Shown here: one piece after another, positions 1-43,489 of the stretch
Numbering within the stretch: the first letter of the stretch is position 1
Layout of the letters: the number at the start of each line of letters is the position of its first letter
Assembly: GCA_022868165.1 (NCBI GenBank)
Contig: JALHYA010000018.1
Span: forward strand, 1 to 43,489
Reading direction: 5' to 3'
Length of the DNA stretch: 43,489 nucleotides
DNA from: Patescibacteria group bacterium
GTDB lineage: Bacteria; Patescibacteriota; Microgenomatia; UBA8517
Program-made: the position numbers and the translations under genes
The notes under the pieces: model-generated
The model's database searches: none
The model's input: only the letters and a program-made list of their open reading frames with translations
What the model was told of the DNA's origin: nothing

Positions 1-2
1 AC

Positions 3-266
3 TTCACACTTCTCGAGCTTACGCCAAAAACCGGGCGGACGCATCAGATTAGGATACACCTCAAGTATCTAGGGCATCCAATCGTTTCGGACGAATTTTA
101 TGCCGGAAGGAAAACTGCGCGAAACGACAGAAAATGGTGCCCGAGACTTTTCCTTCATGCCTCGGGAATTTCTTTCGACCACCCGATAATAGGAAGAAAC
201 ATAGCATTCAAATCGGAACTTCCGGATGACCTAAAGACCTTCTTGGACAAACTAGTGATGGACTAG
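3..266 (+). CDS. RluA-family pseudouridine synthase, C-terminal part (5' truncated by window)
   Basis: Frame 3 reads FTLLELTPKTGRTHQIRIHLKYLGHPIVSDEFYAG...LFLHASGISFDHP...TFLDKLVMD*, the typical RluA C-terminal motifs (GRTHQIR, LGHPI). Confidence 0.9.
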   Translation, partial: FTLLELTPKTGRTHQIRIHLKYLGHPIVSDEFYAGRKTARNDRKWCPRLFLHASGISFDHPIIGRNIAFKSELPDDLKTFLDKLVMD

Positions 267-1202
267 AAGAAAGATATACGAAGCGTAGAAGAGTAAAAAA
301 CCAAGGCCGAAAATCCGGGGAATACTTTTGCCCGAGTATCGCCTGGTTAAAAAAAAGACAGCAATTGTAATCAGGGAAAGATAGGCTAGCGAAAGGTGTT
401 GGCCGACGAAGGTTTGCGTTTGGCCAAATAACGCAAGAACGGTTCCGACAACAGCTAAGTTGAAGATATTGCTTCCCTGAATGTCTCCAAATAATAATTT
501 CCATTCTTTTTTGAATCCAGCCACGATAGAAGTTGAGAGTTCAGGGAGAGATGTTCCAATGGCTACAACCGAAAGACCGATTATTTCATTTTCTACATTA
601 AAGTAGCCTGCAATACCAACCGCAGAAGAAACAAGGTATTTGCTGCTTAAGCCAATAGCCGCCAGAGATATCCCCATTCCTAAAAAGTTTGCTGCCGGCG
701 TGAGTTTTGAATGTTTCATTTTATGCAGTGCTTTTCTATCTTCCCTACGTCGCCCCTCTTCCCCCCAAAAGATTTCCAGAAATAAGAAAACAAAATAGAA
801 AATCAGCAAACCCAGCGAAGAATATGTTCTGATATCGGTTGGTAAAAAATAGACAGCAACAAAAAAGAGTGTCAATAAGACCAAAATAATATTGTTTCTT
901 TGGGTCTTTTTTGTGCCGACTTTAATTGGAAAAAGTAAGATGCTTAACCCTAAAACTAATCCGATGTTGGCAATATTCGAGCCTATTACGTCCCCGGTTG
1001 AAAGGGGAGATACTCTTTGTAATATCGATGAAAAAGATACAAATAATTCAGGGATCGAAGTGCCCAGTGCAATTGCTGTTGCGGCGATAACTAGAGGAGA
1101 GAGTCTTACAGAAGAAGAAAATCCGGTTGCGAACCTGACCAAAAATCTAGCACCAATAACCAAAATTATCAGACTAATACCAAAGGGCAGTAGTAGATTC
1201 AT
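252..1202 (-). CDS. Calcium/sodium (cation) antiporter, CaCA family
   Basis: 316 aa multi-TM protein with duplicated alpha-repeat motifs (ATAIALGTSIPELFVS, SVVAIGTSLPELSTSIVA). Confidence 0.9.
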   Translation of the reverse strand: MNLLLPFGISLIILVIGARFLVRFATGFSSSVRLSPLVIAATAIALGTSIPELFVSFSSILQRVSPLSTGDVIGSNIANIGLVLGLSILLFPIKVGTKKTQRNNIILVLLTLFFVAVYFLPTDIRTYSSLGLLIFYFVFLFLEIFWGEEGRRREDRKALHKMKHSKLTPAANFLGMGISLAAIGLSSKYLVSSAVGIAGYFNVENEIIGLSVVAIGTSLPELSTSIVAGFKKEWKLLFGDIQGSNIFNLAVVGTVLALFGQTQTFVGQHLSLAYLSLITIAVFFLTRRYSGKSIPRIFGLGFLLFYASYIFLLVHH

Positions 1203-1300
1203 CGAAATTCGGTATTAATTTATTATACAGAAAGATGCGCAAGATATTTCACAAGCCCTTTACCCCGCACACCAAATTTTCACTAATTTTGGTGCGGGGG

Positions 1301-1329
1301 TTTACACGCTCACAAGCTTGCCTTAAACT
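1301..1329 (+). promoter_or_regulatory. Sigma70-like promoter TTTACA-N17-TAAACT, 8 nt before ATG 1338
   Basis: -35 1301-1306, -10 1324-1329 with exact 17 bp spacer; implies near-leaderless transcript. Confidence 0.7.
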
Positions 1330-1337
1330 TAAATTTA

Positions 1338-3037
1338 TGGAGCTTGTATTTGCCCGCGAGCTTTTCTTTGTTTTGGCCGCCGGAGTTCTCGGAGGCCTCG
1401 CCGCCAAATATTTGAAGCTCCAACCGATAATCGGCTATTTGGTTGCCGGCGTAATATTCGGAAATCTTTTTCCTCTTCATGGTTCATCGATACAAACTTT
1501 TGCGCAGATAGGAATAATTCTTCTGCTTTTCTCCATCGGTCTTGAAATGTCCTTTTCGAAGTTGGGTAGAATGCTTTCACCGGCATTAATCGGCGCGAGT
1601 CTTCAGATAGTGTTGGGCGCAGGACTTCTTTATATTCTTTTGGAGATATTGGGTATAAGCGGCTTTCCTGCGCTTATTTTGGCAGCTGGGTTTTCTCTTT
1701 CTTCTACTGCAGTTGTCTTTAAAATCCTTTCGGACAGGGGAGAGCTCGATACAATCCATGGGGAATTGATGGTCGGATGGCTTCTCGTTCAGGATTTGGC
1801 TGTTGTTCCAATGATTGTCATTTTGCCGATTTTGGCGAGTAAATTAAGCGGGGGAGCGGCGGTAGTGCCCCTTTTAATGGCACTAGGAAAAGCTGTTCTT
1901 GTTGTTGCCGTAACAATATTCCTGGGTAAGATTGTAGTTCCTCATATTGTTCACAAGATTGCAGAAGTGAATTCCAGAGAGCTTCTGCTTCTTACCTCAA
2001 TTGCCCTTGCTCTGGGAACCGCGGCCCTGACAAGCTTTTTGGGAATTTCGCCTGCGCTCGGCGCGTTCTTGGCGGGATTGGTAATTTCCCAGAGCCAGGA
2101 AAATCACGCGATTTTCGCCGAAACACGGCCCTTAAGGGATTTATTTGTCGCCCTTTTCTTTATAACGTTGGGATTCTTAATTAAAATTCCAATGGTTCTA
2201 ACCCACTGGTGGTTGATTCTTCTTCTAGTAGGAGGTGTTCTTCTTATTAAATTAGTTATTGTCTGGTTCCTTTCGCTTGCTTTGGGTTTCCACGGCAAAA
2301 CCGCGGTCGCAGTCGCACTGGGCCTTTCCCAAGCGGGAGAATTTTCCTTTGTACTTTTCTCTCTCTCGCAGAATCTCGGGATTTTATCCCCGAATGTTGT
2401 TTCCATCGGATTTGCTACTTCACTTTTAACCCTAATTTCGACCCCGGTTTTGTTTAAGGCAATTGGGCCTCTTTGGAGAAAGGTAAAAACGGGGACCTCC
2501 GGCTCAGGATTTTTGCGCTCCCTTCTTACCGGATTTGATAGAAGAGGCGGGATAGAGAGCGCAATGACAAACCATATTATTATCTGTGGGTTTGGGCGCG
2601 TTGGGGGTTGGGTAGGCAAAGCTCTGGAATCTATGGGCGTAAATTATATTGTGGTTGATTATAACCAGTCGGTTGTTTCCGAGGAGAAGAAAAAAGGCAC
2701 GCCGGTAATATACGGCGATCCCGGGGAAGCGGAGGTTTTGGAGCAGGCAGGAATCTCGGGTGCAAAGGCAATAGTTATCGCAATTCCCGACAGGGTAGCA
2801 CAGGAAGAAATTATTTCTTTGGTACAGACCAAATATCCGTCGGTAAAGATTATTTCCAGGGTTCATTATGACGAGGATTTCGAGAAGATGAAGCTTTTGC
2901 GGGTCCATAAGATAATACAGCCCGAATTTGAAGCATCCGTTGCCATGGTCAAGGCCATAATGGATTCCATGGGCAAATCAAAAGAGGAAGTCAGAGAAAG
3001 AATAACGAGCCTAAGGCTTTCGAGAGCCAGTAAATAA
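1338..3037 (+). CDS. KefB-type monovalent cation:proton antiporter with C-terminal TrkA-N domain
   Basis: MELVFARELFFVLAAGVLGGLAAKYL... plus IIICGFGRVGGWVGKALE NAD-binding motif. Start moved from 1235 to 1338 because the promoter and a hairpin lie in the 5' extension. Confidence 0.88.
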
Positions 3038-3060
3038 GCAAATCTACAAATCCGACAAAT

Positions 3061-3987
3061 ATGAGACGACGAAGAAAACTCGAAAGAATAAAAACTGGGA
3101 GAAACCGGAGAAGTCTCCGTATCCCTATTTGGTTATGGCTTGTTTTGGCCGTATTTCTGGTCTTTCTTTTCATTAACTTCTTCACCAAATTTTGGAAAAG
3201 TAAGGACAAATTAAGCCTTGTGGTAAACACCAAAAGCGGCGACGTCCGGGTTAGCACCTTTGACCCGGTTTTGGGGGAGATCACCAATATAACTATTCCC
3301 GGCTCTACCCAAGTCAACGTTTCAAGGCAGCTGGGAACATGGAAAATTAAAAGCGTTTGGGCATTGGGACAAAACGAGAAAATTTCGGGAAAACTTCTTG
3401 CCGAGACCGTTACAAAAAACTTCAGATTTCCGACTGCCGCATGGGCTGATTCTCCTGCCGCAGGCTTTAGCGAAGGAAACATAAGCTCCGCGTTGAAGGC
3501 TATATTTGGTCCCTATAAAACCAACCTTCGAATCGGGGATAGAGTGAAGCTGGCCCTTTTTAGCATCGGCGTAAAAAATACCAATCGAGTTGACATAAAT
3601 CTTGCAAATACAACATTTCTTAAAAAGGCCAGATTAACAGACGGGGAAAACGGGTATTTAGTGCAGGATGATGCTCCGGAGAATATCATGGTTGTTTTTT
3701 CCGACCACAGGATTGCGTCGGGGAATTTTAAGGTGAATATTAAAAATGCCAGCACCAAAGACAGCCTCCCGGGCTATGTCGGAGGGGTTTTGGAGGTCTT
3801 GGGGGCAAAAATTGCTTCAGTGGTTGAGGAAAAAACTGCGCCTGTTGACTGCGAAATTATAGGGAATGACTCTGTTTTTATCCGCAAAGTTGCGGAAATT
3901 TACTCATGCAAAGTGACAAACAAGGCTCCCGAGGGGAGTTTCGATATGGAATTTAGGTTCGGAGAAAAGTTTGCTAAGAGGTTTTAA
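3061..3987 (+). CDS. Membrane-anchored protein resembling LytR/CpsA/Psr with LytR_C-like C-terminus
   Basis: N-terminal basic/TM segment, extracellular domain, C-terminal FKVNIKNAST...PGYVGGVLEVLGAKIASVVEE pattern. Confidence 0.5.
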   Translation: MRRRRKLERIKTGRNRRSLRIPIWLWLVLAVFLVFLFINFFTKFWKSKDKLSLVVNTKSGDVRVSTFDPVLGEITNITIPGSTQVNVSRQLGTWKIKSVWALGQNEKISGKLLAETVTKNFRFPTAAWADSPAAGFSEGNISSALKAIFGPYKTNLRIGDRVKLALFSIGVKNTNRVDINLANTTFLKKARLTDGENGYLVQDDAPENIMVVFSDHRIASGNFKVNIKNASTKDSLPGYVGGVLEVLGAKIASVVEEKTAPVDCEIIGNDSVFIRKVAEIYSCKVTNKAPEGSFDMEFRFGEKFAKRF

Positions 3988-3988
3988 A

Positions 3989-4678
3989 TCACTCTTCCTC
4001 AAAAGTGGTAACCGGGCTTTCCTCGTTTTTGCGCACAAGCTCGGGTGGGGTAAAGGAAACATACTCGATTTTTTCGGCCGGAAAGGAAGGAATGTTGGCA
4101 AGCTCTGTCGAGCGGTAAGTTTCCCTGATAAACACTTTTACGTCGTTTGAATCCGTCGATTTTATAAATACTTCATATTGGTTTCCAATCTTAATCAGTT
4201 TTCGCAGGCGTGCCGCCAAATCATCCGGCAGCCGGCCGATATATTTGTCGTCGTGTGTCAAAACGGAAACGCGGTGTGCGTGAGGAGTAAGCTTTACCCG
4301 GTCTCCGGCATTGAGTTTTGCCAGAAGTTTTGCATCCCCCAAATGAAGGAGGGAAATTTGTTTTGTTTTCCCCGTTTCTTCCAGGAATACCTCGGCGCCG
4401 GTACCTGCGCCGTTTTCCATCTTCCCTCTTTTTGCAACCTTCCAGCGGTTCAAGGCTTTTGTGGCAATGGGATTAAACTGGTCAATTTTTATTACTTTTT
4501 CCGCCGATTTTTTTGCTTTACCGAACTCTCCCTTTTCGGCATACGCACGGGCCAGACGGTTTAAAGCGTCGATATCCTGGGGGTTTGTTTTGAGGATTTG
4601 AAGGTTGGTTTTAGTGGCCTCTTTCCAATCTCCTTTAAGAGCTTCATCGATAGCTTTTTGGGCAAGGTCTGTATCCAT
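3989..4678 (-). CDS. Tetratricopeptide repeat protein
   Basis: N-terminal TPR-like DALNRLARAYAEKGEFGKAKKSAEKVIKIDQFNPIA. Confidence 0.65.
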   Translation of the reverse strand: MDTDLAQKAIDEALKGDWKEATKTNLQILKTNPQDIDALNRLARAYAEKGEFGKAKKSAEKVIKIDQFNPIATKALNRWKVAKRGKMENGAGTGAEVFLEETGKTKQISLLHLGDAKLLAKLNAGDRVKLTPHAHRVSVLTHDDKYIGRLPDDLAARLRKLIKIGNQYEVFIKSTDSNDVKVFIRETYRSTELANIPSFPAEKIEYVSFTPPELVRKNEESPVTTFEEE

Positions 4679-4777
4679 ACAATTGAAACTGTAATGAGTA
4701 TAGGGGAGCGGGGAAGCCTGTCAAGATGGTCTTAATTTATACTCTTTTCCGGGCGTTTTTGTTGTATAATTGTGCCC

Positions 4778-5503
4778 ATGAGTGGACATTCACACTACGC
4801 AACAATTAAAAGAGAAAAAGAGGCTAATGACGCCGCAAGGGGAAAAACTTTCTCCAAGCTCGCTAAAGAGATTGCCATTGCGGTCAAAACAGGCGGCGGA
4901 GGGGATCCCGATTCAAACTTCAAACTCCGAATGGTTATGGATAAGGCCAGGGAGGTTAATATGCCCAAGGACAATGTCGAAAGGGCAATAGCTCACGCTA
5001 CATCAACCGCAGAGGCCATTGAGGAGGTTTCCTATGAAGGTTTTGGGCCAAGCGGTGTTGCAGTTATGGTTGTTGCCGCAACCGATAACAGAAACCGCAC
5101 TGCACAGGAAATTAAGAATATTTTCGATAGGGCAGGGGGCAGGCTTGGTGGACCGGGGAGCGTTTCTTTCAATTTCGAAAACAAGGGGTTTCTGTTAGTT
5201 GAAAAAGATGCCGATCCCGAATCTCAAATGCTAAAACTAATCGATTTGGGAGTGGAGGATGTCAACGAAACACCCGACGGCATAGAGGTATACGTCCAGC
5301 CCGACAAATTAAGCCAAACCAAAAAAAGTTTGGAAGAGACCGGTTTTAAAGTGACCAGCGCCGAGATTAGCATGGAAGCGAAGAGTTATCAGACAATTTC
5401 CGACCCCAAAGAGGCTTCGAAAGTTATGTCCTTCTTGGACTTACTAAACGACCACGACGACGTACAGCAAGTCTACTCCAACGCAGATATCGTAAATGTC
5501 TAA
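4778..5503 (+). CDS. yebC: YebC/PmpR family DNA-binding transcriptional/translation regulator
   Basis: MSGHSHYATIKREKEANDAARGKTFSKLAKEI...GGGGDPDSNFKLR...NMPKDNVERAI; TATAAT at 4765-4770. Confidence 0.95.
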   Translation: MSGHSHYATIKREKEANDAARGKTFSKLAKEIAIAVKTGGGGDPDSNFKLRMVMDKAREVNMPKDNVERAIAHATSTAEAIEEVSYEGFGPSGVAVMVVAATDNRNRTAQEIKNIFDRAGGRLGGPGSVSFNFENKGFLLVEKDADPESQMLKLIDLGVEDVNETPDGIEVYVQPDKLSQTKKSLEETGFKVTSAEISMEAKSYQTISDPKEASKVMSFLDLLNDHDDVQQVYSNADIVNV

Positions 5504-6263
5504 AAGACGAAGATTTGTGGCAACGAGTGTTATCCTTTCCCTGGGATTTATCGGTATCCAGTTTTTGACCTTCTATAAAATCCCCGCAATTTTTGCATTG
5601 GCACTTTTAACAATCGGCCTTTTTTATTGGTCGCTTTACGAGGGTCTGGGGAAGAATATGACCCTTCTGACCCTGATTCTTCCGGCATTTTTTACGGTGG
5701 GCGTAGGGACATTTTGGTTTCTATTAACCGGCAGTATTTTCGCTAGACTTCCAATAGTGATTTTTTACGGAGTGGGAATATATGTTCTTTGTCTAACCTC
5801 CAACATTTACACAGTTGCGGCAATTCGGACAATTGCTCTCCTGCGTGCCGCCAGGGGAGTCGGATTTGTACTCACTTTAGTGACTTCTTTCCTTGTTTTC
5901 GACGCAATCTTGTCATTAAGAGTCGCCATTCCGGTTGCCGTAATCCTTGTGGCGATTTCTTCCTTTCCGCTATTTTTACAAGGCTATTGGAGTATCCTTT
6001 TGCAAACCGAATTTTCAAGGAATTTGATTATTATTTCCGGAGTTTCGGGACTAGTGATGGGGGAGGTGGCCTTGGGACTTGCCTTCTGGCCGGTTACGGT
6101 TGTTGTAGGCTCTCTTTTTATGACCGTAGCCATGTACATGCTGTTGGGGCTTGGCCAGGCCAAGCTCGAATCTAGGCTATTTAGCCAGACGGTCAGGGAA
6201 TACTTGGTAGTGGGCATCTTGGTCTTTATCGGAATGTTTTTGGCCACCCATTGGGGCCAGTAG
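5496..6263 (+). CDS. Multi-pass membrane protein of unknown function
   Basis: 255 aa, many hydrophobic helices; overlaps yebC by 8 bp. Confidence 0.7.
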   Translation: MSKRRRFVATSVILSLGFIGIQFLTFYKIPAIFALALLTIGLFYWSLYEGLGKNMTLLTLILPAFFTVGVGTFWFLLTGSIFARLPIVIFYGVGIYVLCLTSNIYTVAAIRTIALLRAARGVGFVLTLVTSFLVFDAILSLRVAIPVAVILVAISSFPLFLQGYWSILLQTEFSRNLIIISGVSGLVMGEVALGLAFWPVTVVVGSLFMTVAMYMLLGLGQAKLESRLFSQTVREYLVVGILVFIGMFLATHWGQ

Positions 6264-6267
6264 GAAT

Positions 6268-6301
6268 AAACAAATCTACAAATAAGCAAATATACAAATT
6301 T
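6268..6301 (+). repeat. (CAAATNNN)n phased repeat, left copy
   Basis: AAACAAATCTACAAATAAGCAAATATACAAATTT; related copies at 3031-3060 (+) and 6918-6958 (inverted). Confidence 0.7.
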
Positions 6302-6379
6302 TAGGCAGACATCAGGCAGGGGAGATAGGCGAGTAGATAACCCATAATAATTAAATAGCATTCCGTCGGGACGGGTGCC

Positions 6380-6790
6380 AGTTTTCACAAATATTATAGG
6401 TATTTTTCACGAAATATATTTTTTAGGCTCACCAAAGAAAGACCGAACCCCTCCCGCACGGAGAATTGAGATAGTTTGATACAGTCGTTAGCTTCAAAAT
6501 CTTCACTTTCTCGCGGAGATGGCCTGTGGATAACTTTTAGCGACGTATGTAAGCTGCGAAAGAGGTCTTCTCTTGTACAAAACGTGTAGTTTATCGTCCG
6601 GAGAAGGACGGAGGCCTGGGCAAGCCCCTGGGAGCTTATAAGGACTACTTCTCCCGAAAGGGTCATAACTCATATGAGAAGCACATCCTACTGGAGGGAA
6701 GCTAACTATATAGGGTCGCACAATATAACTTTTACGACGTTAGTGAATTGTACAAAGAGTGGAGCACCTCTTAAGCATATATATTCTTTT
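6380..6790. ncRNA. Candidate structured non-coding locus (class unknown)
   Basis: No convincing ORF; local hairpins CGTCC-ggagaa-GGACG and CCC-GAAA-GGG; long-range GTTAGCTTC (about 6487-6495) / GAAGCTAAC (about 6698-6706). Confidence 0.35.
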
Positions 6791-6917
6791 CTCCTATGTT
6801 TTTGTTTTATTTTTGTTAATTAATATTTGAAAATTCCCCATTTTATGTTCATCTGTCCAAAGTCCTCTTCCTAACAAAACCCGAATGATTTTAAGCCCCT
6901 TGGGCCCCTCCCCCGCT

Positions 6918-6958
6918 TTTTATTTGTCGGATTTGAAATTTGTTTATTTGTAGATTTT
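6918..6958 (-). repeat. (CAAATNNN)n phased repeat, right inverted copy
   Basis: Reverse complement AAAATCTACAAATAAACAAATTTCAAATCCGACAAATAAA matches the left copy core AATCTACAAATAA[G/A]CAAAT. Confidence 0.7.
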
Positions 6959-7053
6959 GCCGTGTTAATGGGACGATTAGATGGTCGTCTTTGTTAAAAT
7001 AAAGGCCTTACAATCGATTTGGCGAGGTAACTTTTTGGTGTATAATGGCCAAC

Positions 7054-7734
7054 ATGTCACCGGAATATCCTTTTAATAAAGAATGGCTGCGTTGGCTTTT
7101 GGCCGATGTCAGTGTGGATCATGACAACACAATAAATGATACCAAAGGAATAGTTACCGAAACATTCAATAAAGAATTTGGGACCAGTCATATGGCAATA
7201 GAAATTTCCAGGTGGCATTCGGTTGCTGACTGGGCCAAAGAACTTGGTGCAAGCGATAAGGAGGCTTTTGCAATAAACCAGCGCTATTGGTACGATTCCG
7301 ATTTAATTAATCAGGGAAAACCGAAACCTGGCGCAATCGAATTTTTGCAAAAAGCAAATCGAGGGCGCTTGATAATCAATTCATCCAGGCCATACGACGA
7401 GCTTGACGGAACTCGTAAGTGGTACCGACAGTATGCGGCTTTTGTCAAGCCTGAACAAATTGTAGTCGGGCTTCCGGATATTGTTGAGGCCGGGGATATC
7501 CTTTCGCAAGCTCTTTCAAAAGTCTGGGTAGCCAAGCTTTACAAAAGCCGCTCGCACATAGAAGACGTTCCCTTCCATGCCAAAATGATGATGGACTATA
7601 CGGATATCTTTGTGTTTCTTTTGTCGGATGACACTTCGCTTGATGGTCACTACGGTACAAGACTGATGCGCATGGGAGGCATTGACGGGAACCAGCCCGA
7701 CCTTGTTTTGCTCAACAAACTTCTCAGCGTTTAG
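7054..7734 (+). CDS. HAD-superfamily-like hydrolase (5'-nucleotidase-like)
   Basis: VSVDHDNTINDT (DxDxT-like motif), LIINSSRP, later acidic motif; TATAAT at 7041-7046 placed 7 nt before ATG 7054. Confidence 0.5.
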   Translation: MSPEYPFNKEWLRWLLADVSVDHDNTINDTKGIVTETFNKEFGTSHMAIEISRWHSVADWAKELGASDKEAFAINQRYWYDSDLINQGKPKPGAIEFLQKANRGRLIINSSRPYDELDGTRKWYRQYAAFVKPEQIVVGLPDIVEAGDILSQALSKVWVAKLYKSRSHIEDVPFHAKMMMDYTDIFVFLLSDDTSLDGHYGTRLMRMGGIDGNQPDLVLLNKLLSV

Positions 7735-7747
7735 TCGCACAATCTTA

Positions 7748-7776
7748 TTGACACAATTCACCCTAAGTTATAGACT
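7748..7776 (+). promoter_or_regulatory. Promoter TTGACA-N17-TAGACT, 10 nt before xer start
   Basis: Perfect -35 at 7748-7753, -10 at 7771-7776. Confidence 0.75.
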
Positions 7777-7786
7777 CTAAAAAGAA

Positions 7787-8740
7787 ATGCCCGCTGCTGC
7801 CCGCCCAAACAGCGAAATAGCCAAGAAAACGGAAGAGTTTTTAGAGTATCTTCAGGTCGAGCGGGGCTCCTCTCCCCTAACCGTTCGAAACTATAGACAT
7901 TATTTAAATCGTTTTATGAATTGGCTTTCTTCGGAAGGCATCCGGCAGGATTTGGCCGATATTAATCAAGACGTAATACGCCAATATAGGGTTTATCTGG
8001 CCCAACTTCCCGACAGAAAAGGCGGAAACCTTTCCCGAAGAACCCAAGGATACCATGCTATTGCCCTGCGCTCTTTTTTGAAATGGCTTATTAAAAACGA
8101 TTATTCGGTAATGGCGCCCGACAAAATAGAGTTGCCGAAAGTGACCGAAAGACAGGTAAAATTTCTATCCGGCGAACAGGTCGATAGACTTCTTAATGCA
8201 CCGAGTTTGTCCACAATTCAGGGTAAAAGAGACAAGGCAATGTTGGAAGTTTTATTCTCAACGGGTCTTCGTGTTTCGGAGTTGGTAAAATTGGACCGGG
8301 ACAAAATCGATTTGGACAGACGCGAGTTTGGGATTATCGGAAAGGGAGGGAGAGCGAGAGTTGTTTTTCTTTCTACCCGCGCTGCCGATTGGCTGCAAAA
8401 ATATCTGGACGAAAGAAACGACCGCTATAAACCGGTTTTTATCAGACATAAAGGGAAGCTGGACCCGACCACCCCCGATGAAAAAACGAGGCTTACTCCC
8501 CGCTCGGTTCAAAGAATGATTAAAAAATACGTACGGAAAATCAAGCTCCCGGTTGATGCCACCCCCCACGTTTTGAGGCACTCTTTCGCAACGGACCTGC
8601 TTATGGCTGGTGCGGATATAAGGAGTGTCCAGGAAATGCTTGGACACAAAAATATCTCAACAACTCAAATTTATACCCATGTTACGAACAAACAGCTACG
8701 TGATATTCATGCCGCTTTCCACGGTAAAGGTGGAAGATAG
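7787..8740 (+). CDS. Tyrosine recombinase XerC/XerD family
   Basis: N-terminal SAM-like core-binding domain; catalytic FSTGLRVSELVKL, HVLRHSFATDLLMAGADIRSVQEMLGHKNISTTQIYTH. Confidence 0.95.
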   Translation: MPAAARPNSEIAKKTEEFLEYLQVERGSSPLTVRNYRHYLNRFMNWLSSEGIRQDLADINQDVIRQYRVYLAQLPDRKGGNLSRRTQGYHAIALRSFLKWLIKNDYSVMAPDKIELPKVTERQVKFLSGEQVDRLLNAPSLSTIQGKRDKAMLEVLFSTGLRVSELVKLDRDKIDLDRREFGIIGKGGRARVVFLSTRAADWLQKYLDERNDRYKPVFIRHKGKLDPTTPDEKTRLTPRSVQRMIKKYVRKIKLPVDATPHVLRHSFATDLLMAGADIRSVQEMLGHKNISTTQIYTHVTNKQLRDIHAAFHGKGGR

Positions 8741-8743
8741 CCC

Positions 8744-8797
8744 TTATGGCATGCAGTTTGGCCAAATTCAAAATTATGGCATGCAGTTTGGCCAAAT
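8744..8797. repeat. 24-bp perfect direct repeat TTATGGCATGCAGTTTGGCCAAAT x2, 30-bp period
   Basis: Copies at 8744-8767 and 8774-8797; the second is the 3' end of the minus-strand gene including its stop codon. Confidence 0.95.
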
Positions 8798-9295
8798 GCC
8801 TTTTTTGCCTCGAGAAAGTGCATATGCTGCGGTTTGGACGGCTTCTTCGGCATTAAACCTTAAATCCGGACTTATGTCCTCCCCTATTTCTTTGCGGATA
8901 TTTGCCCAAGTGGTCGGACCAAATTGAAAAAGTCCCGCATAACCCGAGTTTTCTACTAAGGGGTCGAATCCCGATTCGCATACGGCAATATGCCTTAGGA
9001 CATTCGGGTCAACTGCGTACTGCCCCGCAAATCTGTCGATGAAGGCATTTATTTGTTGAGAGCTGAAAATCGGTTGAGGGATTGAGGTTGGAGTAGGAAC
9101 TGGCGTTGGAGGTTTGGGCGTCGGGGTGGGTTTCGGGGTAGGCTTCGGAGTTGGACTCGATGACGGCGTCGGGGCGGGTTTCGGCGTTGGGGTTGTGATA
9201 GCTTTTTGCTGATGGGCCTTCTGGATCGCAAGATACGAAAAAGGAATACCCGTTAACAGGACCCCGAATGCGAAAGCAATTAAGGTATTTTTCAT
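8774..9295 (-). CDS. Secreted lytic transglycosylase-like (SLT-like) protein with Pro/Thr linker
   Basis: N-terminal TM/signal, PTPKPTPKPTPT linker, AVDPNVLRHIAVCESGFDPLVENSGYAGLFQFGPTTW. Confidence 0.8.
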   Translation of the reverse strand: MKNTLIAFAFGVLLTGIPFSYLAIQKAHQQKAITTPTPKPAPTPSSSPTPKPTPKPTPTPKPPTPVPTPTSIPQPIFSSQQINAFIDRFAGQYAVDPNVLRHIAVCESGFDPLVENSGYAGLFQFGPTTWANIRKEIGEDISPDLRFNAEEAVQTAAYALSRGKKGIWPNCMP

Positions 9296-9318
9296 TCCGG
9301 ATGTACTATTATAAAGCT

Positions 9319-9828
9319 ATGAAGACGATAATTTTGCCGGGTTATTCGCCGCACAACAAAGATTGGGTTCTTGGGGTAGCCAAAAATCTAAATCTCCCGC
9401 ACGAAATTAGGCCCGTTTTTTGGGAGCACTGGACTGACCCGAATAAATATTTAAGGCCCAAGGAAAAAAGCCAGGATATAATCGATATTCTTCAAGGAGA
9501 TTCGACAAATCTAGTTGCCAAATCGGTCGGTTCCTTGGTGGCCGCCTATACGGTCGAGGCAATTCCGCAAAGAATAGGAAAGGTAATTTTATGCGGAATT
9601 CCCAGCGTTTCTATGCAAAGGTTGAATATTTTTCAAAAAGCTTTTGAAAATTTCCCGCCGGAAAAAGTAATTATTTTCCAAAACACGAGGGACCCTTTTG
9701 CGACTTTCGAGGAAGTTAATAATTTTATGAAAAAAGTTAATCCGAAGATAAAAGTAATCGAAAAACCACTTCACACCCACAATTACCCTTATTTCATCGA
9801 TTTTGAGAATTTTTTGAAAAAGAAGTAA
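9319..9828 (+). CDS. Alpha/beta hydrolase (RBBP9/DUF1749-like)
   Basis: MKTIILPGYSPHNKDW..., nucleophile-elbow-like VAKSVGSLVAAY, terminal His region; start moved to 9319 behind TATTAT box. Confidence 0.65.
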   Translation: MKTIILPGYSPHNKDWVLGVAKNLNLPHEIRPVFWEHWTDPNKYLRPKEKSQDIIDILQGDSTNLVAKSVGSLVAAYTVEAIPQRIGKVILCGIPSVSMQRLNIFQKAFENFPPEKVIIFQNTRDPFATFEEVNNFMKKVNPKIKVIEKPLHTHNYPYFIDFENFLKKK

Positions 9829-9832
9829 AGCT

Positions 9833-9867
9833 GGAGGGCGTCTGCTTTTGATTTGCAAACGCCCTCC
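9833..9867. terminator. Hairpin terminator between convergent genes
   Basis: GGAGGGCGT (9833-9841) / ACGCCCTCC (9859-9867), 9-bp perfect stem; T-rich to the left in the minus direction. Confidence 0.65.
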
Positions 9868-9901
9868 GACAGGCCACTTCGTACTTGGCGGCGCCGACGG
9901 C

Positions 9902-10042
9902 CTAGATGTTGGCGACGATGTTCGAGAACACGTTGCCGATGGCCGGCCCCAAGAGCGCCAGGATGACGATCACAACGACAGCGACCAGAACAAGGATCAG
10001 CGCGTATTCAACGAGCCCTTGGCCTTTCGGAAAGTACAACAT
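9902..10042 (-). CDS. Flp-type (type IVb) pilin-like small protein, 46 aa (absent from ORF track)
   Basis: MLYFPKGQGLVEYALILVLVAVVVIVILALLGPAIGNVFSNIVANI*; G|QGLVEYA prepilin motif; AAGGAGGAAATACACC-ATG Shine-Dalgarno. Confidence 0.88.
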   Translation of the reverse strand: MLYFPKGQGLVEYALILVLVAVVVIVILALLGPAIGNVFSNIVANI

Positions 10043-10134
10043 GGTGTATTTCCTCCTTCAGGATTGAGAACGGATGGACGATGGAATAGCCGCAAGTAAA
10101 GTTAGTGCTCTTACCACCTCCTTCGGGCTTAAGA

Positions 10135-10281
10135 TTAGATATTGGCAATGACGTTTGAGAACATGTTGCCAATCGCTGGCCCGATGAGTGCCAAGACGAC
10201 GATGACGATGACTGCGATCAGAACGATGATCATCGCGTACTCGACGAGACCCTGCCCTTGCATTCCGGATCCTTTATCCAT
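10135..10281 (-). CDS. Flp-type (type IVb) pilin-like small protein, 48 aa
   Basis: MDKGSGMQGQGLVEYAMIIVLIAVIVIVVLALIGPAIGNMFSNVIANI*; GGGAGGCATC-ATG SD; paralog of 9902-10042. Confidence 0.88.
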   Translation of the reverse strand: MDKGSGMQGQGLVEYAMIIVLIAVIVIVVLALIGPAIGNMFSNVIANI

Positions 10282-10360
10282 GATGCCTCCCAATGGATGA
10301 GACATGTTACAGGTGCGACTGCGCAATAATACGATATTGTTTCCATGAAGTCAAATTATA

Positions 10361-10402
10361 GGGCACTCACCTTTGAAGCCTTCGCTCCGCAAGCTTGTGC
10401 CC
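10361..10402 (-). repeat. 42-nt hairpin repeat, copy 1 (followed by TATAAT in minus direction)
   Basis: gggcactcacctttgaagccttcgctccgcaagcttgtgccc; 39/42 identical to 11412-11453; TATAAT = 10360-10355 on minus. Confidence 0.85.
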
Positions 10403-10422
10403 TCATGCACCTCAATCAAGAA

Positions 10423-10590
10423 CTAGTTGAGCGCAACCTCAAGCAGGGCAAGAATAGCCTCCCTATCGGGGAGGAGAACAGAACCTCCGCCGGGAGTTGT
10501 CCAGGAACTGGTCATGCCGGCAAGGCTGTAGCGCTCAATCCGGGTTGGGTCGGAAGCTACCTGCGCCGCAACTGGCACCAAAGGTAGCAT
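10423..10590 (-). CDS. Small ORF, 55 aa, unknown (possible gene remnant)
   Basis: MLPLVPVAAQVASDPTRIERYSLAGMTSSWTTPGGGSVLLPDREAILALLEVALN*; TATTCT 9 nt upstream; hairpin immediately downstream. Confidence 0.45.
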   Translation of the reverse strand: MLPLVPVAAQVASDPTRIERYSLAGMTSSWTTPGGGSVLLPDREAILALLEVALN

Positions 10591-10625
10591 AGCAGAGAAA
10601 GAATAGCAATTTTTCTAAAAAGAAG

Positions 10626-11378
10626 TTATCTGATTTCCCAGGAGACGGTTACCATTACCGAGAGCTCGGTTTCCCCGGGCTCAATTTGGACTTGGGTTTC
10701 CTCGGGGGTCCCGCCAATGCCTTTTTCAAGGGTAATCGGTCTTGGGGTAATTCCCTGAGACTCGGAAATGTTTATTATTCGCCCAAGTCTAACTCCGGCT
10801 GCTTTGGCCAAACTTTGGGCTTTTTCTCTGGCTTTTCCAACCGCTTCTTCTCGCGCTTCGCCCAAAAGCTTATTTTTTGTTTCCTCGTTTACCTCGAAGG
10901 AGATGTTTGAGACAGTGTTTGCCCCAGCCTCGGTAACTTTGGTTAATATCTCATTTACTTTCTCGATATCCTTAATTTTTACTTCATAAGTTATACTTAT
11001 TCTATATCCTGTAATTGTAGAGCCAGGTGACCGGTAGTCGTATTCGGGATAAACACTATAATTCGTAGTTTTAGTATCTTTCTCCCCCACTCCGAGGGTT
11101 TTTAGGGCATCGGTTAGAGTTTTAGATTTTTGATTGATGAGCTTTTGAGCCGAGGCTAAAGAGGAACCGGTTTCTTCAATCCCGATTGAGATTTTAGCAA
11201 TATCCGGAACAGCCGTAGCCGAGCCTGTTCCCTCAACAACCAAAGGAGTCCCCTTTTGCTGGGATAGAACCGAAAAAGGCAGGGACGGGCCGAATTTGGA
11301 ATAAAGAAAGAGGATAGCAAAGAAGGCAAAAATAAGTGTCAGAGGATGTTTTAAAAAATCTTTGTTCACAAAAGACAT
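10626..11378 (-). CDS. SIMPL (DUF541) domain protein, membrane anchored
   Basis: VVEGTGSATAVPDIAKISIGIEETGSSLASAQ..., VTVSWEIR. The longer ORF start (11570) reads through a terminator and is unlikely; start may be ATG 11378 or GTG 11369. Confidence 0.8.
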   Translation of the reverse strand: MSFVNKDFLKHPLTLIFAFFAILFLYSKFGPSLPFSVLSQQKGTPLVVEGTGSATAVPDIAKISIGIEETGSSLASAQKLINQKSKTLTDALKTLGVGEKDTKTTNYSVYPEYDYRSPGSTITGYRISITYEVKIKDIEKVNEILTKVTEAGANTVSNISFEVNEETKNKLLGEAREEAVGKAREKAQSLAKAAGVRLGRIINISESQGITPRPITLEKGIGGTPEETQVQIEPGETELSVMVTVSWEIR

Positions 11379-11403
11379 TATATACGTTGGGGAAAATAAA
11401 AAC

Positions 11404-11453
11404 AAAAAAAAGGGCACAAACCTTTGAAGCCTTCGCTTCGCAAGCTTGTGCCC
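11404..11453 (-). terminator. Rho-independent terminator (42-nt hairpin repeat copy 2 + T8)
   Basis: Minus strand: GGGCACAAGCTTGCGAAGCGAAGGCTTCAAAGGTTTGTGCCCTTTTTTTT. Confidence 0.9.
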
Positions 11454-11469
11454 CTTACGTGCATCTTGT

Positions 11470-11628
11470 TTACGGTAACCAAAGGGTGGAAAGCGTGTAC
11501 GGACTCGGGTCTCCATTGAAGCTGCAGACTTCGATGTAGTAAGTTCCACCAGCAGGGCCGTCAATGGCAACGCCCTCTTGCCTCCTTTTGTTTATCTGTT
11601 TATCGCCGCATCGGCGAAGGATCAGAGT
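11470..11628 (-). pseudogene. C-terminal remnant of a secreted-protein gene without start codon
   Basis: Open frame lacks ATG/GTG/TTG but encodes ...EGVAIDGPAGGTYYIEVCSFNGDPSPYTLSTLWLP*, resembling the end of a PPC-type beta domain; AAAGGAGG at 11588-11581; terminator follows. Confidence 0.5.
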
Positions 11629-11640
11629 TCAAGCGGTTGA

Positions 11641-11669
11641 AGTATAACAAAACCCTATAATTTATTCAA
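11641..11669 (-). promoter_or_regulatory. Promoter TTGAAT-N17-TATACT upstream of gene remnant
   Basis: -35 at 11669-11664, -10 at 11646-11641, 17-bp spacer. Confidence 0.65.
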
Positions 11670-11684
11670 TTGGTGTGAAGTATC

Positions 11685-14300
11685 CTATTTTTTCTCTTCT
11701 TCCGTTCCTTTAGCCAGGCAGGTAGCAGCGGCCACGGAGTCGGATTTATCGGTAAAGCGCATAAGAATTACTCCTTGAGTGGCTCTGCCCAATTGGGGAA
11801 TGTTTTTAAGGGGAAGCTTTATAACCTGGCCGAGCTTGCTGGTAATTACTATCTGCTCTACTTCTTGGGTAACCAAAATTGCCGCGGCCAGCATTCCCGT
11901 TCTGGCATTAACCACGGCCGCCTTTACTCCCTTGCCTGCCCTTTTTTGAATCGGGAAAAGATGGGTTCCGGTTCTTTTGCCCAAGCCTTTTTCGGCAATT
12001 GTCAGAATATCCCTGAAAACCTTTCTGCGTTTGTCCGGGCTTTTAGGCTCTTTGGGGGCAAAAACCTCCATTGTCATTACTTCGTCTCCCGGCTCAAGCC
12101 TTATGCCTGCAACACCGCTTGTGGCTCTACCCATCGGTCTTGCGTTTGTTTCGGGAAATCTTATGGATTTTCCGTGTCTGGTTAGCAAAAGAACGTGGTC
12201 GTCTCCGTGGGTAGCGTGAACCGAAACCAAGGAATCGTTGGCATGCAAGTGTATGGCTATAAGGCCCGAAGCCCTTAAATTTTGGTATTGGGACAAAGCG
12301 GTTTTTTTGACCACCCCGAGTTTTGTTGCCATCACCAAGAATTTGTGTTCTCCGTTAGACGAAAGTGGGAAAATCGAGCGAATTTCTTCGTCCTGCTCTA
12401 AATTTAAGAAGTTGACCAAAGCCTGCCCCTTTGCCTGGCGCGAAGTTTCGGGAATTTCCCAGGCTTTTGTGCCGAAAACACGGCCTTTCGTTGTAAAGAA
12501 GAGCATTGTGTCGTGGGTCGTGGCCGAAATAATATGTTCTATTTCATCTTCCTCTTTTGTAGACATGCCCAAAACACCTTTGCCGCCGCGCCTTTGAGCT
12601 TTATATGTTCCCGTTGAAAGTCTTTTTATATAACCGGTTTTGGTTACGGTAATAAGAGTTTCCTCTAAGGGGACCAAATCCTCCTCCGAGAACTCCCCTA
12701 TCGCGGATTTATAGATTTTGGTGCGCCGACTGTCACCGAATTTTTCCGAAAGCTCGCCAACCTCTTTGACTATTATTTCGAGAACCTTTTTGGGGTCTTT
12801 CAAAATTGCAGTCAGAGAATCTATGAGCTTTTTCATTTCTTCGTATTCTTTTTCAATTTTCTCTCTCTCGAGTGCGGCAAGCTTTCTCAACTGCATATCC
12901 AAAATAGCTGTAGCCTGAATGTCCGTAAGACCGAACCTCTTAATCAAATTGGCTTTGGCGTCCTCCTGTGTGCGGCTCGCCCGAATCGTCTTAATTACAG
13001 CGTCAAGATTATCGAGAGCAATTTTCAATCCTTCCAAAATGTGGGCGCGCTTTTTGGCTTCGGTAAGCTCGAATATAGTCCTTCGGGTTACGACTTTTTG
13101 CCTGTGTTTGATATATTCGACAATGATCTGCTTAAGATTTAGAGTGTGCGGCGTGCCGTCAACCAGAGCCACGAAATTTGCCGGGAATGACGATTGAAGC
13201 CTCGTGTGCTTAAAAAGATTATTTAAAACGGATTTCGGTTTCGCATCTCTTTTTAGTTCGATAACAACCCTCATTCCGTCTTTGTCGCTTTCGTCCCTAA
13301 GGTCGGAAATTCCGACAATTTTCTTTTCCTTGACCAACTCCGCGATTCTTTTGACCATCTCGGCCTTGTTTACCTGATAAGGAATTTCGGAGATGATTAT
13401 TTGGCTTTTGCCTTTTGAGCCGTCGGTTATTTCGGCAATACCTCGGACAGAAATTTTTCCCCGGCCTGTGGCATAAACTTCATGAAGTGCTTCGGTCCCG
13501 TAAATTGCCCCGCTCGTCGGAAAATCCGGTCCCGGAACCATTTCGCAGAGCTCCTCAATTGTTACATCGCTTTCAAAACTTAATTCTTCGGGCTTAAGCT
13601 CCCCCTCCTCCAGACGTTTTTGCTCGCCGGATGCAACCAAGTTAATTTTCTTTATCACAAACTCCGTTTGCTCTTCCCTTTTTGTTTGCTCCCCTATTAC
13701 GTGGCCTTTGTTGATGGTGGCGACAATTGCGTTTGCGACTTCCCTTAGGTTGTGTGGAGGAATTTTGGTTGCCATTCCGACCGCGATTCCTTCAGAGCCC
13801 ATCAAAAGCAGATTCGGAAGAAGCGCAGGGAGATAAACCGGCTCTCTGAGGGTTGCATCGAAATTGTCCATAAAATCGGCTGTTTCTTTTTCGATGTCCG
13901 CGAGCATAGTTTGGGCAATCGGAGCAAGTTTTGTTTCGGTGTAACGCATTGCGGCCGGGGGGTCTCCGTCGACAGAGCCGAAATTTCCTTGACCGGTGAT
14001 TAAGGGATAGCGCATTGAGAAATTTTGGGCCAGACGTACCATGGCGTCGTAAACCGCCATGTCTCCGTGAGGATGGTATTTACCCAAGACTTCTCCGACG
14101 ACTTTCGCGCTTTTGGTAAATCCCGAACCGAGGCCAAGACCCATCAAATGCATCGCGTAGAGGATTCTTCTGTGGACCGGTTTCATGCCGTCGCGGACAT
14201 CCGGAAGAGCGCGTGCAACGATAACGCTCATTGCATAATCGAGGTAACTTTTAGAAAGCTCGGAGGTGATTTCTGCCTGTATAAGCTTGCCTATGTCCAT
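11685..14300 (-). CDS. gyrA: DNA gyrase subunit A
   Basis: [64 protein letters not shown], GyrA-box QRRGGKG. Confidence 0.96.
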
Positions 14301-14331
14301 ATATATGGACACAAGCTTCGCTTATATCCAT
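14251..14331 (-). CDS. Putative 26-aa leader ORF overlapping gyrA start out of frame
   Basis: [33 protein letters not shown]17-TAAAAT promoter 6 nt upstream (-35 14366-14361, -10 14343-14338). Confidence 0.35.
14281..14331 (-). repeat. Duplicated gyrA start site plus 18-bp palindrome
   Basis: ATGGATATAAGCGAAGCTTGT (14331-14311) vs ATGGACATAGGCAAGCTTAT (14300-14281); palindrome TGTCCATATATATGGACA at 14294-14311. Confidence 0.85.
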
Positions 14332-14400
14332 GCGTATATTTTACCTTTATTGAGGCTAATCAACAAGGGGAAAAGGTAAAAATTTGAGGCTGTCGTCACT

Positions 14401-14724
14401 TCAAAAAAGTTTAATGTGTTTAATCGAAAATGTGTTTGTTTTAAGTCCAATATGGTCAATCATCGGGAAAAATGCCCTGACTTCCGCCTGAAATTTTTCG
14501 GCAAGCCCCGCGGCGAATTTTCCGTATCCGCCTTTTTCGGATTGCAAACAAAGTTTGTTTTCCCAGTCGTGAACTATTGCCAAAATTTTCTCCCCCTCCT
14601 TGTTAAATTCGTCCTGATATTTATCGGTATCGGTTGAATATTTACCGTGGATTAATCTAAAGGATTCGAAAGCCTTTTTATTTTCCGAAAGCATCCGCTC
14701 TACATATTCTTTGTACTTCGTCAT
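14401..14724 (-). CDS. Conserved hypothetical protein
   Basis: MTKYKEYVERMLSENKKAFESFRLIHGKYSTDTDKYQDEFNKEGEKILAIVHDWENKL...; ATGA overlap with upstream nuclease gene. Confidence 0.6.
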   Translation of the reverse strand: MTKYKEYVERMLSENKKAFESFRLIHGKYSTDTDKYQDEFNKEGEKILAIVHDWENKLCLQSEKGGYGKFAAGLAEKFQAEVRAFFPMIDHIGLKTNTFSIKHIKLF

Positions 14725-15434
14725 ATCGACTTTGAGGACCTTCTGTAAGCACAAAATTCGCAGGTAGCCGAGGAATAGGGAATATTATCCGAATCCAAAA
14801 CCTTTTTAATTTCAAAAATAGTCGGCTCGACCCAAGAGTCGTCTCCCCTGTGAGCAAGAATTGAAAGCTCAAATTCCAATTTTCCGTCGAATTTGTCCCG
14901 CCCTTTTTGGGCATTAGCGAAAACAAAATATCCCGTGTCGTTAACTTTGAATCCGCTTTTTCTGTATATCCACTGATAAATTTCCATCTGCCTTTTATAT
15001 CCCTGCTTCCATTTGTCCTCGAGAGAAATTTCCGCTTCGGTGGAAGTGGATTTGTAATCCACAATCAGAAGTTCTTTTTTGGGATTGACCCAAATATCGT
15101 CAATCGCGCCGGTGATTATCAGATTGGTTCCCTCGTGAAGATATTCTTTTCCTTTGAAATTGTCCCGCCAAATATCCATGTCGGGATGCTCGTATGGAAT
15201 TGCATCCACTTTATATTTTTTCATCAGTTCATGCGCCTCGCCTTTTTTTCTTAATAAATCGAATTCCTTTTTCAAAAGCGCATCAACCGCGGAGTTAAGA
15301 GGCCAGCCCGGCAGCGAAGGACGCGCTATACCGAGTTTTCTGTCCATATAAAAACATTTTGGACATTCTATAAAAAGGTCGATTTTGCTGCGGCTTAATT
15401 TGAATGGAAACTTGCTCCTCGGGTTATATATCAT
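14721..15434 (-). CDS. PD-(D/E)XK nuclease superfamily protein (RecB-like)
   Basis: LSRSKIDLFIECPKCFYMDRKLGIARP, GAIDDIWVNPKKELLIVDYKSTS, C-terminal CEFCAY. ATGA overlap with hppA stop supports start 15434. Confidence 0.82.
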   Translation of the reverse strand: MIYNPRSKFPFKLSRSKIDLFIECPKCFYMDRKLGIARPSLPGWPLNSAVDALLKKEFDLLRKKGEAHELMKKYKVDAIPYEHPDMDIWRDNFKGKEYLHEGTNLIITGAIDDIWVNPKKELLIVDYKSTSTEAEISLEDKWKQGYKRQMEIYQWIYRKSGFKVNDTGYFVFANAQKGRDKFDGKLEFELSILAHRGDDSWVEPTIFEIKKVLDSDNIPYSSATCEFCAYRRSSKSI

Positions 15435-17668
15435 GCCGTAGGGGAAACTTTCGTTTGCTTGCTTTGCCAAATTGACCAGGCGAGAATTACAAAAATTATT
15501 ACAATTGCGACATATGCGCCGGGAGTTCCCGAATACTGAACAATTACGGGAGCGGCCAAAAGGCTAATAAGATTTACTACCTTAATCATAGGGTTAAGTG
15601 CCGGCCCTGCGGTATCTTTAAGAGGGTCTCCTACTGTGTCTCCTTCGACGGAAGCTTTATGGGCATCCGAACCCTTTCCGCCCAAATTTCCGTCTTCAAT
15701 AAACTTCTTTGCATTATCCATTGCCCCCCCGCCGACAGCCATAAATACGGCCAAAAGCTGTCCGCTTAAAATTACTCCGGCCAAAAATCCTCCCAAAGCT
15801 TCTACATTAAAGATTAGACCTACCAATATAGGTAAGCCAATCGAAAGAGCGACCAATGGAACGAGTTCCTTTTGTGCGGCTCCAGTTGTAATTGAAACGA
15901 CCTTGTCATATTCCGGAATTTTCGTTCCTTCCATTACTCCCGGGACCTTGAACTGTTTTCTTACTTCCTCGACAACCTTATTTGCACCTCGGGCTACCGC
16001 CTTAATGCAGAATGAGGAAAATATAAACGGCAAAGCGCCTCCTATTAGAAAACCTATTACTCCGCCAAGTGCGGAAACGCTAATGGACGAAAGAACCTGC
16101 ATTCCAAGTCTTGCTTGCACAATTCCTATATCCGTAACGTAGGAGAAGAATAAACTTGTCGCCGCAACGACCGCGGAGGCGATGGCAATTTGCTTGGTTA
16201 TGGCTTTGGTTGTATTTCCTACGGCGTCCAACTCGGCCATAATTTTGTAAGCCTCGGGGCCTACGTGGGCCATCTCCCCTATTCCGTTGGCATTATCCGA
16301 AATAGGACCGAAAGAATCCATTGCGACATTATTTCCCGTCAACGAAAGCATTCCGATGCCAATCATTGCAACCCCGTAAAGCATATAAATTGGCGCATAA
16401 CCCCAGTAAATTAACATGCTTGATGCCAATGCCAAAACGATTACCAAGACGCTCCAAACCGATGCCTCCATTCCGACAGCCAAACCGGAGAGAATGGTTG
16501 TTGCCGGACCGGTTTTGGTGGACTCCACAATTTCCTGGACAGGCCCTTTCTTGTATGAGGTGAAGTAGGAAGTAAGCGGGTTAAATACCACGGCCAAAAT
16601 AATTCCTACGGTATTAAGAAGTGCCAGTCTCCAGTCGGCATAGAATATTGAAAAAACGAAGGCCACAACGATAGTAAATACGCTGGAAAGTTCATAGGAG
16701 CGAAACATCGCCTCTTCCGCGTCTTTGGCCCGGAAAAACTTGACAGGGAATTTTTCCCAAAAAGGAACGGCCAGAGTTCCGATTATCGATGATACAACTC
16801 CAATTGCCCGGACTATTAACGGATAAACTATCCAAAAAGTGTGTCCGGTCAGATGGAAAAGAACCAATCCCAAAATTAAGGCGGAAACAATTGTTACCTC
16901 GTATGATTCAAAAATATCCGCCGCCATTCCGGCGCAGTCGCCGACATTGTCTCCGACCAAATCCGCAATAACCCCGGCGTTTCTCGGGTCATCTTCGGGA
17001 AGACCCTTTTCAACTTTACCGACCAAGTCCGCCCCGACGTCTGCGGATTTTGTATAAATTCCTCCGCCGATTCTCATAAAAAGTGCAACCAAAGTTCCTC
17101 CGAAACCGAAGCCCAAAAGCGCATCGGGCGCGGCTTTGCCGAAAATCATAAATATTATCGTTCCGCCCAAAAGCCCGAGTCCGTCGGTCAGCATTCCCGT
17201 AAATGTTCCTCCGCGATATGCAACCGTCAGAGCTTTATTGTAGTTTTCTTTAACGGCTTGGGCGGTAACCCTGATGTTGCTTTCGATTGCCACGCGCATT
17301 CCGAGTTGTCCGACTAAAGTAGAAAAAGAAGCACCGATAATAAAGGCGATAGTTCGGCCCAAAGCAATCACTATCACAGCGCTGTTGCCAAAACGGGCGA
17401 CCGCTTCTTTGGAAGGCGGAACAATATAAACGGAAAGAAAAAGAATCACCGTTAAGGGAATTAAAACCAAGAAAATTGTTTTGAGTTGGCGTCCCAAATA
17501 TCCCTCCGCGCCTTTGCGGATGGCCCGCCAGACTTCCTGCATTTTTTCCGAGCCTTTGTCAAAACTTATCGTGTCTCGCCAAAGCCAGATGGCATAGACC
17601 AGTGCCGCAAGTGCCACTCCGACAACGCCTTTTAGCATTGTCTGTTCAAGAATTGAAAGCTCGTTCAT
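15431..17668 (-). CDS. hppA: Membrane-bound proton-translocating pyrophosphatase
   Basis: DVGADLVGKVEKGLPEDDPRNAGVIADLVGDNVGDCAGMAADIFESYE; GNTTKAIT motif. Confidence 0.95.
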   Translation of the reverse strand: MNELSILEQTMLKGVVGVALAALVYAIWLWRDTISFDKGSEKMQEVWRAIRKGAEGYLGRQLKTIFLVLIPLTVILFLSVYIVPPSKEAVARFGNSAVIVIALGRTIAFIIGASFSTLVGQLGMRVAIESNIRVTAQAVKENYNKALTVAYRGGTFTGMLTDGLGLLGGTIIFMIFGKAAPDALLGFGFGGTLVALFMRIGGGIYTKSADVGADLVGKVEKGLPEDDPRNAGVIADLVGDNVGDCAGMAADIFESYEVTIVSALILGLVLFHLTGHTFWIVYPLIVRAIGVVSSIIGTLAVPFWEKFPVKFFRAKDAEEAMFRSYELSSVFTIVVAFVFSIFYADWRLALLNTVGIILAVVFNPLTSYFTSYKKGPVQEIVESTKTGPATTILSGLAVGMEASVWSVLVIVLALASSMLIYWGYAPIYMLYGVAMIGIGMLSLTGNNVAMDSFGPISDNANGIGEMAHVGPEAYKIMAELDAVGNTTKAITKQIAIASAVVAATSLFFSYVTDIGIVQARLGMQVLSSISVSALGGVIGFLIGGALPFIFSSFCIKAVARGANKVVEEVRKQFKVPGVMEGTKIPEYDKVVSITTGAAQKELVPLVALSIGLPILVGLIFNVEALGGFLAGVILSGQLLAVFMAVGGGAMDNAKKFIEDGNLGGKGSDAHKASVEGDTVGDPLKDTAGPALNPMIKVVNLISLLAAPVIVQYSGTPGAYVAIVIIFVILAWSIWQSKQTKVSPTA

Positions 17669-17677
17669 TATGAGTCA

Positions 17678-17706
17678 ATTCTATTTGAGGCTTTGGAGTA
17701 TTTCAA
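17678..17706 (-). promoter_or_regulatory. Promoter TTGAAA-N17-TAGAAT, 9 nt before hppA ATG
   Basis: -35 17706-17701, -10 17683-17678. Confidence 0.7.
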
Positions 17707-17715
17707 CGGCTAATT

Positions 17716-19683
<1,968 letters not shown>

Positions 19684-19686
19684 TCA

Positions 19687-19715
19687 ATTATACCGCTAAT
19701 TTGCCTCAAGTTGAA
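19687..19715 (-). promoter_or_regulatory. Promoter TTCAAC-N17-TATAAT, 12 nt before gyrB ATG
   Basis: -35 19715-19710, -10 19692-19687. Confidence 0.65.
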
Positions 19716-20304
19716 CCACCAAATGGGTAAGTTGCATAGTCACATTTCCGTTTTGTTTTAGGGCCCGCCTGGTAGTGTTTGCGGCCTTTAGGAATCTTGA
19801 TATTAGCGGTAAGTTGGTACTTGTTGCCAGTTTTTCGTGACACGCCAAAATAAAATTTTCGGTGAAAACCAGCGCCTCGTCGCGCTTTCTAATCGTTTCC
19901 GTGAAGGCCAATCGTTCCCCGATATCCATTTTAATAAAGTCCTGCGCATTCTTGTCTCCCTGCACTTGCCGGTAGCCCGTTTTTATTATTTGGCATCGGG
20001 ACAAAATTGTCGGCAAGACGCCTCTAACACTCGCGGCGGTCAAAATAAAATAAAGATTTTCCTGAGGTTCCTCCAGATTTTTTAAAAAGGCATTCAGGCC
20101 TTCGGTTGTGGCGTTATCGATTCTTCGAACAACAATCGCCGTCGGTTCCGAGATAGTCAGGGAAACAAAGGAGTTAAGAGCCCTAACATCATCAATTTTG
20201 GCGAGAGGAAAATTTAGCGTTTTTACTTTTAGTTTCTTTGCAAGTGCTTCAATACTATTTTCTATGTACTCTGCACTATTTCCTATTATTAAATACGCGT
20301 GCAT
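19696..20304 (-). CDS. DNA polymerase III clamp-loader delta'/DnaX-like protein
   Basis: MHAYLIIGNSAEYIENSIEALAKKL...NAFLKNLEEPQENLYFILTAASVRGVLPTILSRCQII. Confidence 0.75.
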   Translation of the reverse strand: MHAYLIIGNSAEYIENSIEALAKKLKVKTLNFPLAKIDDVRALNSFVSLTISEPTAIVVRRIDNATTEGLNAFLKNLEEPQENLYFILTAASVRGVLPTILSRCQIIKTGYRQVQGDKNAQDFIKMDIGERLAFTETIRKRDEALVFTENFILACHEKLATSTNLPLISRFLKAANTTRRALKQNGNVTMQLTHLVVQLEAN

Positions 20305-20410
20305 GACGAAAATCAGTATCAGCGTAAAGGATAAAGCTGTCAAGACCCTTGAAGAGAATATCCGTTTCCTTCATAATGGAAAACAGGTCAACGAGTTGAT
20401 AGTTGGCTGA
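20303..20410 (+). CDS. Possible small ORF, 35 aa, start codon overlapping the divergent gene's start
   Basis: MTKISISVKDKAVKTLEENIRFLHNGKQVNELIVG*; TATTAT 13 nt upstream. Confidence 0.3.
   Translation: MTKISISVKDKAVKTLEENIRFLHNGKQVNELIVG
20315..20343 (-). promoter_or_regulatory. Promoter TTGACA-N17-GATACT, 10 nt before ATG 20304
   Basis: -35 20343-20338 perfect, -10 20320-20315. Confidence 0.6.
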
Positions 20411-20413
20411 TGT

Positions 20414-22168
20414 TTGTTTGTCAAGATGCCCAATACTACTGCCGCCAATACGCCCATAACAAACGGAGATTCTGCCTTAAGTTTGGCAGATATTTTGGTC
20501 AGCCAAGGCGCTCTTCCCCTGGAGCGGGCAAAAGAAATAAAGCTTGCGGAAATTCAGACCGGTACTCCACAGGAGGATCTTCTTAAAAAGCAGAACCTTG
20601 TTTCCGACGAAGCACTGGTAAAGGCGAAGGCCACTCTATATAACATTCCTTTTGTGGATTTGGGTCTTATTCCCGTAGTTCCCGAAGCCCTGGCAGTTTT
20701 ATCCCAAGAAGTCGCTTCACGTTTTAAGGTTTTCCCCGTTTCGGTCGATAAGGTAAATAAAGTTTTGGTTCTGGCGATGGCCGACCCTCTTAACCTTACG
20801 GCCATCGAATTTGTTGAGCAAAAAACCGGAATGCGGGTGAAACCCGAGGCCGCCGTTCTTTCAAAAATCGACGAATTTATCGAAACAAGGTATCAAACCT
20901 CGCTTAGCGAAGAAGTAGGGGAAGCATTAAAAGAGGTTGAGCCGGAAAAAGTCCAGCGGACCCTCCAGGCCACAAAAACGGGCTACATAAGGGAAGAAAA
21001 AATCTCCGAAATTGTCAGCCAGATTTTGGAGTTTGCGGTTCGGGCCAGAGCAAGCGATATCCACATAGAATCGGAGGAAAAAGCAACCCGGGTGCGCTAC
21101 AGAATCGACGGAATTCTGCAGGAAAAGCTGACTATTCCCAAAGAGCTGCACGACTCGCTGGTCTCAAGAATAAAAATTCTTTCGGGAATGAAAATAGACG
21201 AAAGAAGGATTCCGCAAGACGGAAGATTCAATTTCAAAGCGGCCGACGAGGAGGTTGACCTTCGTGTTTCTTCCCTGCCGACAACATGGGGAGAAAAGGT
21301 GGTTATGAGACTTCTTAAAAAAAGCGGAGGTGTTCCGGAATTGACGGAACTGGGCCTCAGGGGTAGGGCTTTGAAAAACCTTCACGATGCGATTTTGGTT
21401 CCCCACGGAATTATTCTTATCTGCGGACCTACCGGAAGCGGTAAAACGACTACGCTTTATTCGATTATCTCAAAAATTAGTACCCCCAAGGTAAATATTG
21501 TGACTTTGGAGGACCCTATCGAATATAAAATTCCGGGCGTTAATCAGGTGCAGGTTAACCCGGCTGCGGGTCTTACATTTGCTTCCGGACTAAGGTCTTT
21601 CTTAAGACAGGACCCCAATATTATTCTCGTCGGCGAAATCAGGGACCGCGAAACGGCGGATTTGGCTATCCAGGCTTCTTTGACTGGGCATTTGGTCTTC
21701 TCTACCCTGCATACAAATGATGCTTCCGGGGCCCTGCCCCGCCTTTTGGATATGGGAGCGGAGCCATATCTTTTGGCATCTTCAATTACGGCAATTGTCG
21801 CCCAAAGAATCGTAAGAAAAGTTCACGAAAAATGCAAGGTGGCCTATGACCCCGACCCCAAAGTGGTCGCGGAAATGAAGAATGTTTTGGGAGCCTTGTG
21901 GGCTCCAAGCACGCAGGCGGTAAAGTTTTATAAGGGCCAGGGAGATCCCGAGTGTAACAACACCGGATACTTCGGCCGGGTCGGAATTTTTGAAGTTCTT
22001 CCGGCAACCGAGAAAATCGGCAGGCTTATTTTGGAAAGAGCAGCGTCGAGTGATATCGAAAAAGTTGCCCACGAAGAAGGCATGGTGACCTTGAAACAGG
22101 ACGGTTACTTGAAAGTAATAGAAGGAATTACGACGGTCGAGGAAGTTCTTAGGGTTGCACAAGTATGA
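20414..22168 (+). CDS. pilB: Type IV pilus assembly ATPase PilB (start 20414 or 20426)
   Basis: T2SSE N-domain, CGPTGSGKTTTLYSII Walker A, VEDPIEYKIPGVNQVQVN-like and GEIRDRETADLAIQASLTGHLVFSTLHTND. Confidence 0.95.
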   Translation: MFVKMPNTTAANTPITNGDSALSLADILVSQGALPLERAKEIKLAEIQTGTPQEDLLKKQNLVSDEALVKAKATLYNIPFVDLGLIPVVPEALAVLSQEVASRFKVFPVSVDKVNKVLVLAMADPLNLTAIEFVEQKTGMRVKPEAAVLSKIDEFIETRYQTSLSEEVGEALKEVEPEKVQRTLQATKTGYIREEKISEIVSQILEFAVRARASDIHIESEEKATRVRYRIDGILQEKLTIPKELHDSLVSRIKILSGMKIDERRIPQDGRFNFKAADEEVDLRVSSLPTTWGEKVVMRLLKKSGGVPELTELGLRGRALKNLHDAILVPHGIILICGPTGSGKTTTLYSIISKISTPKVNIVTLEDPIEYKIPGVNQVQVNPAAGLTFASGLRSFLRQDPNIILVGEIRDRETADLAIQASLTGHLVFSTLHTNDASGALPRLLDMGAEPYLLASSITAIVAQRIVRKVHEKCKVAYDPDPKVVAEMKNVLGALWAPSTQAVKFYKGQGDPECNNTGYFGRVGIFEVLPATEKIGRLILERAASSDIEKVAHEEGMVTLKQDGYLKVIEGITTVEEVLRVAQV

Positions 22169-23217
22169 TGATCAAGGAACTCTTACAGGTTACGGTTGAC
22201 AATAACGCGTCGGATTTGCACATCCTTTCCGGAATTGCGCCGACGATTCGCGTTGACGGCGCTTTGATGCCCCTCAATACTGCTGTTCTTACCCCCGATG
22301 TTATCCAGCAGCTTTTAAAGGAGACTCTGAACTCGGAAGAGTTGGAACGGCTTTCGGTGAATAAAGAAATAGATTTTTCCTTGCCCTTTTCTGATAAAGC
22401 CCGCTTCAGAGTGAATGCCTACACCCAGAAAGGCTCGTATGCGGTAGCTTTCAGAAGAATTCCCATAGAGATTCCCGCAATTGATGCCTTGGGATTACCC
22501 AAAACACTCCACGCATTTACGACCTTAAGACAGGGATTGGTATTGGTGACAGGCCCCACCGGACACGGAAAGTCAACAACGCTTGCCGCAATGCTAAATG
22601 AAATAAATCAAAACAGGCCTGCCCACATAGTTACCATCGAGGACCCGATAGAGTTTGTCTTTAGACCGGCAAAATCGATTGTCTCGCAAAGGGAAATGCA
22701 CCAAGATACTCTTTCGTGGGCAATTGCCTTAAGGAGCGTTCTTCGCGAAGACCCCGATGTGGTTTTGGTCGGTGAAATGCGCGATTATGAAACGATAGCG
22801 GCCGCATTGACGGTTGCGGAAACGGGGCATTTGGTCTTTGCAACCCTGCATACCAATTCCGCTGCCCAAACCGTTGACAGAATCGTCGATGTTTTTCCGG
22901 AAGAGCAGCAGTCCCAAATCCGCCTTCAGCTTTCGAATGTTTTTGAAGCGGTATTTTCCCAAAGGCTTATTCCCGCAATTCCCAAAGGCCGCGTTGTTGC
23001 TTCGGAAATGATGTTGGGAACGACCGCCATTAAAACCGCAATCAGGGAAGGAAAAAGCCACCAGATAGATTCCATTATTCAAACATCAACGGAGGCGGGC
23101 ATGAACACTTTGGAGACCTCTTTGGCCCAGCTCGTTAAGGGTGGCAGAATTACATTGGAAACGGCACAAAGCTACTCCCTAAGACCGGATGAGCTCACCA
23201 GACTTGTGCGTGCTTAG
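22165..23217 (+). CDS. pilT: Twitching motility ATPase PilT
   Basis: ASDLHILSGIAPTIRVDG, TGPTGHGKSTTLAAML, GEMRDYETIAAALTVAETGHLVFATLHTNSAAQTVDRI. Confidence 0.95.
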   Translation: MMIKELLQVTVDNNASDLHILSGIAPTIRVDGALMPLNTAVLTPDVIQQLLKETLNSEELERLSVNKEIDFSLPFSDKARFRVNAYTQKGSYAVAFRRIPIEIPAIDALGLPKTLHAFTTLRQGLVLVTGPTGHGKSTTLAAMLNEINQNRPAHIVTIEDPIEFVFRPAKSIVSQREMHQDTLSWAIALRSVLREDPDVVLVGEMRDYETIAAALTVAETGHLVFATLHTNSAAQTVDRIVDVFPEEQQSQIRLQLSNVFEAVFSQRLIPAIPKGRVVASEMMLGTTAIKTAIREGKSHQIDSIIQTSTEAGMNTLETSLAQLVKGGRITLETAQSYSLRPDELTRLVRA

Positions 23218-23219
23218 CG

Positions 23220-24425
23220 ATGAAACGATTTAATTACAAAGCCAGGGACAAAACCGGAACGGTTCTCACGGGGGAAGTCGAGGCGACTTCGCCCGAACAC
23301 GCGTCAAAGCTTCTTCACGCAAAAGGATTAATCGTTATTTCCATCAAGGCAAAAATAGATACCCCGTTGGATTTTATACGCAGGTTTAGGGAAAGAATTA
23401 CTCTCCAGGACGTTGCAACATTTACCCGCCAGCTTTCGACAATGGTCAACGCCGGGCTTCCGATTACCGAGGCGCTTTTGATTTTACGTTCTCAGGCAAA
23501 AGGCCCCATGGAAAAGGTTGCCTCGCAGGTTTTGGCGGATGTTGAAGGAGGAGAATCGCTTTCCACTTCAATTTCCCGCCATCCGAAAGTTTTCTCCCCT
23601 ACCTATATTGCATTGGTGCGTTCGGGAGAGGTCGGAGGAGTGCTGGATGATGTTTTGGCCCGTTTGGCGGACGACTTGGAAAAACAGCAGGAGTTTAGCG
23701 GAAAAGTTAAAGGAGCCTTAATTTATCCGGCAATTGTTATTACGGGAATGCTTGCGGTCGGACTTATTATGATGATTTTTGTTATTCCCCGGCTTACTTC
23801 CCTTTATGGCGAGTTTAACGCCAACCTTCCTCTCCCGACCAAAATTCTTATCGGGATTTCCAACATTCTTCTTCGCTTTTGGCCGATATTCCTTTTATTG
23901 GCCGTCGGCGGATTTTACGCATTCCAGCTATATAGAAAAACTGTTCCCGGCAGACGAAGAACAGATGAACTCATTTTAAAGCTTCCGATTATCGGAGATT
24001 TGCAAAGACAAGTTCTTTTGACGGACATCACAAGGACGCTAAGTCTTATGGTTGGAGCAGGCGTATCTATATTGGATGCCCTAAATATAACAGCGGGAGT
24101 TGTAAACAACGTAGTTCTCTCCGAGGCATTGAAAGATTCGGCAAAGCAGGTTGAAAAGGGTTTCCCTGTCGCCTACTCTTTCGCCAAACACCCCGAAGCT
24201 TTTCCATTTATTTTGTCCCAAATGATTGCGGTAGGAGAAGAAACAGGGAAGATGGAGGATGTTTTAAAGAAAATAAGCCATGTTTTTGAGGTAGAAAGCG
24301 ACCAGAGGGTTAAAACTTTAACGGCAGCAATTGAACCTTTGGTTATGATTCTTCTTGGAGTCGGCGTCGGCTTCCTTGTCATCGCCGTCATCCTCCCCAT
24401 ATACAATTTAACTTCCCAATTCTGA
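23220..24425 (+). CDS. pilC: Type IV pilus inner-membrane platform protein PilC
   Basis: FNYKARDKTGTVLTGEVEA, TRQLSTMVNAGLPITEALLILRSQ, GEETGKMEDVLKKISHVFE. Confidence 0.95.
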   Translation: MKRFNYKARDKTGTVLTGEVEATSPEHASKLLHAKGLIVISIKAKIDTPLDFIRRFRERITLQDVATFTRQLSTMVNAGLPITEALLILRSQAKGPMEKVASQVLADVEGGESLSTSISRHPKVFSPTYIALVRSGEVGGVLDDVLARLADDLEKQQEFSGKVKGALIYPAIVITGMLAVGLIMMIFVIPRLTSLYGEFNANLPLPTKILIGISNILLRFWPIFLLLAVGGFYAFQLYRKTVPGRRRTDELILKLPIIGDLQRQVLLTDITRTLSLMVGAGVSILDALNITAGVVNNVVLSEALKDSAKQVEKGFPVAYSFAKHPEAFPFILSQMIAVGEETGKMEDVLKKISHVFEVESDQRVKTLTAAIEPLVMILLGVGVGFLVIAVILPIYNLTSQF

Positions 24426-24429
24426 TTTT

Positions 24430-24837
24430 CTGTACTCGGCAATAAGGGCGAGCTTTGTCGGAATTCATTTTTGAAAAACTCTCGTCGAGTATTTCAGTTA
24501 CGAAAAAATTTCCCGCTCCTCGCTTGCGTCTCGCCCTACCGCCGTAGTCAGGGTAATTCGTTAACCTTATTAAGGTAGTGCTCGACACATTTTCAAAAAT
24601 GAATTCCTCGCGCTCGCCTAAAAAGATGAGATATTTAGCGCGAGGTATCCTTTTTGAGCAAGCTGTCGGAGCCAGACGCAGAAGAAACAATGTTATAAAA
24701 GGCCATTTGTTGTCTGGCGAGACAGCAGGAGGCGCATGAGAAAAATATTGTTGATGGTAGCGGAGCGAACTACGGTTGAGAAAAAAGCGATACCGACTCA
24801 GCTAAATATCGGTTATGTCTATATTCGTGGGTAGGAC
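24430..24837. ncRNA. Highly structured non-coding region (candidate RNA or MITE-like element)
   Basis: 17-bp perfect IR 24461-24477/24590-24606; 8-bp stem 24607-24614/24637-24644; two-part stem 24662-24677/24712-24726; no credible ORF. Confidence 0.45.
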
Positions 24838-24866
24838 TTGACAAGTACTTTTAAGTTCTTTACATT
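24838..24866 (+). promoter_or_regulatory. Promoter TTGACA-N17-TACATT upstream of first pilin gene
   Basis: -35 24838-24843; -10 24861-24866; enclosed by 9-bp IR TGTCTATAT/ATATAGACA (24816-24824/24869-24877). Confidence 0.6.
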
Positions 24867-24883
24867 AAATATAGACACTTAAA

Positions 24884-25441
24884 ATGCCTGCCAAAATCTA
24901 CAAAGCCTTCACAATGATTGAGCTCCTTATAGTTATCGCAGTTCTTGGTATTTTGGCTGTTGCAGTCCTTTCGGCAATAAACCCGATTGAGCAGATAAAC
25001 AGAAGCCGGGATACCGGAAACAGGAGCGATTCAGAACAGCTTATTTCGGCAATCGACAGGTACTATGCGAATAACGGCTTTTATCCTTGGACAACGGGGG
25101 CAAGCGATACGGCAACCGCTCTGGCCTGGACAAAAGTTAATACAGCCTGGAAGGATAGCGGAGGCTCAACCGGAGTTTTGGGCAAGCTATCCCAATCAGG
25201 AACGGAAGAGCTAAAAGCATCTTTCATCGATAGAATCTCCGGCACAACGTACAACTTCCTTTATGCGCAAAACAATGGTTTGCAGGGAAGCTCAACATAT
25301 GTCTGCTTCCTTCCTAAGTCCGCTTCTTTCAAAACCGATGCCAGTACTCGCTGCGCGGGAACATTACCGACGGATTACCCGCCAACCCCTTGTGCAGGAG
25401 CAGGAGGAACACCGCCGGTCGTCTACACCTGTCTTCCGTAA
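24884..25441 (+). CDS. Type IV pilin (likely major-pilin candidate), A|FTMIELL cleavage motif
   Basis: MPAKIYKAFTMIELLIVIAVLGILAVAVLSAINPIEQ. Confidence 0.88.
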   Translation: MPAKIYKAFTMIELLIVIAVLGILAVAVLSAINPIEQINRSRDTGNRSDSEQLISAIDRYYANNGFYPWTTGASDTATALAWTKVNTAWKDSGGSTGVLGKLSQSGTEELKASFIDRISGTTYNFLYAQNNGLQGSSTYVCFLPKSASFKTDASTRCAGTLPTDYPPTPCAGAGGTPPVVYTCLP

Positions 25442-25448
25442 AATTTAG

Positions 25449-26252
25449 ATGCTACTTTTGTATGGCTTAACCCTTCTTCTGGGACTTGTACTAGGCTCTT
25501 TTGTAAATGTTCTTATTTGGCGTCTGCCCAGGAAAATGAGTCTGGGCGGCCGGTCGATTTGCCCGGAATGCAGAGCCAAAATCTTTTGGTATGACAATAT
25601 TCCCCTGATTTCCTACTTTCTACTCGGTAGAAAGTGCCGCAGCTGCATGAAGAAGATTTCCTGGCGCTATCCTGCGGTTGAAGCGGGTGTAGCTCTTGCC
25701 TTTTTAATTCTTGTTGCGGCCTCCACAAAATGTTTCACCTCAACGTTTATAGATTCCAGCCCAATATGCGAATGGTTCGGTTCCCTGTGGGTATTTTCGT
25801 ACCCATATTATCTGGTAATAACGGTATTTTTCGTAACGGTTTTTGTAATCGATTTGAAGGACCGGATAATTTTGGATCAGGTGTCTTTTTTGGGTTTTGC
25901 AATCGTTGTAGCTTTTCTGCTTTTATTCAGGCCGGACTTTTATGAAGTTATACTAAGCGGTTTTGCTTCGGCCTCTTTCCTTCTTCTTATTAATTTATTT
26001 ACAAAAGGAAGAGGAATGGGTCTTGGAGATGTTAAGTTCGCTCTTTTTGCCGGTACGCTTTTGGGCTGGCCGGAGGCCTTGGTTTGGATGTTTCTGTCTT
26101 TCTTGACGGGTGCAATAGTCGGACTCATACTGGTAATAAGAGGAAAAGTCGGATTAAAAAGCCAAATTGCATTTGGCCCCTTTTTGGTGGCCTGTGTATA
26201 TATTGTATTTATAATCGGTCATTATCTGGCCAAACTTTTGTATAAGTTTTAG
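25449..26252 (+). CDS. pilD: Prepilin peptidase (A24 family)
   Basis: GLVLGSFVNVLIWRLPR, CPEC...CRSC zinc cysteines, GLGDVKFALFAGTLLGW. Confidence 0.93.
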   Translation: MLLLYGLTLLLGLVLGSFVNVLIWRLPRKMSLGGRSICPECRAKIFWYDNIPLISYFLLGRKCRSCMKKISWRYPAVEAGVALAFLILVAASTKCFTSTFIDSSPICEWFGSLWVFSYPYYLVITVFFVTVFVIDLKDRIILDQVSFLGFAIVVAFLLLFRPDFYEVILSGFASASFLLLINLFTKGRGMGLGDVKFALFAGTLLGWPEALVWMFLSFLTGAIVGLILVIRGKVGLKSQIAFGPFLVACVYIVFIIGHYLAKLLYKF

Positions 26253-26255
26253 TAA

Positions 26256-26855
26256 ATGTTAAAAGCTAAAAGTAGGGGCTTCACATTGGTTGAAATTCTA
26301 GTTGTTGTGGCAATCGTCGCACTTCTTCTCATTTTGGGATTTTGGGCTTTTTCAAAACAACTTGCAAAAGGCCGCGACGCCAGAAGAAAAGCCGACATCA
26401 ATAGAATTCAGGTTGCAGTTGAGGAATACGAAAAGGACCACAACTGTTATCCCCTGCCCAACCTTGTTGTTTGTGTTCCGGGAACCGGTCTTCAGCCGTA
26501 TCTTAAACAAATACCTTGCGATCCCAGAACAGGAGCATCCTATTTATATGATTATGACACAACTACCGCCTGTGCCAGATGGTATAGAGTTTTTGCAAAA
26601 CTTGAAAACACATCCGACCCGGATTATACCGCCGGAATTGGGAGAGACGGCACTTATTCTTATGTGCAATCGAGCCCCAATGCACCGGCAGGAAATCTTT
26701 TTGTTTCCTACTATTACGGATGTAAGGCAGGCCTTTGCGTTCCCATTTTTTTCGACGCGAGAAGGCCCGGAGCGGAGTGTGACCCTCACTATAGCAGTCC
26801 AACCTGCTCCGGAGCGTGCAGCAACCCTAGATTTGAGTGTAAACCTTGGAGATGA
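26256..26855 (+). CDS. Type IV pilin-like protein
   Basis: KSRGFTLVEILVVVAIVALLLILGFW...ARRKADINRIQVAVEEYEKDHNCYP. Confidence 0.88.
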   Translation: MLKAKSRGFTLVEILVVVAIVALLLILGFWAFSKQLAKGRDARRKADINRIQVAVEEYEKDHNCYPLPNLVVCVPGTGLQPYLKQIPCDPRTGASYLYDYDTTTACARWYRVFAKLENTSDPDYTAGIGRDGTYSYVQSSPNAPAGNLFVSYYYGCKAGLCVPIFFDARRPGAECDPHYSSPTCSGACSNPRFECKPWR

Positions 26856-27445
26856 AATTATTCACAAAAAAAGAGTGGATAGCGGTAGTAATTATTTTAG
26901 CCGCTATTTCCTTAGCTTCATTTTTTAATTTCAGAACTTCCTTGATGAGGGCGCGCGATGCGCAAAGGGTTGCCGATTTGGGAACTTTGGTTGATGCTCT
27001 TAATACTTACGCCGGCGACTTTGGTTTTTACCCGCAGGCATCTTCCGACGGCGAGATTGTGGCCTGCAAAAAAGAGGGAGCAAAGGTTTTCAAGGGAATG
27101 AAAATAAAGGATTTTTTGGCGGCTCTTGCCCCCTGCGAATGGGGAAAAGATTCGCTTAGCGATATTACCGACGCCACATTTCCCGCCTACCTTAAAAATT
27201 TGCCCAAAGATCCGAAAAGCGCTGCCGGTTATTCTTTTCGCTACCTTTCAAACGGCAGCAGATTTCAACTCTACACTGCCTTGGAAACAAGCGACTCGGA
27301 CGAATTTAGGCCCGATATTGTAAAAAGAACCTTGGCATGCGGAAACAAAATTTGCAGCGCGGGGCGCGCGTTCGGGGCAACGCCTCTTGATAGGTCTATC
27401 GACCAGTATGAGCAGGAGCTTCTTCAGAAGCAAAAGAGTATGTAG
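26852..27445 (+). CDS. Pilin-like protein lacking a canonical prepilin cleavage site
   Basis: MKLFTKKEWIAVVIILAAISLASFFNFRTSLMRARDAQRVADLGTLVDALNTYAGDFGFYP; ATGA overlap with preceding pilin. Confidence 0.78.
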   Translation: MKLFTKKEWIAVVIILAAISLASFFNFRTSLMRARDAQRVADLGTLVDALNTYAGDFGFYPQASSDGEIVACKKEGAKVFKGMKIKDFLAALAPCEWGKDSLSDITDATFPAYLKNLPKDPKSAAGYSFRYLSNGSRFQLYTALETSDSDEFRPDIVKRTLACGNKICSAGRAFGATPLDRSIDQYEQELLQKQKSM

Positions 27446-27538
27446 TATTTAGTATACTGTATACAGTATGGCAAAATCTAAAATGCCGAATTCAAAGTAC
27501 CTAATACGGAATACCGAATACCGAATACCGAATACTGG
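27438..27538 (+). repeat. GTATAC/GAATACC repeat element A at pilin 5' end
   Basis: GTATGTAGTATTTAGTATACTGTATACAGTATG ... CTAATACGGAATACCGAATACCGAATACCGAATACTGG. Confidence 0.85.
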
Positions 27539-28616
27539 TTTTACCCTCATCGAGCTCCTCATCGTCATGGCCATCATGGGAATTTTGGCAACGCTTCTTG
27601 TCGGTGGGTTTCAAACAGCGCAAATGAGAGGCAGAGATTCACAAAGGAAGTCGGATTTAAAAGAACTTTCCAACTCCCTCGAGCTTTTTTATAACGACTA
27701 CGGACTTTATCCGGCTGACTCCTCCGGACTAATTGTCGGCTGTCCATATCTTTCTTCGGGAAGCTCGATTCCCTGCTCTTGGGGAGCGGGTCAGTTTACC
27801 GATAATAAAACCACATATTTTAAAAAGATGCCGTCCGATCCAAGCGGGGCGCAAATTTACTTTTATCGTGTAGTGCCAGGTTCGGGAAACAAAAAGTATC
27901 AAGTCTTTGCTCACTTGGAAAATCCCAAAGATCCGGGATGCCTAAACGGCAATTGCGCCAGCCCCGGAGTGAGTTATGCTTGCGGCTCGGGTAGAATCTG
28001 CAATTTTGCCATCACGTCGGCCAACACCGGCCCGACGGAATTGTATACTGTATGTAGTATTCCGTATACCGTATCCAGAATGAAAAAATATCTTGCCCAA
28101 AATACCAAATACTCTATACCGAATACTGCATACCGAATACTGCATACCGGTTTTACTCTCATTGAGCTTCTTGTTGTTATCTCCATCATAGGAATTTTGA
28201 CTACTCTGGTTTTGGCCAACCTTAATGCCGCTCGTGAGCGCGGAAGGGATGCACAGAGAAAGTCGGACCTGCATACGATTCAGACCGCTTTGCGCCTTTA
28301 CTACAATGACACGGGAAGCTATCCGGGCAATGACGGAAATTCCCAGATTGTCGGCTGCGGGTCAAAAGATTCCAGAACCTCTTGTCCTTGGGCCGGCGTT
28401 TGGACAACTACAGAGGGGGCAATTTATGCCAATCCCCTACCCAAAGACCCCTTGGATGTTCCTACAGATACCGTGAATGATTACCGCTATGCCTCAGTTG
28501 ATGCGGATAATTATATCCTTGAGGCCTGTTTGGAAAATAAAAGCGATGCAAAAGGAATTGGGACTACCAGTCTAACTTGGTGCCCAAGCGGGTGGGAGTA
28601 CGTAGTAAAGCCATGA
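27468..28616 (+). CDS. Two type IV pilins in one open frame (tandem/fused pilin; second module may start at 28081)
   Basis: Contains ...YRIPNTGFTLIELLIVMAIMGIL... and an internal MKKYLAQNTKYSIPNTAYRILHTGFTLIELLVVISIIGIL... with no stop between. Confidence 0.85.
   Translation: MAKSKMPNSKYLIRNTEYRIPNTGFTLIELLIVMAIMGILATLLVGGFQTAQMRGRDSQRKSDLKELSNSLELFYNDYGLYPADSSGLIVGCPYLSSGSSIPCSWGAGQFTDNKTTYFKKMPSDPSGAQIYFYRVVPGSGNKKYQVFAHLENPKDPGCLNGNCASPGVSYACGSGRICNFAITSANTGPTELYTVCSIPYTVSRMKKYLAQNTKYSIPNTAYRILHTGFTLIELLVVISIIGILTTLVLANLNAARERGRDAQRKSDLHTIQTALRLYYNDTGSYPGNDGNSQIVGCGSKDSRTSCPWAGVWTTTEGAIYANPLPKDPLDVPTDTVNDYRYASVDADNYILEACLENKSDAKGIGTTSLTWCPSGWEYVVKP
28042..28150 (+). repeat. GTATAC/GAATAC repeat element B
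   Basis: TGTATACTGTATGTAGTATTCCGTATACCGTATCC ... CTCTATACCGAATACTGCATACCGAATACTGCATACCGG; arms largely complementary. Confidence 0.85.
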
Positions 28617-29068
28617 AAAAGGGATTTACATTAGTCGAACTATTGGTTGTCATATCTCTAATCGGGATTCTTTCGGCACTGGCCTTGGCGTCTTTTACCG
28701 GAGCACAAAAGCAGGCTCGCGATACACAGAGAAAATCGGATATTAAACAGTATCAAAATGCTCTTGAGCAATACGCAAATAAAAATAACGGTCTTTATGT
28801 TTCAACGGGGGGAAGCGCAGTGGACCCGTCAAGCGGCACATACTGCTCAACATTGGGTTTTACAAACTGTCCTACCGACCCGAAAGCTCCAGCCCGTTTA
28901 TACTGGTTCGAAACCGACGGAACTCCGGCGGGAAGCATTACGGGAACAAAGTACGCTCTTTGGACTCAACTGGAAAATACTTCGTCATATTTTGTTGTCT
29001 GCTCTAGCGGAAAAGTCGGAACCACAACATCATTCACTGATCCGGGAGGAGGAAACTGCCCAATTTAA
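28613..29068 (+). CDS. Type IV pilin-like protein
   Basis: MKKGFTLVELLVVISLIGILSALALASFTGAQKQARDTQRKSDIKQYQNALEQYANKNNGLY; ATGA overlap. Confidence 0.9.
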   Translation: MKKGFTLVELLVVISLIGILSALALASFTGAQKQARDTQRKSDIKQYQNALEQYANKNNGLYVSTGGSAVDPSSGTYCSTLGFTNCPTDPKAPARLYWFETDGTPAGSITGTKYALWTQLENTSSYFVVCSSGKVGTTTSFTDPGGGNCPI

Positions 29069-29073
29069 CCGGT

Positions 29074-29172
29074 AGTTTGTATACCGTATTTAGTATGAAA
29101 ATAAAAAAATATCTTGCCAGAAATACCAAATTCCGAATACTGAATACTGGATACAGAATACCGAATACTGGT
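29074..29172 (+). repeat. GTATAC/GAATAC repeat element C
   Basis: GTTTGTATACCGTATTTAGTATG ... TTCCGAATACTGAATACTGGATACAGAATACCGAATACTGG. Confidence 0.85.
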
Positions 29173-29619
29173 TTTACTCTGATCGAGCTTTTGGTTTCCA
29201 TTTCGATTATCGCTATTCTCATCGGTCTTTCCCTTTTTGGGTTATCGGGAGCAAGAGAATCGTCCAGAGACGCAAAAAGAAAAGGCGATTTGGAACAAAT
29301 CCGTTCGGGTTTGGAAATTTTCAAATCAGACTGCAGCAAATACCCCTCGGGTAACGGCGTTGCGGCGACCGTTATTCCCAATTCTGCCGGTGCGCTAAAA
29401 GGCGACGATTCGTCGGCTTCATGTTCGTCCAGCAATACCTATATTTCCCAAGTGCCCGTTGACCCGGTTGACCCCACCAGAACCTATCTTTATAGCTCCG
29501 CGGGAGTTACCTATGAGTTATGCACGGCACTTGAACAAGGTTCGGAACCCGCCGTGACCTGCGGAGGCTCATCCTCCTGCGGTAGTGCTACCTGCAATTA
29601 TAAAGTGACAAATCCGTGA
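29095..29619 (+). CDS. Type IV pilin with repeat-encoded long leader
   Basis: MKIKKYLARNTKFRILNTGYRIPNTGFTLIELLVSISIIAILIGLSLFGLSGARESSRDAKRKGDLEQI. Confidence 0.88.
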   Translation: MKIKKYLARNTKFRILNTGYRIPNTGFTLIELLVSISIIAILIGLSLFGLSGARESSRDAKRKGDLEQIRSGLEIFKSDCSKYPSGNGVAATVIPNSAGALKGDDSSASCSSSNTYISQVPVDPVDPTRTYLYSSAGVTYELCTALEQGSEPAVTCGGSSSCGSATCNYKVTNP

Positions 29620-30092
29620 TGAATGAAAAAGGCTACACCTTACTCGAAATTCTTGTTGCCCTGACAATAGTCGGGATAATCTTCTCAATAGGCTATGTAG
29701 GCTTTAGGAGTTTTTCGCAAAGACAGGAAATGCAAGCCGTCGCACGAAATATAAGAGGAGACTTAAGGCTTGCGCAGGGGCAAGCACTGGCCGGAAAGAA
29801 ACCCTCGGGTGCCAACTGCGACTCCCCCGCCACACTGGACGGCTTTAATTTTAGTGTTGATTCGGCGACAACTTATTCGATAAATGCCGTTTGCTCGGGA
29901 GGGCTAATCGAAACAAAAAGCGTTTCAATGCCCAGCGGTATTACAATCGCAGCCGGGGCGGTAAATCCGATTGTTTTTAAGATAATCGGAAACGGAACCA
30001 ATATAACCGGACAAGTTGTGATTAACATTACCCAAACCGGTACGACAAATACGGCTTCCATCACGGTTACGGAAGGAGGAGAAATCCAGTGA
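29616..30092 (+). CDS. GspH/FimT-like minor pseudopilin
   Basis: MNEKGYTLLEILVALTIVGIIFSIGYVGFRSFSQRQEMQAVARNIRGDLRLAQGQALAGKK. Confidence 0.85.
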   Translation: MMNEKGYTLLEILVALTIVGIIFSIGYVGFRSFSQRQEMQAVARNIRGDLRLAQGQALAGKKPSGANCDSPATLDGFNFSVDSATTYSINAVCSGGLIETKSVSMPSGITIAAGAVNPIVFKIIGNGTNITGQVVINITQTGTTNTASITVTEGGEIQ

Positions 30093-30529
30093 GGCAAAAA
30101 GGTCAAAGCCTTTTTGAAGTTGTTGTCGCTTTGGCGGTAATAACGTTAATTATTGTTGCGATTGTGAATTTGGCAACAAATTCCATAAGAAACACGGATT
30201 TTTCCAGAGACAAAACTCTTTCCGCGCGATATTCGCAAGAAGTTTTGGAATGGTTAAGGGGACAAAGGGATACCAACTTTACGACATTCTCCGCCAATGC
30301 TTTGACAAGCACTTGGTGTTTTCAAACTCTTGCTTGGAGTTCGGTAGGAACATGTTTGCCAAGCCAGACGATTGCGGGAACAAAATTTAGAAGGGAAGGC
30401 TATTTCAATACGAGCCAGCTTGGTGGGAAAACAATAATTCAGGCCACAGTTAGAGTTTATTGGAGCGATTCCGGCGGAGACCACGAAGTAAGGAGCGCGA
30501 CCAGCCTAACCGATTGGAGACAACAGTGA
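30089..30529 (+). CDS. PilV/GspI-like minor pilin (GTG start)
   Basis: RQKGQSLFEVVVALAVITLIIVAIVNLATNSIRNTDFSRDKTLSARYSQEVLEWLRGQRD. Confidence 0.8.
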   Translation: MRQKGQSLFEVVVALAVITLIIVAIVNLATNSIRNTDFSRDKTLSARYSQEVLEWLRGQRDTNFTTFSANALTSTWCFQTLAWSSVGTCLPSQTIAGTKFRREGYFNTSQLGGKTIIQATVRVYWSDSGGDHEVRSATSLTDWRQQ

Positions 30530-31011
30530 AAAAAGGTATTAGCTTGATTGAAATTTTAGTAGTTGTGACTATTTTTGCGGTTCTGGGAATTCTTGCGACC
30601 CGGGCGGTTCTTTTGACTCTAAGGGGAACAAACAGAAGCACGGCCACAGTAAAAGTAAGGGAAAATCTTAACTACGCCTTGGCCGTAATGGAAAGACAAT
30701 TAAGAAATGCCCAAAACGTATCGCCTTGTCCCAACACAGACACAACTACCCTTAATTATACGGATGCAGACGGAAACACGAGCTCTTTTTCCTGTCAGAG
30801 CATTGGCCCGAGCGGCTATGTGGCTTCCGGCTCTGCCCGTCTGACCAGCAGTGACGTAGGGATTACTTCCTGTTCTATTGTATGTGCGGCAGGAACGGGA
30901 GGAGTCCCGGATAATGTGAGTATCTCTTTGGTTGCCAAGGATACGAAAAATGTTGGTATCGAATCCGCCCAAGCCACCGCCAACACCCAAATCTACCTAA
31001 GAACATATTAA
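30526..31011 (+). CDS. PilW/GspJ-like minor pilin (GTG start, GTGA overlap)
   Basis: KKGISLIEILVVVTIFAVLGILATRAVLLTLRGTNRSTATVKVRENLNYALAVMERQLRNAQ. Confidence 0.8.
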   Translation: MKKGISLIEILVVVTIFAVLGILATRAVLLTLRGTNRSTATVKVRENLNYALAVMERQLRNAQNVSPCPNTDTTTLNYTDADGNTSSFSCQSIGPSGYVASGSARLTSSDVGITSCSIVCAAGTGGVPDNVSISLVAKDTKNVGIESAQATANTQIYLRTY

Positions 31012-31068
31012 AACTCAGAATTTAGATAGTTGCTGAAAGTATGTGGAAATTGGTAAACTGGATCTAGT

Positions 31069-31944
31069 ATGAGACAAAAAGGGCAAGCGCTTCTTTTGGT
31101 TCTTCTTTCGATGGCTGTTGTTTTGACTATTGTTCTTTCCGTTCTTTCCCGCTCGATTACCGATATCGCGGTTACCTCCAGAGACGAAGAAGCTCTACGG
31201 GCTTTTTCGGCGGCGGAGGCAGGAGTTGAACAGGCTTTGGTGGCCGGGGGCGGCTCCGGAACGGTTGGAAATGCCACATTTGATGCAAACGTCAGCGGAT
31301 TTGCCTCCGGCTCAAAAGCCTTTGTGAATCCCGAGGGGCTTTACTCGGGAGAGAGCATGATTGCGTGGTTTGCTGCACACGACGCAAACGGAAATTTGGT
31401 ATGTAGTGCTGAGTTCCCCTGCTTCACCGGTCAAAATCTTAAGGTTTGCTGGGGCAAGGCAGGAACGCCGGCAACGGATGCAACAACCCCTGCGGTTGAA
31501 GTGAGCATATTTTACCTCTCGACTCCGGACGATTACTCCACCACAAAAATTGCCAGAGTTGCTTTGGATCCGAACTCAAACCGCACAGCTACCAACAAGT
31601 TTTCCGCTCCCGATGCCGGCACCTGCACGATAAGTGGAACCAACTTCCAATTTCAAAAAACGATAGACTTGGCCACCTTGGGAGTTCCGGCAGGCTCTTA
31701 CGGTGTTCAAAACGGCTTGCAGTTTGCAAGATTCAGATTTCTTTACAACACCGATACCACCCATCAAGCCGGAATCGACGTAAATTTGCCCGGAAATTCT
31801 CTTTTGCCTTCGCAGGGGCTCAAAATCGACTCCGCGGGAACTTCGGGCGAGTCGAACAGAAAAATCGAAGTTTTTCAATCTTACGGCGAAGTCCCCCTGT
31901 CCTTTAGCGGGTCTGTATTTTCTACAGGAGACATTGTAAAGTAA
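31069..31944 (+). CDS. PilX/GspK-like pilus assembly protein
   Basis: MRQKGQALLLVLLSMAVVLTIVLSVLSRSITDIAVTSRDEEALRAFSAAEAGVEQAL; TAAACT 9 nt upstream of ATG. Confidence 0.8.
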   Translation: MRQKGQALLLVLLSMAVVLTIVLSVLSRSITDIAVTSRDEEALRAFSAAEAGVEQALVAGGGSGTVGNATFDANVSGFASGSKAFVNPEGLYSGESMIAWFAAHDANGNLVCSAEFPCFTGQNLKVCWGKAGTPATDATTPAVEVSIFYLSTPDDYSTTKIARVALDPNSNRTATNKFSAPDAGTCTISGTNFQFQKTIDLATLGVPAGSYGVQNGLQFARFRFLYNTDTTHQAGIDVNLPGNSLLPSQGLKIDSAGTSGESNRKIEVFQSYGEVPLSFSGSVFSTGDIVK

Positions 31945-31957
31945 TTACTAGCTGCCT

Positions 31958-32971
31958 ATGGTCGGCTTAGATATTGGTTCCAAAACAATTAAAGCGGTAG
32001 AACTCGCCAAAGAAGGTGACGGATGGAAACTTCTTGCTTCGGGCGTAATTGGCCACACGGGAGATTCGGTTGAACACATTAAGGAAGACAAGAATATAGC
32101 CGCATTGGCCGAGATAATCAAAAAACTTTTTAAGGAAGCCAGGATTTCTTCAAAACAAGTTGCCGTTTCAATTCCCGAATCGCAGGTTTTTACAAGAACT
32201 ATAACTTTTCCCATGCTTACCGACCAAGAAATTGAGTCCGCCGTCAAATGGGAGGCCGAGCAGTATATTCCCATTCCCCTTAAGGAAGCGATTGTTCAAC
32301 ACCAAATTCTTGAAAGACGCGAGAATGCCACTCCGCCGGGGGTTGCGGTTCTTTTGGTTGCTGCACCACGGAGCCTGGTCGAAAAATACACGCGGGTTGT
32401 GCAACTTGCGGGCCTCACACCCATGGCGGTCGAGACTTCTTTAATGGCGGCAGCGCGGGCATTGGCTCCGGTCGACCAAACCGTAATGATTATCGATTTG
32501 GGTGCCCGCTCCACGGACATGGCCATAGTTAAGAATGGAATGCTTTCTTTCTCCCGTTCCGTAGCCACTGCCGGAGAGGCATTCACTCGCGCCGTTGCCC
32601 AAACCTTGGGAGTTGAAATTCAGCAGGCCGAGGCATACAAAAGAACATACGGACTGTCCAGTTCCCAGCTGGAAGGAAAAATAAAGGGAGCACTCGACCC
32701 GGTTTTTAAAATGGTTACGGACGAAATCAAAAAGGCAATACACTTTTATCAGACTGAGGAAAAGGGAGACGCCCCCAAAGCCGTAATTCTTTCGGGAGGA
32801 ACAGCCGGAATGCCGCAGGCGGTGGGAGCATTGACCGAAATGCTCGGGCTTGAGGTTGTTGTAGGAAATCCCTTTGCCAAAGTTGTAGTTAATCCGGATG
32901 CCGCAAAAAGCTTGGCCGCTTTTGCACCTCTTTATTCGATTGCGGTCGGGCTTGCCGAAAGAGGAGAGTAA
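31958..32971 (+). CDS. pilM: Type IV pilus assembly protein PilM
   Basis: VGLDIGSKTIKAVELAKEGDGWKL..., actin-like ATPase motifs VMIIDLGARSTDMAIVKNG, VILSGGTAGMPQ. Confidence 0.93.
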   Translation: MVGLDIGSKTIKAVELAKEGDGWKLLASGVIGHTGDSVEHIKEDKNIAALAEIIKKLFKEARISSKQVAVSIPESQVFTRTITFPMLTDQEIESAVKWEAEQYIPIPLKEAIVQHQILERRENATPPGVAVLLVAAPRSLVEKYTRVVQLAGLTPMAVETSLMAAARALAPVDQTVMIIDLGARSTDMAIVKNGMLSFSRSVATAGEAFTRAVAQTLGVEIQQAEAYKRTYGLSSSQLEGKIKGALDPVFKMVTDEIKKAIHFYQTEEKGDAPKAVILSGGTAGMPQAVGALTEMLGLEVVVGNPFAKVVVNPDAAKSLAAFAPLYSIAVGLAERGE

Positions 32972-32974
32972 AAA

Positions 32975-33502
32975 ATGGCCGATATCAACCTGTTGCCGAC
33001 AGAAATAACTCCGAAGGGTTTCATGGTCCGGCTAGCCCAAATTTTAAGAAACGTTGCAACGGTAGGGCTTGCGTTTTTTTTGATTTCGGGAGTCGGAATA
33101 GGGGCGTTTTTTATTTTAACTTCTGTAGAAATTCGTTCGTCCACTACACGACAGGACCAGCTCAAAACCACGGTTAAATCTTTGGAATCTACCGAGCAAA
33201 GCCTGATTCTTTTGAAAGACAGAGTCGGAAAGGTTAAACAGGTTTTGGGGGCGGATACCGTGAGCCCAAGTGTTCAAAAAGCAGGTGCGATTATTACTTC
33301 CTTTCCCCCGGATGTTTCCCCGAAAGAAATTCAAATTGGAGATATTACCAAAATTACGGTTACGGTTTCCGATACTTCGGAGCTGGTGAAATTTATGTCG
33401 GCACTAATGGCGGCAAATAAATTTAAGAGGGTTGATTTGAAAGGATTTAGCTTTAGCCCGACAAGCGGCTATTTAGTTAGCATAGAAATGGTAGACAAAT
33501 GA
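32975..33502 (+). CDS. pilN: Type IV pilus assembly protein PilN-like
   Basis: MADINLLPTEI start, single TM, coiled coil; directly downstream of pilM. Confidence 0.85.
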   Translation: MADINLLPTEITPKGFMVRLAQILRNVATVGLAFFLISGVGIGAFFILTSVEIRSSTTRQDQLKTTVKSLESTEQSLILLKDRVGKVKQVLGADTVSPSVQKAGAIITSFPPDVSPKEIQIGDITKITVTVSDTSELVKFMSALMAANKFKRVDLKGFSFSPTSGYLVSIEMVDK

Positions 33503-34173
33503 AGAAAAGCTTAATTCCGCCGAATTTTCAGGTCTTAATTACGCCCTTCGGCCTTATTTCGGCAATGGCAATTTTGGGAGCGGTTGTTTATAACGTCGGC
33601 GTAGCCAGAATTTCCCAGCAAAATTTGCAGATGGCTCAAACCAAGAAAAACGAAAGCGTCTTGGCGGAGCGGGTTTCGGTTCTTCAGGAAGTTTCGGGCA
33701 CAGTTACGACTCAAGCAAAGGTAGCCGACGCCGCAGTTCCAAATATAAATCCCGGACTTTTGACGCTTTCGCAGCTTAGGCTGCTTGCGTCAAAAACTTC
33801 GGTTACGGTTGTCGATTTCGGAATAGGCTCCGAAATAAGGGATGTGGGTGGCCTTACGAGGGTTGAAACTACGATTGTAGTCGAAGGGTCTTTTGCCAAT
33901 GTGGTTAGTTTTGTTAGCCAAATAAATACTGTTGCCCCGATTGCGGTTCCCGGAAAAATAAGGATTACGAGTGCAGGGGCATTATCAAGGGCTTCTGTTA
34001 CGGCGAGTTCTTATTTCGCGCCATTGCCGACAAAACTTCCTTCTTTGACGGAGCCGATAACAAAGCTTACTTCGGCGGAGGCGGATGTTATTTCGAAGAT
34101 TTCGCTTTTAACCCAACCGGCATTTTTGGAGCTTACTGCCCAACCCGCCGCTCCCCGCTCCAATCCGTTCTAA
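33499..34173 (+). CDS. pilO: Type IV pilus assembly protein PilO-like
   Basis: Single N-terminal TM, coiled coil, ferredoxin-like C-term; position after pilN. Confidence 0.7.
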   Translation: MKKSLIPPNFQVLITPFGLISAMAILGAVVYNVGVARISQQNLQMAQTKKNESVLAERVSVLQEVSGTVTTQAKVADAAVPNINPGLLTLSQLRLLASKTSVTVVDFGIGSEIRDVGGLTRVETTIVVEGSFANVVSFVSQINTVAPIAVPGKIRITSAGALSRASVTASSYFAPLPTKLPSLTEPITKLTSAEADVISKISLLTQPAFLELTAQPAAPRSNPF

Positions 34174-34201
34174 ATTTTGATATAATTCAGCCTGTTTAGC
34201 T

Positions 34202-34768
34202 ATGGACAAGAAACAGATAAAAATATTGGTTGATTTGTTCGACAAGGCCGGAACACTTAAGGATGTCAAAAGAACCGGCTGGGTTCTTAAAGGTGTTGAA
34301 GATGCGGAAAGCGTTGCCGACCACACTTGGCGGATGTGCCTTTGTTGTGTTCTTTTGGCTGATAAAAACGTTGATAAGCAAAAACTTGTAGAGATGTGTA
34401 TCGTTCACGATTTGGGAGAAATCGAAGTAGGAGATATTAAATGGGAGACAGGTAAAAAGGTGCTATTCTCTCCGACCCCCAAGCGTGGGAAGGAACTTGC
34501 AGTAGTTAAAGAGATTTTTGGTAAGCTTGCCGGTGGAAGGAAATATATTAATCTTCTTAAAGAATTTAACGAGCAAAAGACTCCGGAGGCAAAGCTTTTA
34601 AAGCAAATAGAGAAGGTTGAGATGACCCTACAGGCTTTGGAGTATGAGAAAAGAGGTTATCGTGCTAAGAAATTTGATGAGTTTTGGGAAAACTCTGAAA
34701 AATACTTAAAAGGAAATTCTTTGGAGCCAATTTTTAGATACCTTCAGGAAGCAAGAAAAAATTCTTAG
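34202..34768 (+). CDS. HD-domain phosphohydrolase (YfbR/HDDC2-like)
   Basis: ESVADHTWRMCLCCVLL...LVEMCIVHDLGEIEVGDI. Confidence 0.85.
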   Translation: MDKKQIKILVDLFDKAGTLKDVKRTGWVLKGVEDAESVADHTWRMCLCCVLLADKNVDKQKLVEMCIVHDLGEIEVGDIKWETGKKVLFSPTPKRGKELAVVKEIFGKLAGGRKYINLLKEFNEQKTPEAKLLKQIEKVEMTLQALEYEKRGYRAKKFDEFWENSEKYLKGNSLEPIFRYLQEARKNS

Positions 34769-34998
34769 GCTTTTTCTTCTACGGAGACGGAGACGCCTTT
34801 TTGTTCCAAGGTTGCGCGAACCTTAAGAAGATTTCTAATTGTTCTAATGGTTTTTCCGCCTTTTCCGATAATCATTCCAATAACACCCGGTTTGGCGGAA
34901 ACGATATAGTTGGTATGAGATTCTGCCGAACTTTCGGCCACTTCATACTTTTCTTTGCCCAAAATGCCCGTCAAGAGGAAATCTAAAAGTTCTCTCAT
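34765..34998 (-). CDS. khpA: KH-domain RNA-binding protein KhpA
   Basis: MRELLDFLLTGIL...VSAKPGVIGMIIGKGGKTIRTIRNLLKVRA; ATGA overlap with rpsP. Confidence 0.9.
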   Translation of the reverse strand: MRELLDFLLTGILGKEKYEVAESSAESHTNYIVSAKPGVIGMIIGKGGKTIRTIRNLLKVRATLEQKGVSVSVEEKA

Positions 34999-35219
34999 TT
35001 TTTCTCCAGTAACTCCTTCACGGCGCTTGATATTTGCGCTCCCTTTTTGACCCAAGCTTCGAGTTTTTTCTTATCAATCAAAAAAGCGTCAACCGAAGGC
35101 TGCCATGTACCGATTATTTCCAAAGGAGCAGTATTGAGCTTTTTGCGCTCGTCGATTGCAACGATTCTATAAAAAGGCTTGTGCCTTACTCCCGTTCTTG
35201 CCAGTCGAATTTTCAACAT
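34995..35219 (-). CDS. rpsP: 30S ribosomal protein bS16
   Basis: MLKIRLARTGVRHKPFYRIVAIDERKKLNTAPLEIIGTWQP. Confidence 0.95.
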   Translation of the reverse strand: MLKIRLARTGVRHKPFYRIVAIDERKKLNTAPLEIIGTWQPSVDAFLIDKKKLEAWVKKGAQISSAVKELLEKK

Positions 35220-35229
35220 TTGTGCGTGT

Positions 35230-35258
35230 ATTGTAGCTTTTTGGAGTGTGGACTACAA
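35230..35258 (-). promoter_or_regulatory. Promoter TTGTAG-N17-TACAAT, 10 nt before rpsP ATG
   Basis: -35 35258-35253 (overlapping the rnc stop), -10 35235-35230. Confidence 0.6.
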
Positions 35259-35936
35259 GTAGTGACTCTCCAGTGCTTTTTGTGCGGCCTCCTGCTCTGC
35301 CACTGCTTTGCTTTTTCCCTCTCCCCTGCCGACTTTTTTGCCGTTGACGCTGACTTCCACCACAAAATCCTTGCTGTGGTCCGGTCCGGACTCCTGAACA
35401 ACCTGATATTTGGGAGCCGGCAAGCTTTTGGACTGTACCGTTTCCTGGAGTCTGCTTTTGGCGTCTTTGAGAGGTTCTTTTACTTTTTCCTCGATTTCCG
35501 GAAGAAGGTTGACTTCGATAAAGCCTTCCGCCGCATCGATTCCGGAATCCATAAACAAAGCCCCGATAATTGCTTCAATTGTATCGGCCAAAAGAGATTC
35601 GTTTGTTCTTCCTCCCCCCTCCTCTTCCCCCCTGGACAGATAGATGGCCTTGCCGACATTAAGTTTTTTGGCCAAGATGGCAAGATTTTGGGTATTAACA
35701 AGATTTGCCCGCAGAGCGGTTAAGTATCCCTCTTCTTCATTCGGAAATCGGGTAAATATTTCTTTGGAGACCAAAAATTCCAAAACCGCGTCTCCCAAAA
35801 ATTCAAGGCGTTCATTTGAACCTCTTTTGCCCGGATGTTCGTTAAGCCACGATTTATGGGTTAGGGCTTGTTCGAGCAATTCCTGATTTTTGAAAAGTTC
35901 TTTAAGTTTATCTATATCTGTCATTTGAATCGTCAC
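35253..35936 (-). CDS. rnc: Ribonuclease III
   Basis: LTHKSWLNEHPGKRGSNERLEFLGDAVLEFLVS; C-terminal dsRBD. Confidence 0.95.
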   Translation of the reverse strand: MTIQMTDIDKLKELFKNQELLEQALTHKSWLNEHPGKRGSNERLEFLGDAVLEFLVSKEIFTRFPNEEEGYLTALRANLVNTQNLAILAKKLNVGKAIYLSRGEEEGGGRTNESLLADTIEAIIGALFMDSGIDAAEGFIEVNLLPEIEEKVKEPLKDAKSRLQETVQSKSLPAPKYQVVQESGPDHSKDFVVEVSVNGKKVGRGEGKSKAVAEQEAAQKALESHYL

Positions 35937-36298
35937 TCGGCATCAGGATTTTCCTCTTTGTAAATTGTACCCAATACGCCGTTAACAAAGGAAGAGGAGT
36001 TTTCGCTTCCGAACTCTTTGGCAAGCTCAACCGCTTCATCAATTATAACTTTAGGCGGTGTTTTTCCCTCATCAAGTTCATAAACGGCCAGCTGTAAGAT
36101 TGCAAGGTCGATTCGATTTAGCTTATCGATTGGCCACTGCGTTGCGGCTTTTTGGATTTTTTGGTCGATTTCGTCTTTCTTGGCTAGAATCTTTTTTACG
36201 ATTTCATCTTCTCCGGGTTGAGGAGTATACGTTTCGGCAAAGAGGGATTTGACGACCTCTCTTCTTTTCTGATGTCGAGGATCGGCAGCGGTTTTCAT
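35933..36298 (-). CDS. nusB: Transcription antitermination factor NusB
   Basis: RHQKRREVVKSLFAETYTP...WPIDKLNRIDLAILQLAVYEL...PPKVIIDEAVELAKEFGSENSSSFVNGVLGTI. Confidence 0.93.
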   Translation of the reverse strand: MKTAADPRHQKRREVVKSLFAETYTPQPGEDEIVKKILAKKDEIDQKIQKAATQWPIDKLNRIDLAILQLAVYELDEGKTPPKVIIDEAVELAKEFGSENSSSFVNGVLGTIYKEENPDAE

Positions 36299-36447
36299 TA
36301 TTTGTAGAAGCCGCAGTAACGGCACGCTTTATGCGGCTCTTTTAAGCGCTTGCAACTCGGACAGCGGACCACGCCGGGAATGCGTAAGGCCTTTTTGCGG
36401 GCTGCGCTTCGCGCTTTTGTACTTTTCTTTTTCGGTAAAGGTGTCAT
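36298..36447 (-). CDS. rpmF: 50S ribosomal protein bL32 (absent from ORF track)
   Basis: MTPLPKKKSTKARSAARKKALRIPGVVRCPSCKRLKEPHKACRYCGFYK*; CxxC...CxxC; TAAAAT 9 nt before ATG. Confidence 0.93.
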   Translation of the reverse strand: MTPLPKKKSTKARSAARKKALRIPGVVRCPSCKRLKEPHKACRYCGFYK

Positions 36448-36459
36448 ACAACGAGAATT

Positions 36460-38457
36460 TTAACTTACGAGAGCCTCGGGGCGCAAGTGTGAAAATAGTT
36501 CGGGGTGTGCCTCCGCCACGTCCCTTGAGGCTTTGATAAGCTCGGAATCCTGCCAGGAGGCGACTTTAAGCTCGGGAAAGCCGTGCTGTCTTAGCCCAAA
36601 AACCTCTCCGGGGCCCCTAAGCTTTAGGTCCAGCTCGGCCAATTCAAATCCCGAATTGTATTTTGTTAAGGCCGAAAGCCGGCTCATGACGTTTTGGGAT
36701 TTGCTGTCGGTGAAAAGAAGGCAATACGATTTCTTTGCTCCCCTTCCTACTCTGCCTCTAAGCTGGTGAAGCGTGGCAAGTCCGAACCTCTCGGCGCCTT
36801 CTATAACCATAACTCCTGCGTTGGGGATATCTATTCCGACCTCAACAACAGGAGTAGTAATTAAGATATCGGTTTTGCCTTTTTTAAATGTTTCGATTAC
36901 TTTCTCCTTATCTTTGGCGGGAATTCTGCCGTGAAGAAGCCCCAACTTTAATCCCTTGAATATTTTTGAAAGAACCCCAAATTCTTTTGTTACGGCTTTA
37001 ACATCCTGCATTGTTTCTTTTTCCGATTCTTCGATTAGAGGGCAGACAATAAAAACTTGTAACCCGTGACTAGTAACTAGTGACTGGATCCACGCATAAG
37101 CCTTGTCGCGTTTGACCGGGGGGACAACCCAAGTGGTTACTTTAATTCTTCCCCTTGGCATATCGGTTAGAACCGACAAATCCAAGTCGCCGTATATTGT
37201 CATAGCTACCGTGCGCGGAATGGGAGTTGCGGTCATAGTTAATATATGCGGAACTGTTGTACGGGTTTTGCTTTTTTTGACCAATTCCGCGCGCTGGGCA
37301 ACCCCAAAGCGGTGCTGTTCGTCAACAACCACCAATGCAACCTTTTCAAATTTGGCTTTTTTGTGGATTAAAGAGTGCGTGCCGACAAATATATCCGTTC
37401 TGCCGAGATCGGATTTTTTTATGGAAGACGTAACCAAACTTACGCGGACTTTCAGGGGGTCGAAAAGTGTTTTTAGGGTGTTGTAGTGCTGTGAAGCCAA
37501 AATTTGGGTCGGGGCCATAATCACCGTCTGAAATCCGTTGGCAAAAGTAACCAATGCGGCAATTGCGGCTACAACTGTTTTTCCACTTCCCACGTCCCCC
37601 TCCAATAGCCTGTTCATCGGCTTGTCTTTTGATAAGTCGGACAGAATTTCCTCGATGGCTTTCCCTTGGGAAGGAGTCAGCTCAAACGGCAGGGTTTTGA
37701 TGAAGCTTTCTACGACCGATTTATCTACGGATAGACAGTAAGAAGGAACATTTTTCTTCCACTGCGTTTTTCTTTTCAGGCTGGCCAGTTGAAGGCGCAA
37801 AAGTTCTTCAAAGGCAAGCCTTCTTCTTGCGGGTTCAACATCCGCCAAATTTTGGGGGAAATGAGCGCTTCGGACGGCCTCGTCGAATTTCGGAAAATTA
37901 TATTTTTTTATTAAAGCGGCGGGAAGATATTCATCGAGATTTACTTCCGAAATAACATCGCTTATCCGAGTTCTTAGCCACTTGGAAGATACGCCGTAAG
38001 TTTCGGGATAAACCGGAACCAGCCCTGCGGTATGAAGCCTGGCCTTTCCCTCTTTGACGATTTCGTATTCCGGCGAAACAAGTGCTTTATTTCTTCCGAA
38101 CCAATCCACCTTTCCTGCCATAGAAATTGTGTCTCCCGGAAAAATAGTTCTGACCAAAAACGGCTGGTTAAACCAGACAACAGTAATTTTGCCCGTGGAG
38201 TCGGCAACTTGTCCAATCTGTAACTTTCTTCCCGAACGCGTGTATTGATTTTTTAAAGAGACTACTTGCCCGGAAACGGTTGCAACCTCACCGGGTTGTA
38301 ATCCCGCAATATCCGAAGTTAAAGAAAAATCCAAATATCTATGGGGAATATGGATAAGTAGGTCGCGGATCGTAAAAATTCCCAGATTTTCCAGCCTAGA
38401 AGCATAAGTTGGCCCAACCTTTGGCAGGCTTTCGACTGAATCTTCAAGCTGCATCAT
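36460..38457 (-). CDS. recG: ATP-dependent DNA helicase RecG
   Basis: MNRLLEGDVGSGKTVVAAIAA, VVDEQHRFGVAQRAEL, TATPIPRTVAMTIYGDLDLSVL, QLRGRVGRG. Confidence 0.95.
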   Translation of the reverse strand: MMQLEDSVESLPKVGPTYASRLENLGIFTIRDLLIHIPHRYLDFSLTSDIAGLQPGEVATVSGQVVSLKNQYTRSGRKLQIGQVADSTGKITVVWFNQPFLVRTIFPGDTISMAGKVDWFGRNKALVSPEYEIVKEGKARLHTAGLVPVYPETYGVSSKWLRTRISDVISEVNLDEYLPAALIKKYNFPKFDEAVRSAHFPQNLADVEPARRRLAFEELLRLQLASLKRKTQWKKNVPSYCLSVDKSVVESFIKTLPFELTPSQGKAIEEILSDLSKDKPMNRLLEGDVGSGKTVVAAIAALVTFANGFQTVIMAPTQILASQHYNTLKTLFDPLKVRVSLVTSSIKKSDLGRTDIFVGTHSLIHKKAKFEKVALVVVDEQHRFGVAQRAELVKKSKTRTTVPHILTMTATPIPRTVAMTIYGDLDLSVLTDMPRGRIKVTTWVVPPVKRDKAYAWIQSLVTSHGLQVFIVCPLIEESEKETMQDVKAVTKEFGVLSKIFKGLKLGLLHGRIPAKDKEKVIETFKKGKTDILITTPVVEVGIDIPNAGVMVIEGAERFGLATLHQLRGRVGRGAKKSYCLLFTDSKSQNVMSRLSALTKYNSGFELAELDLKLRGPGEVFGLRQHGFPELKVASWQDSELIKASRDVAEAHPELFSHLRPEALVS

Positions 38458-38558
38458 CTGAAAGCCGTAAGAAAAGGAATAATAGAGGTCAGTATCAAGC
38501 CCAACGAGGCGATGATAATAAGGAGCACGAATAATTTCCTGGCTTTTTTACCGAACAT
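38454..38558 (-). CDS. Tiny single-TM protein, 34 aa, between tyrS and recG
   Basis: MFGKKARKLFVLLIIIASLGLILTSIIPFLTAFR*; stop overlaps recG ATG; 2 nt after tyrS stop. Confidence 0.6.
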   Translation of the reverse strand: MFGKKARKLFVLLIIIASLGLILTSIIPFLTAFR

Positions 38559-38560
38559 AA

Positions 38561-39727
38561 TTACTTTATGACTACTTTAACAAATTTTACTTTTCCAACC
38601 CGCACGACAAGACCTTTGTCCGGAATTTCGATTTCCTTTGCCGGATCATTCTGTTCTTGGCCGTCAATATCTATGGCCTTTTGATTGATTAGCCTTTTTG
38701 CTTCGGAACGCGAGCTTGCCAAATGAGTTGCAAAAACCAAATCCAAAAGCGGCAAATGCGATTCCGCAATATTAACGCTTATTATCTCTTCCGGCGTTTC
38801 TCTTTTTTGAAAAGTTTTTTCAAAATATGCGTGTGCTTTTTCGGCTTCCTTTACTCCGTGTATTTGCGTAGTGACGTCATAAGCAAGCTTCTTTTTTGCC
38901 TGCATCGGTCCGAGCTTATCAATTATACTAACTGGCAGATCCGTCAAAAGCTCGGTTGCCAAAGACAGCATGGAGTCGGGAAATGCCATCACTTTTCCGA
39001 ATATATTTTCGGCCGAATCCGTCATGTTTATCACATTTCCCTCCGTCTTGCCCATTTTTGCTCCGGTTGGGTCTTCAAGAAGTTTGGTTGTCAAAACAAA
39101 TTTTTCTTTATTCTTCAAGTCTTTCATTAAAGTTCGACCCACCAGCATGTTGAACAACTGGTCGTTTCCTCCGACCTCCAAATCAACCCCCATTGCAACC
39201 GAATCGTATCCCTGGATAAGCGGATAAAGAAATTCATGGAGATAAATTGGCTTTTCGCTTTTTAGTCTTTCCTGGAAGAAATCCCTTTCTAGGGTCTGTT
39301 GTGCGGTTACGTGGGAAGCAAGCTTAAGGAAATCCTCCTCGGAGAGTTTGGAATGCCATTCGGAGTTAAATTTTACATCGGCTTTGTTTGGGCCTTCAAA
39401 ATCCAAGATTCTTCCGGCCTGGTTTATGTAATCCTCGAGGTTTTTGAGAATTTCCTCTCTTGTCAAAAGATGGCGTGCAGCAGTCTTGTCGGTCGGGTCC
39501 CCTATCATTCCGGTAAAATCCCCGATGAGAAAGATTACCTTGTGTCCCAGTTTTTGAAATTGTGCCAGTTTCCGAAGCCCTATCATGTGTCCGATATGGA
39601 GTTTTGGACTTGTGGGGTCAAAACCCTGATATAAAGTAATCTTTCTTTTGGCCATAATTTCGGCCAATCCTTCTTTGGAGGGGAGAATCTCCGCAACTCC
39701 ACGAGTAAGCACCTCATCAATAGTCAT
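38561..39727 (-). CDS. tyrS: Tyrosyl-tRNA synthetase
   Basis: TLYQGFDPTSPKLHIGHMIGLRKL, GNDQLFNMLVGRTLM, LLEDPTGAKMGKTEGN, C-terminal S4 domain. Confidence 0.95.
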   Translation of the reverse strand: MTIDEVLTRGVAEILPSKEGLAEIMAKRKITLYQGFDPTSPKLHIGHMIGLRKLAQFQKLGHKVIFLIGDFTGMIGDPTDKTAARHLLTREEILKNLEDYINQAGRILDFEGPNKADVKFNSEWHSKLSEEDFLKLASHVTAQQTLERDFFQERLKSEKPIYLHEFLYPLIQGYDSVAMGVDLEVGGNDQLFNMLVGRTLMKDLKNKEKFVLTTKLLEDPTGAKMGKTEGNVINMTDSAENIFGKVMAFPDSMLSLATELLTDLPVSIIDKLGPMQAKKKLAYDVTTQIHGVKEAEKAHAYFEKTFQKRETPEEIISVNIAESHLPLLDLVFATHLASSRSEAKRLINQKAIDIDGQEQNDPAKEIEIPDKGLVVRVGKVKFVKVVIK

Positions 39728-39789
39728 ATCTGATTTTACCCTATTTACTGGAAAGCCGTCAAAGGAGTTTGATACAATTCACATATATT

Positions 39790-42360
39790 ATGTGGAGAGA
39801 TAGGCTAAGGCACCGAAGGACCCCTTATATCTCCCGCTCGAGGGACCTGGTTAGACTTACCAAACTTGCCTTCCTGGCTGTTGTCGTTATTTTTTTGGGC
39901 GCATTCGTCGTTTTGCCTATTTTTTCTTTCGGACTCCCCTCTCCGGATAAAATCGTAAGACAGAGCGGATTTTCGACAAAAATTTTGGACAGAAACGGCG
40001 AAGTTCTTTACGATATTTATGCAAACCAAAACCGCACCCCCGTCCAGTTTTCGGATTTACCCGTGTATTTGAGAGAGGCAACAATTTCCATAGAGGATAA
40101 AAACTTTTACAAGCACCAAGGCTTTGACCCTACGGGAATACTCCGGGCAGCCTACAACATAGTCATATATCGCAAGCTGCAGGGAGGCTCGACTCTTACC
40201 CAACAGCTTGTCAAAACGGTTCTTTTGACACCCGACAGAACAATTTTCAGGAAAATCAGGGAATTTATTCTGGCGATTCAGATTGAAAGAAAATACTCAA
40301 AAGACCAAATTCTTCAGATGTATCTTAACGAAGCTCCTTACGGCGGAACCGCATGGGGGGTTGAGGCGGCAAGCGAAGTTTATTACGGCAAAAAGGTAAA
40401 AGATTTGGATTTGGTAGAGTCGGCTATTTTGGCGGGACTTCCCCAAAGTCCGTCTTATTATTCTCCTTTCGGTTCGAATTCGAAGGCATACATTAACCGA
40501 ACTTATGACGTTTTAAGAAGAATGCGCGAGGACGGATATATCACAAAGGACCAGGAGCAGGGGGCACGCGCCCAAGTTCCTAATGTCCAATTTGACGTTC
40601 AGGGCGCAAGCTTCAAAGCCCCGCATTTTGTCCAATACGTGCAGAAAATCTTAAATGACAGATACGGCGAAAGCGTAGTCGAAAAAGGAGGACTAAAAGT
40701 GACAACGACCCTTGACTGGAAGCTTCAGGACAAAGCCCAGCAAATAGTCTCCGACGAAATTTCGAAAGTCGAAAGCCAGCATATTACAAACGGCGCGGCC
40801 GTAGTAATGGATCCGCAAACGGGCGAAATTTTGGCAATGGTGGGTTCCAAAAACTTCAACGACCCCAATTACGACGGCCAGTTTAACGCTGCGGTGGATG
40901 CCCTAAGGCAGCCGGGTTCTTCTTTTAAGCCTTTTACATATGTCACGGCTTTTCATAAAGGTTTTACTGCGGCAACGCTTCTGATAGACGTTCCCACGAC
41001 TTTTCCCGGAGGAGCGAATAACCCCGACTATAAGCCGGTCAATTACGATGGAAAGTATAGAGGCCCGATGCAGGTGCGTTTTGCCCTGGCCAATTCCATA
41101 AATATTGCGGCGGTAAAAATGCTGGCAATGGTAGGAATAAAAGACGTATTGCAAACCGCAACCGATTTGGGAATTACTACTCTTCCCCCGACGCAAGACA
41201 CTCTTAATCGCGTCGGTCTTTCATTAACTCTTGGAGGCGGAGACGTGCGGCTGTTGGATATGACGGATGCCTACTCTCCGTTTATGAACAAGGGTTACAA
41301 AGTTGAGCCCGTATCGATTCTTAAGGTCGAAGACGCAAACGGCAAAGTATTGGAGGAAACAAAGCCCAAAAAGGGAAGAAGAGTTTTGTCCGAAGAAGAA
41401 GCTTGGCTTATAGCAAACATTCTTTCCGACAACAATGCCCGTGCCGAAATTTTCGGTACAAACTCGCTTTTGAATATTTCGGGAATTACGGCCGCAGTCA
41501 AAACAGGAACAACCAACGACAAAAAGGACAACTGGACGATTGGAGGAAATCCCAACTCGGTTGTCGGAGTTTGGGTCGGAAACAACGACAATACCTCGAT
41601 GCTAAATGTTGCCTCCGGAGTTTCGGGTGCCTCTCCAATTTGGAGAAGTATCCTTTTGGCGGCTTTGGTAGGCAAGCCCAATGTAGGTTTTGACAAGCCC
41701 GGAGGAATTGTTACGGCGGGAGTCGATAGTGTTTCCGGCTACGGTGCCCACGACGGATATCCTTCTAGGCAGGAATATTTTATTAAGGGAACCGAGCCGG
41801 GCAAAGACACGGTTCATGTAAAACTCAAGGTGTGTAAGAACGAAGGAAAGCTTGCAACGCCTTCGGACATTGCCGGAGGCAATTATGACGAGAAGGAGTT
41901 CTTTGTATTCAAGGAAGAAGACCCGACTGCTGGCCCCGGACAGCCCAATAAATGGCAGGAAGGAATAAATGCCTGGCTTACTTCACAAACGGATTCCAGG
42001 TATCACCCTCCAAGCGACTATTGCGGGACTTCCAATCCCTTGGACGTGCAGTTTGTAAATCCTACCAATCAGGCCGGAAGTCTTCCGTCCAATTTTACAA
42101 TTAAGTTTACGGCAAGCTCGACCAGCGACATTGTAAATGCGGACCTTTATATAGACGGGAGTAAAGTCCGCTCATATTCCGGCCCGCCCTATGAATACCC
42201 CGTAACAAGTCTTTCAAACGGCCCTCATACTTTTAGAGCAGTTGCACAGGATTCGGCAAATCACCAATCCGATAGATCCATAACGGCCTGTGTTGGAGTT
42301 GCCTGGGACTGTACGGCTACACCCACACCAACGCCTACCCCGACTCCAACACCCCCCTAA
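39790..42360 (+). CDS. Class A penicillin-binding protein (PBP1A-like) with C-terminal Ig-like domain and Thr/Pro tail
   Basis: SIEDKNFYKHQGFDPTGILRA, GGSTLTQQLVK, LRQPGSSFKPFTYVTAF, AVKTGTTNDKKDNWTIG; TATPTPTPTPTPTPP end. Confidence 0.93.
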   Translation: MWRDRLRHRRTPYISRSRDLVRLTKLAFLAVVVIFLGAFVVLPIFSFGLPSPDKIVRQSGFSTKILDRNGEVLYDIYANQNRTPVQFSDLPVYLREATISIEDKNFYKHQGFDPTGILRAAYNIVIYRKLQGGSTLTQQLVKTVLLTPDRTIFRKIREFILAIQIERKYSKDQILQMYLNEAPYGGTAWGVEAASEVYYGKKVKDLDLVESAILAGLPQSPSYYSPFGSNSKAYINRTYDVLRRMREDGYITKDQEQGARAQVPNVQFDVQGASFKAPHFVQYVQKILNDRYGESVVEKGGLKVTTTLDWKLQDKAQQIVSDEISKVESQHITNGAAVVMDPQTGEILAMVGSKNFNDPNYDGQFNAAVDALRQPGSSFKPFTYVTAFHKGFTAATLLIDVPTTFPGGANNPDYKPVNYDGKYRGPMQVRFALANSINIAAVKMLAMVGIKDVLQTATDLGITTLPPTQDTLNRVGLSLTLGGGDVRLLDMTDAYSPFMNKGYKVEPVSILKVEDANGKVLEETKPKKGRRVLSEEEAWLIANILSDNNARAEIFGTNSLLNISGITAAVKTGTTNDKKDNWTIGGNPNSVVGVWVGNNDNTSMLNVASGVSGASPIWRSILLAALVGKPNVGFDKPGGIVTAGVDSVSGYGAHDGYPSRQEYFIKGTEPGKDTVHVKLKVCKNEGKLATPSDIAGGNYDEKEFFVFKEEDPTAGPGQPNKWQEGINAWLTSQTDSRYHPPSDYCGTSNPLDVQFVNPTNQAGSLPSNFTIKFTASSTSDIVNADLYIDGSKVRSYSGPPYEYPVTSLSNGPHTFRAVAQDSANHQSDRSITACVGVAWDCTATPTPTPTPTPTPP

Positions 42361-42406
42361 AACATTCGGGTTCGGGTTTGTTATGGTATAATCCTTCATC
42401 AAGGGA

Positions 42407-42856
42407 ATGACAGTAGAATTTTCGCAAAACAAAGCCGGATTGCTTAAGAAAGCAGAACACCTTCTATCTCTTAAGCGTTCCCGTCTTCCAAAAGGGATAA
42501 GAGATTATATAAGAACATTGAAGGAATCGGGTCAGCTTGAGCGGGCGGCTGCTATTGGTCGTCTGGCACACGAAGAGAAAACACAGCGAAGGGTTCTTAA
42601 TGCAGTTGATGAACTCCAAGCGACTGTTGTAGATATTATTCAGTACAATAATGGGGATGTCGTCGATCACCTAGTTAATCAAGTCAAAGCTATCTGGATT
42701 CTGGACAGAATGAATATAATCAACGGGGCAGAAAGATACGAGGAGTTGAAAGCGGTAATAGAGCGCCAGAGCCCTGATACACAAAAAGCTTTGGAGGCCA
42801 GATTTCCTTCGGTTAAGATGGAAATAAACCGTCTGTTTCCTACCCGCAGAATCTAA
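42407..42856 (+). CDS. Hypothetical protein
   Basis: 149 aa ORF preceded by TATAAT (42387-42392). Confidence 0.55.
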   Translation: MTVEFSQNKAGLLKKAEHLLSLKRSRLPKGIRDYIRTLKESGQLERAAAIGRLAHEEKTQRRVLNAVDELQATVVDIIQYNNGDVVDHLVNQVKAIWILDRMNIINGAERYEELKAVIERQSPDTQKALEARFPSVKMEINRLFPTRRI

Positions 42857-43489
42857 TCCTTAATTCTTCCGCCGAACTTCTTTTCGGTTACTGAGATAAC
42901 CTTCTTCCTTATGATTTCCACATCTTTGTCGATAAGGGTTTTTGTGGGATGCTGGTACCAAATTCTGAAAGTGAAGAAGTCTTTGTATCGGTCGACGAGT
43001 TTTACGTCCGCGATTAGCCTGTCGGCACTTATCATTTTTTCCATAACTTCTCCCAAATAAGTTTTTTCCGGAAAAGAAAAAGTAATATCCTCGATTTGTG
43101 GGGGAAAGTTGGGAATGGGAACAAATGAGCGAAGCTCTTTGGACGCTTTTTGCAAGGACTCGGCAGGAAACTCATAGTAGATTAGACCGGACTCCAATAC
43201 TCCGAATTGGCCAATTTCGGTCTGTCCAGCTTTAATCGAAAGTCTTTGCGACGGCAAAAAGCCCCTGGAGTCTTCCGGAACAAATTTATAATCGATATTA
43301 AGTTTTTCAACAAGAGCCTCAACAATTCCCTTGGCATTTTCGTAAGAATACTCGGCAAAAATTCCAGCGATAGTCACTTGTTCGTTGGGCAAGTAACCTC
43401 TTTTTGGCAGATAAACATTTGCTATCTCGAACAAATGAAACGGCTCCTTTACTCCGGCATTTTCTTTTGCGGCTTTTTGCAAAGAAGGC
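42853..43489 (-). CDS. pheT: Phenylalanyl-tRNA synthetase beta subunit, C-terminal part (truncated by window)
   Basis: HLFEIANVYLP..., C-terminal FDX-ACB domain FRIWYQHPTKTLIDKDVEIIRKKVISVTEKKFGGRIKD. Confidence 0.85.
   Translation of the reverse strand, partial: PSLQKAAKENAGVKEPFHLFEIANVYLPKRGYLPNEQVTIAGIFAEYSYENAKGIVEALVEKLNIDYKFVPEDSRGFLPSQRLSIKAGQTEIGQFGVLESGLIYYEFPAESLQKASKELRSFVPIPNFPPQIEDITFSFPEKTYLGEVMEKMISADRLIADVKLVDRYKDFFTFRIWYQHPTKTLIDKDVEIIRKKVISVTEKKFGGRIKD

Follow-up and report, generated by a model that had tools for sequence, protein, structure and literature searches.

Introduction

ERIC and BOX MITEs are intergenic imperfect palindromes of 100–200 bp found near gene ends, and their copies are near-identical within one or a few genera. 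The attC site sits just 3′ of its cassette gene, to which the strand that folds is antisense. It is an imperfect palindrome used as a folded single strand, its structure kept while its sequence drifts, and extra-helical bases together with an unpaired spacer set its strand polarity (PMC2727003). REPs are located mainly downstream of coding regions, in unidirectional and convergent gaps and often as inverted pairs, and their stems often show GT pairs (PMC3733652). They measure 20–40 bp, carry a GTAG or CGTC tag and often occur in many copies, and in REP/BIME systems the hairpin is recognized as a single strand by an enzyme (RAYT, or TnpA-REP).

Here we describe a previously undescribed family of ~165–180-nt intergenic elements of Patescibacteria, two copies of which lie between a pilC-like and a pilin-like gene. 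Its features suggest a site of recombination or insertion made of folded DNA rather than an RNA that controls the pilus.

Two inverted copies of one element between pilC and the first pilin gene

The window, the whole stretch of 43,489 nucleotides analysed here (contig C14 of the 821-kb genome G000), encodes on its plus strand a pilC-like gene (401 aa, 23220..24425) and a first pilin-like gene (185 aa, FTMIELLIVIAVLGILA, 24884..25441), the upstream and downstream neighbours of the element pair. Its nearest pilC relatives are mostly Woesebacteria/Microgenomates. In nearly all relatives with a clear pilC end, the pilin motif lies 10–142 bp behind the pilC stop, and the gap is ~10–145 bp in most of them and 458 bp in the window; the exceptions are one gap of 344 bp (L049) and two rearranged loci (L045, L053). 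Behind the pilC stop, the relatives usually carry either a TTGACA...TAATACT-like promoter or a short leader bearing a Shine-Dalgarno sequence, and in several TTGACA..TAATACT lies directly behind the stop, the same place as the promoter-like site of the window's first pilin gene (TTGACA-17-TACATT, 24838..24866, plus strand). As this site begins at 24838, the extra ~385–410 bp of the window lie 5′ of the promoter, and the short gap of nearly all relatives gives them the appearance of an insertion.

The 412-nt stretch that fills the gap consists of two diverged, oppositely oriented copies of one ~165–180-nt family, denoted w1 and w2; when w1 is reversed and aligned to w2, the two halves are homologous. 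The original prediction had read the stretch as one nested 410-bp structure. Structured it is, as on either strand none of 100 dinucleotide shuffles folds as well (z = −3.4 for each), but the stems are split between the two inverted copies, which taken singly fold more strongly than the whole (w1, 24445–24620, z = −5.7 and −6.3 on its two strands; w2, 24632–24812, z = −4.1 on the plus strand).

Copy w1 (24445..24620, subfamily A; 163.7, 41 and 83.2 bits with covariance models R1, R2 and R3) has the minus strand, antisense to pilC, as its canonical (folded) strand, with the 3′ end turned towards the stop codon of pilC. Its closing stem P1 corresponds to the perfect 17-bp inverted repeat predicted earlier and recovered by an inverted-repeat search (24461..24477 and 24590..24606), and the predicted partial pairing of the flanks extends it to 25 nt at 88%. 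Outside it, sequence and fold define the outer stem P0, formed by GGCGAGC (24447..24453) and GCTCGCC (24612..24618). Inside it, GCGTC and CTACC (24526..24540) pair with GGTAG and GACAC (24574..24588) as arm P2. In the w1 homologues of the same genome (C13:47065-47243 and C19:34074-34253), the P2 pair CTACC/GGTAG has become ACCAGCC/GGCTGGT and ACCAGTC/GACTGGT, respectively.

Copy w2 (24630..24810, subfamily B) is inverted relative to w1 and folds on the plus strand; it scores 136.3 bits with R2 (E 1.5e-40), a model built partly from w2 itself. Its outer stem is the inverted repeat GATATTTAGC/GCTAAATATC (24630-24639/24801-24810). Fold and alignment place GGTATC-CTTTTT (24644..24655) opposite AAAAAG-(bulged C)-GATACC (24782..24794) in stem P1, with a one-base bulge that is kept across the family. 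The predicted two-part stem GCTGTC-gga-GCCAGAC (24662..24677) with GTCTGGC-ga-GACAGC (24712..24726) is real and corresponds to arm P2, identified by both inverted repeat and alignment. The P3 region (24727..24774) is degenerate here, a GTAG/CTAC hairpin in place of the GGCACYGCC/GGCR-A-GTGCC with bulged A seen in the family. Two further proposed pairings fared less well. The segments CTCGCGCT/AGCGCGAG (24607-24614/24637-24644) are present but form no intramolecular stem of the family, being the shared 5′ motif of w1 and w2 set face to face, and the ATACCGA/TCGGTTAT hairpin lies outside the conserved architecture.

DNA searches support the division into halves. The left half recurs in its own genome (C13:47075-47221, C19:34078-34248), and the right half matches a contig of G015 (C45, 69%, E 4.7e-10) independently of any model. 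The 24461–24606 unit, whose recurrence was proposed as a check, does recur in the same genome, with w2 and the copies on C13 and C19 as full-length members.

A conserved three-way junction with compensatory covariation

One strand of every good copy can adopt a common fold. The outer stem P0 is followed by a purine-rich internal loop (GNGAG/CGA), a P1 of ~12 bp with its one-base bulge, a GA/GA loop and a three-way junction, from which hairpin P2 (with a GCA/GA loop) and hairpin P3 (with a bulged A) emerge, joined by an NGCAG linker; P2 and P3 thus each contain a conserved asymmetric loop or bulge. Distant members (e.g. G130, G165, G184, G148, G364 and G617) keep this architecture with quite different stem sequences. 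The outer ends are inverted, but their sequence varies from copy to copy.

In a structure-free alignment of 10 members, 93% of pair cells are standard, compared with 31–48% when partners are slid by 1–3 columns, and double changes occur in 22 of 37 pairs. With 26 members fitted to R2, double compensatory changes are found in 33 of 36 pairs, and 228 double-change cells are counted versus 61 in shuffles. The secondary structure therefore shows compensatory covariation. Fold energy is strong on both strands, the canonical strand being lower in four of the first five copies, and folding as single-stranded DNA gives z = −4.9 and −3.5. A protein-coding remnant, for which the core is readable as GNLFEEAVAANL, was considered and rejected, as variation falls at first and not third codon positions and length differences between copies are not multiples of three.

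Pairing seems to be conserved at the DNA level

A structured RNA is expected to show an excess of G·U over A·C, and whichever strand is maintained as an RNA fold would be expected to accept G·U. The element shows no such excess. We count 7 G·T versus 11 A·C cells in the 10-member structure-free alignment, and 16 versus 18 among the 814 pair cells of the 26 members (junction pair left out). The tRNAs of the same genomes or loci have G·U in 52 of 540 (Fisher p 4e-10, element versus tRNA), a yardstick for the G·U share alone as ARAGORN gave no A·C in tRNA stems. The missing G·U speaks against RNA, and because G·T is no commoner than A·C on either strand, the pairing seems to be conserved as DNA, a reading that the substitution pattern suggests, short of proof. 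Frequent GT pairing has been taken in the REP literature to favour a role as RNA (PMC3733652), and the element shows the opposite pattern. Running counter to the DNA reading, the internal loops are GA-rich, a trait also of structured RNAs. Covariation this strong without wobble pairs is unusual, and it allows sequence alone to separate a DNA fold from an RNA fold.

Distribution of the family

The R1 covariance model identifies four copies in this genome and further copies in G009, G012, G015 and G031, which belong to the same family. R2 adds G056, from the same order, and further families of the class, and with R3 at least 18 of 374 class genomes are positive; outside the class, R3 matches G484, G559 and G617, and G556 weakly. 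These frequencies are lower bounds, as only a few candidates per genome were scored in the large searches and the MAGs are incomplete; model E-values are rough, and members from which R2 and R3 were built score against those models by construction. Positive genomes have 1–5 copies each.

Searching the whole window and the members against Rfam yields no match inside the element, either at the gathering threshold or weaker, and neither phage and plasmid records nor distant blastn searches contain a match to it. In viral loci, two specific patterns gave no hits and a short pattern gave chance matches only; R3 found nothing in those 80 chance-selected viral loci (673 kb), a useful check of its specificity. 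Weak model matches in G155, G044, G307 and G171 were dropped because the full fold is missing. Two short hairpins (G000:C13:43062-43100 and, in G155, L167:1501-1574) agree with the models in the outer stem alone and are deletion derivatives or chance matches.

Position behind stop codons with fixed polarity

The elements occupy short intergenic gaps, including recA-recX, nrdR-nrdJ, comEA-comEC, dnaK-dnaJ, dnaA-rpmH and pilC-pilin (neighbour gene names were read from translations, not from profile searches). The canonical 3′ end adjoins the stop codon of an antisense gene at 26 sites, versus 2 in the reverse arrangement (distance ≤60 bp, mostly 0–26; two ambiguous convergent cases left out). 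The p of ~3e-6 for this bias is to be read with the sites not being fully independent phylogenetically. About five copies lie between divergent genes and hence have no preceding stop codon.

Comparison between genomes indicates gain or loss. The recA-recX gap measures 1–23 bp in many comparable genomes and 177 bp in G009, where the element fills it; in G015 an element lies directly 5′ of recX, at the contig end. At the tpi–cupredoxin site, G165 has an element (L181:2991-3221), while its congener G130 (L249) has a gene for a ~111–115 aa membrane protein, as does G184 of another genus (L250). No target-site duplication could be defined, the recA-recX relatives being too diverged and G130 and G184 carrying a gene at the site. 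Copies within a genome are only ~50–65% identical, as diverged as copies between genomes, and therefore show no sign of recent transposition. The element is thus patchy, gained or lost, yet without recent burst amplification. Some sites are shared: two genera have a copy at recA-recX and two at GH57-glycosyltransferase, while comEA-comEC is occupied in two families, there in opposite orientation. Sites common to different genera make vertical inheritance of something useful possible, which counts against mobile DNA.

The recA-recX gaps (L201-L230) also attract palindromic inserts of other, unrelated kinds and so form a hot spot, with examples such as AAAGGGTCGGACC..GGTCCGACCCTTT in G039 (L216); AT-rich inserts occur in G031, G018 and G012, and several hundred extra bases in G005, G041, G014 and G008. 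The dnaA-rpmH copy (L106:882-1048, equivalent to G000:C19:34081-34247) is flanked by two DnaA-box-like TTATCAACAATCCGTCAAT sequences and is probably inside the replication origin. Beside it, L110:1757-1861 resembles HgcC of Rfam below the threshold (34.3 bits, E 1.9e-4), which probably reflects composition.

No specific association with the pilin genes

The original prediction favoured a novel structured RNA governing pilin expression, or a MITE inserted in the pilus operon. The first idea finds no support: the element is 5′ of the promoter-like site, its neighbour genes elsewhere are unrelated, and G·U is not in excess. When R3 is run on pilC loci of the Woesebacteria type and of further relatives, the only matches are the window's own w1 and w2. 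A pilin-specific leader RNA or riboswitch would call for a fixed association with pilin and a place inside the pilin transcript, and we find neither. With the element placed 5′ of the promoter-like site and missing from the relatives' pilC–pilin loci, a role in pilin control is unsupported. The element may still influence the 3′ ends of pilC mRNA.

Comparison with known elements and alternative explanations

We consider it about evenly probable that the two inverted copies in the gap, members of a Patescibacterial family, act as folded single-strand DNA sites of the REP/attC kind, by a mechanism that we infer. The element would act as DNA and, when single-stranded, fold into a strand-specific shape to be read by a putative mobilizing or recombining enzyme, HUH- or tyrosine-recombinase-like. 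It would insert into gaps behind stop codons and persist as a low-copy REP/attC-like element; here, two copies would have come to rest in a permissive place, behind the pilC stop and ahead of the pilin promoter, with no pilus-control role needed. A DNA-level fold, conserved asymmetric bulges and fixed polarity are what is expected if extra-helical bases select the strand of a single-strand substrate, as in attC sites or, more simply, in REP hairpins. The resemblance to attC extends to kept structure under drifting sequence, to polarity, the folded strand being antisense after a stop codon at 26 of 28 unambiguous sites, and to the attC apex, which is variable and sometimes branched. In contrast to attC, the three-way junction of the element is conserved in size and loops, its neighbours are housekeeping genes and not cassette arrays, and the R box pair RYYYAAC/GTTRRRY is found at the hairpin base in 0 of 43 members. 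Like REP/BIME, the element is palindromic, intergenic and mainly 3′ of genes; it differs in being ~170 nt long, branched, present in 1–5 copies and free of frequent GT pairs, and the listed element ends share no GTAG or CGTC tag. A Y1/RAYT transposase as the partner enzyme was rejected, as this genome has 0 matches to PF01797. That domain is found in 21 of 50 family genomes, including the four other strong positives, and no model match lies beside a listed Y1 gene. A stronger version, in which these are phylum-wide, structure-read single-stranded DNA sites inserted after stops in one fixed orientation, with three-way junction and strand-defining bulges, forming an independent analogue of attC and integrons in ultra-small bacteria, we put forward tentatively, at somewhat worse than even chances.

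The alternatives account for parts of these data. A transcribed 3′-UTR or intercistronic mRNA fold, the complement of the canonical strand, could set 3′ ends, stability or operon coupling; tight stop-codon adjacency, fixed orientation, strong folding of both strands and the recA-recX, GH57-GT and comEA-comEC sites common to different genera would all suit it. We nevertheless regard it as unlikely, roughly half as probable as the folded-DNA site, given that G·U is as rare as A·C on either strand, the asymmetric GA loops and usually the lower energy belong to the antisense strand, several copies between divergent genes follow no stop codon, the patchy copies are attached to unrelated genes, and the pilin gene has its own promoter-like site 3′ of the element. 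The same rarity of wobble pairs, on the canonical strand (7 versus 11 A·C), makes it very improbable that the copies are antisense sRNA genes, with the canonical strand transcribed against the 3′ end of the upstream gene. This would explain the GA-rich loops, the usually better fold energy and the fixed antisense orientation of that strand, but no promoter-like site is seen on the minus strand in this region of the window and there is no Rfam relative; in fold and covariation the element is comparable to Rfam structured RNAs, differing from them in its lack of an Rfam match and of G·U enrichment. Intermediate between the two RNA readings in probability, and improbable in our view, is an ordinary non-autonomous transposon (a MITE, now degenerate) that belongs to a classical transposase and ends in terminal inverted repeats. 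The MITE of the original prediction does stand as far as behaviour goes: the element is insertion-like and dispersed, has inverted ends and forms a tandem inverted pair in the window. However, the highest within-genome identity is ~66% among aligned copies, far from the near-identity of ERIC and BOX, and the fold is conserved across the phylum by compensatory change, unlike in decaying MITEs. Conservation also covers the whole branched interior and not the ends alone, the outer ends differ between copies, and we saw neither a target duplication nor, in a non-exhaustive search, a parent transposon.

If the folded-strand DNA site is true, this largely uncultured radiation would possess an insertion or recombination system of its own that is based on structure, together with covariance models to find it; if the mRNA 3′ element is true instead, the copies would represent a broad Patescibacterial RNA family absent from Rfam. 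Both outcomes are directly testable.

Genes of the Y1 type (IS200-like or RAYT-like, mostly ~225 aa) number up to 7 per genome (G009, G039, G044 and others). Two loci have genes flanked by same-orientation copies. In G015, two copies on C1 (L136:3808-4417) enclose a small gene of 86 aa that precedes one resembling DNA polymerase IV, and in G184 two genes (pth- and MFS-like) lie between two copies at C4:4868-6912, a cassette-like layout thus seen twice.
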